A stretch of DNA of 64,000 bases from Sphingobacteriia bacterium RIFOXYC2_FULL_35_18. GTDB taxonomy: Bacteria > Bacteroidota > Bacteroidia > Chitinophagales > Chitinophagaceae. Below the pieces are notes generated by a model. It did not search any database. It saw nothing but the letters and a program-made list of their open reading frames with translations, and was not told the origin of the DNA. A program made the translations under genes and the position numbers. Every line of letters begins with the position of its first letter. Position 1 is the stretch's first letter. Of the stretch, positions 1 to 64,000 are shown one piece after another. The stretch lies in assembly GCA_001829005.1 (NCBI GenBank), contig MIAG01000001.1, positions 897,007-961,006 of the forward strand, written 5' to 3'.

Positions 1-463
1 CAATAGCCCCTGCGATCAGTTGAAATTTCAATTTGCTAAAATCTGTTTCTTGTCTTGATAAAAACTTGGCCAATGCCAATGCCGTAAATATTTTACAGAG
101 TTCTGCTGGTTGCAAATTAAAGCCACCACCCATTGGAATCCAACTTTTTGAACCATTGATGTTTTTCCCAATAAAAAAAGTAGCAACCATTAATAATAAG
201 CCAAATGCATACATTAAATTGGCAAATGCAGTAAAGAGTTTGCTATCTGTTAGTAAAATAAATGTGGCCACTAAGGCACAGAACCCTGCAAAGAATAATT
301 GTTTGCTATAATTTGTTTTACCACCTATAAATGATGTAAACCAATTGCTGCCTTCGCTAAATTCTACCATGAAAATACATAAGACGCCTATTGCAACTAA
401 AATAGAATAGAGCCAAATCATGGGGTAGTCTACCCCTTGTGAAATATTTTTATTTTTCATCAT
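1..463 (-). CDS. rodA: RodA, SEDS-family peptidoglycan polymerase (N-terminal part, runs off the left edge)
   Basis: The minus strand stays open from an ATG at 463 to the window edge, giving the first ~154 residues. It starts MMKNKNISQGVDYPMIWLY, with a first membrane segment (ILVAIGVLCIFMVEF), and further on has the SEDS-type stretch KSWIPMGGGFNLQPAE. RodA is the multi-spanning glycosyltransferase of the elongasome that works with PBP2. Its ATG overlaps the mrdA stop as ATGATGA, so translation is probably coupled; a second in-frame ATG lies at 460. It is the last visible gene of the mreB-mreC-mreD-mrdA-rodA operon. FtsW is an alternative within the SEDS family, but the position directly after mrdA favours RodA. 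Confidence 0.93.
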   Translation of the reverse strand, partial: MMKNKNISQGVDYPMIWLYSILVAIGVLCIFMVEFSEGSNWFTSFIGGKTNYSKQLFFAGFCALVATFILLTDSKLFTAFANLMYAFGLLLMVATFFIGKNINGSKSWIPMGGGFNLQPAELCKIFTALALAKFLSRQETDFSKLKFQLIAGAI

Positions 464-2568
464 TGTGCACGCCCTCCTATTCTTTTCTTTTTGTCTTCGC
501 TTAATAATAAGGCTGCTTTGATTTTGTATTTGTCGGTACTGTCTTTTTTATTGCCTACAGGTTTGCTTCCTTGTTCAAGTGTAGCTTCAGTATTATTTTT
601 ATTATTTTCTTTTACATTTTCTGCCTCCTCTTTTTCTGCTGCTTCTTCTAGTGCTAATTTGGCTAATCTAGCAGCTCTTTCTTCATCTTTTCTGGTATAC
701 CAATTTTTAATAGCTTGAGGAATTAAATTCATATTGGTCACCCTTTCAGCAGTAGCTTTTCCTGCTGCACTAAGTGTATCGTTCAAATATTTTTCCATAA
801 TTAAACTAGCAATAGGGCCTGCAGCAACTGAACCATATCCTCCATTTTCTACCACTACAGCAACAGCAATTTTTGGATTGTCTTTTGGTGCAAAAGCCAC
901 AAATAAAGAGTGGTTTTTTCCATGTGGATTTTGTGCCGTTCCTGTTTTTGCGCAATATTCAACGCCTGGAATTTTTAAGTGAGATGCTGTTCCGTAAACT
1001 GTAACATCGTGCATTCCATCGTTTACCGCTTGATAATCGTTATCTGAAATATTGGTAACCACATGTTTTTTTCGATACTTATTCATCAACACGGTATCTT
1101 CTATTTGTTCGTTTTCTATACTGTCTACAAAGTGTGGTGGAAAATAATACCCTCTATTGGCGATGATGCACATTAAGTTGGCCATTTGTAATGGAGTTGC
1201 TGTCATTTTATCTTGACCAATCCCAAGAGTAAGAACGCTACAGCTGTTCCATCTTCTTGCGCCTCCAAAAAATTTATTGTAAATGCTGGTGTCTGGAATA
1301 TTGGCTTTGTCTTCACTAGGTAAGTCTACTTCTAATCTTCTGCCCAAGCCAAAAGCATTCATATATTCTTTCCATTTCAAATAACCTTGATTGGTATTGC
1401 CCCATTTTTTATTGTCTAATGCTTTTCTAAAAACGTCGGAGAAATAAGAGTTACAAGAATTGGCTAATGCTAATCTTAAATTAGCAGCATGACCTGCATT
1501 ACTGTGTTCGCATCTTACATAAACACCACCACATGCCCCATATCCACCACTACAACCAATTCCATAATCGGAAGTAATTAAGCCTTGATCTAGCGCCACC
1601 AATGCTCCTAAGGGTTTAAATGTAGATCCGGGTGGGTATTGTCCTTTGATGGCTCTATTATACATTGGCTTTGCAGTATCCATTACCATTCTGCCCCAAT
1701 TTTTTCTGCGAGCATTACCCGTTAAAACATTGGGGTTATAGGTTGGGCTAGATACCATGGTAATGATACCTCCAGTTCTTGGGTTGATGGCAACTGCGCT
1801 ACCAATTTTATTTTGTAACAATTGCTCCGCCAATTGTTGTACTTCAACATCAATACTGGTAAATAAATTTCTACCAGCAACTGGGATGGTATCGAATATG
1901 CCGTTTTCGTAAGGTCCTTGAATTCTGCTCTTATTGTCTCTGATAAAACGTTTGATGCCTCTTTGCCCCATTAAAATAGATTCGTAGGTTTTTTCTAAAC
2001 CACTCATACCCGCATAGTCGCCCATTTCATATCCTAAGTGTTTGTTTTTTCTTAAGTAACTGGTGTCAACTTCTGCAATATATCCAAGTAGTTGTGCGGC
2101 TGTATTAAATGGATAAGTTCTAACAGAACGTTCGCTTAAAACAAAACCGGGAAACTTATACATATTCTCGGTAAGCTTCGCATATAACTCAGCACTTAAC
2201 AAGGGCTCAAAAACGCTTGGACGAACACGGGTGTTTTTAAAAATCAGGTCAAGCATTCTTTTTTTATACTCAGCTGTATCAATCCCTAAAATGGCGCAAA
2301 GTGAGGCGGTATCTGTGCCTTTTGATTCGGAAGGAGTAACAATTAAATCGAAACTGATGGTGTTTTCGAGTAAGGCTCTTTTTTTACGGTCAAAAATAAT
2401 GCCCCTATCAGGATAAATAATTTTTCGGTAAATGGCGTTGTTTTCTGCTGCCAGTTTATATTGGGAAGAAAAAATTTGAAGATTAATCAGTTGTGCTGTT
2501 ATTACAATAAATACAACACCAATGATGATTTGGATAATCCTACCACGGCTTTGATTAAATACGGACAT
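460..2568 (-). CDS. mrdA: Penicillin-binding protein 2 (elongasome transpeptidase)
   Basis: Class B PBP of 702 residues that cross-links peptidoglycan during cell elongation with RodA and MreBCD. A single N-terminal membrane anchor (about residues 10-30) precedes the PBP dimerisation region (about 50-220, with the PDRGIIFDR motif near 53). The transpeptidase domain carries SxxK at S315-TF-K318, SxN as SCN at 371-373 and KTG at 541-543, so all catalytic motifs are intact. The C-terminal ~80 residues are a charged Lys/Glu/Asn-rich tail, longer than in E. coli PBP2 and probably periplasmic and disordered. It lies 61 bp downstream of mreD and overlaps rodA. Confidence 0.96.
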   Translation of the reverse strand: MSVFNQSRGRIIQIIIGVVFIVITAQLINLQIFSSQYKLAAENNAIYRKIIYPDRGIIFDRKKRALLENTISFDLIVTPSESKGTDTASLCAILGIDTAEYKKRMLDLIFKNTRVRPSVFEPLLSAELYAKLTENMYKFPGFVLSERSVRTYPFNTAAQLLGYIAEVDTSYLRKNKHLGYEMGDYAGMSGLEKTYESILMGQRGIKRFIRDNKSRIQGPYENGIFDTIPVAGRNLFTSIDVEVQQLAEQLLQNKIGSAVAINPRTGGIITMVSSPTYNPNVLTGNARRKNWGRMVMDTAKPMYNRAIKGQYPPGSTFKPLGALVALDQGLITSDYGIGCSGGYGACGGVYVRCEHSNAGHAANLRLALANSCNSYFSDVFRKALDNKKWGNTNQGYLKWKEYMNAFGLGRRLEVDLPSEDKANIPDTSIYNKFFGGARRWNSCSVLTLGIGQDKMTATPLQMANLMCIIANRGYYFPPHFVDSIENEQIEDTVLMNKYRKKHVVTNISDNDYQAVNDGMHDVTVYGTASHLKIPGVEYCAKTGTAQNPHGKNHSLFVAFAPKDNPKIAVAVVVENGGYGSVAAGPIASLIMEKYLNDTLSAAGKATAERVTNMNLIPQAIKNWYTRKDEERAARLAKLALEEAAEKEEAENVKENNKNNTEATLEQGSKPVGNKKDSTDKYKIKAALLLSEDKKKRIGGRAQ

Positions 2569-2629
2569 ATATTAGGAGAAGTCAATTGATTTGACCACGT
2601 GAAATTAAGCATAAACTAGAACTACTGCA

Positions 2630-3160
2630 CTAACTATTCGTTCTATATTTTGCTTTTCTGTTGAACAACATTTCAGCCAAAAAGATGAGTAGTAAACTAA
2701 TACCAGTTGTGCCACTCACTTTGCCTAAGAAATAGGTAAAACTTCCAAATTGAAGCCACTCTAATAATACTAAATAAAAGTGGTGAATAAAAGTAAGTAA
2801 GCCAATGTATAAACTGAAAGGCGCCCATCCCATGCTCTTAATGCTGGGCTCTACATAGCTTTGTTCGGTGGTTTCTTGTGGAATTAATAAACTTAATAAG
2901 AACGGCCTGATATAGCCAATTAGTGTGCAAGCTGCAGCATGAAGACCCATGGTTCCTGTAAAAAAGTCCATGGTTAATCCAAATAGGAAAGACAATAATA
3001 ATACAGACCAAGGTCCCATTTTAAAAGGCAACCAAAGAATGTATAAAAAATAAATATAAGGAACAATAAACTGGTGCAAAGCGGGTATTTTATTCAATAC
3101 AAATTCTTGTAGAAGAATAAAAAAGGCAAACCGGAATATATTGGTTAATAAACTGCTCAT
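2630..3160 (-). CDS. mreD: Rod shape-determining protein MreD
   Basis: Small integral membrane protein of 176 residues with about five hydrophobic segments, for example FAFFILLQEFVL near the N-terminus and GISLLLIFLAEMLF near the C-terminus. Such proteins link the MreB filament and MreC to the PBP2/RodA synthase. The sequence itself is poorly conserved, as usual for MreD, so the call rests on topology, length and its place between mreC and mrdA. Its ATG overlaps the end of mreC by 4 bp, a typical coupled junction. Confidence 0.88.
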   Translation of the reverse strand: MSSLLTNIFRFAFFILLQEFVLNKIPALHQFIVPYIYFLYILWLPFKMGPWSVLLLSFLFGLTMDFFTGTMGLHAAACTLIGYIRPFLLSLLIPQETTEQSYVEPSIKSMGWAPFSLYIGLLTFIHHFYLVLLEWLQFGSFTYFLGKVSGTTGISLLLIFLAEMLFNRKAKYRTNS

Positions 3161-4005
3161 TGCTGTTGATTTCGGTTTTCCAATTCAATTTGTTCGTTGT
3201 AACGGGTGTTATAAATTACATCAACCGATTGTATGGTAAAAAAGTTGGTAGCAGTTTTAATTTTCAAAGTATAGTAATTCGTAGCAGGATCTGCAGTAAT
3301 GGAAGCTACTCTACCAATCATTAAATGCGATGGAAAGTTGGCCGAGTAAGCACTAGTGAGTACTGTATCACCTTTTACTACTTTCGCGCTTTTAGAGATA
3401 TTTCTTAAAACAAGCAAAGAAGGATCTGCGCCATCCCATTCTATACTACCAGTAGTATTGTCTTTTTTAAGCATGGCAGAAACTTTGCTGTTTCTGTGTA
3501 ACAAACTCATCACTTTACTAATATTGGCAGACATATCTACCACTACACCCACAATTCCACTTGGTCCAATTACAGCCATGCCTTTTTTGATGCCTTGTTC
3601 AGCGCCTCTTTCGAGCATTAAGTAATTATTTTGTAAAGTGTAAGAATTGCCAATCACCTTAGCAGGGAGATAAATGAATTTTCTTTTTCTTCCCAGGGTA
3701 TCTACAAAACTTGAATCAGTAAAATTAATTAAGCTGGTGTCAGGTGAAATAAAATTACTACCCAATGCATTTCTTAAACGGGTATTTTCTTCGGCTAATT
3801 TTTGATTGGCTTCTTTTAAATTAAAGTACTGTTGTAAGTTGGCGTAACGACTATTAAAATATCCAGTTACTTCAAATACAGTACTTCCAAAAAACGTTTC
3901 ATGTGTTTTGCTTACTTTGGTCAGCATCACAATACATAGAATTTGCAACAGCAAAAAGCTGAGGAAATTAAAGTATTGCCGTATGAACAGAAAAATATTT
4001 TTCAA
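3157..4005 (-). CDS. mreC: Rod shape-determining protein MreC
   Basis: Bitopic elongasome protein of 282 residues. A membrane helix near residues 13-31 is followed by a coiled coil at about 58-80 (NLKEANQKLAEENTRLRNAL) and then the beta-rich periplasmic domain. That domain has the family hallmark region GAEQGIKKGMAVIGPSGIVG at about 133-152 and a later stretch (SAYSANFPSHLMIGRV) typical of the second beta barrel. It scaffolds PBP2 and connects it to MreB and MreD. It lies 15 bp downstream of mreB and overlaps mreD by 4 bp. Confidence 0.95.
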   Translation of the reverse strand: MKNIFLFIRQYFNFLSFLLLQILCIVMLTKVSKTHETFFGSTVFEVTGYFNSRYANLQQYFNLKEANQKLAEENTRLRNALGSNFISPDTSLINFTDSSFVDTLGRKRKFIYLPAKVIGNSYTLQNNYLMLERGAEQGIKKGMAVIGPSGIVGVVVDMSANISKVMSLLHRNSKVSAMLKKDNTTGSIEWDGADPSLLVLRNISKSAKVVKGDTVLTSAYSANFPSHLMIGRVASITADPATNYYTLKIKTATNFFTIQSVDVIYNTRYNEQIELENRNQQQ

Positions 4006-4020
4006 AGCCGATTAGCTGTT

Positions 4021-5046
4021 CTATCTCATGATAAATGGAAAACGCTGATAGTTCTTTAACGCAAGCCCAGTGCCGCGTACCACACTTTTCAATGGGTCGT
4101 CTGCAACATGAACAGGCAATTTAATTTTTGCACTTAAGCGCTTGTCTAAACCACGTAAGAGGGCACCACCACCAGTTAGGTATAATCCCCTACGGTAAAT
4201 ATCTGCCGCCAATTCTGGGGGAGTAGTTTCTAATGCTTTTAAAATAGCTTCTTCTATTTTGAAAATGCTTTTATCTAAAGCTTCTGCAATTTCTTGATAG
4301 CTCACCATGATTTGTTTTGGTATACCCGTAACCAAATCACGACCATTTACTGGCATGTCTTCTGGAGGATTATCCAAGTCTTTCATTGCAGCACCTACAT
4401 TAATTTTAATTTGTTCAGCAGTACGTTCTCCAATTAATAAGCTATGGTATCTTCTTAATGCTTCCATAATATCTGCAGTAAATTCATCACCTGCAATACG
4501 AATACTTTGGTCGCAAACAATTCCTGCTAAAGCAATCACTGTAATACCTGTAGTACCACCACCAATATCAATAATCATATTTCCAACAGGCTCTTCTACA
4601 TCAATCCCAATACCTAAAGCTGCCGCCATAGGTTCATGAATCATGTATACTTCTTTTGCACCTGCTTGTTCAGCACTATCTCTTACAGCACGTTTTTCTA
4701 CTTCAGTAATTGAAGAGGGAATACATATAACCATTCTCCAACTTGGAGGAAACAAAGGCTTCTTGGGATAAATCATTTTCATTAACTCACGAATCATTAA
4801 TTCGGCGGCGTTAAAGTCTGCAATTACTCCATCTTTTAAAGGTCTGATGGTTCTGATGCTTTCATGTGTTTTTTCGTGCATCATCAAAGCCTTCTTACCT
4901 ACTGCCAAAACCTCTTTCATATTGTTGCGATTTAATGCAACAATGGAAGGTTCGTTTACAACTACATCGTCATTGTGAATAATCAAGGTATTGGCAGTAC
5001 CCAGATCCATGGCTATTTCCTGAGTGAAAAAATTAAATAATCCCAT
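4021..5046 (-). CDS. mreB: Rod shape-determining protein MreB (bacterial actin)
   Basis: Cytoplasmic actin-like ATPase of 341 residues that forms membrane-bound filaments and positions the elongation machinery. The first ATP-binding motif DLGTANTLI lies at about residues 14-22, the second phosphate loop is IDIGGGTTGITV in mid-protein, and the adenosine motif LTGGGALLRGLD lies near the C-terminus. Length matches the family (about 340). It is the first gene of the operon; the region to purD is only 63 bp, so a promoter may sit there or within the end of purD. Presence of this operon suggests rod-shaped cells. Confidence 0.98.
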   Translation of the reverse strand: MGLFNFFTQEIAMDLGTANTLIIHNDDVVVNEPSIVALNRNNMKEVLAVGKKALMMHEKTHESIRTIRPLKDGVIADFNAAELMIRELMKMIYPKKPLFPPSWRMVICIPSSITEVEKRAVRDSAEQAGAKEVYMIHEPMAAALGIGIDVEEPVGNMIIDIGGGTTGITVIALAGIVCDQSIRIAGDEFTADIMEALRRYHSLLIGERTAEQIKINVGAAMKDLDNPPEDMPVNGRDLVTGIPKQIMVSYQEIAEALDKSIFKIEEAILKALETTPPELAADIYRRGLYLTGGGALLRGLDKRLSAKIKLPVHVADDPLKSVVRGTGLALKNYQRFPFIMR

Positions 5047-5109
5047 TGTATGGTTAAGTTCTTGTGTATGTTAAAGCAATAGTTACAAAGGTGCTTGAAA
5101 TTAGTGGAA

Positions 5110-6396
5110 TTAACAAGGGAATTCAAACCCAATATCCTTTCTAAAATACATGCCCTCGAAGGAAATTTGCTGCAGGGTCGTTTTAGAACGTTCAACGGCT
5201 TCTGCAATATTTGCCCCATATGAAGTTACTGCCAAAACCCTGCCACCATTTGTTAAAACCTGCTCACCCGAAGAAATAGTACCAGCATGAAATACCAGGG
5301 TGTCTTTCGGAACCTCACTAGCAGCAGGTAATTCAATGGGTTTGCCCTTCGCATAATCACCCGGATATCCACCACTCACAGCCATAATGGTAGCTGCGCT
5401 GCGTTCGTCAAAACTAATATTGGCATCTTCTAGGGTTCCATTGTCCATTGCTGCAAATAAGGCCACTAAGTCTGTTTGTAAGCGGGGTAATACCACTTCT
5501 GTCTCTGGATCGCCCAAGCGGCAGTTGTATTCAATCACATAAGGCTCTCCGCCCATATTCATCAAACCAAAAAAGATGAATCCATGGTATTCTAACCCTT
5601 CTTTAGCCAGTCCTTCTACTGTTGGGCGAATAATTTTTTCTTCCGTTTTTTGCATGAAAGCCGCATCCATAAAGGGAACCGGACTAACACAACCCATTCC
5701 ACCGGTGTTCAATCCGGTATCACCTTCGCCAATGCGCTTATAATCTTTAGCATGGCCAATAATATGGTAGGCTTCTCCATTGGTTAGGGCAAAAACGCTT
5801 ACTTCAATACCTTGTAAAAAGGATTCAATCACTACTTTTTCACTGGCAGCACCAAATTGCTTGCCTAGGATCATTTCGTCAAAACAAGCCAAAGCTTCTT
5901 CAGTGGTTGCTGCAATCACGACTCCTTTGCCAGCAGCTAATCCATCGGCTTTTAATACAATGGGCAATGCATGTTCTTGAATATATATTCTTCCTTCCTC
6001 AATAGAATCAGCGGTGAATTCTGCATATGCAGCCGTAGGAATGCCATGTCTTTGCATAAATTTCTTACTAAATGCTTTGCTGCCCTCTAATTGGGCCGCC
6101 GCTTTAGAAGGACCCACTACAATGATATGGTTTAAAGAAGGGTCAGCTTGAAAGAAATCATAAATTCCTTTTACTAAAGGTTCCTCGGGACCTACTACCA
6201 GCATATTAATCTGGTAATTCATACAAGCATCTTTAATAGCATCAAAATCGGTCAATGAAATAGCCAAATTGGTTCCAAAAGCAGCTGTACCAGCATTTCC
6301 AGGAGCAATATAGAGTTGATCACAATGATGACTTTGGGTCATTTTCCAAGCTAATGCGTGTTCACGGCCGCCGCTGCCTAATAGTAGAATATTCAT
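5110..6396 (-). CDS. purD: Phosphoribosylamine-glycine ligase (GAR synthetase)
   Basis: Second enzyme of purine synthesis: joins glycine to 5-phosphoribosylamine using ATP, in the cytosol. The 428 residues show the N-terminal GSGGREHALAWK motif, an ATP-grasp domain with LKADGLAAGKGVV at about 150-162, the NTGGMGCVSP motif, and the late ATP-grasp motif VIEYNCRLGDPETEVVLPRL. Length is normal for PurD. Its start codon overlaps an upstream plus-strand reading frame, so the divergent promoter pair must lie in the ~80 bp before the POT transporter start. Confidence 0.97.
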   Translation of the reverse strand: MNILLLGSGGREHALAWKMTQSHHCDQLYIAPGNAGTAAFGTNLAISLTDFDAIKDACMNYQINMLVVGPEEPLVKGIYDFFQADPSLNHIIVVGPSKAAAQLEGSKAFSKKFMQRHGIPTAAYAEFTADSIEEGRIYIQEHALPIVLKADGLAAGKGVVIAATTEEALACFDEMILGKQFGAASEKVVIESFLQGIEVSVFALTNGEAYHIIGHAKDYKRIGEGDTGLNTGGMGCVSPVPFMDAAFMQKTEEKIIRPTVEGLAKEGLEYHGFIFFGLMNMGGEPYVIEYNCRLGDPETEVVLPRLQTDLVALFAAMDNGTLEDANISFDERSAATIMAVSGGYPGDYAKGKPIELPAASEVPKDTLVFHAGTISSGEQVLTNGGRVLAVTSYGANIAEAVERSKTTLQQISFEGMYFRKDIGFEFPC

Positions 6397-6475
6397 GAAA
6401 GCTAAATTGGTTGCGAAAATAACCCATCAATTTCACTTTTATCACTATTTTGAGCCATTAACGAAAATGATTGCT

Positions 6476-7975
6476 ATGACGGAAAGAACGAAATCAATTG
6501 CGCATCCAAAAGGACTGTATGTATTGTTTGCAACCGAAATGTGGGAGCGCTTTAACTATTATGGCATGAGAGCCATCTTGGTCTTGTTTATGACCAAGGC
6601 ATTAATGTTCGACAAAGTATTTGCATCCAATTTATATGGAAGTTATACGGGCTTGATTTATTTAACACCATTGGTGGGTGGATATGTAGCGGATAGGTAT
6701 TGGGGTAATAAACGTTCCATTTTAGCAGGTGGAATCTTGATGGCAATAGGAGAATTCATTTTGTTTTTTTGTGGCATGTTATATGAGTCTAACCCAGATG
6801 CCTCTTCTTGGTTGTTCTTTTCTGGTTTGGGTTTCATGATTGCAGGGAATGGATTTTTCAAGCCCAATATTTCTTCATTGGTAGGTCAGCTATATAGAAA
6901 AGGAGATACCAGAACCGATTCGGCCTATACCATTTTTTATATGGGAATTAATGTGGGAGGGGCTTTGGGCCCATTTGTATGTGGCTTAGTAGGCGACACA
7001 GGCAACCCAGCCGATTTTAAATGGGCATTTTTGGCCGGGGGGATTGGAATGCTCTTGGGAGTAGCCACCCTAAAATTATTACACAACAAATATGTGTTAG
7101 ACCCAGAAGGAAAAACATTGGGACTTACACCAGACAACGCACCCAAAAAATTCTTGAAACCACTCTTTATGGTGGGATCATTATTGGCGTTTTCTATTTT
7201 GACGATTGGGTTAATTTATGCCGACGTTAAAATTTTTAGCTATTTATTTTATTTGTTGATAGCGAGTATTTTATTGATTGCATTCATTGTGTTCTCCGAT
7301 AAAAGTTTAAGTAGTTTAGAGAAGAAAAAAGTAGCGGTTATTTTTACTGTTTCTTTCTTTGTGATTTTCTTTTGGAGTGCATTTGAACAAGCAGGCGCAT
7401 CACTCACTTTTTTTGCAGAAGAGCAAACCAATAGAGACCTTGGATTCTATGTGGTGCCAGCCAGTTTCTTTCAATCATTAAACTCCACATTTGTTGTAAT
7501 ACTCGCACCCATCTTTGCTTTTTTGTGGTTAAAAATGGGCAAGCGCGAACCATCATCCCCTACCAAAATGGCCATGGGTTTATTCTTATTGGCATTGGGT
7601 TATTTATGGATAGCTTTTGGCGTAAAAGATGTGCAACCCGGTGTTAAAGTAAGTATGATCTGGTTAACAGGTATGTACTTTATGCATACCAGTGGAGAAT
7701 TGTGTTTATCGCCCATTGGTCTTTCATTGGTAAATAAATTAGCACCAGTAAAATTTGCCTCCTTGTTGATGGCGGTATGGTTTACTGCCAATGCATTTGC
7801 AAATAAATTAGCAGGGGTGTTAAGTGCCTTGTATCCTGACGGAAAAACAACTTATGTAATGGGATTTGCTATCACTAATTTGAATGAGTATTTCATGATG
7901 TTTGTGGTAATGGCAGGAACAGCATCAATCATCTTATTTATATTAGCGAGCAAGCTGAAGAAAATGATGGACTAA
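6476..7975 (+). CDS. POT/PTR-family proton-dependent oligopeptide transporter
   Basis: Major-facilitator transporter of about 499 residues that imports di- and tripeptides with protons across the inner membrane. The signature HPKGLYVLFATEMWERFNYY (ExxERF-type helix 1 motif) and a second family motif near FFKPNISSLVGQLY are clear, with about 12-14 membrane segments. The reading frame is open from 6395, but that start overlaps purD; I chose ATG 6476 (MTERTKSIAHPKG) because family members begin shortly before the HPKG motif. ATG 6467 is the alternative. The OPT transporter follows after 18 bp, suggesting one peptide-uptake operon. Confidence 0.93.
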   Translation: MTERTKSIAHPKGLYVLFATEMWERFNYYGMRAILVLFMTKALMFDKVFASNLYGSYTGLIYLTPLVGGYVADRYWGNKRSILAGGILMAIGEFILFFCGMLYESNPDASSWLFFSGLGFMIAGNGFFKPNISSLVGQLYRKGDTRTDSAYTIFYMGINVGGALGPFVCGLVGDTGNPADFKWAFLAGGIGMLLGVATLKLLHNKYVLDPEGKTLGLTPDNAPKKFLKPLFMVGSLLAFSILTIGLIYADVKIFSYLFYLLIASILLIAFIVFSDKSLSSLEKKKVAVIFTVSFFVIFFWSAFEQAGASLTFFAEEQTNRDLGFYVVPASFFQSLNSTFVVILAPIFAFLWLKMGKREPSSPTKMAMGLFLLALGYLWIAFGVKDVQPGVKVSMIWLTGMYFMHTSGELCLSPIGLSLVNKLAPVKFASLLMAVWFTANAFANKLAGVLSALYPDGKTTYVMGFAITNLNEYFMMFVVMAGTASIILFILASKLKKMMD

Positions 7976-7993
7976 TTTTTTAAATAACTTTTT

Positions 7994-10039
7994 ATGTCTC
8001 AACCAACTAAGCAATTCAAACCCTTTGTGGCCCCCGAATCTAAAATGGCTGAACTAACCGTCAAGTCTATATTAGTAGGTAGTTTATTTGGAGTAATTTT
8101 TGGAGCAGCCACTGTATACCTAGCATTAAAAGCAGGCTTAACGGTTTCTGCATCTATACCCATTGCGGTGATTGCCATTACCTTGGGACGTAAGTTTTTA
8201 AAGACCACTATACTTGAAAATAATATTATACAAACCACGGGATCTGCAGGCGAAAGCATTGCAGCGGGAGTAGCATTTACCTTGCCAGGATTTTTATTTT
8301 TATCTTCTCCTGACAGCGCAGAATATTTTAATTATTTAACCATTTTAATTTTAGCGATTGTAGGTGGATTACTCGGTACTTTATTAATGGTGCCATTAAG
8401 AAAAGCCTTGATTGTAAATGAACACGATAACCTACCTTATCCAGAAGGCACTGCATGCGGAGACGTATTAAAAGCAGGAGAGAAAGGAGGAGATTTTGCC
8501 AAGACTGCATTTTGGGGATTAGGAGTTGCGTTTGTGTATGCACTCTTGCAAAAAGTATTACACGTCATTGCAGAAACACCTTATTATGCCACCCAACAAA
8601 TCAATAAGTTTTTTCCATCCGCAAAAGTGAGCGGAGAAATCACTCCAGAATATTTAGGGGTAGGATATATCATTGGTCCTAAAATTGGCGGCGTCTTGGT
8701 AGCAGGAGGAGTGTTAAGTTGGTTGGTCTTTATTCCATTATTTTCTTCCTTGGTACCACCCGATATGATTGCAGCACAATTAGTGAAACTAGGGTACTTG
8801 GCCGATGTAGCAGTGGCTGGAGGAAAAGGCGGTTGGGATCCCGTAGCACATAGTTTTAAAGATTTTTCTTCTGCAGTGTATTATGCTTATATCAGACAAA
8901 TTGGAGCAGGAACGGTAGCAGCAGGCGGTATCATTACATTAATTAAAACTATCCCTACGATTGTTAAATCGGTAAAAGGTTCTGTGGCTTCTTTAAAAGC
9001 AGAGAGCGGAGAAAATGCAGGCACTGTGTTAAGAACCGAAAAAGACTTGAGTTTAAAAGTAGTAGGCTTGGGTACATTGGGCTTGATTTTATTAATTACC
9101 CTATTGCCACAAGTGCCCGGTGACAGTGTGTTACAAAAATTATTAATTGGAGTTTTAGTCATCATATTTGGGGCATTATTTGTAACCGTTTCTTCCAGAA
9201 TTGTAGGCTTAATTGGCTCATCTAACAACCCCATCAGTGGTATGACCATTGCCACTGTAATGGGAACTAGTTTGATTTTTTTAAGCATGGGATGGACAGG
9301 TCAAAGTTATGAGCCATTGGTGTTGGTAGTAGGCGGAATGATCTGTATAGCCGCAGCCAATGCAGGTGCTACATCACAAGATTTAAAAAGCGGATATATT
9401 GTAGGTGCAACACCACGCAATCAACAAATTGCTTTATTTGTGGGCGCCATTGTTTCTTCTTTGGTGATAGGCTTAACCGTGAAATTCCTAGATAAACCTA
9501 GTTCAGAAATGTTGAGCCAAGGAATTAATCATGCAATTGGTACAGAAAAATATCCTGCCCCACAAGCCACATTAATGGCTACATTAATTAAAGGAATACT
9601 TTCACAAAACCTCGATTGGCAATATGTGTTTGCGGGTGTTTTCTTGGCTATCACCATGGAGCTTTGTGGTATTAAGTCATTGAGTTTTGCGGTGGGAGCA
9701 TACCTGCCGTTGGCCACCACTTTGCCTATCTTTTTAGGAGGTGCTATTAGAGGCATTGTAGAAAGCAAACAGAAAAAAGCGAACACACAGTTGAGTGCCG
9801 AAGAAGAGGAATTAGGCAAAGGGAATTTGTTTGCAACAGGATTAGTAGCTGGCGGAGCTGTAGCAGGGGTAATCATTGCATTTGTGTCAGGTTCTGAATC
9901 TGGCGAGAAATTCCTAGCAGCGGTAAGTCAAGAAGAAGGCCTGGTTCATTTGCTATCCGAAAATGGCTATTTCTTATTGGGTACTTTGTTTTTTGCATTG
10001 ATGGCTGGTATCCTTTATAAAGTAGCAACCAAAAAATAA
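7994..10039 (+). CDS. OPT-family oligopeptide transporter
   Basis: Membrane protein of 681 residues with about 15 hydrophobic segments. Family signs are VKSILVGSLFGVIFGAATVY at the N-terminus, the NLPYPEGTACGDVLKAGEKG motif at about 143-162, and the SNNPISGMTIATVMGTSLI motif in mid-protein. Bacterial OPT proteins move peptides or peptide-like metal chelates; the substrate cannot be read from sequence. It lies 18 bp after the POT gene and is probably co-transcribed, so the pair likely feeds peptides to the cell. Confidence 0.92.
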   Translation: MSQPTKQFKPFVAPESKMAELTVKSILVGSLFGVIFGAATVYLALKAGLTVSASIPIAVIAITLGRKFLKTTILENNIIQTTGSAGESIAAGVAFTLPGFLFLSSPDSAEYFNYLTILILAIVGGLLGTLLMVPLRKALIVNEHDNLPYPEGTACGDVLKAGEKGGDFAKTAFWGLGVAFVYALLQKVLHVIAETPYYATQQINKFFPSAKVSGEITPEYLGVGYIIGPKIGGVLVAGGVLSWLVFIPLFSSLVPPDMIAAQLVKLGYLADVAVAGGKGGWDPVAHSFKDFSSAVYYAYIRQIGAGTVAAGGIITLIKTIPTIVKSVKGSVASLKAESGENAGTVLRTEKDLSLKVVGLGTLGLILLITLLPQVPGDSVLQKLLIGVLVIIFGALFVTVSSRIVGLIGSSNNPISGMTIATVMGTSLIFLSMGWTGQSYEPLVLVVGGMICIAAANAGATSQDLKSGYIVGATPRNQQIALFVGAIVSSLVIGLTVKFLDKPSSEMLSQGINHAIGTEKYPAPQATLMATLIKGILSQNLDWQYVFAGVFLAITMELCGIKSLSFAVGAYLPLATTLPIFLGGAIRGIVESKQKKANTQLSAEEEELGKGNLFATGLVAGGAVAGVIIAFVSGSESGEKFLAAVSQEEGLVHLLSENGYFLLGTLFFALMAGILYKVATKK

Positions 10040-10094
10040 CTTTTCACTCGTTAAACCTTTGGTTCGTTTAGCTATCTTACTGCAAATTCAGTAC

Positions 10095-11858
10095 ATGAAA
10101 TTTGCAAAAGGCATTTTATTTTGCTTAGTAATCATAGCCACTTTCGGATTCAGCTCATTGGTGGATGATCCCATTCCCTATAAAAAGTTTGGCTATACTC
10201 CGCAACAAGCAGCAGCCAGATTATTGGATCGATTTAGTTTTGGTGCCAAGCCAGGCCAAGTAGATGCTGTGGTTAATATGGGTTTGGAAAACTGGTTGGA
10301 ACAACAGTTCGCCGCCAATCTACCCAATATCGCACTAGAAAAAAGACTGTCTAATTTTAAATCATTATCGCTATCTAACGATACCATTGTAAACACCTAT
10401 TTAAACGCTGGTCAGGTTATTCGTTTAGCAACTAGAAAAGGTATCATCAATAGAGATTCTATTAAAGGTGATCCCAAAGAATACAGAGAGCAGGTTCGGG
10501 TAATTATGGAGCAAGAGGGGTATAAGCCGATACTCGAATTGCATCGTGAATTGGTTAATCAAAAAGTATTGAGTGCAGCTTACAGTAATAATCAATTGCA
10601 AGAAGTACTCACCGATTTTTGGTTCAATCATTTTAATGTTTCAGTAACCAAGAATCAATGCCAGCAATACGTGTACACTTATGAGCGAGATGCCATTCGC
10701 CCTAATGTGATGGGAAAATTCAAAGACTTGTTATTGGCTACTGCACAGCATCCGGCTATGTTAGAATATTTAGATAATGCAAGTAGTGTTAGCATAAAAA
10801 ATCAGCCAAGGGCAAATATGGCAGCGCCTAGAAATGCTAGAGGCTTGAATGAAAACTATGCACGGGAGGTAATGGAATTGCATACACTAGGTGTTGACGG
10901 TGGATATACGCAAGCAGATGTTACTACAGTTGCCAAAGCATTAACAGGATGGACCGTAATGCCATTGGCAAAAGATGCACCAGCAAGAAATCTATTAGAA
11001 AGATTAAATCCTGCTCAGTTAGAAAGAAGAGGGTTTGTAATGAAAGGTGATTTCTTATTCAGAGCAGATCAACACGATAATGAACCCAAAACAATTTTGA
11101 ATAAAAATTTTCCTGCCAACGGGGGTTACCAAGAAGGGATTGATGTGTTAACCATGTTGGCCGAGCATCCATCTACAGCAAAATTTATTTGCACCAAGTT
11201 GGCCACCAGATTTGTGAGTGATACACCTTCTGCGAGTTTAATCAAAAACATGGTGAAAACATTCCAATCAACTGATGGAGATATCAAAGCGGTTTTGCGC
11301 ACCATGGTGTATGATCCCGCATTTTGGAAAAAATCGGTTTCGCATGAAAAAGTAAAGTCGCCTTTTGAAATGGTGATCAGCGCTGTAAGGGCAACCAATG
11401 CACAAGTGATACAACCTTTTCAATTGTTTAATTGGTGTACCAAAATGGGGCAACGTTTTTATTATTACCAAGCACCAACAGGTTTTCCTGATAGAGCTTC
11501 GAATTGGATTAATACAGGCGCACTGTTAAATCGAATGAATTTTGGTTTGGCATTTGCTTCACAAAAAATTCCTGGAGTAAGAATGGATTTAGCTGCTTTA
11601 AATAATTACCATGAACCCGAAAGCGCTATTGATGCGTTGACAGTGTACAGCAATATTTTATTACCGCAGAGAGATCATGCTGCTAATATTAAACGATTGA
11701 TTCCCTTGGTGAATGACGATGCTGTAGAAGAAAAAATTAGTAAGGCAGCAACAGTAGATAAAACTGCTGAACAAATGATATTAGATAAGGGAACGAAGAA
11801 TATGTTGTCGCAAGTTGTAGGAATCATTATTGGCTCACCCGAATTTCAAAGAAAATAA
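10095..11858 (+). CDS. DUF1800-family exported protein
   Basis: About 587 residues starting with a signal-like segment (MKFAKGILFCLVIIATFGFS); an upstream in-frame start at 10059 would put 12 extra residues before it, so 10095 is preferred. Family hallmarks are AARLLDRFSFGAKPGQVD near the N-terminus, LTDFWFNHFNVSV, and NENYAREVMELHTLGVDGGY in the middle. DUF1800 proteins are exported and of unknown biochemical role, almost always paired with a DUF1501 gene as here (1 bp gap). The pair is often found in bacteria that use polymers, but no activity can be assigned from the sequence. Confidence 0.9.
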   Translation: MKFAKGILFCLVIIATFGFSSLVDDPIPYKKFGYTPQQAAARLLDRFSFGAKPGQVDAVVNMGLENWLEQQFAANLPNIALEKRLSNFKSLSLSNDTIVNTYLNAGQVIRLATRKGIINRDSIKGDPKEYREQVRVIMEQEGYKPILELHRELVNQKVLSAAYSNNQLQEVLTDFWFNHFNVSVTKNQCQQYVYTYERDAIRPNVMGKFKDLLLATAQHPAMLEYLDNASSVSIKNQPRANMAAPRNARGLNENYAREVMELHTLGVDGGYTQADVTTVAKALTGWTVMPLAKDAPARNLLERLNPAQLERRGFVMKGDFLFRADQHDNEPKTILNKNFPANGGYQEGIDVLTMLAEHPSTAKFICTKLATRFVSDTPSASLIKNMVKTFQSTDGDIKAVLRTMVYDPAFWKKSVSHEKVKSPFEMVISAVRATNAQVIQPFQLFNWCTKMGQRFYYYQAPTGFPDRASNWINTGALLNRMNFGLAFASQKIPGVRMDLAALNNYHEPESAIDALTVYSNILLPQRDHAANIKRLIPLVNDDAVEEKISKAATVDKTAEQMILDKGTKNMLSQVVGIIIGSPEFQRK

Positions 11859-11859
11859 T

Positions 11860-13119
11860 ATGAGTAGTAGAAGAGCATTTATGCGATCAGGTGCAATGGC
11901 ACTATTTGCAACCGGCATTGCTGGAGGGATACCTGCGTTTATCACTCGTGCGGCTGCTGCAGGAATGCCCCCTGCTCCCTACAAAAAAAATAAAGTATTG
12001 GTATGCATCTTCCAAAGAGGCGCTATGGATGGATTGATGGCGGTTACGCCATTCACAGATACGGAATTGAAGAAAGCTAGACCCACTTTATTTATGGATC
12101 CCACCAATGGTGCGGGTAAATTATTTGATTTGGATGGGCAGTTTGGAATGCATCCCAGCTTTGCATCTTTGCATCCATTTTTTGCAGACAAAAGATTAGC
12201 CATCGCGCATGGAGTGGGAAGTCCGAATACAACCCGTAGTCATTTTGATGCACAAGACTATATGGAATCGGGCACACCATTTAGCAAGAGTACCTCTAGT
12301 GGTTGGTTAAATAGAGCAGTAGGTTTAATGGGACATGATGCCAGTCCATTTAGGGCAGTAAGCATTACTGGTGCATTGCCTAGAAGTTTATATGGAAGCC
12401 AAGAAGCATTGGCCATTAGTAACCTAGCAGACTTTGCCCTTCAAACTAAGGGAAACCCAATGGCCGCTAATTTAACAGCGGGCTCTTTTGAAGAATTGTA
12501 TGAACAAACCAGTAATCGTTTATTGAATAGAGCAGGCAAAGAAAGTTTTGAAGCATTAAAAATGTTGAATGTAAATGATATCAAAAATTATCAACCCGTA
12601 GCGGGCGTAGTATACCCCAACAGTCCACTCGGTAATTCATTAAAACAAATTGCCGTACTCATCAAAATGAATATAGGATTGGAAGTGGCATTTGCAGAGA
12701 GTGGGGGATGGGACACGCATTTTAATCAAGGCACCCTCAACGGTGTATTCGCTCGCAACGTGCGAGACTTTAGTGATAGCATTGCCGCATTTTGGAATGA
12801 TATGAGCGGTTACCAAGATGATGTTACCTTAATGACCATGACCGAGTTTGGAAGAACCGTTGCGCAAAACGGAACAGGGGGTACTGATCATGGAAGAGCC
12901 AGTTGTTCTTTTATATTAGGCAATGACGTACAAGGCGGAAAAGTCTATCAACAAATAGGTTCACTCGCCAAAGACCAATTAGAAGACCAACGCGACCTAC
13001 CTGTTACCACTGATTTTAGATCGGTATTTAGTGGAGTAGCCAACAAGCATTTGAGCATTAATAACAACGGCATATTGTTTCCGAAGTGGGAGGGGAAGGC
13101 GTTGGAGATTATTCGATAA
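11860..13119 (+). CDS. DUF1501-family protein with Tat-type signal
   Basis: About 419 residues. The N-terminus SSRRAFMRSGAMALFATG fits a twin-arginine export signal, so the protein is probably exported folded. DUF1501 belongs to the alkaline-phosphatase/sulfatase-like superfamily by family knowledge; visible conserved points are RGAMDGLMAVTPFTD, GSPNTTRSHFDAQDYMESG, SGGWDTHFNQG and MTEFGRTVAQNGTGGTDHG, rich in Asp and His that could bind metal. A longer start at 11830 would overlap the DUF1800 gene; ATG 11860 puts the RR motif at the N-terminus and is better. It ends 1 bp from the convergent serine hydrolase. Confidence 0.9.
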   Translation: MSSRRAFMRSGAMALFATGIAGGIPAFITRAAAAGMPPAPYKKNKVLVCIFQRGAMDGLMAVTPFTDTELKKARPTLFMDPTNGAGKLFDLDGQFGMHPSFASLHPFFADKRLAIAHGVGSPNTTRSHFDAQDYMESGTPFSKSTSSGWLNRAVGLMGHDASPFRAVSITGALPRSLYGSQEALAISNLADFALQTKGNPMAANLTAGSFEELYEQTSNRLLNRAGKESFEALKMLNVNDIKNYQPVAGVVYPNSPLGNSLKQIAVLIKMNIGLEVAFAESGGWDTHFNQGTLNGVFARNVRDFSDSIAAFWNDMSGYQDDVTLMTMTEFGRTVAQNGTGGTDHGRASCSFILGNDVQGGKVYQQIGSLAKDQLEDQRDLPVTTDFRSVFSGVANKHLSINNNGILFPKWEGKALEIIR

Positions 13120-13120
13120 A

Positions 13121-14668
13121 TCACTTCACCACACTCAACCGATACTCCTGAATCAATGCAGGATTCTCTGGTGTAAGGGTGAAGAAGATTTTCAGTTTCC
13201 CTTTTTCTCCATGGATGATGAATGAACCACGTAGTTGATTCTCTGGAATTAGTTCTTCAATCGTCATAACCTTTCCAATGGTTTGAAAAGCAGTTGTGGC
13301 TTGCTTTACCAAAGAATCGGTATAGTAGTCATCAAAAAAGTTTTCAGCAAATATGCCCGATTGTTTTGCGTTGGAAAAATTTGGCAACAATTTTACCAAT
13401 TCATTTTTTCGTTGATTTAAAATTGTTGAAACAGGTAATTGCATGGGCTTTAAACCTGCTAACTTTATTACACTATCCAATACTTTTAAATTAATAGATG
13501 TAGTAGGCGCATAGGTTACATTTGCCAGCAACACTACGCCGATGCCATATTCAGGCATGATGCGCCAGTTACTGCCGAAGCCAGGTAATCCGCCACTATG
13601 TCCTACATATACTTTGTTGTTACAGTCTCTAAAAATATTGAGTCCATATCCATAGGCGGAAACTGCAGGGCAGGCAATTCCATTTCCATAATTAAAATAA
13701 GGATTCATAGAAGCATAGCGCCAAGGCTGGTGCATTTCGCGGATACTACTTCTATTGATAATAATATTCTCTGGATCATTTCTTGCGGGCCATGCCTGTT
13801 GGTGCAATGCCATGTACTTACTGAACGATTCAACGGAGGTAATTAATCCCCCCATTGCCCCATAAATACCGTCGGGCAATAGCGCTTCCTCTTTAAATGA
13901 ATCATTTACATAACGATAGCCTTTGGCCAATTGATCGGATGGAACTTTGCGATAGTCCCAGGCTGCTTGCATACCCAGTCTTTTAAAAAAATGTTGGTTG
14001 ATGTATTCGCTATAGGATAGGCCCGTTACTTTTTTAATGATTAAACCCAATGTGGCAAAACCAACATTGCTGTATTCGTATTCAGTGCCATTTACATTGG
14101 AGAAACTCATTTGCTTCTTAAACAGCTCAATTAATTCTTCCTCTGTATCAGCCAATTGTCTGTCTCCCCATGGGTTGTCTTCGGGTAATCCACTGGAATG
14201 CGTGAGCAATTCTCTAATGGTTATTGGGGCTGCATCTTTGGTTAGCGCTTGGTTTTTTAATTCAGGAATATAGTTGGAAACAGGATCGTCTAATTTTAAT
14301 TTTCCTTCGTCTCTTAATTTAATGATGGCCATGGCGGTAACGCTTTTGCTCATTGAAGCAATTCGATACATGGTTCTTGTATTGGCTTTGGTTTGATTAG
14401 TGATGTTGCTATATCCTTCACTGCCAGTCACAATTAATTCACCGTCTACCACTACGCCAAATGAAAAGCTGGGGAAATGATTGGCTTTTGCATAGTTGCT
14501 GTACATGGATTGAATTACAGGGGCAATGGCTTTCACTTTTGCTGCTCTATCCTTGTCTGCAAAAAAGGGAGTTTGGTATTGCTCATTCGGATTTTGTTGA
14601 GCGGTTGCAATTGTTACACTGCAACAAGTGAATACGAATGCAGTGATTTTTTTTACCATTGATTGCAT
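13121..14668 (-). CDS. Serine hydrolase of the class C beta-lactamase / DD-peptidase type
   Basis: Secreted protein of 515 residues with an N-terminal signal peptide (MVKKITAFVFTCCSVTIATA; ATG 14659 is an equally good start). The penicillin-recognising motifs are present: SxxK as S105-MS-K108, YxN as Y199-S-N201, and HSGG in place of KTG. Such proteins act as esterases, D-amino-peptide hydrolases or, less often, beta-lactamases; substrate cannot be inferred. A ~120-residue C-terminal extension follows the catalytic domain. The gene lies 9 bp downstream of the E1 gene on the same strand. Confidence 0.88.
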   Translation of the reverse strand: MQSMVKKITAFVFTCCSVTIATAQQNPNEQYQTPFFADKDRAAKVKAIAPVIQSMYSNYAKANHFPSFSFGVVVDGELIVTGSEGYSNITNQTKANTRTMYRIASMSKSVTAMAIIKLRDEGKLKLDDPVSNYIPELKNQALTKDAAPITIRELLTHSSGLPEDNPWGDRQLADTEEELIELFKKQMSFSNVNGTEYEYSNVGFATLGLIIKKVTGLSYSEYINQHFFKRLGMQAAWDYRKVPSDQLAKGYRYVNDSFKEEALLPDGIYGAMGGLITSVESFSKYMALHQQAWPARNDPENIIINRSSIREMHQPWRYASMNPYFNYGNGIACPAVSAYGYGLNIFRDCNNKVYVGHSGGLPGFGSNWRIMPEYGIGVVLLANVTYAPTTSINLKVLDSVIKLAGLKPMQLPVSTILNQRKNELVKLLPNFSNAKQSGIFAENFFDDYYTDSLVKQATTAFQTIGKVMTIEELIPENQLRGSFIIHGEKGKLKIFFTLTPENPALIQEYRLSVVK

Positions 14669-14677
14669 AGGAGGGAA

Positions 14678-16681
14678 TTAATAATTGAGTAATTGCTGTA
14701 CCTGTTGGTCTAAGCGGCTCTTGGCCATATAATTTTTTTCCAATTCAATATTAAATGGAATAGGCGTGTCTAAGGAAGCGCATCTCAACACAGGCGCATC
14801 CAATAATTCAAAACAATGTTCACTGATCCATGCACTAATTTCTCCACCGATTCCACCCATTAAATTGTCTTCGTGTAGTATCAATACTTTCCCAGTTTGT
14901 TCAACAGCTTCTTTAATTGCTGTATAGTCTAATGGGGCCAATGTTCTTAAATCAATAATATGTAGGGAGATCTCCGGATGGGCTTCTTGGTAATCTAATG
15001 CCCAATGCACACCAGCTCCATAAGTAATGATGCTGATATCGTCTCCTTCTTTTACCGTAATGGCTTTTCCTATGGCAACTTCATAATAGGCTTGTGGTAA
15101 TTTTCCACTAATGCTTCTGTAGAGTGCTTTGTGTTCAAAAAACAACACAGGGTTTGGGTCGTTAATAGCAGCAATCATTAATCCCTTTGCATCATGTGGG
15201 TTAGATGGATACACTACTTTCAAACCAGGCACATGGGTAAACCAAGCTTCATTGCTTTGTGAATGAAATGGTCCTGCACCTACACCACCACCTGTTGGCA
15301 TGCGTACAACCACATCGGCGTTTTGTCCCCAACGATAATGAATCTTAGCTAAGTTATTGACGATTTGATTAAAGCCCACTGTCACAAAATCAGCGAACTG
15401 CATTTCCATCACGGTTTTAAATCCCTCCAAACTCATACCTAAGCAAGTACCCACAATGGCACTTTCGCAAAGAGGTGTGTTACGCACTCTTTCCTTTCCA
15501 AATTTTTCTACAAAACCTTCGGTGATTTTAAATGCGCCGCCGTATTCTGCAATGTCTTGCCCCATCAATACTAGGTTCTCGTGCTTTTCCATGCTCATAT
15601 GTAAGCCTTCGGAAATAGCATCAATTAGTCGGGCTTCTCTTGAAGGAGTTGCTGAACTTTCTTGATTGTTGTCTAATTCAATAACGCCTTCTATTTGTTT
15701 TTTAGGTGCAAATACATCTGCTATTTCTTCTGCAGTATCCACCACCATTTCATTAGCGTTGAATGCATCCGCTAATTCTGTTTCTATATATTGCTTGAAT
15801 TCATTTCTGATGTCCGCAATACCCATTTCGGTAATCACTTGCTCGTTAATTAGAAACTGCTCGTATTTTTTTACTGGGTCTTTATGTCCCCATTCTTCAA
15901 ACAATTCTTTGGGTACATATTTAGTGCCACTGGCTTCTTCATGCCCACGCATTCTAAAGGTCATGCACTCAATAAAATAAGGTTTTTGATTATTGATGCA
16001 ATAGTCTCTTACTCCTTTGATGGTATTGACTACCGTTAAAATATTATTGCCATCAATGCGAATGCCTTCCATGCCATAGCCCTTGGCTTTGTCTACCAAT
16101 TGCTCGCATTTGTATTGTTCGTTTACGGGGGTGCTTAATCCGTAACCATTGTTTTCAATAATAAAGATGACCGGCAGGTTCCAAACTGCTGCCACGTTCA
16201 ACGCTTCATGAAAATCACCTTCACTGGTTCCGCCATCTCCTGAAAATGCAACAGAAGCTTTTGCTTCTTTTCTTAATGCATAAGCCAATGCAACACCATC
16301 GGCAATGGCTAACTGCGGCCCTAAATGAGAAATCATTCCGCAAATATGATACCGCTTCGATCCAAAATGAAAGCTTCGCTCCCTCCCTTTACTATACCCA
16401 TCTTTATTGCCCTGCCATTGTCTAAATAATTTATTCAAAGGCATTTGCCTTGAAGTGAATACGCCTAAATTTCTGTGCAAAGGCATAATCCATTCATCGT
16501 TGGCCATGGCCAATGTAGCGCCCACTGCAATGGCTTCCTGCCCAATCCCACTAAACCATTTACTGATTTTTCCTTGACGCAAGAGCACCAACATTTTTTC
16601 TTCAATCATGCGTGGCAATAACAAATTGCGATAGAGATAAATCAATTCTTCATTGCTGAACTGTTCCCGATTAAAATCCAT
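14678..16681 (-). CDS. 2-oxoacid dehydrogenase E1, alpha and beta subunits fused
   Basis: Thiamine-diphosphate enzyme of 667 residues that decarboxylates a 2-oxoacid and passes the acyl group to lipoyl-E2. Residues ~1-330 are E1-alpha, with the ThDP motif from GDG148-150 to NN177-178; residues ~345-667 are E1-beta (MGQDIAEYGGAFKITEGF, then the transketolase C-terminal part). The linker is only about 20 charged residues (~328-345). Branched-chain 2-oxoacids or pyruvate are the likely substrates; fused E1 of this type in Bacteroidota is usually annotated as branched-chain E1. No E2 or E3 gene is adjacent; an E2 lies at 54627. Confidence 0.9.
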   Translation of the reverse strand: MDFNREQFSNEELIYLYRNLLLPRMIEEKMLVLLRQGKISKWFSGIGQEAIAVGATLAMANDEWIMPLHRNLGVFTSRQMPLNKLFRQWQGNKDGYSKGRERSFHFGSKRYHICGMISHLGPQLAIADGVALAYALRKEAKASVAFSGDGGTSEGDFHEALNVAAVWNLPVIFIIENNGYGLSTPVNEQYKCEQLVDKAKGYGMEGIRIDGNNILTVVNTIKGVRDYCINNQKPYFIECMTFRMRGHEEASGTKYVPKELFEEWGHKDPVKKYEQFLINEQVITEMGIADIRNEFKQYIETELADAFNANEMVVDTAEEIADVFAPKKQIEGVIELDNNQESSATPSREARLIDAISEGLHMSMEKHENLVLMGQDIAEYGGAFKITEGFVEKFGKERVRNTPLCESAIVGTCLGMSLEGFKTVMEMQFADFVTVGFNQIVNNLAKIHYRWGQNADVVVRMPTGGGVGAGPFHSQSNEAWFTHVPGLKVVYPSNPHDAKGLMIAAINDPNPVLFFEHKALYRSISGKLPQAYYEVAIGKAITVKEGDDISIITYGAGVHWALDYQEAHPEISLHIIDLRTLAPLDYTAIKEAVEQTGKVLILHEDNLMGGIGGEISAWISEHCFELLDAPVLRCASLDTPIPFNIELEKNYMAKSRLDQQVQQLLNY

Positions 16682-16763
16682 GGCTATAGTACATTATTAG
16701 GCAATAAAGTTAACCCTATTTGTGGAGCTTCCCGAAGGAAAAGTCTTGAAACATTCCATCAAA

Positions 16764-16789
16764 AAAGCCCCGAATTGCTTCGAGGCTTT
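16764..16789 (-). terminator. Rho-independent terminator after the Bax-inhibitor-1 gene
   Basis: A hairpin with arms AAAGCC and CGAA paired to TTCG and GGCTTT, with one mismatch and a TTGC loop. On the minus strand it is followed by a run of T. It sits 22 bp after the stop of the BI-1 gene and should end that transcript before the E1 gene. Confidence 0.75.
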
Positions 16790-16810
16790 CAATATAAAAT
16801 TTGATAAAAA

Positions 16811-17578
16811 TTAATCTCTGCTACCCAATTTGCTTAATAATTTAAGTATTTCAATGTACAACCAAACAATGGTTACCATTAAGCCGAAAGCACCATACCA
16901 TTCCATGAATTTAGGCGCGCCTCTTTCAGCACCTTGCTCAATCATATCAAAGTCCATGATTAAGTTTAACGCTGCAATAGCCACTACAAATAAGCTGATG
17001 CCTATGCTTAATAAACTGCTGTCGTACATAAAGCTTACGTTCACGCCAAACATGCGCAATACCATGGTAATTAAATAAAAGATACCAATACCCAAAGTAG
17101 CGGTAAATACCATTGATTTAAAACGTTCAGTAGCACTGATGATACGGAAATTATACAATAAGAACATGGCCAATGCCACGCCAAATGTTAAGCCCACTGC
17201 CTGCATAATTAATCCAGGATAAGACTCAGCAAATGCTGCGTTCATTATAGCAGAAATACCACCAATAAATAAGCCCTCTAATAATGCATATAGCGGCGCC
17301 AAAACAGGAGCCCAGTTGGGTTTAAAGCTGATGGCTAATGCGGAAATTAATCCTCCAATAATACCTACCCACATGAGTGTATTCATGGTATCCTGCTTTA
17401 GCTGTTCGTATAAATTCCAGTTGTATGCTGCACCAGCAATCAGCATCAGCATCATAAAACCAAATTTGTTGATAGCGCCTCTAACAGTCATCGTGCCCAT
17501 ATTGGCAGCAGCCATTTCGTGGCTCTTATCAAACATCTTCTCCGTAAGGGTAGGGTTACCCGATTTAAAAATTGCCAT
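16811..17578 (-). CDS. Bax inhibitor-1/YccA family membrane protein
   Basis: Integral inner-membrane protein of 255 residues with about seven hydrophobic helices from residue ~37 onward and a short soluble N-terminus. Length and topology match the BI-1/YccA family; the final helices (GAFGLMVTIVWLYIEILKLL) are typical of its C-terminus. Bacterial members are linked to membrane protein quality control or ion leak, but the precise role here is unknown. It is monocistronic: its own terminator follows, and the upstream region is a divergent promoter region shared with korA. Confidence 0.88.
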   Translation of the reverse strand: MAIFKSGNPTLTEKMFDKSHEMAAANMGTMTVRGAINKFGFMMLMLIAGAAYNWNLYEQLKQDTMNTLMWVGIIGGLISALAISFKPNWAPVLAPLYALLEGLFIGGISAIMNAAFAESYPGLIMQAVGLTFGVALAMFLLYNFRIISATERFKSMVFTATLGIGIFYLITMVLRMFGVNVSFMYDSSLLSIGISLFVVAIAALNLIMDFDMIEQGAERGAPKFMEWYGAFGLMVTIVWLYIEILKLLSKLGSRD

Positions 17579-17736
17579 ATTGAATTTTTTTCTGTTTCAA
17601 ATCTACTATAAACAAATTTCATTCCAAGGGGTAGATCATGCGCTTTAACAAGTTCTAAACCGGATTTTGTTTACGAAAATGGCAATAATTGCACAAAAGA
17701 TGCCGAAAGGACAGTTTAGATGCCCCCCAAAATTGG

Positions 17737-17744
17737 TAACTTTG
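17737..17744 (+). promoter_or_regulatory. Bacteroidota -7 element upstream of korA
   Basis: TAACTTTG matches the TAnnTTTG consensus exactly, 18 bp before the korA ATG. A clear -33 TTG is not seen at normal spacing; TTTAG at 17715-17719 is the nearest candidate. Confidence 0.5.
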
Positions 17745-17762
17745 CCCTCTCAATTAGCATAG

Positions 17763-19610
17763 ATGAATAACAAAGAGTCGGTTTTACAAAGTGTGGTAAT
17801 CAAGTTTGCAGGGGATAGTGGAGATGGGATGCAATTAACAGGACAACAGTTTACCAATAATACCGCATTGTTAGGGATAGATCTGGCTACTTTTCCAGAC
17901 TTTCCCGCAGAAATCAGGGCCCCAATCGGAACGGTTCCAGGGGTGAGTGGATTTCAGTTACATTTTTCTTCTAATAAAGTATTTACACCAGGAGATATTG
18001 CAGATGTGTTGGTGGCTATGAATGCAGCTGCATTAAAAGTGAATTTGAAAGCCATTAAGTCGGGTGGTAAAATCATTGTAAATATTGATGGTTTTGATGC
18101 GAAGAATTTACGTTTAGCTAATTATCCAGAAGGCGTGAATCCTCTAGAGGACGGCAGTTTGGATTCTTTTGAAGTCATTAAAATTGACGTGACCAAACTA
18201 ACACGTGAAGCACTTAAAGAATTTACCGATTTAGGTACCAAGGAAAGAGATCGCGCAAAGAATATGTTTGTATTGGGCTATATCTATTGGATGTACAATA
18301 GAAAACTAGACAATACCATCGATTTCTTGCAAGAGAAATTTGGAAAGAAAGAAAATATTCTGCAGAGTAATATTAAAGTGTTGCAAGCAGGATATAATTA
18401 CGGAGACACAACTGAAACATTTACATCAAGGTATACCGTAGAGAAAGCCAAAATGCCTGCTGGCTTGTATCGCAGCATTATGGGTAATCAGGCATTGGCC
18501 ATAGGGTTGATTGCGGCTGGCGAAAAATCGGGGCTGCCTTTGTTTTTAGGAACATATCCTATTACACCTGCTTCAGATATTTTACACGATTTAAGTAAGT
18601 ACAAAAGTTTTGGTGTAAGAACATTTCAAGCAGAAGATGAGATAGCGGGAATCACCGCCGCGATTGGAGCAAGTTACGGCGGATCAATTGGCATCACTAC
18701 TACATCAGGCCCCGGTATGGCATTGAAAACAGAAGCCATGGGATTGGCAGTGATGTTAGAAATTCCTTTGGTAATCATTAATATTCAGAGAGGTGGCCCT
18801 TCCACAGGTTTGCCAACTAAAACAGAACAGAGCGATTTGCTGCAAGCCTATTACGGAAGAAATGGGGAATGCCCTATGCCGGTAATAGCATCAGCCACGC
18901 CTTCTGATTGTTTTGATGTGGCATTTGAATCGGTAAGAATTGCCATTCAGCATATGACACCGGTGATCTTGTTGAGTGATGGATATATTGCCAATGGTGC
19001 AGAGCCATGGAAGTTTCCACAAACAGCAGACTTGCCAGCAATACCAGTAAGTTTCAAGAAAGGTTTGGCGGAAGATGAACCTAAGTTCATGCCATATAAA
19101 CGCGATGAAAAACTAGCCAGACCTTGGGCGGTACCGGGAACTGCAGGCTTAGAACATCGCATTGGTGGATTGGAGAAGCAAGACGTTACTGGTAATATCA
19201 GCTATGATTCAGATAACCACCAGCATATGGTTAAAACGCGTCAAGCCAAAGTGGATTTGATTGCAAAATATATTCCGCTACAAACCATTGATAGTGGTCC
19301 TTCAACAGGTAAAGTATTGGTGTTGGGTTGGGGCTCTACTTATGGTGCTATTAAAAGTGCTGTATTAGAATTGCAAGCAGCAGGCCATGCAGTGAGCCAT
19401 GCACATATTCGTTACCTACGTCCATTCCCAAGTAACTTGGGGGAAATCATTGCCAATTTCGAGCAAGTATTGATTCCTGAAATCAACAACGGCCAATTGA
19501 TTAAAATTATTCGTGATCAATATTTGGTGGATGCAAAGGGCTACAATAAAATCATGGGTGTGCCGATAACCAAAGGGGAATTGGTGGATGCGATTTCGAA
19601 AATGTTATAG
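17763..19610 (+). CDS. korA: 2-oxoacid:ferredoxin oxidoreductase, fused gamma/alpha subunit
   Basis: The 615 residues combine the gamma-type domain (about 10-200, starting VVIKFAGDSGDGMQLTGQQF) and the pyrimidine-binding alpha domain (about 220-600, with GTYPITPASDILHDL and the FQAEDEIAGITAAIGASYGG motif). KorA/KorB enzymes convert 2-oxoacids such as 2-oxoglutarate or pyruvate to acyl-CoA with ferredoxin. The beta subunit that binds thiamine diphosphate normally follows directly, but no korB is present downstream or elsewhere in this window; a truncated antitoxin-like gene begins 2 bp after the stop instead. Confidence 0.92.
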   Translation: MNNKESVLQSVVIKFAGDSGDGMQLTGQQFTNNTALLGIDLATFPDFPAEIRAPIGTVPGVSGFQLHFSSNKVFTPGDIADVLVAMNAAALKVNLKAIKSGGKIIVNIDGFDAKNLRLANYPEGVNPLEDGSLDSFEVIKIDVTKLTREALKEFTDLGTKERDRAKNMFVLGYIYWMYNRKLDNTIDFLQEKFGKKENILQSNIKVLQAGYNYGDTTETFTSRYTVEKAKMPAGLYRSIMGNQALAIGLIAAGEKSGLPLFLGTYPITPASDILHDLSKYKSFGVRTFQAEDEIAGITAAIGASYGGSIGITTTSGPGMALKTEAMGLAVMLEIPLVIINIQRGGPSTGLPTKTEQSDLLQAYYGRNGECPMPVIASATPSDCFDVAFESVRIAIQHMTPVILLSDGYIANGAEPWKFPQTADLPAIPVSFKKGLAEDEPKFMPYKRDEKLARPWAVPGTAGLEHRIGGLEKQDVTGNISYDSDNHQHMVKTRQAKVDLIAKYIPLQTIDSGPSTGKVLVLGWGSTYGAIKSAVLELQAAGHAVSHAHIRYLRPFPSNLGEIIANFEQVLIPEINNGQLIKIIRDQYLVDAKGYNKIMGVPITKGELVDAISKML

Positions 19611-19612
19611 AA

Positions 19613-19807
19613 ATGCCTAATTCAGTTAATAATAATGAGGATATTGTAGTTGTTGTACGCAGTAAGGGGAAGACTGTGGTGGTAATGCGTTTAGAAGAGT
19701 ACAACAGCATACAAGAAACCATCTATTTAAATAGTACTCTAGCCAATAGAGCCAGATTAGAAACGTCCATAGCGCGCATTGAAACTACAAAGCCGTTACA
19801 AAAATAG
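19613..19807 (+). pseudogene. YefM/Phd-like antitoxin, N-terminally truncated remnant
   Basis: The 64-residue frame aligns with the C-terminal two thirds of YefM-type antitoxins: VVVVRSKGKTVVVMRLEEYN, then ETIYLNSTLANRARLETSI, matching the E. coli YefM stretches around VLMSLEEYNSLEET and RSPANARRLMDSI. The first ~25-30 residues, which hold the DNA-binding region of YefM, are absent and replaced by MPNSVNNNED. No YoeB/RelE-like toxin follows. It may be a decayed antitoxin or a stand-alone short version; frame and start are intact. It starts 2 bp after korA and could be translated by coupling. Confidence 0.65.
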
Positions 19808-19910
19808 CTCATTAACAAATGAGGAACATCGATTGGTGTACATGGTCAAAGGAGACTGTATTTATATTCTACAGTGTAGGTTTTATTATTAAAATTTATC
19901 TAATCAGAAT

Positions 19911-20498
19911 ATGGTTTGTTTTCATTTAAAAAAGAATAGTTACTGGTTGATTTTACTACTCTTGCACGCACCTATTAATATAACCCCTTCAATTGCTTCG
20001 GACCACATATTTTCCTACAAGGAAAGTAAATATGAATTTGAAAATGATGATTTCAATATCATTCATATCAATAGTTTTGATATTACTCTATTAAACACAC
20101 TTCCTTCTTTGAAAAATACTTTACTATTAAATCAAAATGAGTTTGTAAAAAAATTTGGTAAACCCCAAAAGAAACTTGTTGAATATTCTGAGTTGGATGA
20201 TGCAAATATGGATTGTTATATATATCAAGGGATGAAAGCTTGGTTTATGAATAAAAGCCTAGAATCAATAGAATTATCTTCATCCAATTATTGTTTAAAT
20301 TTTTTTAATAAAAAGGCGATAAAAGTAGGTGACAACATTGAGGCAATTGTTAAAACGTATCCAAAGTCTTGGCAAAGTAAACGTGATAATCAAGTCTTTG
20401 TTGGATTAAAAAACAAACAGGTGGATATAGATATAAACTTACTTTTTGAATTTGATTTAACTACTAGGAAGATAACCGGAATATCTTTTCAATATTAG
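19911..20498 (+). CDS. Hypothetical secreted protein
   Basis: Protein of 195 residues that I do not recognise. An N-terminal hydrophobic segment (WLILLLLHAPINITPSIA, about 12-29) looks like a signal peptide. The mature part has a motif NEFVKKFGKPQKK at about 77-89, reminiscent of small BamE/SmpA-like or immunity-type folds with an F-G-x-P turn, but the match is weak. The gene is clearly more AT-rich than korA or nth and stands alone after the antitoxin remnant, consistent with an acquired accessory gene. It converges on the GH43 gene. Confidence 0.7.
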   Translation: MVCFHLKKNSYWLILLLLHAPINITPSIASDHIFSYKESKYEFENDDFNIIHINSFDITLLNTLPSLKNTLLLNQNEFVKKFGKPQKKLVEYSELDDANMDCYIYQGMKAWFMNKSLESIELSSSNYCLNFFNKKAIKVGDNIEAIVKTYPKSWQSKRDNQVFVGLKNKQVDIDINLLFEFDLTTRKITGISFQY

Positions 20499-20530
20499 TC
20501 AAACAATCATTTTGTTTCAATAATATTCTA

Positions 20531-21547
20531 TTAATGATTGAGTAATCTTTTCTCTACTCCTTCAAAAGTCATTTTCACTTTTTGAATGCTACCGTCTTCA
20601 TTAAAATAGAGTTTATCAAAACAGGTAACTCGATGGTCTCTATCTAGATTGGGTATAGGTCTTCGATGGTATACAATAAACCAATCATCAGTACCAGGAA
20701 TATTCATCACAGAATGGTGGCCAGCGCCTGTTGCAATGGAGGTGTCGGCTTCTAATATAGTGGTTTCTCTTTCGAAAGGTCCATAGATATTGTTTGATCT
20801 TGCATATGCCACTTTGTAGGTTCCGTTGGTCCATCCACCTTCTGACCACATCAAATAATAAGTACCATTTCTGATAAACATGGTTGGCCCTTCTACATAT
20901 CCTTTGGGTGTAATTTCTTTGACGATATCGCCATTGGGAAATGGTTCTAGTGCTGTAAAATTTTTGTTGAGTTTGGCAATATTGCAACGCCCCCATCCGC
21001 CATACATAATATAGTATTGTCCATCTTTATCTTGAAAAACAAACTGGTCAATGGGTTGGGCGTCATTGTAAAATTGATTGATCAAGGGTTTGCCTAAATA
21101 ATCTTTATATGGTCCTTCGGGATTAGGCGCCACTGCAATGCCAATACCTCCATTGTAATCATCTTTTACGCCGTTTCTCTTTTTGCTTTGAATATCATTG
21201 GCAGAAAAAAATAAAAAATATTGATTGTCTTTTTTTACAATCGATGGTGCCCACATAGCCATATATGCCCATTTAATGATGCTGGTATCTAGTACGCGGA
21301 CATGTTTTTTCCAATTGACTAAATTGGTGGAAGAAAAAGCATCTAAAAAAACTTGTGATTTGTATTTGGATGAAAAAGTGGGAAAGATCCAAAATTGGTT
21401 CTTCAGTATTACGCCTTCGGGATCGGCATACCAGCCTTCAATGACAGGATTGCCAGATTTTAGCCTATTGTTTTTTTTTGTTTCTTGCGCAGCAATGGTT
21501 GCAAATGATGATGTGCATAGCAAAAAAAAGCAAATGATTTTTTTCAT
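20531..21547 (-). CDS. Glycoside hydrolase family 43 protein, secreted
   Basis: About 338 residues from ATG 21547, chosen because it starts a signal peptide (MKKIICFFLLCTSSFATIAA); the longer frame from 21661 would run into nth. GH43 five-blade propeller features are visible with likely catalytic residues D42 (WYADPEG), D167 (PIDQFVF) and E219 (YVEGPT). GH43 enzymes trim arabinose or xylose side chains of plant polysaccharides; exact specificity is unknown. It begins 4 bp after the nth stop. No sus genes or carbohydrate transporter adjoin it, so it is a lone hydrolase rather than part of a visible PUL. Confidence 0.87.
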   Translation of the reverse strand: MKKIICFFLLCTSSFATIAAQETKKNNRLKSGNPVIEGWYADPEGVILKNQFWIFPTFSSKYKSQVFLDAFSSTNLVNWKKHVRVLDTSIIKWAYMAMWAPSIVKKDNQYFLFFSANDIQSKKRNGVKDDYNGGIGIAVAPNPEGPYKDYLGKPLINQFYNDAQPIDQFVFQDKDGQYYIMYGGWGRCNIAKLNKNFTALEPFPNGDIVKEITPKGYVEGPTMFIRNGTYYLMWSEGGWTNGTYKVAYARSNNIYGPFERETTILEADTSIATGAGHHSVMNIPGTDDWFIVYHRRPIPNLDRDHRVTCFDKLYFNEDGSIQKVKMTFEGVEKRLLNH

Positions 21548-21551
21548 AACA

Positions 21552-22220
21552 CTATATTGATTTGCTTTTTTTCTTTTCTTGTTTCGCAAAAAATGCACAG
21601 CTGTTTTTGATGCCGCATTCATCACATTTGGGATTACGAGCCAAGCAAGTATACCTGCCATGTAATATCAACCAATGATGCGCTCTGTGTACCAATTCTT
21701 CGGGAATATATTTAATCAATTCTTTTTCTACTGCAAGAGGGGTAGTGGCTTTTGTGCTTACCAAACCCAATCGATGACTGACCCTGAATACGTGCGTATC
21801 CACTGCCATATTCGGTTGTTCATCAATCACACTGGTAATGACGTTGGCTGTTTTTCTTCCTACGCCGGGAAGCTTTACTAATGCTTCTACCGTCATAGGA
21901 ACTTCTCCCCCAAATTGTTCCAACAACATATTGGCCATGCCAATTAAATGTTTGGTTTTATTATTGGGATAGGAGATACTTCTGATGAGCGGAAATAACT
22001 CATCAAAACTGGCTTTGGCCATTTTTTGTGGTGTAGGAAATACTTTAAAAATACCAGGCGTAGTTTGATTGACTCTTTTATCGGTGCATTGGGCTGAAAG
22101 GATTACAGCCACCAATAATTTAAATGGATTATCATACACTAATTCCGTTTCTGCAATGGGAGTGGTTTCCTGAAAATAGTTGATGACTTCCTGGTAACGC
22201 TGTTTCTTGGTCATGTGCAA
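21552..22220 (-). CDS. nth: Endonuclease III (DNA glycosylase/AP lyase)
   Basis: Base-excision repair enzyme of 222 residues that removes oxidised pyrimidines and cleaves abasic sites. The helix-hairpin-helix LPGVGRKTANV contains the catalytic K123, the catalytic Asp is D141 (VDTHVFRV), and the [4Fe-4S] cluster ligands follow C-x6-C-x2-C-x5-C at 192, 199, 202 and 208. ATG at 22214 is an alternative start two residues in. Length and motifs are complete. Confidence 0.97.
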   Translation of the reverse strand: MHMTKKQRYQEVINYFQETTPIAETELVYDNPFKLLVAVILSAQCTDKRVNQTTPGIFKVFPTPQKMAKASFDELFPLIRSISYPNNKTKHLIGMANMLLEQFGGEVPMTVEALVKLPGVGRKTANVITSVIDEQPNMAVDTHVFRVSHRLGLVSTKATTPLAVEKELIKYIPEELVHRAHHWLILHGRYTCLARNPKCDECGIKNSCAFFAKQEKKKSKSI

Positions 22221-22262
22221 ATTTCACTTTTTCTCTAATTTTTGAAAAATACTTCTTTGTGT

Positions 22263-22982
22263 TTAATAACTCTCTGATTCGTAAAAAAAAGGAAGCTTTA
22301 CTAGTCCGTATTTTATGCAAAAACTTGTTAATTCTGCTCTATTATTAACCTCAAATATTTCAGATAATTTTGAATAATAGTTTTTTATACTGTGAATACT
22401 TTTGTTCATAATCATCCCTATTTCAGGAAAACTTAAGTTTGCAGCATTTAATATTAGATATTCCTCAAGGCTTGTTGAATTAATTTCTATGTATTTATTT
22501 CTATTTATTTTTGTTGATATTGATTTATGAATTGTCTTACTTTCATTAACTAATATTTTGTCTATAAAGCTTTCATTATTTAAAGCTATCCTTATGCTGT
22601 GATTTAATAAATCAAATTTTCCATAAGTGTCCTTAAAAAGGTTTGCTTCAGGATAACAAAAGTGTTTTGAAATAAAACAGGAAGCACCCTCTGTAATAAA
22701 TTCTGCTATTAATGAAATATTTGCATAATAAGATACTCCGATAATTTTAATTTGTGGGTATTTTAAATTTAAGTAAGAAGTACAAATAAGCCCATCAATT
22801 TTTGGCATTTCAATGTCAATAATTACAGCATCGGGTAGAACTTTTAAACAATTCAAATTGTAAATAAAATCATAACCGTTGTAAGTATTGGCAACTAATG
22901 TAAGTTCTTTACTTTCTTTTATTTTTTCACAAATGATTCTATTTGTATGAATATTGTCTTCAACAACAGCTAATCGTATCAT
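22263..22982 (-). CDS. Orphan response regulator with LuxR/NarL-type output
   Basis: The 239 residues start with a receiver domain: acidic pair in VVEDN, phospho-acceptor D56 (IIDIEMP), a Ser in place of the usual Thr (GVSYY) and the conserved Lys in ISKHF. The C-terminal ~65 residues form a NarL-type helix-turn-helix (NLSFPEIGMIMNKSIHSIKN). No histidine kinase is adjacent. Base composition is much more AT-rich than the flanking nth gene, as in the divergent lipoprotein gene, with which it shares a 189-bp intergenic region carrying a repeated 16-bp element. Confidence 0.85.
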   Translation of the reverse strand: MIRLAVVEDNIHTNRIICEKIKESKELTLVANTYNGYDFIYNLNCLKVLPDAVIIDIEMPKIDGLICTSYLNLKYPQIKIIGVSYYANISLIAEFITEGASCFISKHFCYPEANLFKDTYGKFDLLNHSIRIALNNESFIDKILVNESKTIHKSISTKINRNKYIEINSTSLEEYLILNAANLSFPEIGMIMNKSIHSIKNYYSKLSEIFEVNNRAELTSFCIKYGLVKLPFFYESESY

Positions 22983-23034
22983 TGAAAATTAATTATTTCA
23001 TCTCTTATTAAATTACGTTGTAATAATTGTAAAA

Positions 23035-23087
23035 TAGCTATATGGCTAATTTTCAATCATTTTTGATTAATTAGCTATATGGTTAAT
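23035..23087. repeat. Pair of 16-bp direct repeats, probable operator
   Basis: TAGCTATATGGCTAAT (23035-23050) and TAGCTATATGGTTAAT (23072-23087) differ at one base and start 37 bp apart. The sequence between them forms an imperfect inverted repeat (GCTAAT..AATCA with TGATTAATTAGC). They lie between the orphan response regulator and the divergent lipoprotein gene, so they may bind the regulator. Confidence 0.55.
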
Positions 23088-23136
23088 GATTAGTTTTGCT
23101 GTCAAGTATATTTTTGAATATGTCAAAAGATATACT

Positions 23137-23171
23137 ATGAAAATAATAAGCTATTTAATTTCCTTTTTTTA
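23137..23171 (+). other. Detached signal-peptide start, out of frame by one base at a T7 tract
   Basis: An ATG at 23137 opens a frame reading MKIISYLISFF and then stops (TAA, 23170-23172) immediately after a run of seven T (23164-23170). With eight T the frame would continue straight into the lipoprotein ORF at 23172 and give a complete lipoprotein signal peptide with the lipidated Cys at residue 21. This can be a real frameshift, a phase-variable or slippage site, or a sequencing error in the homopolymer. Confidence 0.6.
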
Positions 23172-24392
23172 ATGATCATGTTATATTCATCCTGCCAAAA
23201 AGGAATTTTAGTAAACCACGATAATGATATGACTAAAAATATTACCCAACAAGTCGATGAGTGGCTAAATTCTCAAATTGTAAAAGAAACAAATAGTAAT
23301 AGCTCAATAGCTATAAGTAGCAATGAAATAAATGATAACCGATTCAATTCATTTATAGGAATTTCAAATTTTAATATTAGCATAGCTGAGCAAAACTCTA
23401 ATATTCTACATCTTAAACAATGCATCGATGTTAGCTACACTAAAACAGAAAAAAGAGATAATAATATTAGTTTCTTAATTATTCCAATTAAAGAAGAGTA
23501 TAAAGCAAAAATAAAATTTGATAAAAATTCTACTCTGAGTTTGTTTTTAGTTATTGATAAACTTGGCAAAATATTATCTGGAAGTATACTTTGTTTTGAA
23601 CCCAAGGATGGTAAAAGACAAAATGGGTATAAATCATTTACCTTAAAGAATATTTTTAATAATATGCCTATAGAGGATGATGGAACCTTTAAATTTTATG
23701 GTGTAAATGGGATCTTACAATACCAATTTCAATTTGAAGAATCGAAAATCAAATCTTTTGCTATAATTAAACCTAAAAATAAAACTTTAAGGAAGAACAA
23801 CGCTGTTAGTGGCTGTACGGACTGGTATTTAGTCACTACATATTACTATTCTGATGGAACTACTAACGTTGTAGAGTCTTATTTAGGTACAACTTGTTCA
23901 AATGTAGATCCCGGCGTAGGGGGTGGAGGAGGGAATGGGGGAAATGATGGGGGTGCACCTCCCAATAACGAAAATACTGTAACATATTCTGTTAAAGTAT
24001 CTTCATTTAGTTCTGATTTGACCAATGATGAAGATGGGGCTAATTTTTCAGTTAATCAATCTTCTTATGGCACTATTCAAACAAATTACATTCGCTTGAA
24101 GTATACTCATACAGCAAGTGTAGAGTATGTAACTTTTGCAGGTTATACTATTGTATCATCGGTATTTCCTAATCCTACAACTGCTGATCCAATGTCTTCA
24201 CCATTTATTGATTCACGAGGTTTTTCAGGCACAAGAGATATTACCTTATTAGGACACTACAACACATGGGAAAGCCTTACTCCTCCATTTATACGGATTA
24301 ATTGGCGTGTGGATGTACATGGAAGGTATATAAATAATCAACCGAATGTTTACACAAAGCAATGGACTCATAATCATTCAGAAAATTTCTAA
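23172..24392 (+). CDS. Putative surface lipoprotein of unknown function
   Basis: The open frame starts MIMLYSSCQKG, which looks like the end of a lipoprotein signal peptide (lipobox-like YSSC) lacking its charged N-terminus; the missing part is encoded one base out of frame just upstream (23137). The 406 residues contain an N-terminal domain (about 20-225), a short segment with DWYLVTTYYYSDG and TTCS resembling many Bacteroidota lipoproteins, a glycine/asparagine-rich linker (about 247-265), and a C-terminal beta-rich domain. I recognise no enzyme motif. It is very AT-rich and divergent from the orphan response regulator. Confidence 0.72.
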   Translation: MIMLYSSCQKGILVNHDNDMTKNITQQVDEWLNSQIVKETNSNSSIAISSNEINDNRFNSFIGISNFNISIAEQNSNILHLKQCIDVSYTKTEKRDNNISFLIIPIKEEYKAKIKFDKNSTLSLFLVIDKLGKILSGSILCFEPKDGKRQNGYKSFTLKNIFNNMPIEDDGTFKFYGVNGILQYQFQFEESKIKSFAIIKPKNKTLRKNNAVSGCTDWYLVTTYYYSDGTTNVVESYLGTTCSNVDPGVGGGGGNGGNDGGAPPNNENTVTYSVKVSSFSSDLTNDEDGANFSVNQSSYGTIQTNYIRLKYTHTASVEYVTFAGYTIVSSVFPNPTTADPMSSPFIDSRGFSGTRDITLLGHYNTWESLTPPFIRINWRVDVHGRYINNQPNVYTKQWTHNHSENF

Positions 24393-24439
24393 TGATCATT
24401 ATACTCAAGTTGATATTTATACAATAATTTATTACTGAT

Positions 24440-24622
24440 ATGATGAAATTAATTCAATATACTTCTGTAACTATTTCTCTGATAATAGCAATTGTGTTAC
24501 TTGTTGAATTTGCAAGTTTCCCAAAGGCTACGAAAATTTATTTATTTCTTACGCTTTTAACAATTTCTATACCGGCTATTTGGTTAGTAGTCAAGAATCA
24601 TAAGCGAAAAAAAGAGGGTTAA
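24440..24622 (+). CDS. Small two-helix membrane protein
   Basis: A 60-residue frame with two hydrophobic helices (about residues 9-26 and 33-51) and a basic C-terminal tail (KNHKRKKEG). It lies 47 bp after the lipoprotein gene on the same strand and shares its AT-rich composition, so the two may be co-expressed. No family is recognised. The strict two-helix topology with a positively charged cytoplasmic end argues for a real gene, but its small size leaves doubt. Confidence 0.5.
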   Translation: MMKLIQYTSVTISLIIAIVLLVEFASFPKATKIYLFLTLLTISIPAIWLVVKNHKRKKEG

Positions 24623-24666
24623 GCAAAATTCCATTCAGCTACTTGCTTTTGGTCCATCAATTAGAA

Positions 24667-24891
24667 CTATTTGTTGTTCATTCTGGCATAATCTAAAATT
24701 GCTTTGATGGATTTTTTCGAAGGAGATTTTAGTTTCAATTTATCTAACTGATCTTTAGACCGCTGCAAGCTTTCTACTTGTTTTTTTAATTCGGCGTCTT
24801 CTAATATAGCTTTATCAATGGCTTTTGTAAGCTCGGGTGTGCAATCCTGGTATACGTACATAATCAATTCCTCTTCTTTAAAGTCTTTCAT
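24667..24891 (-). CDS. Small conserved cytoplasmic protein (anti-sigma-like N-terminus)
   Basis: About 74 residues from ATG 24891 (MKDFKEEELIMYVYQDCTPE); an upstream start at 24915 adds eight residues. The N-terminal LIMYVYQDCTPELTKAIDKA resembles the start of zinc-less anti-sigma or adaptor proteins in Bacteroidota, where a short helix-turn begins FxR-type regulators; the middle is charged and helical. There is no membrane segment and no sigma factor nearby. Function is unknown. Confidence 0.6.
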   Translation of the reverse strand: MKDFKEEELIMYVYQDCTPELTKAIDKAILEDAELKKQVESLQRSKDQLDKLKLKSPSKKSIKAILDYARMNNK

Positions 24892-24966
24892 AAGCAGTTG
24901 GCTGCGAGTGAACAAGAGGATACGGTCTTTTATAAAACGGTACCAATATTAAAATATTGTAAAGAA

Positions 24967-25269
24967 TTAATTTTTTCGGGCGCTGGAGTCTTCAATAATA
25001 AAAATATCTTCCCCGTCTTTCTTCATTAAATACCGCTCACGGGCATACTTTTCTATGGCTGCCGGACTATTCTGTAAATCGTATAGTTCTTTTTTGGTCT
25101 TTTCTATTTCCTGCTCGTAGTATGCTTTTTTTAGTTCTAATTTTTTCAATTCGTCCCTGCGTTCTTTTTGCTGAAAATAATCTCGCTGGTCGTAAAACAA
25201 CATCCATACTATAAATAGAATAGCCGCTATCAAGTATTTATTAGTGAGGTATGGGATTGCTTTCTTCAT
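24967..25269 (-). CDS. FtsB/DivIC-family septum-formation protein
   Basis: From ATG 25269 the protein is 100 residues: basic N-terminus, one membrane helix (YLIAAILFIVWMLFY, about 12-26), then a coiled coil (about 32-72, Lys/Glu rich) and the ARERYLMKKDGEDIFII region typical of FtsB/DivIC. It should sit in the inner membrane and join FtsL and FtsQ/DivIB at the division site. The longer frame to 25329 would run through the enolase terminator hairpin and is rejected. Location next to eno is as in E. coli (eno-ftsB), which supports the call. Confidence 0.85.
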   Translation of the reverse strand: MKKAIPYLTNKYLIAAILFIVWMLFYDQRDYFQQKERRDELKKLELKKAYYEQEIEKTKKELYDLQNSPAAIEKYARERYLMKKDGEDIFIIEDSSARKN

Positions 25270-25277
25270 AAAAAAAA

Positions 25278-25313
25278 TGGCAGATAAAAGTAATAAGAAA
25301 CCTTTATCTGCCA
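25278..25313 (-). terminator. Enolase terminator whose T-run abuts the ftsB-like start codon
   Basis: Perfect 11-bp arms, TGGCAGATAAA and TTTATCTGCCA, with a 14-base loop. On the minus strand the hairpin is followed by eight T (25277-25270) that end exactly at the ATG (25269) of the FtsB/DivIC-like gene, leaving no room for a normal ribosome binding site. Confidence 0.85.
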
Positions 25314-25344
25314 AGTAAGATTTGTGCACAGTCGTGCAAATGAT

Positions 25345-26667
<1,323 letters not shown>

Positions 26668-26676
26668 TTATGTAGT

Positions 26677-27387
26677 TTATACACTAATAGCGCCTGTTAA
26701 GCTTCTGAAAACTGCTTCTAAACTACTGCTTTGATTTAACTCATGAATTGGTTGATTGGCCACTAAATTGCCTTTGTGAATGATAATCACCCTACTGCAG
26801 ATGGCTTCTATTTCTTGCAAAATATGACTAGAGAATAGTACAGTTTTATTTTGCCCTAAATCCTTAATCAATTGTCTTATTTCTATAATTTGATTGGGGT
26901 CTAATCCGGTGGTAGGTTCGTCTAAAATTAATACATCGGGTTCGTGTATAATAGCGGCTGCTAATCCCACCCTTTGCTTATAGCCCTTCGATAGTTGGCC
27001 AATTTTTTTATGTTGTTCAGGGCCTAATCCCACCTGCTCTATCACTTTTTTAATTTGTGCTTGCAGATTGTGGCAATGGTGCACTGCTGCAACAAATTGC
27101 AAATACTCTTTTATATATAAATCGTAGTAATGTGGATTGGCTTCTGCCAAATAACCTAATTTACTTTTACAGGCGATGGGGTCTTTGCTCATATTGATTC
27201 CACTCACTTCAATGCTGCCTCCATCTGGTTCAATGGATCCTGTAATCATTTTCATAGTAGTACTCTTTCCTGCCCCATTAGGTCCTAAAAAGCCAACGAT
27301 CTCTCCTTTTTCTAAAGAAAAGGAAAGATCGTTCACTGCTATTTGTGTTCCGTATTTTTTAACCAAATGGTTTACTACTATAGACAT
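26677..27387 (-). CDS. gldA: ABC transporter ATPase, GldA-like
   Basis: ATP-binding subunit of 236 residues: Walker A GPNGAGKS (about 35-42), ABC signature LSKGYKQR, Walker B VLILDEPTTGLDPNQ and the switch His in LFSSHILQEIEAI. Sequence around the signature and D-loop closely resembles GldA, the ATPase of the GldAFG exporter needed for gliding in flavobacteria. It lacks the ~60 C-terminal residues of Flavobacterium GldA. The partner permease genes gldF/gldG are not adjacent, so the symbol is tentative and a generic multidrug or copper-type ABC-2 ATPase remains possible. Confidence 0.75.
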   Translation of the reverse strand: MSIVVNHLVKKYGTQIAVNDLSFSLEKGEIVGFLGPNGAGKSTTMKMITGSIEPDGGSIEVSGINMSKDPIACKSKLGYLAEANPHYYDLYIKEYLQFVAAVHHCHNLQAQIKKVIEQVGLGPEQHKKIGQLSKGYKQRVGLAAAIIHEPDVLILDEPTTGLDPNQIIEIRQLIKDLGQNKTVLFSSHILQEIEAICSRVIIIHKGNLVANQPIHELNQSSSLEAVFRSLTGAISV

Positions 27388-27465
27388 TGATACTGTTTAT
27401 GAGTACCAAACCTAGTTCATTTTGGTTTTATTTTTTTAGATGAATCGTTAATATTTGGGCATTTG

Positions 27466-28515
27466 CTACTTTAAGTTGCTCCTGATTTCATCCATTACTG
27501 CATTGAGGTATTTATTTGCAGCTGCTGCAACACCAGCTTTGTATTTACTTGACTCTACAGGAATGGCTTGTACATTTTTCATGAATCGATCGTCTACATC
27601 AAATACCCTGAATAATCCTGCATCTGTTCCCCACATATCCACTTTAGCTTGTTCTTCTGCTTTGTATTTTTTCTTTTCAAGCACACCATCAATGGTGATT
27701 GGCTTTTTTAACAACCAGTTACCTACACTAATATTAGACATGCTTTGTTTGATATTGAAACCAATGACAGAACTTCCATTGGCATAAAATCCTGTTGTTC
27801 CACTATAGTCTAATGCATCGCTACCAATCATTAAATTGGTTTCTGCAACTACTTTTGCACCACCACCTAGTCTACCCAACAATTTGCTTCCGCCAGATTC
27901 AGCTTCAATTGCAAATGGAACGGCTATATTCACCATCAAGACCATTGCACCCCCCAGTTGTTGGGAGATTTTTGGGGCTTTACTAAAGAATGAGTTTTTT
28001 TCTTTGCCATCGTCATTTACTTTTTTAACTAAATAGTCGTATCCTCTAGGCGCAACGGTAACATAGCCATCGTATTGGGCCTGACTTAAACTACCACCCG
28101 ATCTTTTAACCCAATCTTGCAATTCTTCAGCTGCCAATGCTTGATCTGCAGTAATAATTTCAAAACCTTCTGCTTTTAATTGATCAACTAAGTTTTTATA
28201 TAGTTCGTCTGTAATGTCAATCAAATCATTTTCTTGTACACCTTTGAGCCCTAAGGATAAGCTAGCACTTACGGCACTTTTATAGCTTCTTGTATAGTCG
28301 CTGCCTCCTCTAAATCCTCCTGCCTTTTTCTCAGTGGCCAAATACATGGTTTGAAAATTGACCTTGAATTGGCTTATGAAAACTTTTTTAGGTGCATCTT
28401 TTAGTTTTCTTAAACCATAATTGTTTATGTCTTTGAGATCAACTTCGCCAATTGTTTGGGCAATTAAGTTGTTGCAGCAGAAAAGGAGCACTGCATAAAT
28501 TGCTAGCTTTTTCAT
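27466..28515 (-). CDS. Secreted protein of unknown function, candidate target of the adjacent two-component system
   Basis: Protein of 349 residues with a clear signal peptide (MKKLAIYAVLLFCCNNLIAQ). The mature protein has a strand-rich stretch starting PKKVFISQFKVNFQ, a helix-rich region (DELYKNLVDQLKAEGFEIIT), a GGxGG-rich segment and a C-terminal helix. The early part resembles periplasmic proteins of the CsgG/LpoB-like curli-assembly fold only in general pattern (strand, then a helix preceding a DQL-type stretch), so this is not a call. It follows the response regulator on the same strand with a perfect 20-bp palindrome between them. Confidence 0.75.
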   Translation of the reverse strand: MKKLAIYAVLLFCCNNLIAQTIGEVDLKDINNYGLRKLKDAPKKVFISQFKVNFQTMYLATEKKAGGFRGGSDYTRSYKSAVSASLSLGLKGVQENDLIDITDELYKNLVDQLKAEGFEIITADQALAAEELQDWVKRSGGSLSQAQYDGYVTVAPRGYDYLVKKVNDDGKEKNSFFSKAPKISQQLGGAMVLMVNIAVPFAIEAESGGSKLLGRLGGGAKVVAETNLMIGSDALDYSGTTGFYANGSSVIGFNIKQSMSNISVGNWLLKKPITIDGVLEKKKYKAEEQAKVDMWGTDAGLFRVFDVDDRFMKNVQAIPVESSKYKAGVAAAANKYLNAVMDEIRSNLK

Positions 28516-28561
28516 GATTGTTTATTTTAGAATGAAGCTATTGCAGTCAACTACATCAAAC

Positions 28562-28581
28562 AATACAGCATATGCTGTATT
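28562..28581. promoter_or_regulatory. Perfect 20-bp palindrome, probable operator
   Basis: AATACAGCATATGCTGTATT is perfectly self-complementary. It begins 47 bp upstream of the secreted-protein gene start (28515) and ends at the stop codon of the NarL-type regulator. An 18/20 copy lies at 29288-29307 on the other side of the same regulator gene. Confidence 0.7.
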
Positions 28582-29253
28582 TTAATTCCAATTGTATTTA
28601 TGGGCTAGTTGTATAGCTTGCGCTTTAGAATTGATATGTAGTTTTTCATATATTCTACTGATATGTGTACGCACTGTTTGAGGGCTAATAAATAAGGAAC
28701 TTGCAATTTTTTTATAGTCTTGTCCTTCAACTAAGAGTTTAAGAATTTCTTGTTCTCTATCTGTTAGCACATTTAATATATTATCTGAAGTTGATTGATT
28801 GGATGGGTACGGATGGTTACCTAGCTTTAACCACTGTAATGTTTTTCTCGCTATTGCAGGGCTCATAGGAGCTCCATTTAAATGGAAAGCATTGTTGATG
28901 GCATCAATTAACATATCGGGCGCATCATCCTTTAATAAGTAACCAGCTGCTCCTGCTTTAATGGCTTCGAATATTTTTTCATCATCATCAAAAACAGTTA
29001 ACACAATAAATTTAATCATTGGGAAGCGAATAGTAGCAATGGCAATGGTTTCTATGCCATTTAAAGTTGGCATATCCAAATCTATTAATACCACTTGGGG
29101 TAAATTAGTAACGGGTATTTCTTTGATCTTGTCTAAAAAATCTAAGCCATTCACAGCTTCTAAAACAATTTGAATATTGGCTAAGCCATGCAAATTCTGC
29201 TTAATCATTTTTCGGTTAAGGGATTTGTCGTCTACTATGCCAATTTGAATCAT
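28582..29253 (-). CDS. NarL/LuxR-type response regulator
   Basis: About 223 residues from ATG 29253 (MIQIGIVDDKSLNRK); a GTG at 29268 would add five. Receiver domain with the DD pair, phospho-acceptor D58 in VVLIDLDMP, the switch Thr in VLTVFDDD and Lys in LLKDDAPD. The output domain is a classical LuxR helix-turn-helix (LTDREQEILKLLVEGQDYKK and SPQTVRTHISRIYEKL). It is divergent from the sensor kinase at 29349 and is its evident partner. Palindromes before and after the gene suggest autoregulation. Confidence 0.95.
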   Translation of the reverse strand: MIQIGIVDDKSLNRKMIKQNLHGLANIQIVLEAVNGLDFLDKIKEIPVTNLPQVVLIDLDMPTLNGIETIAIATIRFPMIKFIVLTVFDDDEKIFEAIKAGAAGYLLKDDAPDMLIDAINNAFHLNGAPMSPAIARKTLQWLKLGNHPYPSNQSTSDNILNVLTDREQEILKLLVEGQDYKKIASSLFISPQTVRTHISRIYEKLHINSKAQAIQLAHKYNWN

Positions 29254-29287
29254 GTTATTAAAGTTCACCTTAATTATGCAAAAATGC

Positions 29288-29307
29288 TATACTGCATATG
29301 CTGTATT
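29288..29307. promoter_or_regulatory. Second copy of the 20-bp palindrome, between regulator and kinase
   Basis: TATACTGCATATGCTGTATT matches the palindrome at 28562-28581 at 18 of 20 positions; its inner 18 bp have one mismatched pair. It lies in the 95-bp divergent intergenic region, 35 bp from the regulator start and 42 bp from the kinase start, so it could control both genes. Confidence 0.65.
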
Positions 29308-29348
29308 TGCTATGTGCTTCAAAATAAATGTATTAATTTAAAGCTTAT

Positions 29349-32309
29349 ATGCGGTTTAAGGTATTCGTTTTAATTATTGCATTACTGTTTACCCTATGTG
29401 GGTACAGTCAACCTGGCTTTCTGCAGTATTCTGTCAAAAACGGACTTACACAAAATGCAGTTACCGCAATTTTTAGAGATAGTAAAGGATTGGTTTGGAT
29501 GGGAACGCAAGATGGGTTGAATCGATTTGATGGGTTGTCATTTAAACAGTACAAGCATAATCCAATAGACTCAAATAGTTTGAGTGATCAATATATTACT
29601 GCTATTTCTGAAGATGGTTCTGGTAATATTTGGGTGGGTACAAGAAATGGATTGAATAAATTAGACTTAAATAAAGGGAAGTTTGAGCGAATTCATCCAG
29701 ATCCTTCTAAGAAAAAAGTAATTCAATACTTATTTGAAGAGATTTACCCAATTGGGAATGGTAATCTTGCAATTGTAGTTGAGGGGCAAATATTTATATG
29801 GCAACATAGTTCAAAGTATTTTAAAAAAATAGCTAGTAGCATCAACAATCAGTCAAGTTTTACTGCTAATGAAAAAGGAATATGGAAATATCAAAATGGT
29901 CAATTCTATTTATATCATCCAGAATCAGGTAAACGCTTAAAAATATTTGACGCATTTAAAAATAATAAGCGCTTAGTTGTTGGAACCAAATTATATCTCA
30001 ATCAAAACCAAGCAATTTGGGTGGTAGATGAAACCAATGAATCAAGACCTATCATTCATTTTTTCGATACAAAAAATAAGCGTTGGTTGAATGATAGTGT
30101 TGTATTGAATGAGAAAATAAACCAAATTAGTTTTGATCAAAAAAATATTGCTTGGATTGCTAGTTTGTCTGGTATAATTAAAATTGATTCGTCTTTAAAA
30201 CCTGTTTCATGGAAAACAGCGCAACTGCCAGCATCGCTTAATCAATCTAATGCTGTTTTGTGCACATACCACGATAGTTTTGGGTTAAGCTGGATTGGCT
30301 TTGCCAATAACGGTGCGATACTTTACAATCCCGCTTCTTCCTCATTTCAATTGTTTCAGCCTAACAACAAACGCGAAACCGTTTTTGCTTATACCCAAGA
30401 CTCATTTGGAAATGATTGGGTTGCTTCTATTTCTGGGTTGTACAAAAGAACGGCAATTGCACAACAAACACAACTAAAAATAAGAAGAAAAGTAAGGGCA
30501 CTTGCGGCCGATGAAAACGGATATATATGGGCTGCTATAGAAAATGAAGGTCTTTATAAAATTAATCCTTCCGGTTCACTTGTTATGGTTGCAAGTATTC
30601 AAAATAAATTATTAACAGACAATACTATTTTTCATTTAAATATTGATCATAAAAACAAAAAATTGTTTGTTGCAACCAAATCTGGTTTAATCGTTTTGAA
30701 TTTAAAGAACAATCAAATTATTCGGTATTATGCGGAAGCCCCCTTAGTAAATAATCAAATTACTGGCTCTTATGTGCTTCATTCCTTTACAGATAGTAAA
30801 AACCAAACTTGGGTAAGCACAAATGCTGGTATTGATGTATTTAACCAATTTGGTTCTAGAATTAAGTACTATAAAACCGATAGTGATCAAAGTCCATATA
30901 TCAAGAGAACAATTATTACAGGATGTACCGAAGATAAGGTTGGGAATATTTGGATTGCCACTTTAAGCAATGGTATTTATAAGTTAAATAATGGAAAATT
31001 TACTTCATACAATCAAACCAATGGCTTATCAGGTAATATTGTATCGGGTATTATAGCCGATTCATATAACAGAATTTGGGTAGCAACTACCAGCGGAATG
31101 AATTTGCTCAATCAACAATCTGGAAGAATAGCTACAATCACAGAACAAAATGGTATTCCTGCATCTGATTATTTACTAGCAAGTATTGCAAAGAATAATA
31201 GTGGGAATATTCTATTAGGTAGTTCTGAGGGATTGGTGATGATTAATCCAAATACTGTTTGGCCAATTCCAATTCAGTTAAAATGTTTTGTTACAGATGC
31301 CGCAATCAATTATTCTCAAGTTGGTTTAACAAAACACTTTCAATTAAATTCAAATGACCAATCTATTTCATTAGAAATTTCAGCTCCCTGCTTTATTAAT
31401 GCCGATAAAGTTGTTTATCAATATAGGTGTTTAGGAATAGTTGACCAGTGGGTAACATTACAACCTAACAATAGAAGAATTAGTTTTACCAATTTGCCAT
31501 ATAAAAAATTGCAATTAGAATTTAGAGCAGCGGAAAATATTGCCTTAATGAAATTTGGATCAATAAGCACGCTATATATTAGTCGGGAACCTCCCATTTG
31601 GCAAAATAGCTTTTTCATTATTCCGGCTAGTATTCTTTTATTGTTGGGAATTGTTTTTTTCATTCGATTTTTGACTAAAAGAAAAATACAAGAACAGCTT
31701 CGAAAAGCTGCCGTTGAACAAGGGATTTATAAAGAAAGAGAAAGAATTTCTAGAGACTTACATGATCATTTAGGGGCTTATGCTGCAGCTATAAAATCAA
31801 ATATTATCCAGTTAGAAAAAATGGATTCCAATAGTTCAGAAACTATGTATCAATTAAAAGGGAATGCAGAAGATATGGTTAGTGCCCTTAGAGAAACTAT
31901 TTGGGTAATGCAGTACCAACAAATTAGTATGACTTCGTTGAGTGATCGGTTTAAAAATTTAATAAACAGAATTGCCCCCAATTATCCCTCTATTCAAATT
32001 GACGTTAAGGAAGAAATAATTCAAGAGAAAATGATGAGCCCTGGGGTTAGTATTCATTTGTTGCGAATGATGCAAGAAGCATTAACCAACTCTTTGAAAC
32101 ATGCTCAATGCACTCAAATTTACATAAAAATAGCTATTAATGACCCTATATTAGTGGTTATTGAAGACAATGGAATTGGCTTTGATATGAAAAAAGGCTC
32201 TGATGGATACGGGCTGCAAAATATGCAAGATAGAGCTAGTGAAGCTGGATTAGATGCTAAAATCATATCAGAATTGGGAAAAGGAACCCGAATAAGCTTT
32301 CGTTTCTAG
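29349..32309 (+). CDS. Propeller-type sensor histidine kinase (HisKA_3)
   Basis: Sensor of 986 residues. After a signal peptide (MRFKVFVLIIALLFTLCGYS) come many two-component-regulator propeller repeats (GLVWMGTQDGLNRFDG, GNIWVGTRNGLNKLDL, GNIWIATLSNGIYKLN and others) to about residue 640, a Y_Y_Y-like domain (about 660-750) and one membrane helix (about 758-780). The cytoplasmic part has a HisKA_3 dimerisation helix with H805 in RDLHDHLG and a HATPase_c domain (EALTNSLKHAQ, VIEDNGIGFD, GYGLQNMQDRA). The N-terminus is like HTCS sensors of Bacteroides, but here the kinase and LuxR regulator are separate. The signal is unknown and no polysaccharide locus adjoins. Confidence 0.94.
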   Translation: MRFKVFVLIIALLFTLCGYSQPGFLQYSVKNGLTQNAVTAIFRDSKGLVWMGTQDGLNRFDGLSFKQYKHNPIDSNSLSDQYITAISEDGSGNIWVGTRNGLNKLDLNKGKFERIHPDPSKKKVIQYLFEEIYPIGNGNLAIVVEGQIFIWQHSSKYFKKIASSINNQSSFTANEKGIWKYQNGQFYLYHPESGKRLKIFDAFKNNKRLVVGTKLYLNQNQAIWVVDETNESRPIIHFFDTKNKRWLNDSVVLNEKINQISFDQKNIAWIASLSGIIKIDSSLKPVSWKTAQLPASLNQSNAVLCTYHDSFGLSWIGFANNGAILYNPASSSFQLFQPNNKRETVFAYTQDSFGNDWVASISGLYKRTAIAQQTQLKIRRKVRALAADENGYIWAAIENEGLYKINPSGSLVMVASIQNKLLTDNTIFHLNIDHKNKKLFVATKSGLIVLNLKNNQIIRYYAEAPLVNNQITGSYVLHSFTDSKNQTWVSTNAGIDVFNQFGSRIKYYKTDSDQSPYIKRTIITGCTEDKVGNIWIATLSNGIYKLNNGKFTSYNQTNGLSGNIVSGIIADSYNRIWVATTSGMNLLNQQSGRIATITEQNGIPASDYLLASIAKNNSGNILLGSSEGLVMINPNTVWPIPIQLKCFVTDAAINYSQVGLTKHFQLNSNDQSISLEISAPCFINADKVVYQYRCLGIVDQWVTLQPNNRRISFTNLPYKKLQLEFRAAENIALMKFGSISTLYISREPPIWQNSFFIIPASILLLLGIVFFIRFLTKRKIQEQLRKAAVEQGIYKERERISRDLHDHLGAYAAAIKSNIIQLEKMDSNSSETMYQLKGNAEDMVSALRETIWVMQYQQISMTSLSDRFKNLINRIAPNYPSIQIDVKEEIIQEKMMSPGVSIHLLRMMQEALTNSLKHAQCTQIYIKIAINDPILVVIEDNGIGFDMKKGSDGYGLQNMQDRASEAGLDAKIISELGKGTRISFRF

Positions 32310-32332
32310 GCGTATAAACCCTTCTAAAACCG

Positions 32333-32340
32333 TACTTTTG
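32333..32340 (+). promoter_or_regulatory. -7 element upstream of prfA
   Basis: TACTTTTG (followed by CA) matches TAnnTTTG, 23 bp before the prfA ATG. The same TACTTTTGCA form occurs before icd at 53093. Confidence 0.55.
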
Positions 32341-32363
32341 CAGTCCGAAAATGAATTTAGTAT

Positions 32364-33425
32364 ATGCTGAATAAGCTAGAAGCCATAAAAGCAAGATTTG
32401 ATCAAGTGGGAATTGCGCTCACCAACCCTGAAATTATCAATAATCAAAAGGAATTTGGGGTTTATAGCAAAGAGTATCGTTCTCTAGAGAAGATTGTAAA
32501 ACCTTATGAAGAATATATTCGGGTATTGGCCGATCATAAATATGCCAAAGAAGGCTTAAATAGCTCTGACGAGGATATGCGCGAGTTGGCTAAAATGGAG
32601 TTGCCTGAATTAGAAGTACGAAAAGAAGAATTGGAAAAGGAATTAACCAAGCTACTAATTCCTAAAGACCCACAAGACGATAAAAATGCTATTCTGGAAA
32701 TTAGGGCTGGAACTGGTGGAGACGAAGCCAGTTTATTTGCAGGTGATTTATTAGGAATGTATTTAAAGTATTGTTCTAAGAAAGGTTGGAAAACGGCTGT
32801 AGTAAGTGAGAGTGAAGGCACTGTAGGTGGTTACAAAGAAGTAATTGTAGAAGTTACTGGAGAAGATGTATATGGTACTTTGAAATTTGAAAGTGGCGTA
32901 CACCGTGTACAAAGAGTTCCCAATACAGAAACACAAGGTCGAGTGCACACTTCAGCAGCTACTGTTGCGGTTATGCCCGAAGCCGATGAAATTGATTTTG
33001 AATTGAAAGAAAGTGATGTGAAAATGGAAACTGCTCGAAGTGGGGGTGCAGGTGGTCAAAACGTGAACAAAGTGGAAACAAAGGTTTTCTTAACGCATAT
33101 TCCCACCGGGGTTGTAGTGGTTTGTCAAACAGAGCGTTCCCAGTTGGGGAATAGAGAGAAAGCAATGACCATGCTTCGTTCTAAATTATACGAAGAGCAG
33201 GTTCGCAAGCATGAGGATGAAATTTCTAGACAACGTAAGACGTTGGTGAGTACGGGAGATCGAAGTGCTAAAATTAGAACATACAACTGGCCGCAGGGTA
33301 GGGTTACCGATCATAGAATTGGACTTACTTCTTATAATTTAGACGCAGTTATTAATGGTGAAATTGAAGAATTTATTGAGGCTTTGCAAATGGCAGAAAA
33401 TGCAGAAAAGATGACGAATCAATAA
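32364..33425 (+). CDS. prfA: Peptide chain release factor 1
   Basis: Recognises UAA and UAG and triggers peptide release. The 353 residues contain the GGQ motif at G230-G231-Q232 ([13 protein letters not shown]) and, upstream, the codon-recognition segment [17 protein letters not shown], where the PxT tripeptide is PNT rather than the more common PAT. Length and domain order are normal for RF1. It has its own promoter element and is not coupled to the kinase before it. Confidence 0.97.
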
Positions 33426-33444
33426 ACTTTCTTAACTTAACAAT

Positions 33445-34116
33445 ATGAAAAAATTACTGTTACTCCTATTGATAGTAGTATTCTGTGTTAAAATAGAAGC
33501 ACAAGAATACGGAACAAGAATTTTCTTGAAAGATGCGAGTGGGTTAGATATTAGGTCAGCCTCTGCTACAATTGAAAATGTAAATTATCTTTTTCATCCA
33601 GATTATTTAAAAGCTTCATTATATACAAGAGCTGGAAAATTAAAAAGCGAGGCTAAATATAAATTGCTTTTGCAATTTAATCGGTTGTTTTATCAGGAGC
33701 TAGATGGCTCAGATATGGAAGTGATTAGTCCAATTTATCGGATTGAATTTGAAATGCCCAACGGTAGTATTACTGTTTTTGAAAAAGGGTTTGATGTGGT
33801 AGACAATTTAAATCAAAACAATTTTTACCAGGTTTTGTCTGATGGCAAAGCCAAATTATTAATGGATACCAAGTTTGCCACAGAGACCAAAATGGTTTAT
33901 GGTACTGGAGCAGTAACTACTACTGATAAGTTGATTAATTACTATGGAGCAATTGGCACTAAGATAATAAAAGTGTCTAAAGAAGAAAATCTCTTGTCTT
34001 TAATGGAAGATAAGTCTGCAGAAATGGCTGCTTTTATTAAAAAAGAAAAAACTAAGTTTAAAAGGCAGTCCGATTTGGAGAAATTATTTAATTATTACAA
34101 TCAACTAGTTAAGTAG
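33445..34116 (+). CDS. Hypothetical secreted protein, tandem paralogue A
   Basis: Protein of 223 residues with a signal peptide (MKKLLLLLLIVVFCVKIEAQ). The core has a beta-rich N-terminal half and a conserved C-terminal pattern shared with the next gene: F-YQVL-DGKAKLL, then M-YG-G, a stretch of strands, and a final helix pair ending KRQSDLEKLFNYYNQL. No known domain is recognised. It starts 20 bp after prfA and is followed by its paralogue after 8 bp. Confidence 0.7.
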   Translation: MKKLLLLLLIVVFCVKIEAQEYGTRIFLKDASGLDIRSASATIENVNYLFHPDYLKASLYTRAGKLKSEAKYKLLLQFNRLFYQELDGSDMEVISPIYRIEFEMPNGSITVFEKGFDVVDNLNQNNFYQVLSDGKAKLLMDTKFATETKMVYGTGAVTTTDKLINYYGAIGTKIIKVSKEENLLSLMEDKSAEMAAFIKKEKTKFKRQSDLEKLFNYYNQLVK

Positions 34117-34124
34117 TTTTTTTC

Positions 34125-34844
34125 ATGAAAGTAGTTGTTGCCTTTTTTTTTATTGCTATTATTTTTTCTTTCCCCAAGTTTGCAAACGCCCAGCTAGCTG
34201 GAGCTTATAATGTTTACTATTTCCGCTTTAATATGGATCCTTCCTATTATTCTGATGGAAATTATTCTGGTATTCCTTATGAAGGAAGTCCTTGGTTTAA
34301 TGCCAGTTTTATTCCTGCACGTATTACGCTGTTTAATGGCGAAGTAATTGAAGGAAATCAGTTTAAACTAAACTTATACAATAGCCGTTTATTTACTGAA
34401 GACGATCAAAAGCAATTGATTGTTTTAACTTCTGCTGTAAAGCGAATAGAATTTTTGAATGAAGGGAAAAGAGCAGCTGTTTTTCAAGCGGGATTCCCAA
34501 GAATTGATAAACAGAGATGGAATAGTTTTTATCAGGTATTAGCTGAAGGGAATGCTAAGCTGCTTAAATATATACACTACACTTTTTCTGATCGAATGCA
34601 ATACGGTCAAGGGGTTAGCTATAAGCTTGAACCTCAATTCTACTTTTATATTTTCGCAAATAACGAAATGCACCGGATTAAAAAAGTAGATGATTTGACA
34701 TTGATGTTTCCTGATTGGATAAATGAAGTAAAAGGTTTTATTGATAGGGAAGGGCTGAAAATAAGAAAGGAAACAGATTTGGTTAAAATTGTTTCCTTTT
34801 ATAATAGTTTGGCTTTGTTAAATAAAACGGAACAGCAGCCCTAG
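34125..34844 (+). CDS. Hypothetical secreted protein, tandem paralogue B
   Basis: Protein of 239 residues with a signal peptide (about 1-23, ending in NAQ). It shares with the preceding gene the motifs FYQVLAEGNAKLL, MQYGQG and the C-terminal KIRKETDLVKIVSFYNSL, so the pair arose by duplication and has diverged strongly. Function is unknown; secretion and small size suggest a periplasmic or outer-membrane-associated role. Its TAG stop shares the CTAG palindrome with the stop of convergent galE (4 bp overlap). Confidence 0.7.
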   Translation: MKVVVAFFFIAIIFSFPKFANAQLAGAYNVYYFRFNMDPSYYSDGNYSGIPYEGSPWFNASFIPARITLFNGEVIEGNQFKLNLYNSRLFTEDDQKQLIVLTSAVKRIEFLNEGKRAAVFQAGFPRIDKQRWNSFYQVLAEGNAKLLKYIHYTFSDRMQYGQGVSYKLEPQFYFYIFANNEMHRIKKVDDLTLMFPDWINEVKGFIDREGLKIRKETDLVKIVSFYNSLALLNKTEQQP

Positions 34845-35881
34845 TTATTGATAATTTGATCGGCTTCTTGTTTCAATTTTAGCTCCCATTTCCACGCCGT
34901 GTCCATCATTTCCTTTATTCCATATTTGATTTTCCAGCCTAGCTTAGTTACTGCCGCATCATTATTTGCATATATGGCCACTACGTCACCAGCTCTGCGA
35001 GGACCAATTTCATAATTCAATTTTACCTTACTTACTTCCTCGAATGTATGGATAGCTTCTAATACGCTTACTCCATCACCAGTTCCCAAATTAAATACGT
35101 CGCATTTGGTTTCATTTTTCCCATTCAATAAATATTGTATGGCCAATGTATGTGCATGTGCTATATCTGACACATGAATATAATCTCTTACGCATGAGCC
35201 ATCTTTGGTTGGGTAATCGCTTCCGTGTACCCACATTTTTGGTAGCTTACCTATTGCAGTTTGTGTAATTGCAGGAACTAAGTTTTGCGGCTTACCTACC
35301 GGTAGTTCACCAATTAAACAAGACGGATGTGCTCCCACCGGATTAAAGTACCTTAATAGAATGGTATTGGTATTAACTACTTTTGAAAAATCTTTAATTA
35401 CTACTTCTCCCATTTGTTTAGTGGCTCCATAAGGCGATTCTGCAGGTTTTATTGCAGAGTGTTCAGTAACTGGAATTACATCAGGATTGCCATAAACAGT
35501 ACAAGATGAGGAGAATACAAAATTGGGTATAGAAAACTCCTGAACACATTTTAATAGGTTAATTAGTCCAAACATATTGTTCTCATAATACCTTAATGGT
35601 TCTTCAACAGATTCGCCCACTGCTTTGTATGCAGCAAAATGAATAATTCCGTCGATATTTGTATTTTCTTGGAAAACAGCTCTTGTTTCGTCAAAGTTTT
35701 TTAAATCAACGGTATAGTTTTTAATCTTCTTACCTGTGATTTTTTCTATTCCAGCTAGGGCAATTGTAGTTGACCTTGCAAAGTTGTCGATGGATATTAC
35801 ATCATAGCCATTTTCAATTAAATCTACAATGGTATGTGAGCCAATAAATCCGGTTCCGCCGGTCACCAAAATTTTCGCCAT
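34841..35881 (-). CDS. galE: UDP-glucose 4-epimerase
   Basis: Short-chain dehydrogenase of 346 residues that interconverts UDP-glucose and UDP-galactose with bound NAD. The nucleotide-binding motif GGTGFIGSHT is at 8-17, the catalytic Y151-x3-K155 in SPYGATKQ, and S124-126 precede it (SSSCTVYGNP). The RYFNPVGAHP and DGSCVRDYIHVSD motifs are typical of GalE. It supplies galactose for surface polysaccharide. Other UDP-sugar epimerases cannot be fully excluded, but the motif set is GalE-like. Confidence 0.95.
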   Translation of the reverse strand: MAKILVTGGTGFIGSHTIVDLIENGYDVISIDNFARSTTIALAGIEKITGKKIKNYTVDLKNFDETRAVFQENTNIDGIIHFAAYKAVGESVEEPLRYYENNMFGLINLLKCVQEFSIPNFVFSSSCTVYGNPDVIPVTEHSAIKPAESPYGATKQMGEVVIKDFSKVVNTNTILLRYFNPVGAHPSCLIGELPVGKPQNLVPAITQTAIGKLPKMWVHGSDYPTKDGSCVRDYIHVSDIAHAHTLAIQYLLNGKNETKCDVFNLGTGDGVSVLEAIHTFEEVSKVKLNYEIGPRRAGDVVAIYANNDAAVTKLGWKIKYGIKEMMDTAWKWELKLKQEADQIINN

Positions 35882-35914
35882 ATTGAAGTTTATTCTTTAC
35901 TGCAATATACTGTA

Positions 35915-35934
35915 AAAGCCAGCTTCAGAAGCTT
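35915..35934 (-). terminator. Weak hairpin downstream of the PiT gene
   Basis: Palindrome AGCTTCAGAAGCT (35921-35933) followed on the minus strand by a short T-rich stretch (GGCTTTTAC). It sits between the PiT stop (35941) and the galE start (35881) and may end the phosphate operon; the stem is short. Confidence 0.3.
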
Positions 35935-35940
35935 AAATCT

Positions 35941-36984
35941 TTATACAATCAATTTAATTATTGCATAAAAAATGGCGGCAATAAATGCTGAAATAGGGAT
36001 GGTAAGAATCCATGCCCAAAGTAAGTTTACGGTAACACCCCATCTTACTGCACTTAAACGTTTGGTTGCTCCAACACCAATAATGGCTCCTGTTATGGTA
36101 TGAGTAGTTGATACGGGTATTTTAAAGTGCTCAGTTAAAAATAAGGTAATTGCACCGGCGGTCTCTGCAGCTACCCCTTCTAATGGGGTTACTTTAGTGA
36201 TTTTTGTTCCCATTGTTTTTACAATCTTCCAACCACCACTCATTGTACCAATACCTATACACAAAAAGCTGGTAAATGGAACCCAAGGATATGCGTTCAC
36301 GAATGTGTTGAAATCCATGACAACTCCATTGGTATTTTTTTCATAAAATATAATAGCTGCGCCAATGATTCCCATTACTTTTTGCGCATCGTTTCCACCA
36401 TGTCCAATGCTAAATGCTGCGGAAGAAACCAACTGTAATTTCTTAAACCAATTCTCTGCTTTGTAGGGATTGGATCGCTTGCATAAATGAACAATGATAA
36501 TGGTAATTACAAAGGCGATGAACATTCCAATTAAGGGTGCAAAAAAGATAAAAAGGAATGTGGGTATTACTTTTGAATAATTAATTACATCTCCAGCTTC
36601 ACCAGACAAACCTCCTGCATGCGCTAAGGCTGCTCCAATAAAACCTCCCATTAAGGTATGCGAAGAACTAGATGGAATACCAAACCACCAAGTGATTAAA
36701 TTCCAGGTGATGGCTGCCATAATTCCTGCCATTAATACTTCTAAAGTAATAAAGTCTGCATTCACCCATTTAGCAACGGTATTTCCAATTCCAAATTCTT
36801 TGAAAATATATTTTGAAATAAAAAACGCTGTGAAGTTAAAAAAAGCCGCCCAAACTACAGCTTGAAAGGGGGTCAGTACTTTGGTGGAAACAATTGTTGC
36901 TATTGAATTTGCTGCATCATGAAATCCATTGATATAGTCAAAAATAAATGCAAGTACTATAATGATTACCAGTAATGTGAACAT
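35941..36984 (-). CDS. pit: PiT-family inorganic phosphate transporter
   Basis: Low-affinity phosphate permease of 347 residues with about ten membrane helices. The two inverted PHO4 signatures are visible: GFHDAANSIATIVSTKVLTP near the N-terminus and GGNDAQKVMG in the middle, with the second-half repeat PVSTTHTITGAIIGVG. It imports phosphate as a metal-phosphate complex with protons in known members. It lies 18 bp downstream of the DUF47 gene in the same operon, next to phoR and phoB. Confidence 0.95.
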   Translation of the reverse strand: MFTLLVIIIVLAFIFDYINGFHDAANSIATIVSTKVLTPFQAVVWAAFFNFTAFFISKYIFKEFGIGNTVAKWVNADFITLEVLMAGIMAAITWNLITWWFGIPSSSSHTLMGGFIGAALAHAGGLSGEAGDVINYSKVIPTFLFIFFAPLIGMFIAFVITIIIVHLCKRSNPYKAENWFKKLQLVSSAAFSIGHGGNDAQKVMGIIGAAIIFYEKNTNGVVMDFNTFVNAYPWVPFTSFLCIGIGTMSGGWKIVKTMGTKITKVTPLEGVAAETAGAITLFLTEHFKIPVSTTHTITGAIIGVGATKRLSAVRWGVTVNLLWAWILTIPISAFIAAIFYAIIKLIV

Positions 36985-37002
36985 AACTCCTTTTAAAGAT
37001 GA

Positions 37003-37650
37003 TTAAGCGTATTTGATTATAATTGACTCAATTACATTGGCAGCATCTTCACATTTATCAGTTGCAATTTCCATTACTTGATAAATTTCTCTCTTTTTGA
37101 TTACTTCTTTAAAATCGTTTTCTTGCTGAAACAACATTTCAATACTCATGTCAAACACATCGTCTGCTTGGTTTTCAATGCTATTCACTTTAACCATGGC
37201 TTCGGTCATTTCACGAAGGTTTTTCATATCCCTTAAGCCAAATACAGCTTTCTTAATTTCAATGGTGCCTTGCAAAATCAAGTCGGCCATTTTTTGAATT
37301 CCGGTATCGTTGGGGTTTACACTGTAGAAGTTTATTTTTTTTGCAGATGCAAAAATATAATCTGCAATATCATCTAAGGCAGTGGCTAAGTAGTGGATAT
37401 CTTCTCTGTCAAATGGGGTGATAAAATTTCTACCCAATTCAGTAAAAATCTTATGGGTATTATCGTCGTTCTTGTGTTCGAGGTCTTCAATTAGAGCCAA
37501 AATGGCTCTTCTCTTGTCTTGATCTGCTTCACTAACCATTTCCTTGAGCTTAATGCCCATTTCGTGCGCTTTTTCTGCTACGTCTTCAAAAAGTTCATAG
37601 AATAGTTTGTTCTTTGGCATAAAAAAACGGCCGATATTATTCATTCCCAT
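37003..37650 (-). CDS. DUF47/PhoU-like protein paired with the phosphate transporter
   Basis: About 215 residues from ATG 37650 (MGMNNIGRFFMPKNKLFYEL); a TTG three codons up or an ATG at 37644 are alternatives. The protein is all-helical with repeated PhoU-like E/D motifs (DREDIHYLATALDDIADYIFA and VNSIENQADDVFD) that bind metal clusters in related proteins. DUF47 proteins are normally next to PiT permeases and are thought to regulate them, as here. A candidate PhoB box lies 49 bp upstream. Confidence 0.92.
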   Translation of the reverse strand: MGMNNIGRFFMPKNKLFYELFEDVAEKAHEMGIKLKEMVSEADQDKRRAILALIEDLEHKNDDNTHKIFTELGRNFITPFDREDIHYLATALDDIADYIFASAKKINFYSVNPNDTGIQKMADLILQGTIEIKKAVFGLRDMKNLREMTEAMVKVNSIENQADDVFDMSIEMLFQQENDFKEVIKKREIYQVMEIATDKCEDAANVIESIIIKYA

Positions 37651-37666
37651 GATAGTCAATTTTGAG

Positions 37667-37674
37667 CGAATTTA
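37667..37674 (-). promoter_or_regulatory. Near-consensus -7 element for the DUF47-pit operon
   Basis: On the minus strand TAAATTCG differs from TAnnTTTG at one position. It lies 16 bp upstream of the DUF47 ATG, and the candidate PhoB box (37699-37716) is located about where the -33 element would be expected. Confidence 0.4.
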
Positions 37675-37698
37675 CCCTTTTGCTTAAAGGGGTTCGCA

Positions 37699-37716
37699 AT
37701 TAATCAAAAGTTAATA
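37699..37716 (-). promoter_or_regulatory. Candidate PhoB box upstream of the DUF47-pit operon
   Basis: On the minus strand TATTAAC-TTTT-GATTAAT, two 7-mers spaced 11 bp apart, preceded by TATCTAAT. The same TATCTAATTnTTAACT sequence precedes the box at 39579-39596. The 11-bp period is that expected for OmpR/PhoB-type regulators. Confidence 0.45.
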
Positions 37717-37747
37717 ATTAGATAATATTAAGAAAAAATATAGATAT

Positions 37748-38791
37748 CTATTTGCTGTCTAAAGTAAATCCAACAGTTGTACCCACATCAATTTTTGATC
37801 GTATATGCATTGTTTGACCATGTGCCTCAATAATATGTTTGCAAATGGCCAACCCCAGCCCTGTACCACCAACGTCTCTACTTCTTCCTCTATCTGTTCT
37901 GTAGAATCGTTCAAATACCCTAGGCAGGTGTTCTTCTGCAATCCCTATACCGTCATCACTGAGCTCTACCAAAACGTGTTCTTCATCGGTTTTGTAGATA
38001 CTTGCAATAATTTGACCTCCCTCTTTGCCGTATTTAATGGCATTGATGATAAGGTTATTGATTACTTGCCTAACTTTCTCTTTGTCTGCAAAAACAGCTA
38101 CCGGAAACTCGCACCCTTTTTTTATGCTGGAATTTATTTTTTTAGCATCTATTTTAATAGAGAGAGTCTCATAGATTTCTTTTATTAAATCTTGAATAAT
38201 GAAAGATTCTCTGTGTAATGGTTGTTCTCCACTTTCTAATCTTGAAATAGCATCTAGATCTTTAACTAGGTTTACCATTCTATCTACGTTCTTAGCCGTA
38301 TTCTCTAAAAAGCGAATACTGATTTCTCTATTGTCAATTGCCCCATCCCTTAAAGTATCTATATAGCCTTGAATGGCAAAAATGGGTGTTTTAAATTCGT
38401 GGGCTAAATTTTGTAGGAACTCTTTTCTGAAGACTTCATTTTGTTTCAAAATTTCTATTTCTGCGCTTCTTTGTTCTGCCCATTTCTCCACATCTTCTCT
38501 TACTTCATCAATGCCCTTTTGTGGTAAAATGTATTTGTAATAAGTCTCTTCTCTTTTTGATGCTTTTGTTTGATAGATGAACTTGTATATCAATTTTATT
38601 TTTCTATAAATAAAAGATTCTAAAACAAATCCTATTAACAAATAACTACCTATAAATGTTAGAATTAATGATACAATGGCTATAATTAAATCTGGTTTAA
38701 TAAACCAAATGCCAATTGAAATTGGAATAGCCAGAATAGCGGCTGTGAAGGCCGAAAGCTGCTTGGGAGAAAGATTTTTGGTGTTCAGCAT
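37748..38791 (-). CDS. phoR: Phosphate-type sensor histidine kinase (PhoR-like)
   Basis: Membrane kinase of 347 residues with two N-terminal helices (about 12-30 and 34-58) and almost no periplasmic loop, followed by HisKA with H131 in LQNLAHEFKTP and a HATPase_c domain (NLIINAIKYG, DDGIGI, FYRTDRGRSRDVGGTGLGL). Absence of a sensory periplasmic domain fits PhoR, which senses phosphate through transporter-linked partners. It lies 36 bp downstream of the response regulator gene and upstream of the DUF47-pit pair. Confidence 0.88.
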   Translation of the reverse strand: MLNTKNLSPKQLSAFTAAILAIPISIGIWFIKPDLIIAIVSLILTFIGSYLLIGFVLESFIYRKIKLIYKFIYQTKASKREETYYKYILPQKGIDEVREDVEKWAEQRSAEIEILKQNEVFRKEFLQNLAHEFKTPIFAIQGYIDTLRDGAIDNREISIRFLENTAKNVDRMVNLVKDLDAISRLESGEQPLHRESFIIQDLIKEIYETLSIKIDAKKINSSIKKGCEFPVAVFADKEKVRQVINNLIINAIKYGKEGGQIIASIYKTDEEHVLVELSDDGIGIAEEHLPRVFERFYRTDRGRSRDVGGTGLGLAICKHIIEAHGQTMHIRSKIDVGTTVGFTLDSK

Positions 38792-38827
38792 AGAGGCAAT
38801 TTACATTTTTGCAGCTGAACTATGTGT

Positions 38828-39508
38828 TCAAATTTCAAATTTGTATCCTACCCCTTTTACGGTGGTGATGCAGTCTATGCCTAATTTTTGTCTTACTTTT
38901 CTAACATGCACATCAATGGTTCTGTCGCCCACAATTACTTCATTGCCCCAAACTTGAGTGAGGATTTCATTTCTTAAAAAAACCCTTCCAGGTTTCGAAG
39001 CCAGTAAATAAATTAATTCAAATTCCTTCTTAGCCAAAATCACTTCATTTCCATCAACAGAAACTAAAAATTTAACTGGATCTATTGCAATATTGCCAAT
39101 CTGTAATGTTTTACCTGCTTCTTTACTTGTTACCCTTCTGAATAAGGCATTTACTCTGCTTACCAATACTTTAGGGCTGATGGGTTTGCTAATATAATCG
39201 TCAGCTCCTGTTTCAAGTCCTTTAATTTGAGAGCTTTCATCGCTCATAGCGGTTAGAAAAATGATTAGTGTATCTTGAAAGCTGGGCTGGGTTCTTAATA
39301 TCTGACAAACTTCAACCCCATTTTTTCTAGGCATCATGATATCAAGAATAATCAAATCGGGATAGAGTTGTTTGGCTTTCTCTATTGCTTCGTTGCCGTC
39401 CTTAGCCGTATGAACTTGGTAACCCTCTTTTTCTAGGTTGTATCGGATGATTTCTAAGATATCTGGCTCGTCGTCTGCAATTAATATCTGTTTGGCCTTC
39501 CCTTCCAT
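38828..39508 (-). CDS. phoB: OmpR/PhoB-type response regulator
   Basis: The 226 residues comprise a receiver domain (acidic DDE at 12-14, phospho-acceptor D56 in LILDIMMP, Thr in FLTAMSDE, Lys in YISKPIS) and a winged-helix output domain (RNEILTQVWGNEVIVGDRTIDVHVRKVRQKL). The receiver-winged-helix pair with phoR and the neighbouring phosphate transporter genes point to PhoB. A -7 element (TAACTTTG on the minus strand, 39534-39527) lies 19 bp before the ATG. Confidence 0.9.
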   Translation of the reverse strand: MEGKAKQILIADDEPDILEIIRYNLEKEGYQVHTAKDGNEAIEKAKQLYPDLIILDIMMPRKNGVEVCQILRTQPSFQDTLIIFLTAMSDESSQIKGLETGADDYISKPISPKVLVSRVNALFRRVTSKEAGKTLQIGNIAIDPVKFLVSVDGNEVILAKKEFELIYLLASKPGRVFLRNEILTQVWGNEVIVGDRTIDVHVRKVRQKLGIDCITTVKGVGYKFEI

Positions 39509-39525
39509 GTTAACATTCTATTTAC
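39508..39525 (+). promoter_or_regulatory. Candidate PhoB box overlapping the phoB start
   Basis: TGTTAAC-ATTC-TATTTAC, a 7-4-7 direct repeat with 11-bp spacing. It touches the phoB start codon, so binding here would repress rather than activate phoB. It matches the box at 39579-39596 at 14 of 18 positions. Confidence 0.4.
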
Positions 39526-39526
39526 A

Positions 39527-39534
39527 CAAAGTTA
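39527..39534 (-). promoter_or_regulatory. -7 element of phoB
   Basis: Minus-strand TAACTTTG, an exact TAnnTTTG match 19 bp before the phoB ATG. TTG sits 14 bp further upstream, shorter than the usual spacing. Confidence 0.5.
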
Positions 39535-39578
39535 ATTTCATTCAATCGCAATTAGCTCTTTTTGCATTATTATCTAAT

Positions 39579-39596
39579 TGTTAACTGACTGTTTAC
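39579..39596 (+). promoter_or_regulatory. Candidate PhoB box between phoB and the 39614 gene
   Basis: TGTTAAC-TGAC-TGTTTAC, 7-4-7 with 11-bp period, preceded by TATCTAAT as in the box at 37699. It is about 45 bp upstream of the phoB -7 element, a position fit for activation of phoB; it is only 17 bp before the divergent gene. Confidence 0.45.
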
Positions 39597-39613
39597 CTAT
39601 TTTTACACTGAAT

Positions 39614-41785
39614 ATGAATAAACTAATACATACTCTCTTTTTATTATTTGCTTTTAACGGGGTCCTAATTGCTCAGCAAATAGACTCTATTCCTCCAATT
39701 CCTGCAATGCGTCAATTGCATCACGAGTACATAATAAGAACCTTTAGTTCAATCAAAGCATACCCGGCAACAGATAATAAATTGTCTGATGCTGAACTTG
39801 CAATGGTCGCCAATATTATTACTAGGTTAAGAAGCAAAATAGAACTTAGTACTGAAATAGATAATAATGCAAAGTATACTTGGTTAAGGGGTGTTAATGA
39901 TTTATTGCAAGGGTATCTTGCGAATTACCAAAGTAATAAAGTAACTGGTACTCCTTTATCTAATTTATTGAATGCTTATCAGTCTGCAATGAATGAGCAA
40001 TTAACTGGAGGATCAATTGCTCCATTAATGAAGCAACTAGATGTAGAGTCAGCAATTATTTTGACAGACAATTTTGCGCTTGCCACTAATAGAGGAATGT
40101 CTGCAGCAAAGGACAGCATTTTGGTTAAGCAATGCGATCGTAATCCCGATAAAATTTTGCCCATTTTATTTAGAAGTCCTTCAACTGCTTCAGCAGACTC
40201 CTTAATTATTTTAGCAGCTTTTAGAAATCCGGAAGAGTTGTATAGTTATGCTGCAGCGCCCAATCCATTGGGTAAAAAAATTCAATCGATCAATCATCCT
40301 TTTGTGAAGTTGGTTTCAAGGCTCTCCTTAACCAGTACTGGAAGAATGTATTTTCCTTTTTTAGATCAATTGTATACGGGCAAATTGAAAATGGATTCCA
40401 TTACCAAATTTGTTGGGAATGATACTTCTGCAGGTTATTTTAGTTTATTAGTAAGAACTAGAATTGATTATGCTAAAAGAATACAACAGGGCGATACGCC
40501 AATGGCTGCAAAAGTGTTATATAATAAATTAAAAGCTAAAAGCATTGAGTTGTACATAAATGAAATCAATGCATTGCACAACGAAAAAAGTGATTTTGTA
40601 AGATTTAAAAGTATAAGCAAACTGAGTCCTCAAGAATTGTATTACTTGGCCGTTACAGGCGAAGAAGAAATGTATACATCTAGTTTTGTAAATGGGGTAT
40701 ATCCCAGAATTTTTTCTGGAATGAAAAGCCCACGGTCCGATTCTTTATTGGCAATGGTGAATAATGATCAATACAAAAAGTTTATTAAAATTACTGCAGC
40801 GTATAATAAGTTAGACGACTTTCTAGCAAAAATGGATAAGAAAGATGCAGAACAATTGATGAGAGGTTTTGTAAATGGATTAGAGAAAACCAATTCTTTA
40901 GAAGACGCGGTGGACGTGGCAGATTCTTATGCAAGCGTTTACAATCCAGCTCTTAAAAAATTAATGTTGTCTCAAGTTCAATTAGAACTCAAAAGATGTA
41001 TTGGAATAAAAAATAAGAGAGGGCAGGTAATTTATGAATTACTCGAAACTATATTTTCTTCATTAGAGCCTTCTAATAAAATTGACCTATCTGCAAAGTT
41101 GGGCATCATGCCTATTTATGAATTGCCCAATACTTATTTGAAAGACAAAGAAAATGGGAGAGTAGTGATGCAACAGTTTTTTTATGGTGATAAAGACGGA
41201 ATGGTTGTATTCAATGCATTTTTAAATAAATTCAGAAATACCAATTGGAAAATAACTAAGAAATCTCAATGGGTAGAAGTGAGTTCTAGAAAAGGTACAC
41301 CTATTACCATTTACGCAAACCTTCCATTGGATGAAACGGAAGAATTGGATGCCGCATCTCAGGATAGCTTAATTGCTTATTTGCATGAAGAAAAATTGCA
41401 CCCTTCTATTGTTATTCATCGCGGACATAGTTACTATTTAAAACAAACAGTTCATAAAATGCCATCTTCGGCAAAATTGGTTTTATTGGGAAGTTGTGGT
41501 GGTTATCAAAGCTTAAACGAAGTCTTAGAAATAGCTCCAGGTGCACATATCATTTCGTCTAAACAAATTGGTACGGGCATTATTAATCAAGGTTTAATCA
41601 ATGTGATTAGTGAAGAATTAAGGTTGGGGAAGAACTTAAAATGGCCAGCTTTATGGAATAGTTTAGCCATTCGGTTTAGTGGAACAGCCAAAGAAAAGTT
41701 TGACGATTATGTTCCTCCTTACAAAAATTTAGGCGCCATTTTTATTACAGCATTTAATACTTACATGCAGCAAGAGACTGAATAG
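39614..41785 (+). CDS. Large secreted protein with a possible clan CD cysteine-peptidase-like C-terminus
   Basis: About 723 residues from ATG 39614 (MNKLIHTLFLLFAFNGVLIAQ, a signal peptide); the frame is open from 39578. I do not recognise the first ~560 residues, which look mainly alpha-helical. Near the C-terminus a hydrophobic strand leads to IVIHRGHSYYL (H602, H605), and a second strand leads to LVLLGSCGGYQSL (C628), followed by another strand (GAHIISSKQIGTGIIN). His and Cys after hydrophobic strands, 23-26 residues apart, is the arrangement of caspase/separase-type peptidases. The enzyme call is inference. The gene is divergent from phoB with candidate PhoB sites between them. Confidence 0.7.
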   Translation: MNKLIHTLFLLFAFNGVLIAQQIDSIPPIPAMRQLHHEYIIRTFSSIKAYPATDNKLSDAELAMVANIITRLRSKIELSTEIDNNAKYTWLRGVNDLLQGYLANYQSNKVTGTPLSNLLNAYQSAMNEQLTGGSIAPLMKQLDVESAIILTDNFALATNRGMSAAKDSILVKQCDRNPDKILPILFRSPSTASADSLIILAAFRNPEELYSYAAAPNPLGKKIQSINHPFVKLVSRLSLTSTGRMYFPFLDQLYTGKLKMDSITKFVGNDTSAGYFSLLVRTRIDYAKRIQQGDTPMAAKVLYNKLKAKSIELYINEINALHNEKSDFVRFKSISKLSPQELYYLAVTGEEEMYTSSFVNGVYPRIFSGMKSPRSDSLLAMVNNDQYKKFIKITAAYNKLDDFLAKMDKKDAEQLMRGFVNGLEKTNSLEDAVDVADSYASVYNPALKKLMLSQVQLELKRCIGIKNKRGQVIYELLETIFSSLEPSNKIDLSAKLGIMPIYELPNTYLKDKENGRVVMQQFFYGDKDGMVVFNAFLNKFRNTNWKITKKSQWVEVSSRKGTPITIYANLPLDETEELDAASQDSLIAYLHEEKLHPSIVIHRGHSYYLKQTVHKMPSSAKLVLLGSCGGYQSLNEVLEIAPGAHIISSKQIGTGIINQGLINVISEELRLGKNLKWPALWNSLAIRFSGTAKEKFDDYVPPYKNLGAIFITAFNTYMQQETE

Positions 41786-41787
41786 CT

Positions 41788-42426
41788 TTATTGTAAAAAT
41801 GGATTATGCCTCTTCTCGTGCCCAATAGTGGTGGTAAGTCCATGACCTGGGTATACTTTAACATCGTTGGGGAGCGTAAAAAGTTGTTCTCTAATGCTTT
41901 TTAACAACTGTTCATGATTACCACCTGGTAAATCTGTTCTGCCAATACTTTCCCTGAACAACACATCTCCCCCAATAACAAAGCTTTCGAATTCACTGTA
42001 AAAGCAAATACTTGCAGGGGAATGACCTGGGGCAAAAATCACTTTCAGGGCATCATTTCCCAACAAAATGGTATCTCCTGGATGCAGGTATTGTATTGGT
42101 CCATTGTAATTTTCAAAAGGCAATCCCCATTTTTCACCTGATAAGGGAGCCAATTTTAACATTGGCTCTTCATCTGGATGAATACAAAGCGGTGTTTTGA
42201 AAGTTTCATATACCCATTTGTTTCCAAAAACATGGTCCAAATGGCAATGTGTGTTTAACAATTGAACCACTTCAAGCCCAGTTGATTCAATAAATTGAAG
42301 CAATTGTTCTTGTTCTGCGGGGAAATAACAACCAGGATCTATAACAATGGCTTTTTTATGTTCATTGTATAATACATAGGTATTTTCCTGAATTGGACTG
42401 AATGTGAAAACCTTAACCTTTATCAT
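41788..42426 (-). CDS. MBL-fold metallo-hydrolase (glyoxalase II-like)
   Basis: Cytosolic zinc-type hydrolase of 212 residues. The metal motif HxHxDH is present as T-H60-C-H62-L-D64-H65, with later ligands in APGHSPASICFY and YPGHGLTT. Length matches the small YcbL-type hydroxyacylglutathione hydrolase-like group, which acts on thioesters or has unknown substrates. It ends 2 bp from the convergent gene before it and has a short divergent promoter region with the large outer-membrane gene. Confidence 0.9.
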   Translation of the reverse strand: MIKVKVFTFSPIQENTYVLYNEHKKAIVIDPGCYFPAEQEQLLQFIESTGLEVVQLLNTHCHLDHVFGNKWVYETFKTPLCIHPDEEPMLKLAPLSGEKWGLPFENYNGPIQYLHPGDTILLGNDALKVIFAPGHSPASICFYSEFESFVIGGDVLFRESIGRTDLPGGNHEQLLKSIREQLFTLPNDVKVYPGHGLTTTIGHEKRHNPFLQ

Positions 42427-42485
42427 ATACGTATTTTACCTGCTTTTAACGGTAAATGACTAATTTTAAATACCAAAGTTCGGAT

Positions 42486-45400
42486 ATGCAATTGAATAGT
42501 ATTAGTAAAGTAATTTTTTTTCTTGGTTTATTAAGTTCTGCTGCTTTAAGTGCACAGGTTAATAGTGTTGAATTTGGTAAAAACAGAATTCAACATCAGA
42601 AATTTAATTGGAAGTTTTACCAATCTCCCAATTTCAATACCTATGTAACCCAAGGAGGAGTAGAATTGGGCAAATTTGTGAGTCAGGTTGCAGAAGAAGA
42701 ATTAAAATCTATTGAAAATTTTATTGAGTATTCTTTACAACGTAGGGCCAATATTGTCGTGTATAATAATTACAACGACTATAAAAGCAGCAATATTGGT
42801 CTTGGTTCTGATTGGCAAAATTCAGGTGGTGTTACTAAATTGGTGAATAATAAAATCATCGTTTATTTTAATGGCAATCATACCAAGTTAAAAAACCAAG
42901 TAAGAGAAGGAATTGCTAAAGTACTAACAGACAACTTGCTTTTTGGCGACGACATTGGGGAGTTTGCAAGCAACCAAGCTTTATTGGATTTGCCTAAATG
43001 GATGGTAGACGGATATGTTGCCTATGCAGGACAGTCTTGGAGTACAGAAAAAGACGACGAATTAAAAAGCGCCATATTAAGTGGCAGGTATAATTCATTT
43101 TATCAATTTGCATTTGAAAAGCCTTTATTGGCTGGTCATGCATTTTGGAATTATATAGGAGAAAAATATCGTAAGGAAAATATCACTTACTTATTGTATT
43201 TGGCTAGAATGTATAAAAACATCAACAATGCCTGTTTAAGAATTTGTAAGAAAAAATTCAAAGACGTATTGGCCGATTTTATGCAGTTTCAGCAAGATCG
43301 TTACATTAAAGATATTCGCCAAAGAAGAAACCAATTAAAAGGCCAGTTAACAGTTACAGAAGAAATTGGAAAAAAAGATTATTTCAGATTCCAGGCCAAC
43401 CCCAATCCTAGAAGCAATACTTATTCTGTGTTAGAATTTAAAAAGGGTATCTACACAGTTAAACTCATGGAAAATTTTTATGATGAGAAAGTACTATTAA
43501 AGAGTGGGGTTCTTACTAATATGCACGATGTGAATCCAAATTATCCTATAATGGCATGGGATGGGAAGGGATCTAGATTATTGGTGATTTATTGGGAGAA
43601 GGGCAAGATCAACATGTTTGTTTACGACTTAATTGCCCGTTATAAGCGATTCAAACAGACCATTGAAGGCTTTGATCAAATTTTAGATGCAAGCTTTATG
43701 CTTGATGCAAATACCCTCGTATTAAGTGCGGTTAAAAATGGCCACTCCGATATTTACACTTATAAAATTGAAGAACAAAAGGCCACGCAAATTACCAATG
43801 ATATTTACGATGACCTAGATCCAACGCTGGTGTCATTCCCTAATAGAGTTGGCATTATTTTTTCTTCAAATAGACCGGGTAATAATGCTCCCAATAAAGA
43901 CACGGTATTACCTAGCAGGTATCCATTCAATATTTACATGGTAGATATTTTGAATGATAGCAAGGAAAAGCAGATTGCCCAATTAACAAACGTTAAAATG
44001 GGTAATGCGCGTTTCCCTATGCAATACAATACCAATCACTTTACATTTGTTTCTGATGAAAATGGTATTGGAAACAGGTGGGCTGGATTCTTTTCTACTC
44101 AAAGAAATGGCTTAGATACATTGTATTATATAGGGGAAGAAGTACTTAGAAATCCCGCGCCTAAAGAGTTTGATTCTACTTTAACAGCATGGCAAAAACA
44201 AGAGCCCGACAGTGTTAGTTATTTTCAGGTGTACAAAGATTCAACCTATACTTTCCCAATCACCAATTACCAAAGTTCATTATTAGAAACTAGAATTGCA
44301 GGAAACAATGGACAGGTAAGTGAAGTAAGAAGAGAAGGTGATTTTAAGTTCGTATACAAATTGAAAGTGGATGAATTGGCATTGGCAAGAAGAAATGTAA
44401 ATGCCCGCAATACAGAATACGTAAAGAAAGTATTGGACGATAAAAAAATAGCAGAAGGGAAAGCCATCCAATACAACAACAATAAACCAGCCAATGATAC
44501 TGCAAAAAAAGTAGTAGTATTTCAAAATGAATTTGCTGATGAGCTTCCAGATACTAGTTCAAATAATGCTCCTTTGTTAGTTCCTTCCAATCAACAAAGA
44601 CAAAGTAGCTTAACAAAATCAAAATTGTTCGATTATCGTTTAAAATTTAGTTCTGATTATTTGTTAGGTGGTTTTACCAACAATGTTTTAATCAACCGTT
44701 ATCAGCCATATGCAGGTGGATCAGGTCCTATTCAATTAAATAATGGAAATGATTTCAATTTCACTTTCAGGGTAGGTGTAAGTGATTTAATGGAAGACAT
44801 AAAGTTTGTAGCTGGAATGCGTTTTGGAACCAATTTAGCAGACAAAGATTTAATGTTCTCTTTCCAAAACATGCGTAAAAAATTAGATTGGGGTGTTACT
44901 TATTATAGAAGTAATGTTACCAACTTCTTTAATACACAGTTTAATAATATGTTGTACACCAATTTGTATCAGGTGAATGCAACTTACCCTATAAATGAGG
45001 TTAAAAGCATTAGAGCAACCATTGGTTTGCGTTCTGATAGAGGGGTTCTGAAGTCTTATGATAATATTGCTGGGCAGCCTAATCCAAATGCATTGGCTTA
45101 TCAGGATACTGTTTCAAAATTTATTCTATCAAGGATAGAATACGTTCACGATAATACGATTAACCCAACCCAGAATATTTGGAATGGATTACGATATAAA
45201 GTTTACTTAGATGTAAATATGCCAACCTTAAAAACGGCTGTCAATAATGGTAAGCCTACCATGAATTTTGGATTTGATGGAAGGTATTACCATAAAATTT
45301 ACCGCAATTTCATTTGGGCAGGAAGGGTGGCGGCAGACTTCTCTTGGGGTAACCAAAAATTAATTTATTACTTGGGAGGTGTTGATGGATGGATTGGACC

Positions 45401-45860
45401 CAAGTTCAATAATGGGAATCAACCGGCCGCAGATCAAAATTATGCATTCCAATCTTTAGCAGTAAATATGCGTGGTTATACACAAAATATTGCCAACGGT
45501 AATAATGCATTTGTAATAAACAGTGAATTTAGACTACCGCTTTTTGCTACCATTTTCGATAGACCCATTAACAATGCATTCTTACGTAATTTTCAATTGG
45601 TGCAATTTCTAGACTTAGGAACTGCATGGAATGGCAAGTATAATGGAATAAAGCGTCCAGGCGAAGTGATTACCAATAATCAAACACCAGTAGTAGTTAA
45701 AATTGACGCCGGAGGATTAGGGCCTTTTGCGGGTGGATACGGCTTTGGTGTAAGAAGTACTTTGTTGGGTTACTTCATGAAATTTGACGCAGGTTGGCCA
45801 ATGAAAGGTATCTTCAAAGGCGCACCAGTTTACTATTTTGCTTTAGGATTTGATTTCTAA
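42486..45860 (+). CDS. Outer-membrane protein with degenerate peptidase-MA-like domain, TolB-like propeller and C-terminal beta-barrel
   Basis: About 1124 residues from ATG 42486 (MQLNSISKVIFFLGLLSSAALSAQ, signal peptide). The N-terminal region (about 30-280) is like peptidase-MA gluzincins, with LPKWMVDGYVAYAG, but the zinc motif reads REGIAK in place of HExxH, so it is likely inactive. A WD40/PD40-type propeller follows (about 310-560; IIFSSNRPG, FTFVSDENGIG). The last ~400 residues resemble an Omp85-like or surface-antigen barrel, ending with the aromatic YYFALGFDF typical of outer-membrane proteins. It is often annotated TolB-like, but function is unknown. Confidence 0.78.
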   Translation: MQLNSISKVIFFLGLLSSAALSAQVNSVEFGKNRIQHQKFNWKFYQSPNFNTYVTQGGVELGKFVSQVAEEELKSIENFIEYSLQRRANIVVYNNYNDYKSSNIGLGSDWQNSGGVTKLVNNKIIVYFNGNHTKLKNQVREGIAKVLTDNLLFGDDIGEFASNQALLDLPKWMVDGYVAYAGQSWSTEKDDELKSAILSGRYNSFYQFAFEKPLLAGHAFWNYIGEKYRKENITYLLYLARMYKNINNACLRICKKKFKDVLADFMQFQQDRYIKDIRQRRNQLKGQLTVTEEIGKKDYFRFQANPNPRSNTYSVLEFKKGIYTVKLMENFYDEKVLLKSGVLTNMHDVNPNYPIMAWDGKGSRLLVIYWEKGKINMFVYDLIARYKRFKQTIEGFDQILDASFMLDANTLVLSAVKNGHSDIYTYKIEEQKATQITNDIYDDLDPTLVSFPNRVGIIFSSNRPGNNAPNKDTVLPSRYPFNIYMVDILNDSKEKQIAQLTNVKMGNARFPMQYNTNHFTFVSDENGIGNRWAGFFSTQRNGLDTLYYIGEEVLRNPAPKEFDSTLTAWQKQEPDSVSYFQVYKDSTYTFPITNYQSSLLETRIAGNNGQVSEVRREGDFKFVYKLKVDELALARRNVNARNTEYVKKVLDDKKIAEGKAIQYNNNKPANDTAKKVVVFQNEFADELPDTSSNNAPLLVPSNQQRQSSLTKSKLFDYRLKFSSDYLLGGFTNNVLINRYQPYAGGSGPIQLNNGNDFNFTFRVGVSDLMEDIKFVAGMRFGTNLADKDLMFSFQNMRKKLDWGVTYYRSNVTNFFNTQFNNMLYTNLYQVNATYPINEVKSIRATIGLRSDRGVLKSYDNIAGQPNPNALAYQDTVSKFILSRIEYVHDNTINPTQNIWNGLRYKVYLDVNMPTLKTAVNNGKPTMNFGFDGRYYHKIYRNFIWAGRVAADFSWGNQKLIYYLGGVDGWIGPKFNNGNQPAADQNYAFQSLAVNMRGYTQNIANGNNAFVINSEFRLPLFATIFDRPINNAFLRNFQLVQFLDLGTAWNGKYNGIKRPGEVITNNQTPVVVKIDAGGLGPFAGGYGFGVRSTLLGYFMKFDAGWPMKGIFKGAPVYYFALGFDF

Positions 45861-45869
45861 TAGAACTAC

Positions 45870-46664
45870 TTATTTGGCCTGATCGGAGTACCCTTCATTG
45901 GGTACTTCGATATAGGGTTCTCTCAATTCAACAGGAGCTGATTTTTTTCTCACTTTCATATTGAGTAATTCTACTGAGAAAGAAAAAGCCATTGCAAAAT
46001 ATACATAATGCTTTAGGTGTAGTTCATGCGCTTTTTCTGCATTCCAGCCTTCTACCAATAATACCATTCCAATCATCACCAAAAAAGATAAAGCCAACAT
46101 TTTCAAAGTTGGATGCTTGTGTATAAATGAAGAAATATTCGCACTAAATAAAAACATAATTATCATTGCTATGACTACCGCAGCAATCATTACTTCTAAA
46201 TGTTTGGCAGTACCTCCAGCTGTAATGATACTATCAAAACTAAAGACCATATCTATCATGATAATTTGAGCAATACCACTAGCAATACCCAATTCCTTTG
46301 TTTTTCTGCCTGCTAATGCATCTTCTTCTCCTTCTAATTTGTGGTGTATTTCTTTTACTGTTTTATAAATCAAAAACAGTCCTCCACCTAACATTACCAA
46401 ACTTGCTAAGTCAAAATCTTTGCTGAACAAACTAAAGACAGGTTTTCCCTTTTGCGTTAACAACCAACTTAATCCAAATAATAAAATAGTTCTTGTTATA
46501 ATGCCCGTAAACATCCAAATTATTCTTGCGTTCTTTTGAAATGCTTTGGGCATTCTATTCATGATAATGCTTACGAATATTACATTATCTATGCCTAATA
46601 CCACTTCTAGAATGGTTAAGATTAAAAAACTGATTAAACTTTCGGTGGTAAATAAATGTTCCAT
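45870..46664 (-). CDS. TerC-family membrane protein
   Basis: Integral membrane protein of 264 residues with about seven helices. Family signs are the N-terminal LTILEVVLGIDNVIFVSII and the central MIDMVFSFDSIITAGG, both containing the acidic residues that may bind metal. TerC/Alx proteins export manganese or help supply metal to secreted enzymes; which applies here is unknown. It lies 3 bp after pyrD on the same strand and is probably co-transcribed with it. Confidence 0.93.
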   Translation of the reverse strand: MEHLFTTESLISFLILTILEVVLGIDNVIFVSIIMNRMPKAFQKNARIIWMFTGIITRTILLFGLSWLLTQKGKPVFSLFSKDFDLASLVMLGGGLFLIYKTVKEIHHKLEGEEDALAGRKTKELGIASGIAQIIMIDMVFSFDSIITAGGTAKHLEVMIAAVVIAMIIMFLFSANISSFIHKHPTLKMLALSFLVMIGMVLLVEGWNAEKAHELHLKHYVYFAMAFSFSVELLNMKVRKKSAPVELREPYIEVPNEGYSDQAK

Positions 46665-46667
46665 TAA

Positions 46668-47774
46668 TTATTTTTTTTCAGCTAAGTATTTACAAATATT
46701 TTTTACAATGGACGGGCCTTCATAAACAAAGCCAGTCCAAACTTGAACCAAAGAAGCTCCAGCAGAAAATTTCTCTTCTGCGTCTGCACCTGTAAAGATT
46801 CCTCCGCTTGCAATAATAGGAACTTTACCGGCTGTTTGAGTTGAAATATATTGTACTATTTCTGTAGATCTTTTTTGTACTGGTTTACCGCTTAAACCAC
46901 CCATGCCAATAGATTCGCTTAGTAAAGCAGAAGTAGCACTTAAATTGGATCGATCTAGCGTGGTATTGGTTGCAACTAAACCACTTAGATTCATCGATAA
47001 AGAGAGGTCAACAATATCATCTAGTTGTTCTTTTGTAAGATCAGGTGCAATTTTTAATAAAAGCGGTTTAGGTTTTTTCTTCCCAGCATTATGGTGTTGC
47101 AATTCGCTAAAGATTTTTGTAAGCGCATCTTTTTCTTGCAAAGCCCTAAGACCAGGCGTATTGGGTGAACTTACATTAACCACAAAATAATCTACCTGAT
47201 CATGCAATTCATTGAAACAAATGCTGTAATCTTTCCAAGCATCTTCGTTGGGCGTTATTTTATTTTTACCAATATTACCCCCGATGATTAAATCGCCCAC
47301 TGATTTGCCCCTGCTATTCCAATTAATTAATCTTTCTTTTACAGCAGCTACTCCTTCATTATTAAAGCCCATTCTATTGATCAATGCCTTATCTGCAGGC
47401 AGTCTGAATAGTCTTGGTAAATCATTACCAGGTTGACCTTTTGGCGTAACAGTACCAATTTCAACAAAGCCAAAACCAAGTGCTTCTAATTCATGCAAAT
47501 AGGCCGCATTTTTATCGAAACCTGCACCTAACCCTACTGGGTTTGGAAAGTGAAGCCCCATCACATCTTTGGCTAGAGAAGTGGGTTTATATTGAAATAG
47601 ATTTTTTACAATCGTTTCTCCAATCCCCAAAGTAGTAGCCATTTTAAGGCAATTCATTGAAAAATAATGCACTTTTTCAGGTGGAGCTTTAAAGAGTATG
47701 TTTCTGAGTAAAGTATACAATGTGTTATTTTTTGCGAAAATACCCCGAAAGCCCCATTTAAAATTTAGTTGCAT
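46668..47774 (-). CDS. pyrD: Dihydroorotate dehydrogenase (quinone), class 2
   Basis: Fourth step of pyrimidine synthesis, oxidising dihydroorotate with quinone at the inner membrane. The 368 residues from ATG 47774 contain an N-terminal amphipathic segment (about 15-45) typical of class 2, the FMN-binding TIM barrel, the catalytic Ser in NVSSPNTPGLRALQ, GLVATNTTLDRS and the GGIFTGADAEEK phosphate-binding region. A TTG two codons upstream is less likely. Class is set by the Ser base and the N-terminal extension. Confidence 0.96.
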   Translation of the reverse strand: MQLNFKWGFRGIFAKNNTLYTLLRNILFKAPPEKVHYFSMNCLKMATTLGIGETIVKNLFQYKPTSLAKDVMGLHFPNPVGLGAGFDKNAAYLHELEALGFGFVEIGTVTPKGQPGNDLPRLFRLPADKALINRMGFNNEGVAAVKERLINWNSRGKSVGDLIIGGNIGKNKITPNEDAWKDYSICFNELHDQVDYFVVNVSSPNTPGLRALQEKDALTKIFSELQHHNAGKKKPKPLLLKIAPDLTKEQLDDIVDLSLSMNLSGLVATNTTLDRSNLSATSALLSESIGMGGLSGKPVQKRSTEIVQYISTQTAGKVPIIASGGIFTGADAEEKFSAGASLVQVWTGFVYEGPSIVKNICKYLAEKK

Positions 47775-47797
47775 AAACAACTTTTAATCATTTTTAC

Positions 47798-47805
47798 TAC
47801 ATTTG
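47798..47805 (+). promoter_or_regulatory. -7 element upstream of the thiolase gene
   Basis: TACATTTG matches TAnnTTTG, 18 bp before the thiolase ATG. A TTG at 47769-47771 is 26 bp upstream, slightly beyond the usual spacing. Confidence 0.45.
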
Positions 47806-47823
47806 GATGATTAAATCAAGTTT

Positions 47824-48999
47824 ATGCAAGAAGCCTATATAGTAGCGGGATTTAGAACCGCAGTTACTAAAAGTAAAAGAGGTGGATTCCGATTTTTTAG
47901 ACCCGATGATTTGGCTGTTGAAGTAATCAAAGGATTAATGGCATCTGTGCCGCAACTCGACTCGAAATTAGTAGATGATGTAATTGTAGGGAATGCAGTA
48001 CCTGAAGCGGAGCAAGGATTGCAGTTTGGTAGAATCATTGCAGCAAAAGCATTGGGAATTGAAGTGGCAGGTATTACGATTAACAGGTATTGTGCAAGTG
48101 GATTGGAGAGCATTGCAACTGCAACCGCTAAAATTAGGTCGGGCATGGCGGAATGCATAATTGCAGGTGGAACAGAAAGCATGAGCTTAGTACCCACAGC
48201 AGGGTGGAAAACGGTACCTTCTTATGCAATCGCTAAAGAAGAACCAGATTATTATTTGAGTATGGGTTTAACTGCAGAAGCAGTGGCCAAAGAGTTTAAT
48301 ATTTCAAGAGAAGACCAAGATGCTTTTGCTTACGCGTCTCATATGAAAGCCAAAACGGCCATTGAAAATGGTTATTTTAAATCGGGCATTTTACCCATTG
48401 CTGTAGAAGAAACTTATGTAAATGAAAAAGGTAAAAAAGCAGTCAGGTCTTATACGGTAGATACAGATGAGGGATTAAGGGCCGATACAACGGTGGAAGG
48501 TTTATCTAAATTAAAAGCAGCTTTTGCGGTTGGAGGATCGGTAACTGCTGGAAATTCCTCTCAAACCAGTGATGGTGCTGCATTTGCTTTGGTGATGAGT
48601 GAAAGAATGATGTTGTCGTTGGGTTTAACGCCAATTGGAAGATTGGTCAACTGCGCATCTGCAGGGGTTCATCCAAGAATCATGGGCATTGGTCCTGTTG
48701 CTGCTATACCTAAGGTATTAAAGCAAGCAGGAATGAATTTAGGTGATATTGACTTATTTGAATTGAACGAGGCTTTTGCTTCTCAATCTTTAGCGGTCAT
48801 TAGAGAGTTAGGGTTAGACACAACCAAAGTAAATATTAATGGTGGTGCTATTGCACTAGGCCATCCTTTAGGATGCACTGGTTGTAAATTAACCGTTCAG
48901 TTGTTGAATGATATGAAGCGCTTGAATAAAAAATTCGGGATGGTAACTGCCTGTGTGGGTGGTGGGCAAGGAATTGCAGGGATTATAGAAAACTTGTAA
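47824..48999 (+). CDS. fadA: Acetyl-CoA C-acyltransferase (thiolase)
   Basis: Thiolase of 391 residues acting in fatty-acid beta-oxidation or acetoacetyl-CoA turnover. The nucleophile is C90 (NRYCASGLESI), with GLTAEAVAKEFNISREDQD, the catalytic His in NGGAIALGHPLGCTG and the second Cys in VTACVGGGQG near the C-terminus. All active-site motifs are intact. No other beta-oxidation genes are adjacent, so degradative versus biosynthetic role is not fixed and the symbol is tentative. Confidence 0.93.
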   Translation: MQEAYIVAGFRTAVTKSKRGGFRFFRPDDLAVEVIKGLMASVPQLDSKLVDDVIVGNAVPEAEQGLQFGRIIAAKALGIEVAGITINRYCASGLESIATATAKIRSGMAECIIAGGTESMSLVPTAGWKTVPSYAIAKEEPDYYLSMGLTAEAVAKEFNISREDQDAFAYASHMKAKTAIENGYFKSGILPIAVEETYVNEKGKKAVRSYTVDTDEGLRADTTVEGLSKLKAAFAVGGSVTAGNSSQTSDGAAFALVMSERMMLSLGLTPIGRLVNCASAGVHPRIMGIGPVAAIPKVLKQAGMNLGDIDLFELNEAFASQSLAVIRELGLDTTKVNINGGAIALGHPLGCTGCKLTVQLLNDMKRLNKKFGMVTACVGGGQGIAGIIENL

Positions 49000-49009
49000 C
49001 TTTAGGATT

Positions 49010-49864
49010 ATGAAAACCATCATTGTACCTACTGATTTTTCAACTACTGCTAGTAATGCTGCAGATTACGCTGTTCATTTTGCGCAACAAGTAAAAGCAG
49101 AGCGAATTGTTTTATTGCATGCTTACGAAATACCGGTAGCGATTGATCCAATGATGCCTGGAATTCAGATACCTGAAATTGATGGCTTCCGAGAATCAGC
49201 AGAAAAAAGATTGTATCAATTTAGGGCCGACTTATTATTAAAATATTCCAACACAGGTCTTGTGTTTGATATACACGCAGTATATGGTTCTATTCTTTCC
49301 GCCTTAGAAGATTTTGGGGAGAACAACCCTATAGAATTGGTGGTTATGGGAATTACTGGCGGGGGTGCTTTAGAAGAAACATTAATTGGAAGCAATACCG
49401 TTCATATTGCAGAGCATAGCCATATTCCTTTGATTATTGTACCCGCAAAATCTAGTTTTAAGCCTATTCAAAAATTACTATTTGCCTGCGACTTTAATGA
49501 TGCTGAAAAGTACATACCTGTTGAGCAAATAGGAAATATGCAACAGTTAACAGGAGCAGCATTGATGGTATTCAATATTGAGGCTGAACCTGATGAATTT
49601 GAACAAACATTTCCTGGAACAGTAATGGGCGAAAGTTTTGCAGTACATAGTGTTCTAGAAAAATTGAACCCAAGTTATCATTTTTCTCATGATGAAAATT
49701 TTATAGAAGGGGTTAATCATTTTGTAGATGAACAACAAGTTGATTTGATAATTACCGTTCCTAAAGAACATAATTTCTTTGCTCAATTGTTTTCTTCAAG
49801 CCATACAAAGAAATTGGCTTTTCATAGTCATGTTCCTATTTTGGTTTTAAGCAAAAACAATTAA
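49010..49864 (+). CDS. Tandem UspA-domain universal stress protein
   Basis: The 284 residues contain two UspA folds: residues ~1-145 (IVPTDFSTTASNAADYAVHF, then GITGGGALEETLIGSNT and a closing IIVP strand) and ~150-284 (KLLFACDFNDA, then LAFHSHVPILVLSKN). In the first domain the loop MGITGGGALEETLIGSNT resembles the ATP-binding G-x2-G-x9-GS motif; the second domain lacks it. Role in stress survival is inferred from the family. The TAA stop overlaps that of nadE by 4 bp (TTAA). Confidence 0.9.
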   Translation: MKTIIVPTDFSTTASNAADYAVHFAQQVKAERIVLLHAYEIPVAIDPMMPGIQIPEIDGFRESAEKRLYQFRADLLLKYSNTGLVFDIHAVYGSILSALEDFGENNPIELVVMGITGGGALEETLIGSNTVHIAEHSHIPLIIVPAKSSFKPIQKLLFACDFNDAEKYIPVEQIGNMQQLTGAALMVFNIEAEPDEFEQTFPGTVMGESFAVHSVLEKLNPSYHFSHDENFIEGVNHFVDEQQVDLIITVPKEHNFFAQLFSSSHTKKLAFHSHVPILVLSKNN

Positions 49865-51543
49865 CTCAAATATTTACCTACTATCGGCATTCTTCTTCCT
49901 ACTCCAAATGCTTTTGGAGAAATTCGAATGATGGGGCAAAATTGATTGCGTTTGTATTCGTTGTTATTAACCATCTTGATGGTACGGTCTACTAAAGCAG
50001 CATCAAAACCTTGCTCTTTCATATTGGCTGGACTTTGTCTCTTTTCAATATATTGGAACAATAATTTATCTAACACTGCATAGTCTGGGAGGCTGTCACT
50101 GTCTTTTTGATTGGGCCTTAATTCTGCACTCGGGGGCTTGCTAATAATATTATGGGGTATAATTTCTGATGTCTTGTTTATGTATCTAGCTAATTCATAC
50201 ACTTGTAATTTATAACAATCACCTAATACGCCGAGCCCTCCAGCCATATCTCCATAAAGTGTTCCATAACCAGTGGCTAATTCACTTTTATTGGAAGTAT
50301 TTAATAATACGTATCCAAACTTATTGGCAATGGCCATTAAAATATTTCCCCTACTTCTACTCTGTATATTTTCTTCTGCTAATGAAAAAGGAAGGCCATT
50401 GAAAAGTGGATCTAAAGTTTTTAAAAAACTATTATAAACCTGGTCTATTTGAATAATATCGTATGGGTTATTTAAGTTCTTGCTCAGTGCTACTGCATCG
50501 TTTACAGAATGTTCAGTAGAGTAAGGGGAAGGCATTAATATGGCCCTTACATTTTCTGCACCTAGTGCCTCACAGGCAATTGCCAATGTTACAGCGGAAT
50601 CAATCCCACCGGAAGATCCAAGAATGGCTTTGGTAAAACCCATTTTACCAAAATAATCTTTAATGCCTGAAACCAATGCTCGGTATACCTGTTCAATATT
50701 TAATTGTGGATCAAGCGTTGCTGGATTTAATTCTTTTTCTGGTATTCTACTAGCTGGCTCTAAAATGGGTCCAATTATTGATCCATCTTCATTTAATTCA
50801 ACACAGTCTAATGCTTCTTCAAATAGCGGAAAGGCTTTCATTAAATTGGCATCCTTGTCAAAAACCAAGGATGCTCCGTCAAAAACAATTTCTGTTTGAC
50901 TTCCTACTGCATTGCAATAAAACAATGGAATCTTATATTTTAAAACGTTCGATTTGATTACCGCTTTTCTATCTTCATCATGGGTATAATCAAAGGGGGA
51001 GGCACTAAGGTTAAGCATGATGTCTGGATTGAATTTCATTAATTCATCCATAGGACAAATGCGATACAAGGGGTTGTCACCTAAATTCCAAATGTCTTCA
51101 CAAATAGTGACCGCTAGTTTTTTCCCTTTAAATTCAATTATATTCCATTCGTATGCTGGTTCAAAATAGCGGTATTCGTCAAACACATCGTAAGTAGGTA
51201 ACAGGGTTTTATGTACGATGGCTTTCACTTCTTTTTCGTATAAAAAATAAGCAGCATTAAAAAGATCTTTCCCTTTTAAATGTTTATTCTTTACAGGGCT
51301 TCCAATTAAAACGCCAATAGTGTCTGCATGTTCTTTTATTATATTAACCGCGTTGGTGCATTTTTCAATAAAATCTTCAAATTCAACAAAATCTCTAGCA
51401 GGATATCCAGACACCGTCATTTCACTAAAAAGTATCAAATCTCCACCTGCTGCTTTAGCTGTTTCAATGGCTTCGATTATTTTTTGGGTATTTAGCTCAA
51501 AATTGCCAATATGATAGTTTTGTTGCGCTATGAATATTTTCAT
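49861..51543 (-). CDS. nadE: NAD+ synthase, glutamine-hydrolysing
   Basis: Last step of NAD synthesis: amidates nicotinic acid adenine dinucleotide with ammonia from glutamine. The 560 residues comprise an N-terminal nitrilase-like glutaminase (about 1-250; Glu in LFSEMTVSGYP, Lys in HKTLLPTYDVFDEYRYF, Cys in VTICEDIW) and a C-terminal synthase domain with the P-loop GSSGGIDSAVT and NKSELATGYGTLYGDMAGG. nadC for the same pathway lies at 61867. It neighbours gldB as in some flavobacteria. Confidence 0.97.
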   Translation of the reverse strand: MKIFIAQQNYHIGNFELNTQKIIEAIETAKAAGGDLILFSEMTVSGYPARDFVEFEDFIEKCTNAVNIIKEHADTIGVLIGSPVKNKHLKGKDLFNAAYFLYEKEVKAIVHKTLLPTYDVFDEYRYFEPAYEWNIIEFKGKKLAVTICEDIWNLGDNPLYRICPMDELMKFNPDIMLNLSASPFDYTHDEDRKAVIKSNVLKYKIPLFYCNAVGSQTEIVFDGASLVFDKDANLMKAFPLFEEALDCVELNEDGSIIGPILEPASRIPEKELNPATLDPQLNIEQVYRALVSGIKDYFGKMGFTKAILGSSGGIDSAVTLAIACEALGAENVRAILMPSPYSTEHSVNDAVALSKNLNNPYDIIQIDQVYNSFLKTLDPLFNGLPFSLAEENIQSRSRGNILMAIANKFGYVLLNTSNKSELATGYGTLYGDMAGGLGVLGDCYKLQVYELARYINKTSEIIPHNIISKPPSAELRPNQKDSDSLPDYAVLDKLLFQYIEKRQSPANMKEQGFDAALVDRTIKMVNNNEYKRNQFCPIIRISPKAFGVGRRMPIVGKYLS

Positions 51544-51599
51544 GAAACAAATTTCATCAATTTAACAACATGATTGCAATCCTTTCCGTTAATTCGCCT

Positions 51600-52604
51600 A
51601 TGAATTCAAGGATTATTGCTTTGTTTTTGCTTTTGAGCTTGGGTGCTTGCAGATCAGGTGAAGATGCGCCCGATATTTCTCAAATTAAAATTCAATTAGA
51701 TCAGCAGCATTTTGAACAAGATTTTTTTGCCATTGATACCAATCAATTAGAAAATTCTATTGCTGTACTAGATAAAAAGTATCCAGGTTTTACAACTGTT
51801 TTTCTGTCTAATATTTTGGCTTTAATGCCTCAATCTGAATCGGCCGATTTAAAAAGTTTTTACAAGGCTTATCAGCCACTATACAAACAGTCTACTTCTA
51901 TTTTTAAGGAACAAGACAATCATATTCAAAAAGTTATTGCCGGATTAAAATACACAAAACATTATTTTCCGACATATCAACTGCCCACCAAACTGATTAC
52001 TTTCATTGGTCCAATAAATAGTTTTGGATCTATTCTAACGGAAGATGCTATTGCTATTGGATTACAGCTGTTCATGGGCAAAGATCATCCCCTTTATACC
52101 AGCGAAGAAGGTCAGGCTTTGTATCCTGCTTACATTTCTAGAAAATTTGAACCTGCGTATATACCAGTAAGTGCAATAAATAATATTGTTTTAGATATGT
52201 TTCCTGAACAAATGTCTGGAAAGCCCTTAATTGCACAAATGGTTGAATTAGGAAAACGAATGTATGTAGTAGATCATTTACTCCCTCAACTTTCCGACAC
52301 CTTAATCACAGGGTACTCTTCTAAGCAACTTGAGGCCTGCATCAACAATGAAAAAAATATCTGGAGCTTTTTTATCCAAAACGATCTTTTGTATAAATCG
52401 GACCCGCAATTGGTAAGAGAATATGTTTCTGAAGGCCCTTTTACCCAAGCTTTTGGGAAGGAGTCTCCAGGTAATATTGGCCAATTTTTAGGTTGGCAAA
52501 TCGTAAAAAAGTGGATGAGTAAAAACAATCAAATAAGTTTTGATGCACTAATGAAAAAAGATGCGGTGCAATTATTTGAAGAAGCAAAGTATAAGCCGAG
52601 TTAA
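51600..52604 (+). CDS. gldB: Gliding motility lipoprotein GldB
   Basis: Lipoprotein of about 334 residues from ATG 51600 (MNSRIIALFLLLSLGAC), with the lipidated Cys at 17; the frame is open from 51570. The mature sequence (FEQDFFAIDTNQLENSI, then LKYTKHYFPTYQLPTKLITF and IGIDLFLG-like GLQLFMG) follows the GldB pattern, including a conserved ALYPAYISRKFEPAYI stretch. GldB is required for gliding and linked to the type IX secretion machinery in flavobacteria. gldC, which follows gldB in Flavobacterium, is not here; apaG converges instead. Confidence 0.9.
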   Translation: MNSRIIALFLLLSLGACRSGEDAPDISQIKIQLDQQHFEQDFFAIDTNQLENSIAVLDKKYPGFTTVFLSNILALMPQSESADLKSFYKAYQPLYKQSTSIFKEQDNHIQKVIAGLKYTKHYFPTYQLPTKLITFIGPINSFGSILTEDAIAIGLQLFMGKDHPLYTSEEGQALYPAYISRKFEPAYIPVSAINNIVLDMFPEQMSGKPLIAQMVELGKRMYVVDHLLPQLSDTLITGYSSKQLEACINNEKNIWSFFIQNDLLYKSDPQLVREYVSEGPFTQAFGKESPGNIGQFLGWQIVKKWMSKNNQISFDALMKKDAVQLFEEAKYKPS

Positions 52605-52987
52605 TTCATTTTAGAAGGAGCAACCAAATCAAAAGAAGGAATAGGGACACTAAAATTTTGTTTCGAATGTTGATTTAGCATGGTATATGACCCTTGCATT
52701 TTGCCCATTTCTGTTTTTAAATTACAACCACTTACATAAGTGTATTGCTCGCCTGGTGCAAGAATTGGTTGAACCCCTACAACTCCTTCTCCTTCTACTT
52801 CTCTATGTTCTGCATTGCTATCAAAAATAAACCAATGTCTTCTTAATAGCTGAACAGCAAACTTATTGTGATTCTCGATAGTAATGCGGTAGGCAAACAT
52901 GAACTCTCCTTTCAGCGGATTGCTGTAATCGGACTGATAGAATACTTCTACAGTGATTTCGATTCCTGCTGAAATTTTAGAAACCAT
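52601..52987 (-). CDS. apaG: ApaG-domain protein
   Basis: Cytoplasmic single-domain beta-sandwich of 128 residues. The family pattern is strong: YRITIENHNKFAVQLLRRHW, then EVEGEGVVGVQPILAPGEQY and SGCNLKTEMGKMQGSY. ApaG has been linked to cobalt/magnesium efflux phenotypes in enterobacteria, but its biochemical activity is unclear. The stop overlaps gldB by 4 bp in a TTAA palindrome. It is divergent from icd over a 133-bp region. Confidence 0.95.
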   Translation of the reverse strand: MVSKISAGIEITVEVFYQSDYSNPLKGEFMFAYRITIENHNKFAVQLLRRHWFIFDSNAEHREVEGEGVVGVQPILAPGEQYTYVSGCNLKTEMGKMQGSYTMLNQHSKQNFSVPIPSFDLVAPSKMN

Positions 52988-53067
52988 ATTTATACGGATT
53001 GGTCATTGTAAATGTAGGTAAATTAACATTCTATAAGGGGTATTTCATCAAATAATCATGTGAATAA

Positions 53068-53100
53068 TTGCTTAAAATAGTTGAATCAGCTGTACTTTTG
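53068..53100 (+). promoter_or_regulatory. Promoter of the isocitrate dehydrogenase gene
   Basis: TTG at 53068-53070 and TACTTTTG at 53093-53100 with 22 bp between, within the spacing accepted for Bacteroidota sigma factor promoters. TACTTTTG matches TAnnTTTG and is followed by CACC, and the ATG lies 20 bp on. Confidence 0.6.
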
Positions 53101-53120
53101 CACCACAAAAAAAGACGTTT

Positions 53121-54575
53121 ATGACAAAAATTGCTGTTGCTAAAGGTGATGGAATAGGTCCTGAAATTATGGATGCAGTATTATCCATATTCGATGCCGC
53201 TAAAGTGCCATTGACGTACGAAGTTGTAGATATGGGTAAATGGGTATTTGATAAAGGATACAGTAATGGCATGACCCCTGAAGCAAAGCAGACTATTGAG
53301 ACTTTAGGAATACTTTTTAAAGGGCCAATGGAAACTCCTAAAGGGAAGGGAGTAAAAAGTGTGAACGTAACTGCTAGAAAAACCTGGAATACTTACGCTA
53401 ATAAAAGAACCTTTCAAACTTTACATGGGGTAGATACCGTTTTTAGTAAAGCGGGAATTCCTATTGATATAACCATTGTTAGAGAAAATATTGAAGATAC
53501 TTATGGTGGCATTGAACATATGCTTACCAATGATGTGGCGTTAAGTAGAAGATTTATTACCCGTCCGGGTAGTATGCAAGTGATTAAGTATGCATTTGAA
53601 ATGGCCAAGAAAAAGGGCTGCAAACGAATTACTTGCGGTCATAAGGCCAATATTATGAAATTGACCGATGGATTGTTTTTAGAAGTATTCTACGAAATTG
53701 CTAAGGAATATCCTGAGCTAAAAGCAGATGATGTTATTGTAGATGATTTATGCATGAAGTTGGTGAGCAAACCCGATCTTTTTGATGTGGTGGTGTTAAC
53801 CAATTTACAAGGTGATATTGTAAGTGATTTATGTGCTGGACTTGTTGGTGGATTGGGCTTTGCGCCTTCTGCCAATATTGGGGATCATATCTCTATTTTC
53901 GAAGCTGTGCACGGGACTGCTCCGGATATTGCAGGTAAAAATATTGCCAATCCTACCGCTCTTTTACTAAGTGGTATTGGAATGTTGCGGCATCTTGGTT
54001 TAATGCAGTCTGCTGGCACCATTGAGAATGCTTTATTGTATACACTCGAAAGTGGCAAGCATACCGGCGATTTTGGTGAAAAAGGAACCACTAATTTGAA
54101 TACAACCGAGTTTGCCAATGCCATCATTGCTAATTTTGGTCAAAAGCCTGCTCATAATCCAAAACCTGATATGCAGGATGTATCTGTAACACCTACCATA
54201 TTTGCTTTGGAAAACAATCCCATGTTAGAAACAACAGATACCAATAATGAATTTATTGTGGGTGTAGACATGTTTATCGAAAGCAATGAGCAACCAAATG
54301 CTGTTGCGGAAAAATGTTTGAAACATACATTGGATTTATTTAAGCTAGTCACCATCAGTAATAGAGGTACTCAGGTATGGCCCACAGGTTCAGTTTATAC
54401 TAATTTAGTGAATCAATACCGTTGCAGATTTGAAAGTGTGGGTGATATTCCGCTTACACAAATTGATATTATTGAGCTCTATAAAAGACTTACGGCCGAT
54501 TTCAAAGTTTGCTCTACAGAAATATTAAACATGTGGGGAGACAAAAAAGCCTATAGTCTTGCACAGGGGCAATAA
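53121..54575 (+). CDS. icd: NADP-dependent isocitrate dehydrogenase
   Basis: TCA-cycle enzyme of 484 residues converting isocitrate to 2-oxoglutarate. The N-terminal part has AVAKGDGIGPEIMDAVL and IVRENIEDTYGGIEHM; the metal/substrate site is TNLQGDIVSDLCAGLVGGLG and the nucleotide-binding region EAVHGTAPDIAGKNIANP. Length exceeds the E. coli enzyme and matches the long subgroup with an extra C-terminal domain (~340-484). NADP rather than NAD preference is by family similarity. Stands alone with its own promoter. Confidence 0.93.
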   Translation: MTKIAVAKGDGIGPEIMDAVLSIFDAAKVPLTYEVVDMGKWVFDKGYSNGMTPEAKQTIETLGILFKGPMETPKGKGVKSVNVTARKTWNTYANKRTFQTLHGVDTVFSKAGIPIDITIVRENIEDTYGGIEHMLTNDVALSRRFITRPGSMQVIKYAFEMAKKKGCKRITCGHKANIMKLTDGLFLEVFYEIAKEYPELKADDVIVDDLCMKLVSKPDLFDVVVLTNLQGDIVSDLCAGLVGGLGFAPSANIGDHISIFEAVHGTAPDIAGKNIANPTALLLSGIGMLRHLGLMQSAGTIENALLYTLESGKHTGDFGEKGTTNLNTTEFANAIIANFGQKPAHNPKPDMQDVSVTPTIFALENNPMLETTDTNNEFIVGVDMFIESNEQPNAVAEKCLKHTLDLFKLVTISNRGTQVWPTGSVYTNLVNQYRCRFESVGDIPLTQIDIIELYKRLTADFKVCSTEILNMWGDKKAYSLAQGQ

Positions 54576-54626
54576 TTGAGTTGATTTTTAACGTAATTTC
54601 ACGGCTCATTTAAAGCATATAGTACA

Positions 54627-56285
54627 ATGGCTGAAGTGATTTTAATGCCCCGATTAAGTGATACCATGACCGAAGGGGTAATTGCCGCTTGGCATAAAAG
54701 GGTAGGAGATACAGTACAGAAAGGTGACTTACTGGCTGAAATTGAGACGGATAAAGCCACAATGGAACTAGAAAGTTACCAGGATGGCGTTCTACTTCAT
54801 ATAGGAACACCCGATGGAGGAAAATTACAAGTAAACGACTTATTGGCCATATTTGGAAAGCCAGGTGAAGATATTACTGAATTAGTAAAAATTCACGGCA
54901 GTGGTGCGCTTGCTCCAATTCCAACCGCTGCGCCAGTTGCACCTGTTGAAACTGCTGCACCTGCAACAGCTCCAATCCCAACGGAAACAACTACTTCAAT
55001 GGATATTTCTTCTATGGATGAAGTGGTTTTAATGCCTAGATTAAGCGATACGATGACCGAAGGGGTAATAGCTTCTTGGCAAAAAAATGTGGGTGATATT
55101 GTGAAGAAAGGGGAGGTTTTGGCTGATATAGAAACCGATAAAGCTACCATGGAATTGGAAAGCTACAAGGATGGTGTGTTATTGTATCAAGGAGCTCAGG
55201 CAGGTGAAAAAATATTGGTTAACGACTTACTTTGTATAATAGGTAAGGAGGGATTAGATGTTGCTGCAATTGTAGCAGCGGTAAAAGCGGGAACAGGTAC
55301 AAAAACGCCATCTGAAGAAGCGCCTGCCGCTCCATCGGTTGTTGCACCGTCAGCTCCTGCAGTTACTGCTGCACCTGCTGTTGAGCAAGCAGTGGTGAAT
55401 AGTGGTAGAATATTTGCATCGCCATTAGCCAAAAGAATTGCTGCTGAAAAAGGCATTGATTTAAAATATGTAAAGGGTTCAGGTGATAATGGAAGAATTA
55501 CCAAAATTGATATTGATCAATACGTACCATCAACAATTGTAGCGGCCGCTGCTCCTGCAGCCAAGTCTGCTGCCCCAGTTGTAAGTAATGCTGTTGCCGG
55601 GCAAGTTAGCTTTACAGATGTTCCTGTTTCTCAAATGAGAAAAGTAATTGCGAAGCGTTTAAGTGAGAGCTTATTTACTGCTCCTCATTTTTACTTGACT
55701 ATGCAAATTGATATGGATGCTGCAATTGCTGCAAGAACCAAAATCAATGAAGTGGCTTCTGTTAAAGTAAGTTTTAACGACTTAGTAGTTAAAGCAACTG
55801 CAATGGCATTGAAAAAGCATCCAAAAATTAATAGCAGTTGGATGGGTGATTTTATTCGTTATAACGACCATATTAATATTGGTGTAGCAGTTGCAGTAGA
55901 CGAGGGTTTATTGGTTCCTGTAGTACGTTTTGCCGACGGAAAATCGTTGAGTCAAATTGGTGCTGAAGTAAAAGACTTTGCACAAAGAGCAAAAGACAAA
56001 AAATTGCAACCATCCGATTGGGAAGGAAGTACTTTTACTATTTCTAATTTAGGAATGTTTGGTATTGATCAGTTTACCGCTATTATTAATCCGCCTGATG
56101 CTTGTATTTTAGCAGTAGGGGGTATTTCTCAAGAACCAGTAGTGAAGAATGGTCAAGTAGTTCCAGGAAATATTATGAAGTTGACTTTAAGTTGCGATCA
56201 CCGCGTAGTGGATGGTGCAACAGGTGCTGCATTCTTACAAACCTTGAAACAATTATTAGAAGAGCCAGTTAGAATGCTCGTTTAA
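54627..56285 (+). CDS. Pyruvate dehydrogenase E2, dihydrolipoamide acetyltransferase with two lipoyl domains
   Basis: The 552 residues show two tandem lipoyl domains with the lipoylated lysines K43 and K172, each in IETDKATMELESY, separated by an Ala/Pro linker. An E3-binding domain (RIFASPLAKRIAAEKGIDL, about 268-305) and another Ala/Pro linker precede the catalytic acetyltransferase domain (about 325-552), which has the active-site DHRVVDGATGAAF near the C-terminus. Pyruvate is the likely substrate. The E1 partner is not adjacent; the fused E1 at 14678 is one candidate but may serve a different complex. Confidence 0.94.
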   Translation: MAEVILMPRLSDTMTEGVIAAWHKRVGDTVQKGDLLAEIETDKATMELESYQDGVLLHIGTPDGGKLQVNDLLAIFGKPGEDITELVKIHGSGALAPIPTAAPVAPVETAAPATAPIPTETTTSMDISSMDEVVLMPRLSDTMTEGVIASWQKNVGDIVKKGEVLADIETDKATMELESYKDGVLLYQGAQAGEKILVNDLLCIIGKEGLDVAAIVAAVKAGTGTKTPSEEAPAAPSVVAPSAPAVTAAPAVEQAVVNSGRIFASPLAKRIAAEKGIDLKYVKGSGDNGRITKIDIDQYVPSTIVAAAAPAAKSAAPVVSNAVAGQVSFTDVPVSQMRKVIAKRLSESLFTAPHFYLTMQIDMDAAIAARTKINEVASVKVSFNDLVVKATAMALKKHPKINSSWMGDFIRYNDHINIGVAVAVDEGLLVPVVRFADGKSLSQIGAEVKDFAQRAKDKKLQPSDWEGSTFTISNLGMFGIDQFTAIINPPDACILAVGGISQEPVVKNGQVVPGNIMKLTLSCDHRVVDGATGAAFLQTLKQLLEEPVRMLV

Positions 56286-56340
56286 TTTTTTAGATGGTAT
56301 TTATGCTTAGCAATACTTTGGCTAGGCATTTGAAATAAAT

Positions 56341-56369
56341 AAAAAACCTCACTAAATGTGAGGTTTTTT
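56341..56369. terminator. Strong bidirectional terminator between E2 and the metalloprotease
   Basis: AAAAAACCTCAC and GTGAGGTTTTTT are perfect 12-bp arms around a five-base loop. The arms start with A and end with T runs, so it can end transcripts from both the E2 gene and the convergent metalloprotease gene. Confidence 0.95.
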
Positions 56370-56391
56370 ATTTGGAAAAGAAGCATTTATG

Positions 56392-58800
56392 TTAGAGATC
56401 CCACTCACAACCAATGGGTGCGCCAGGCGGTATTTCTTTATGTTGTGGTAAACTAATTTCTTTGGGATTATTAATTCTTTCAATGGCGTATCCAAAATGT
56501 GGGGTATCAGTTCCAGCTTTTACCATACTCTCTGCATATTTTTTCAGTGAGTTTAAACGGTTAAAACAGATGGACTGAACTGCATAATTAGCTTGATCAT
56601 TTTTGCTTAAAGCTAATAACCAAGTCAATACCATTTGTTGTGTTTGTTTCTGAACCTCTTTGGCTAAACCTTTCTCTGGTGCTGCTTTCCAAACACTATT
56701 AATGATAGCATCTAATACATCGTCCCAGCCTGGTGTACCCGACATAGCTTTCAATTGCACTAAACGATTGGCACGCTCTGCATTAAATAAGAAAGATAAT
56801 TGAAAATGAGTAAGTGCTTCAGCGGCAGCTAATGGGTCGAAACTCATTCCTGTTCTTTTAGCAAATACTTCCCCAACACCATTGTACATAGGTGGCCTAG
56901 GCGGTATCAATTGAACAATTTGATTGGGTAATGTTAATATACTTGGAGACAATGTTTTAAGCATTGCATTCAAGGCTTTTAGTTGAGTAGTTGCTGGTAA
57001 AACAGTTGGTTGAATCTGTTTGTCTCCCCTTACATTGTAACTGTAATACATACCCCCTATTAATTTACTTACAGCTTCTGCTTGATAACGATGATAATTA
57101 TACACTGGAACTAATGCATCTTCTAATGTACTCATTGGGGTATTGGGTCGAATGGCTGATTCAGAAAACTGATCCAACGCTTTTTGTCTTACTGCTAATA
57201 CATTATTGAGTTCTGTAATTGGGTCTTTGTCATTATCCCATAAATGCGCGTCTGGATGAAATCCACTCACTGCTCTCGCATCTGCATCTGCAATAAAGAG
57301 CAAACCTTTTTGTTGATTCTCTTCTAATAATTTATTGAGTGCGGCGGTTTCGTCGGTACCATTTGGGAATTGACTATACCCATACATGATTGCACGTTTA
57401 TCCCATTCTCCAATTTCATTGGTGTACACTTTACTAAAATCAATGGCTCCTTTTGAATTAATAAAAACGGCAGGATGCGGATAATCCATTACCGATGCAC
57501 GATTGTTTACACTAGACGCATAATTGTGCTGTAAGCCAAGTGTATGGCCTATTTCGTGTGCGGATAATTGTCTAAGTCTTTGTAATGCTGCTTCTCTCAT
57601 GGTTGCTGGAACAGGCTTTCCTGTTTCGTAAGGGGAAAGCAATCCTGTGAAAATTAAATAGTCTTGTCTTACCCTTAATGACCCTAATGTTACTTGTCCT
57701 TTAATGATTTCTCCCGTGCGGGGATCGGTAACGGAAGCACCATAACTCCAACCTCTGGTAGATCGGTGCACCCAATTAATCATGTTGTATCGAATATCCA
57801 TTGGGTCTGCAGAATCGGGTAATACTTTTACAATAAAAGCATTTTTAAATCCAGCAGCTTCATATGCTTGGTTCCACCATTTAGCACCATCTAGTAAAGC
57901 AGAACGAATGGGTTCTGGGGTTCCATTATCTAAATAATATACTATGGGCTTTACAGGTTCACTAATAGCAGCAGTAGGATCTTTTTTAAATAAGCGATGT
58001 TTGGCAATGACCATTTGTTGAATTGGTTCGGTAAAATCGCTGCTGTAATCGAAATAAGTTTTTCCAAAATAGCCGCTTCTGATATCGTATTTGCGCGGTT
58101 TAAATTGATTATCGGGCAATTGTACAAAAGAGTGATGCATCCTTAAAGTGATTGCTTCTGTAGAAGGGCTTACTGCTCTAACTAATCTGCCTGCATCTGC
58201 TCCACCTACAAAACTGATCATTGCTTCAAACTCTGAATTTAATGGGAAGTTTCTGGTATTGTTGATGTAGATGGCAGACCTTGCTTCGTTAAAAGAATAG
58301 CTGCCTTGGCGCATGCTTCTGATTTTATCAGCAACACCATGCGCATCTCTAATTAAAAACGCATTCAAATCTATTAGGTAAGTTCCATTTTCTTCTGCTT
58401 CAATATTAAAAGAGGCAATGGCCGATGAGGCAAATGATTCTGCTACTGCTTTCTTTTCCTGCACATCTTTTGAACTTGCTCTATAGTCGTAGTTGGGTTG
58501 AATGAGCAATAATTTTTTGCCTACTTTATGAAAATATACAATTCGGGTATTTCCTATTTGTCCTCTGTCTAGCCCAATATCATTGGATCCAAGGCCTGCT
58601 GGCAAACTATTTACATATAAAAATTCCGTATTCAATTGGTTAACCAATAACCAAATTTTGCCATTATTAGTATCGTACCAAAAAGGGAAAAAACCATCCA
58701 TTTTTTTCATGGATTTTGTTTTTTCTGCAATAACTGAACTGTTCTGGGCTTGAAGTGAAACAACAAAAAAACAAATCAAAATGAAGGTCCATTTTTTCAT
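56392..58800 (-). CDS. Secreted zincin metalloprotease, DUF5117/DUF4953-type
   Basis: Secreted protein of 802 residues, signal peptide MKKWTFILICFFVVSLQAQ. The catalytic motif HEIGHTLGLQH has zinc ligands H415, H419 and H425 and base E416, as in metzincins; a Met-turn candidate (SVMDYPHPAVF) follows. The region before it is DUF5117-like (about 40-330) and the region after is DUF4953-like. Such proteins are common in Bacteroidota and annotated as zinc-dependent metalloproteases; the substrate is unknown. It has its own terminators on both sides. Confidence 0.9.
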   Translation of the reverse strand: MKKWTFILICFFVVSLQAQNSSVIAEKTKSMKKMDGFFPFWYDTNNGKIWLLVNQLNTEFLYVNSLPAGLGSNDIGLDRGQIGNTRIVYFHKVGKKLLLIQPNYDYRASSKDVQEKKAVAESFASSAIASFNIEAEENGTYLIDLNAFLIRDAHGVADKIRSMRQGSYSFNEARSAIYINNTRNFPLNSEFEAMISFVGGADAGRLVRAVSPSTEAITLRMHHSFVQLPDNQFKPRKYDIRSGYFGKTYFDYSSDFTEPIQQMVIAKHRLFKKDPTAAISEPVKPIVYYLDNGTPEPIRSALLDGAKWWNQAYEAAGFKNAFIVKVLPDSADPMDIRYNMINWVHRSTRGWSYGASVTDPRTGEIIKGQVTLGSLRVRQDYLIFTGLLSPYETGKPVPATMREAALQRLRQLSAHEIGHTLGLQHNYASSVNNRASVMDYPHPAVFINSKGAIDFSKVYTNEIGEWDKRAIMYGYSQFPNGTDETAALNKLLEENQQKGLLFIADADARAVSGFHPDAHLWDNDKDPITELNNVLAVRQKALDQFSESAIRPNTPMSTLEDALVPVYNYHRYQAEAVSKLIGGMYYSYNVRGDKQIQPTVLPATTQLKALNAMLKTLSPSILTLPNQIVQLIPPRPPMYNGVGEVFAKRTGMSFDPLAAAEALTHFQLSFLFNAERANRLVQLKAMSGTPGWDDVLDAIINSVWKAAPEKGLAKEVQKQTQQMVLTWLLALSKNDQANYAVQSICFNRLNSLKKYAESMVKAGTDTPHFGYAIERINNPKEISLPQHKEIPPGAPIGCEWDL

Positions 58801-58841
58801 AAGAACTATTTTAAAATCATTGAGGTAATTGCAAAATAAAA

Positions 58842-58872
58842 GACCCTGCTCTTATAAAATAAAAACAGGGTC
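58842..58872. terminator. Hairpin between the metalloprotease and histone-like genes
   Basis: GACCCTG (58842-58848) pairs with CAGGGTC (58866-58872); an inner stem TTAT/ATAA extends it. It follows the histone-like gene on the minus strand and is probably its terminator, although the T run is short. Confidence 0.65.
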
Positions 58873-58894
58873 ATATTATTTAAACTGATAAAAC

Positions 58895-59464
58895 TTAACC
58901 GTTGTTTTCTGAACTAGGAGTTTCAGGAGTAAAAAGCGTTGGAGCTTCTACCACTACTGGTTCAGCAGCAGGCACAACTGGAGCTACAGGAGCTGGTGGT
59001 GCTACTTTTTTGATTGTTTTTTTAACAGCTGGTTTCTTTGCTGGTGCAACTTTTTTAGCGGGTGCAGCTTTTTTAGCAGGGACTGCTTTTTTAGGTGCAA
59101 CTTTTTTTACTGGAGTAGCTTTCTTAGCGGGTGCAGCTTTTTTAGGAGCAACCTTTTTTGCTGGAGCAGCTTTTTTAGGAGCTACTTTCTTAGCTACTTT
59201 TTTAGGTACAGCTTTTTTTACGGCTTTTTTAGGAGCTGCTTTTTTAGCTGGAGCAGCTTTTTTAGGAGCGACTTTTTTGGCTGCTTTTTTAGCTGGAGCA
59301 GCTTTTTTAGCTACTTTTTTAGGTGCAGCTTTTTTTACGGCTTTTTTAGGAGCTGCTTTTTTAGCTGGAGCAGCTTTTTTAACCGCTTTTTTAGGGGCGA
59401 CTTTTTTGGCTGCTTTTTTAGGAGCTGCTTTTTTAGCGGCTTTCTTTTTACTTGCTTTTGCCAT
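58895..59464 (-). CDS. Lys/Ala/Pro-rich histone H1-like protein
   Basis: The 189 residues are almost entirely repeats of KKAAPKK/AKKVAPKK type from residue ~3 to ~155, followed by an acidic, Pro/Val-rich tail. It resembles eukaryotic histone H1 C-terminal tails and the bacterial H1-like proteins (Hc1-type, or AlgP) by composition, so it probably binds DNA or nucleic acid nonspecifically. Sequence is low complexity, so precise homology cannot be read. The DNA shows matching tandem repeats and length may vary between strains. Confidence 0.82.
   Translation of the reverse strand: MAKASKKKAAKKAAPKKAAKKVAPKKAVKKAAPAKKAAPKKAVKKAAPKKVAKKAAPAKKAAKKVAPKKAAPAKKAAPKKAVKKAVPKKVAKKVAPKKAAPAKKVAPKKAAPAKKATPVKKVAPKKAVPAKKAAPAKKVAPAKKPAVKKTIKKVAPPAPVAPVVPAAEPVVVEAPTLFTPETPSSENNG
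59000..59440. repeat. Imperfect tandem repeats inside the histone-like gene
   Basis: Units around gcttttttag and gctggagcagc recur through this stretch, coding the KKAAPK-type repeats. Repeats are short and imperfect. They could cause recombination or slippage and explain length variation of the protein. Confidence 0.6.
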
Positions 59465-59546
59465 GATGGTATTAGTTTGAATGAAAAGTTTTAGAAAAAC
59501 AGTAAGTTAGAATATTTTTTTCAATATAATTTAATTTCATTTTATC

Positions 59547-59891
59547 CTATTTCTTTTTGCTTTTGCTATAGCCATTTTTTTGTAACCAAAGCAACACTTT
59601 ATCTCTCTGATCTCCTTGCACAATGGCTTCCCCGTCTTTGGCACTTCCACCTGTTCCACAAAAATTCTTTAATTGTTTTGCCAATACTTCAAGATCATTT
59701 TCTTTTCCAATAAAACCTGTTACCAGGGTTACCGTTTTACCCCCTCTTTGTTTCTTGTCTAATTGTATTATTAGATTTTGTTTGGCCGGTTCAAGCGTTG
59801 CTAAAGATTCGTTTTGGGTTCTATTAAATTGAAAGTTAGGATCTGTACTGTAAACAAATCCAGCTTGATCTGCAATGTTTTTCTTGCTCAT
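59547..59891 (-). CDS. eIF1/SUI1-like translation factor (YciH family)
   Basis: Protein of 114 residues with a C-terminal SUI1 domain: the stretch KKQRGGKTVTLVTGFIGKEN, then LAKQLKNFCGTGGSAKDG and QGDQRDKVLLWLQKNGYS, is the SUI1 signature. The first ~40 residues are a short lead typical of bacterial YciH, which may influence start-site selection. The start codon overlaps the stop of the upstream sensor kinase (ATGA), so it is translated after the kinase in one transcript. Confidence 0.92.
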   Translation of the reverse strand: MSKKNIADQAGFVYSTDPNFQFNRTQNESLATLEPAKQNLIIQLDKKQRGGKTVTLVTGFIGKENDLEVLAKQLKNFCGTGGSAKDGEAIVQGDQRDKVLLWLQKNGYSKSKKK

Positions 59892-61795
59892 TTTTTAGAT
59901 TTTACTAAAATAATCGTAAAAATAGTCCCCTTTCCTATTTGGCTTTCTACTCTAATTTCCCAATTATTGGCAGCAGCGTATTCAGCACAAATTAATAAAC
60001 CAAGCCCTGTTCCTTTTTCCTTTTGTGTACCAGGGGTAGTAAAATGGGTCTTTAATTGGAATAAGCGATTGATTTGTTCTGGATTCATGCCAACTCCATT
60101 ATCTTCTATACATATTGCTAATTGATCGTTCTCGATTTTGCTATACAAGCTTATTAAGCCTTGTTCGTTAGTAAATTTGATCGCATTCAATAGGATGTTA
60201 CGAATAATAATATCAAAATGCTGTGGATCTGCTTTAATAGTTAAACTGGAATGAATTTTGTTTTCTACTGTAATTTTCTTTTGATCGGCCAGCCCTTTTA
60301 ATAATCCAACAGAGATGGCTGCCTGTTTAGTTAAATTAATTTCTTTTAAATCTGGTGTATCTACACCTTTCATTCTAGACCTAGACCATATTAACAAATT
60401 CTCCAGTACATAATTTAAGTTTTGAACCTGTTTGGTTAGATTCAATTTCAATTGATGATAGGTTTCATGATCTAAAGAATCGGGATCTAACATAGGAAGT
60501 ACTGCATTTAAGGATGCAATAGGAGAACGCAAATCATGTGAAACAATAGAGAAAACTCTGTCTTTTAATAATAATGTTTCTTCTAATTCTTGTTTTTGTT
60601 TTTGTAATAAAAGGTTGGTTGCTGTTTTATATTTATTTTTTCTCCAGATATTAATTAGCAAAACAATTACTACAATCATAGTAATCATTAATGAAAAATT
60701 TAAAATGGTCTTTTTTTGGTTGTTATCTATTTCAAGTTCTTTTTCTAATTTAAGTTGATTTATTTCTGATTGTTTTTTCTCAGCCTCAAATTTGGCTTGC
60801 ATTTCTGCTAGTTTAGACCTGCTTTTTTCTTGATACAAAGAGTCGTTTAGTTGGCTAGATTTTTTTTGAATTTGATATGCTTCTTTATAATTTCCAATTC
60901 CTTCAAAGGCAGTTGCCAATAGGCCATAAATTAATGCAGTTTCAGATTTTGCACCCATTTTAATGCTGAGTTGAAGTGCATTTTCTAAATAATTAATAGA
61001 TTCTTCGTATTTAAGTTCGCTATTCAAAATTCTACCAATCCTATACATAGCAGTCAATTGAAGCTGTATGCTTTTTATGTTTATTGCATATTCTATTGAA
61101 AGATTGAAATAATATTTGGCACTGTCTAATAATTTTCTAGCTTCTGATATGTCCCCAGCATTTCTATAAGCAAATGCGATTAAATAATCATCTTTTAAAT
61201 TTAGATTATGGGCAAGTGCTTTATTGGAATAATGCAAAGCGCTATCAGTTATATTTCCTCTTAAAAAAGTAAAAGACAAGTTATTTAATGCCCTCCCAAT
61301 ACTTTTTTGGTCATTCAGTTGTGTGTGAAGCGATAGGTCTTTAAAAAAGAATTCAATAGACTTAGTTGTATTGCCCTGAGAATTATAAACAGAAGCCATA
61401 CATCTAAATGAAGCGGCTAGTGCTGGTAAGTTTCGGATAGAATCATTCCATTTTAAGGCTTTTGTACTGTAATCAAATGCAGCGGTAAAATCACCTTTCC
61501 TGTATTTAATCCAAGCTAAATTATTAAGTGCAATTCCTTTTTCTTTGGGTTCATTAATTTTTTCCGATTCTAATAAAGCTAGATTGGCGTAATCCATCGC
61601 TAGCTCTGTATTTTTATCTGATAATATTTCTGAAATATTATTTAGAAATCGAATACGTTCAAAGGCGGAACCCTGTTTAGTAAGCAAACGATCAATACTA
61701 TCTTTTGCAAAAGTTTGGGCGGATAAAGTGGATTTTCCTAAAAAAAAGCAAGCAAGACAAAATAGAAATGCTAACTTTTTATATTCATCTTTCAT
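59888..61795 (-). CDS. TPR-containing sensor histidine kinase
   Basis: Kinase of 635 residues with a signal sequence (about 8-26), a periplasmic TPR array (about 40-310, repeats like AIALNNLAWIKYRKGDF and GRALNNLSFTFLRGN), a coiled coil (about 325-365, rich in Lys/Glu) and one membrane helix (about 367-386). The kinase core has H420 in FSIVSHDLRSPIASL, then HATPase_c with NILLNAIKFT, EDNGVGM and GTGLGLLICAEY. No response regulator is adjacent. It is coupled to the SUI1-like gene by a 4-bp overlap. Confidence 0.93.
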   Translation of the reverse strand: MKDEYKKLAFLFCLACFFLGKSTLSAQTFAKDSIDRLLTKQGSAFERIRFLNNISEILSDKNTELAMDYANLALLESEKINEPKEKGIALNNLAWIKYRKGDFTAAFDYSTKALKWNDSIRNLPALAASFRCMASVYNSQGNTTKSIEFFFKDLSLHTQLNDQKSIGRALNNLSFTFLRGNITDSALHYSNKALAHNLNLKDDYLIAFAYRNAGDISEARKLLDSAKYYFNLSIEYAINIKSIQLQLTAMYRIGRILNSELKYEESINYLENALQLSIKMGAKSETALIYGLLATAFEGIGNYKEAYQIQKKSSQLNDSLYQEKSRSKLAEMQAKFEAEKKQSEINQLKLEKELEIDNNQKKTILNFSLMITMIVVIVLLINIWRKNKYKTATNLLLQKQKQELEETLLLKDRVFSIVSHDLRSPIASLNAVLPMLDPDSLDHETYHQLKLNLTKQVQNLNYVLENLLIWSRSRMKGVDTPDLKEINLTKQAAISVGLLKGLADQKKITVENKIHSSLTIKADPQHFDIIIRNILLNAIKFTNEQGLISLYSKIENDQLAICIEDNGVGMNPEQINRLFQLKTHFTTPGTQKEKGTGLGLLICAEYAAANNWEIRVESQIGKGTIFTIILVKSKK

Positions 61796-61866
61796 GAATA
61801 AAATATATGCTGGAAAATTACAAAAAACAATACGCTAAAAGGGAAAAACTTTGTGAATCAGGTCAT

Positions 61867-62730
61867 TTATTTCACGAAACTTGCTTTTAAGCTTAAATCG
61901 AGGCTTTGGGCTTGGTGAATTAAACCACCCACGCTAACAAAATCTACCCCAGTTTTTGCAAAAGCTTCAATAGTTGTTAAGCTAATTCCTCCACTAGCTT
62001 CAGTCTCTACTCTGCCTTGTATAATATTTAGCGCTTGGGTAACTTCTTCTGGAGAAAAATTGTCAAGCATTATTCTATCTACTTTATTTAGCACCAAGTT
62101 GCATACTAATTCAACATCTGAAAGGGTTCTGGTTTCTACTTCAATTTTTAGAGGTTGCACTAATTGTTTGGAATAGTTATAAGCTTGATTGATGGCTTCA
62201 ATTATTCCGCCACAATAGTCAATATGATTGTCTTTTAGCATAATCATATCATATAAACCAAATCTATGATTAATGCCTCCTCCAATCTTGACCGCTTCTT
62301 TTTCAAGTAACCTAAAGTTGGGAGTTGTTTTTCTTGTATCTAATAAACGGGTATGGTATCCTTTAAGTAGTTGGGTATATTGATTTGTAAGGGTTGCAAT
62401 CCCACTCATTCTTTGCATGCAATTCAACGCCAGTCTTTCCCCTTTTAAAATAGTATGTACGGATGCAGTAATTTCAAATGCAATTTCTCCAACCTGCATC
62501 TGATCTCCGTCTTTTTTAAAAGCTACAAATAGAGCGCTTGGTTCAATAAAGTTGAAAATTTTTTTAGCTACTTCAACGCCCGCCAATATACCTGCCTGTT
62601 TTATTTTGAGAAGTGCTTTGCCTTGTTGTGAAGCAGGTATACAACTCAAAGTAGAATGATCTCCACTACCAATATCTTCTTTTAATGCAGCTTCTATTAA
62701 AGAAACCAAAGCAATATCAAATGAATTCAT
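61867..62730 (-). CDS. nadC: Nicotinate-nucleotide pyrophosphorylase (quinolinate phosphoribosyltransferase)
   Basis: Third step of de novo NAD synthesis: converts quinolinate and PRPP to nicotinate mononucleotide. The 287 residues show EDIGSGDHST near the N-terminus, LNCMQRMSGIATLT, the DTRKTTPNFRLLEKEAVKIGGG stretch (a basic active-site segment), KDNHI and the C-terminal EASGGISLTTIEAFA phosphate loop. Complete and normal length. It is 9 bp downstream of the DUF4783 gene. Confidence 0.97.
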   Translation of the reverse strand: MNSFDIALVSLIEAALKEDIGSGDHSTLSCIPASQQGKALLKIKQAGILAGVEVAKKIFNFIEPSALFVAFKKDGDQMQVGEIAFEITASVHTILKGERLALNCMQRMSGIATLTNQYTQLLKGYHTRLLDTRKTTPNFRLLEKEAVKIGGGINHRFGLYDMIMLKDNHIDYCGGIIEAINQAYNYSKQLVQPLKIEVETRTLSDVELVCNLVLNKVDRIMLDNFSPEEVTQALNIIQGRVETEASGGISLTTIEAFAKTGVDFVSVGGLIHQAQSLDLSLKASFVK

Positions 62731-62739
62731 GCGCCTTCT

Positions 62740-63132
62740 TTAGCTAATTCTCATTGTAATAATATACAAAGTCCCGTTTTTTTGCTTGAGCTGAACAGTT
62801 ATGCTATAGCTTTTTCCAGAAGTTGTTAATTTTCCCAAGATATAAACGAGTGTTCCTTTTCCACCATCAGAAACCTTTTCAAATCCTTTTATTCCATTAT
62901 CAGTATAAAATGATTTTAAGGCTAAAGCAGCTTGATTTTTGCTCATATTCTTCACTTCGTCTTTATCTAATAATTTCAAGTCTACATAATCATCCAAATA
63001 AGTGGTAATCATATCTGGGTTAGCCGATTTTAGTGCTCTAACAACCATATCTGTTTCAGATTGGGCTTGGGAATTCAATATCCCACCCAAAATAAATCCA
63101 ATTACTAAAATCAAGTTCTTCATAAAATCCAT
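62740..63132 (-). CDS. DUF4783-family secreted protein
   Basis: Protein of 130 residues with an N-terminal signal peptide (MKNLILVIGFILGGILNSQAQ region; MDF precedes it and ATG 63123 is an alternative). The mature part is a small NTF2-like alpha+beta fold: helix, then VVRALKSANPDMITTYLDDYVDL and DGGKGTLVYILGKL, ending in a strand. DUF4783 has no known role. It lies just upstream of nadC on the same strand and divergent to gpmI. Confidence 0.8.
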   Translation of the reverse strand: MDFMKNLILVIGFILGGILNSQAQSETDMVVRALKSANPDMITTYLDDYVDLKLLDKDEVKNMSKNQAALALKSFYTDNGIKGFEKVSDGGKGTLVYILGKLTTSGKSYSITVQLKQKNGTLYIITMRIS

Positions 63133-63234
63133 TTAAGCTTAAAATGTGCTATAATCATGCCAAAAATGGGCATTTTTACCGATTTGATAAATGTACAGCC
63201 AAAAGCTGAATGAGAAATAAGTTAACTTTAACGC

Positions 63235-64000
63235 ATGAGCAAAAAAGTAATATTAATCATCATGGATGGCTGGGGTTTAGGGAAAGTAAAATCTGCCGAT
63301 GCCATCCAAAATGCCAATGTACCATTTGTTAGTTCTTTATATTCCCAATACCCAAATACAACGCTAATCACTTGTGGGGAGCAAGTAGGTTTACCTGAAG
63401 GACAAATGGGAAATAGTGAAGTAGGACATTTAAATTTAGGAGCTGGAAGAATTGTATATCAAGAATTGCAAAGAATAAATGTTGCAGTAAGAGATGGTTC
63501 TTTAGCAACCAATCAAGCATTAAAAAATGCTATTGAACAGGCCAAACTGAAAGGTAAAAAACTACATCTATTGGGTTTAGTAAGTGATGGAGGGGTTCAT
63601 TCTCATACTAGCCATTTAAAAGCCATCTGTACCATTTGTCATGAGCAAGGGCTCAGTAATGTTTTTGTACATGCATTTACCGATGGAAGGGATACTGATC
63701 CTAAAAGCGGGTTGGGATATATTCAAGATGTTGAAGCACATCTAGAAAAGACAACTGGCACCATCGCAACAGTTAGTGGACGGTATTATGCCATGGACAG
63801 AGATAAAAGATGGGAAAGAGTTGCTTTGGCTTATCATTGTTTGGTTAATGCAAAAGGAAATATTGCCCTAAATGCTGAGGCGGCCATTCAATCTAGTTAT
63901 GATGCAGGGGTTACTGATGAATTTATATTACCAACTGTTTTAACTAAAGCCGATGGAGCTCCTATTGCAAAGATTGAAGAAGGAGACATCGTCATTGCTT
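63235..64000 (+). CDS. gpmI: 2,3-bisphosphoglycerate-independent phosphoglycerate mutase (N-terminal part, runs off the right edge)
   Basis: Translation from ATG 63235 gives MSKKVILIIMDGWGLGK, with metal-binding D11 and the phospho-serine S61 in GNSEVGHLNLGAGRIVYQ. Further in are LVSDGGVHSHTSHL and HAFTDGRDTDPKSG of the phosphotransferase insertion domain. Interconverts 3- and 2-phosphoglycerate using manganese, the step before enolase. About 255 codons are visible of an expected ~510. The 102 bp before it form the divergent region with the DUF4783 gene. Confidence 0.97.
   Translation, partial: MSKKVILIIMDGWGLGKVKSADAIQNANVPFVSSLYSQYPNTTLITCGEQVGLPEGQMGNSEVGHLNLGAGRIVYQELQRINVAVRDGSLATNQALKNAIEQAKLKGKKLHLLGLVSDGGVHSHTSHLKAICTICHEQGLSNVFVHAFTDGRDTDPKSGLGYIQDVEAHLEKTTGTIATVSGRYYAMDRDKRWERVALAYHCLVNAKGNIALNAEAAIQSSYDAGVTDEFILPTVLTKADGAPIAKIEEGDIVIA

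Follow-up and report, generated by a model that had tools for sequence, protein, structure and literature searches.

We consider it likely that the 723 amino acid protein encoded at 39614..41785 on the + strand of the window (the whole stretch of 64,000 nucleotides that was analyzed, from Sphingobacteriia bacterium RIFOXYC2_FULL_35_18) is an exported clan CD cysteine peptidase which falls outside all the family models searched, is built of a solenoid and a caspase-like domain, and is controlled by a PhoB-like regulator. Clan CD peptidases govern irreversible decisions such as apoptosis, chromosome separation and phage defence. If our reading is true, the clan CD fold also serves housekeeping envelope regulation, and a likely function can be given to a core gene that has no model in the libraries searched. 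What we rate as new here is a family that resembles clan CD and is unusual in its location and control. The wider proposal, that a separase-like architecture acts in the envelope and not in the cytoplasm, takes its control from a two-component system of the PhoB type and serves ordinary envelope or phosphate physiology and not defence or cell death, is put forward tentatively and may well prove wrong.

The gene and the apparently exported protein

The open reading frame runs from an ATG at 39614 to a stop codon that ends at 41785, while the mechanically derived frame for the same protein starts at a TTG at 39578. Read by eye, the N-terminal looks like a Sec-type signal peptide without a lipobox (residues 1-20, 39614..39673, + strand; MNKLIHTLFLLFAFNGVLIA followed by QQ), which ends in VLIA before the QQ. 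Of 99 sequences, 95 have a hydrophobic stretch of 10 residues within their first 90, and the protein is apparently exported, either to the periplasm or out of the cell. Its closest homologues with a named record, in Sediminibacterium and Sphingobacteriia bacterium, share a protein identity of 77-97% with it.

Predicted fold

The whole protein was modelled in AlphaFold2 from an alignment of 46 sequences (pLDDT 88, pTM 0.75). This alignment contains 45 of 60 loci together with the window; 11 near-identical, partial or repeated sequences were left out beforehand, and L033, L055 and L088, in which a stop falls close to the end of the matched range, were dropped as well, as was L080, which contains an X. 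The model is helical from residue 31 and has an alpha/beta domain after that. No strand of at least three residues is predicted before residue 517, and residues 24-500 (39683..41113, + strand) form a solenoid-like helical N-terminal region. The caspase-like alpha/beta domain, as delimited by AlphaFold2 and structural alignment, would cover about residues 505-723 (41126..41782, + strand), a longer range than the 560-723 of the preliminary description.

When the domain was modelled alone (499-723), the best model reached a pLDDT of 91.2 and a pTM of 0.90, and the other four models a pLDDT of only 72-78. The predicted order of its elements is b1-a1-hairpin-b2-a2-b3-(H)-a3-b4-(C)-a4-b5-a5. A strand (517-523) is followed by a helix, a hairpin (545-558), a second strand (564-569), another helix and the strand 599-603, just before H605; past H605 come a helix, the strand 622-625 (622-624 in the whole model), C628, a helix, the strand 645-649 and a last helix. 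In the domain model there are thus five core strands, a hairpin and helices in the order expected for clan CD, a clan whose sheet has six strands, five of them parallel and one antiparallel, and whose conserved helices number five. PMC4357240 places the His/Cys dyad of this clan where strands 3 and 4 end on their C-terminal side; a Gly adjoins the His. In our model H605 and C628 are located just past core strands 3 and 4, if the hairpin 545-558 is counted apart from the core. A fold unrelated to that of caspases had been named as the outcome that would speak against the peptidase, and the predicted fold is not of that kind.

Conservation of the His/Cys dyad

The two central motifs of the domain are IVIHRGHSYY, which holds H602 (41417..41419) and H605 (41426..41428), and VLLGSCGGY, which holds C628 (41495..41497), all on the + strand. 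The preliminary description had assigned these three residues to the same positions, in HRGH and GSCGG, and this agrees with the protein sequence. It had also proposed conservation among homologues as a check, and this came out in its favor: own copy included, both His are present in 99 of 99 distinct sequences and the Cys in 98 of the 98 that reach that far. The distinct set pools 87 long sequences with L092-L105 (101 in total, 99 distinct). The 87 were taken from 91 matched frames after those shorter than 600 amino acids (L056, two pieces of L063 and L084) had been dropped, and L001, the own copy, was kept. In these 87 sequences H602 and H605 occur without exception, and C628 in 86, with a gap in the remaining one, which exceeds what chance would give. 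The pattern HRGHSY..GxCG with 23 residues between H605 and the Cys is found in 97 of the 99 distinct sequences, eight of which come from two other families, and this spacing is always 23 among sequences having both residues. As for the two that miss the pattern, in the first the contig ends right after HRGHSYY, and in the second a Phe replaces the Tyr, with both His and the Cys kept.

A stricter view is given by an alignment of 15 rows that have 36-53% identity to the window protein and span two further families; eight rows with guessed ranges are left out of it. Here 26 domain columns are invariant, with HRGHSY and GSCG as the longest runs. The other invariant domain residues include F523, D526, D528, G529, K650, N658, W677, W681, Y699, P701, P702, N705 and G707. 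G604, which precedes H605, is also invariant in the 15 rows. H605 is followed by S606, a Ser in place of a Gly, which counts against a clan CD assignment; the CHAT protein of the same genome likewise has a Ser after its aligned His.

Of the two His residues H605 is likelier to be the catalytic one, since H602 is located inside the strand 599-603 and H605 just after it, two residues past core strand 3, and since H605 coincides with the His of CHAT proteins in a weak profile alignment. H602, although conserved, was put second due to its position within the strand. C628, 3-4 residues past core strand 4, is the proposed catalytic Cys, based on conservation, the AlphaFold2 model and the same profile alignment. 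This choice bears on the spacing, for which a likeness to separase had been suggested: the 26 residues from H602 to C628 do equal the spacing in human separase (H2003/C2029; PMC9729208), but the likelier pair, H605 and C628, is 23 residues apart, so that our reading does not rest on the 26-residue spacing of separase.

The dyad would fit any acyl-enzyme chemistry, being conserved throughout, and one alternative is a caspase-fold protein without a substrate in trans: an autoprocessing enzyme, a transpeptidase or a ligase, whose dyad would serve another acyl transfer. Legumain and GPI8 are precedents for such enzymes. The C-terminal YxPPxxNxG and W/W motifs, invariant in the 15-row alignment, also agree with this option and, to our knowledge, resemble no clan CD motif; nor was a candidate substrate gene found that is conserved beside the peptidase gene across both the family and the outliers. 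However, PMC4357240 describes the enzymes of clan CD as peptidases, which hydrolyse peptide bonds, and nothing singles out a transferase. We hold this alternative to be unlikely and prefer a peptidase that cuts other proteins.

The dyad is not the sole constrained site, since the helical region has invariant patches of its own. Strongly conserved patches lie in a stretch of this region at 40565-40921 (residues 318-436), N319, H322, Y354-S357, N398 and D434 among them, and some of these (e.g., N319, H322 and Y354-S357) have a conservation of 1.0 over 87 family rows. The patches in 318-436 are perhaps a binding site or a second functional site.

Comparison with known families and structures

The preliminary description stated that the remainder of the protein matches nothing known, and Pfam, NCBIfam, PADLOC, PHROGs and the PDB sequences indeed hold no significant match. 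For the window protein the best E-values were 0.036 in Pfam and 0.024 in NCBIfam, and PADLOC and PHROGs gave no match. Over the 46 members the best Pfam E-value was 0.0095, to a DUF touched by 4 of the 46; among PDB sequences it was 0.027 (gp130) with the single sequence, and the profile found none up to E 10. The weak gp130, kinase and DUF matches were taken as chance. PF12770 (CHAT) is absent from the window protein's Pfam matches at E ≤ 1 and from those of the 46 members at E ≤ 0.1, and separase C50, C25 (PF01364), C14 (PF00656) and C11 (PF03415) are absent from the Pfam matches of both. As judged by these models, the 723 amino acid protein is not a member of the separase, CHAT, C11, C14 or C25 families.

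Direct profile comparison in hhalign gave CHAT as the best of the families compared, at an insignificant level (P 0.025, probability 1.9%; the score was reached by 2 of 150 column shuffles). A GTPase control came second (P 0.16), ahead of C25 (P about 0.3), C14 (0.26-0.29) and C11 (0.32-0.44). The profiles were built from loci of related genomes, of which 29 of 30 were used for CHAT, 30 of 30 for C25, 26 of 30 for C14, 5 of 5 for C11 and 30 of 30 for the GTPases. In the weak CHAT alignment, H605 and C628 coincide with a His and a Cys of CHAT, which we take to be its catalytic residues. The window's genome itself encodes one CHAT protein (a 948 amino acid frame; G000:C1:141472-142269, L123) and one C25-type protein (G000:C9:209218-210393), and no C14 or C11 match was found in it.

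At the level of structure, Foldseek found no match at E ≤ 0.001 for the whole model. For the domain it ranked small GTPases first (TMq 0.26-0.41), the best at E 9.5e-4 (the sole match at E ≤ 0.001), and no clan CD chain was among the 50 matches listed. VIA-align was then run on the Foldseek candidates; the tool cautions that top Z-scores of 7-8 often arise even where nothing clearly matches, and its listing lacked the legumain, caspase and metacaspase families, which may still be among the relatives. With the whole model, separase came first (7nj1, Z 9.5, 10.0 Å over 205 aligned residues; 7nj0, Z 8.9; 5fc2, Z 8.6, 3.7 Å over 162; 5fby, Z 8.6), followed by DdvA (8rot and 8rw5, Z 8.4 and 8.2), Craspase (7y85, Z 8.2; 7xsr, Z 8.1) and gingipain RgpB (4ief, Z 8.1, 3.8 Å over 172). 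The best GTPase complex, EGOC (Z 8.0), ranked below these. With the domain alone, clan CD chains took five of the first six places: SAVED-CHAT 8tl0 (Z 9.7, 3.3 Å over 160 aligned residues), C11 iotapain 6nag (Z 9.0, 4.9 Å over 187), Craspase 7y85 (Z 8.2, 3.6 Å over 145) and further C11 enzymes (Z 8.1 and 8.1), next to the GTPase Gtr1p (Z 8.2). Five kinds of clan CD enzyme thus reach Z 8.1-9.7, against 8.0-8.2 for the best other fold. The lead over the best GTPase is only Z 1.5, and the rmsd is high for 7nj1 and 6nag. It is supported by these alignments that clan CD peptidases are the best structural matches of the model, by a modest margin, and the suggestion of a caspase- or separase-like protein gains from this as well as from the strand layout.

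The same comparisons raise the question of whether the domain is a Rossmann- or G-domain-like alpha/beta domain outside clan CD, with the His and Cys serving a metal site or another enzyme. Small GTPases are the best domain matches of Foldseek, Rag and Arf GTPases reach a VIA-align Z of 7.2-8.2, and the GTPase profile control is second after CHAT. Yet the loop after strand 1 reads YGDKDG, without the P-loop GxxxxGK[ST], the TMq is 0.26-0.41, five of the six top-ranked chains for the domain belong to clan CD, and a protein with an apparent signal peptide would meet no GTP. Due to the missing P-loop and the low TM the GTPase identity was put aside, and we find an alpha/beta domain outside clan CD quite improbable.

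Known clan CD enzymes and a possible mechanism

Separase (C50) likewise has a long helical region followed by a C-terminal caspase-like domain and aligns with the whole model in four chains (Z 8.6-9.5). The window protein differs in being bacterial and apparently exported, in lacking a C50 Pfam match, and in its 23-residue spacing. TPR-CHAT also combines a helical N-terminal with a caspase-like domain, with a dyad (H585/C627) spaced by 42 residues (PMC9729208). TPR-CHAT (Csx29 of Craspase) and SAVED-CHAT resemble the window protein in the helical N-terminal (TPR-CHAT), in VIA-align Z-scores of 8.2 and 9.7 and in residues that fall in register. However, TPR-CHAT acts with a CRISPR complex inside the cell, whereas the window protein is apparently exported, is the product of a core gene, has no PF12770 match and has a spacing of 23, not 42.

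Bacteroidota also have secreted clan CD peptidases of the clostripain-like C11 family (iotapain and its relatives, Z 8.1-9.0); the window protein has no PF03415 match, and hhalign gives P 0.32-0.44. We know of no long helical N-terminal region in C11 peptidases. Gingipains (C25) are likewise exported clan CD peptidases of Bacteroidota (Z 8.1 for RgpB), and in this case the window protein lacks a PF01364 match and a sorting domain among its Pfam matches (hhalign P about 0.3). The orthocaspases, or bacterial metacaspases (C14), bear their His and Cys motifs at the same strands, yet no PF00656 match is found here (hhalign P 0.26-0.29). Open papers that link caspase-like peptidases to Bacteroidetes, to Chitinophagaceae or to CHAT were searched, and among the matches listed none deals with the protein family, judged by title and the start of the abstract.

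In the mechanism that we propose, the N-terminal alpha-helical solenoid (24-500) would carry the C-terminal caspase-like domain (505-723), in which H605 after strand 3 would activate C628 after strand 4, and C628 would then cleave a protein of the envelope or of the extracellular space at a peptide bond. Like the helical regions of separase and TPR-CHAT, the solenoid may select the substrate or restrain the protease. Here we infer proteolysis, export and the role of the solenoid. The dyad of TPR-CHAT is ~7 Å apart in the inactive and ~3 Å in the active state, and inactive human separase resembles inactive TPR-CHAT (PMC9729208). The invariant acidic D526 and D528 come right after strand 1, and the loop and helix region that holds them is part of the clan CD S1 pocket (PMC4357240), which hints at a basic P1 preference; the invariant K650 argues caution.

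Genomic neighborhood and probable regulation

Divergent from the peptidase gene lies a gene for an OmpR-type, PhoB-like response regulator (38828..39508, - strand), and behind it one for a histidine kinase of the PnpS/WalK/PhoR kind (37748..38791, - strand). Among 96 loci of the same family, counted with L001 and near-identical genomes, three were too short; in the 93 testable loci the regulator is present and divergent in 88 and absent from the flank in five, and the kinase stands behind the regulator in 85 of the 88. Pfam and NCBIfam matches define the regulator, which scores 233.7 bits with TIGR02154 (PhoB), below the cut-off of 296.2, and 223.1 bits with NF053854, a Bacteroidota PhoB model, below the cut-off of 270. 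It is nevertheless the best NF053854 match in the genome (222.7 bits; the next best has 172.5). The kinase scores best with PnpS, WalK and PhoR, and for both proteins all of the best 25 model matches are below the cut-off.

By eye, only a few residues separate the two hydrophobic segments at the N-terminal of the kinase, and no sensor domain is found among its Pfam matches. Its signal therefore probably arrives through the membrane or the cytoplasm, if this reading of the sequence is right. A cleavage of the kinase by the peptidase was considered and put aside because there is almost no loop between the segments. Such a kinase may need a partner, and it can be asked if the exported protein is a non-catalytic sensor that binds a ligand or an envelope protein and passes the signal on to the kinase. 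The conserved pairing of the peptidase and regulator genes and the invariant patches of the helical region would suit this role. But a pure sensor needs no conserved His and Cys, and in two other families the homologues lack a neighbor of this kind, and so a sensor of this kind seems to us very unlikely, and we keep to a peptidase that is regulated by the system.

In those two other families, no regulator homologue is directly beside the gene in six loci (in L251 one is located several kb off), and eight loci lack one within ~1.5 kb. In five of the six loci (L250-L254) the peptidase gene is immediately preceded by a homologous gene that points the same way and overlaps the longest peptidase frame; it encodes a SpoU-type methylase in four of the five, the four that were scanned with Pfam.

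Between the regulator and peptidase genes there are two putative regulator sites. The first consists of three repeats at 11-bp steps (GTTAAC, ATTTAC and GTTAAT; 39509..39536, + strand) directly beside the start of the regulator gene; the second, TGTTAAC-N4-TGTTTAC (39580..39597, + strand), lies before the peptidase gene, and its GTTAAC half recurs in orthologues and its second half partly. Steps of 11 bp are typical of PhoB- and OmpR-type sites. The preliminary description had noted candidate PhoB boxes upstream of the gene. TTWAC pairs do exist there, at 39510-39525 and 39581-39596, and their 11-bp spacing recurs in orthologues, but the count in the window, four against 1.6 expected, is not significant. 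In the 88 regulator-peptidase intervals, strict TTWAC pairs have a spacing of 11 in 53, and no other spacing between 6 and 19 is seen in more than 9; with one TTWAY allowed, the spacing of 11 is found in 70 intervals, against at most 21 for other spacings. The intervals end at the first matched protein residue, so that some include the start of the coding frame, and their rows are related, so that these counts are not independent events. The stricter double box TRTTWAC-N4-TDTTWAC was dropped, being present in 3 of 89 intervals only, and in two of these it duplicates that of the window. Throughout the genome GTTWAC-N5-GTTWAC has 2 matches, the first of them at this locus, against 10 for a reversed control, and for this reason no regulon is drawn. 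The second of these matches is in the middle of L249 and, judged by position, within an unrelated frame of 210 amino acids.

Based on this arrangement, we propose that the divergent PhoB-like regulator and its kinase would set transcription through the 11-bp-spaced TTWAC repeats, and we infer both that this control is direct and that phosphate is the signal. The repeats could instead serve the regulator's own gene and not the peptidase gene.

A further TTWAC pair at 11 bp (42435-42450) is seen just before a gene at 42456 which encodes a 1134 amino acid protein with a TolB-propeller-like stretch. This gene, a phosphate transporter gene, a PhoU-like gene and that of an MBL hydrolase are neighbors mostly in the nearer relatives (flanks of 1.5-4 kb).

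Distribution

The protein is found in 187 of the 195 genomes sampled from the window's family, probably Chitinophagaceae. If only genomes with a completeness of 90% or more and a contamination of 5% or less are counted, 163 of 167 have it. A single match is present in the window's own genome. Across the class, 15 of 295 sampled genomes gave a match, of which seven, including the window's, belong to the same family and eight to two other families. A query with the C-terminal domain in a phylum-wide sample of 395 genomes also gave 15 matches, 14 of them in genomes of the same family; the fifteenth (44 residues, E 5.7e-4, in a short frame that contains a stop) was taken as chance. Since nearly all good genomes of the family have the gene, against few matches in the class and phylum samples, the gene belongs to the core of one family and is thinly scattered beyond it.

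There may be a divergent subgroup inside the family, to which L097 and genomes with a best E-value of about 1e-90 to 1e-110 would belong. L097 has no adjacent regulator in its flank and keeps the dyad. Tandem double copies are seen in several family genomes (G086:C115:19246-23782, G018:C1:516540-521034 and G161:C45:114263-118624). In Sediminibacterium salmoneum NBRC 103935 (L063, about 3.9-6.1 kb) the homologue is split over two frames, by a frameshift or a sequencing error.
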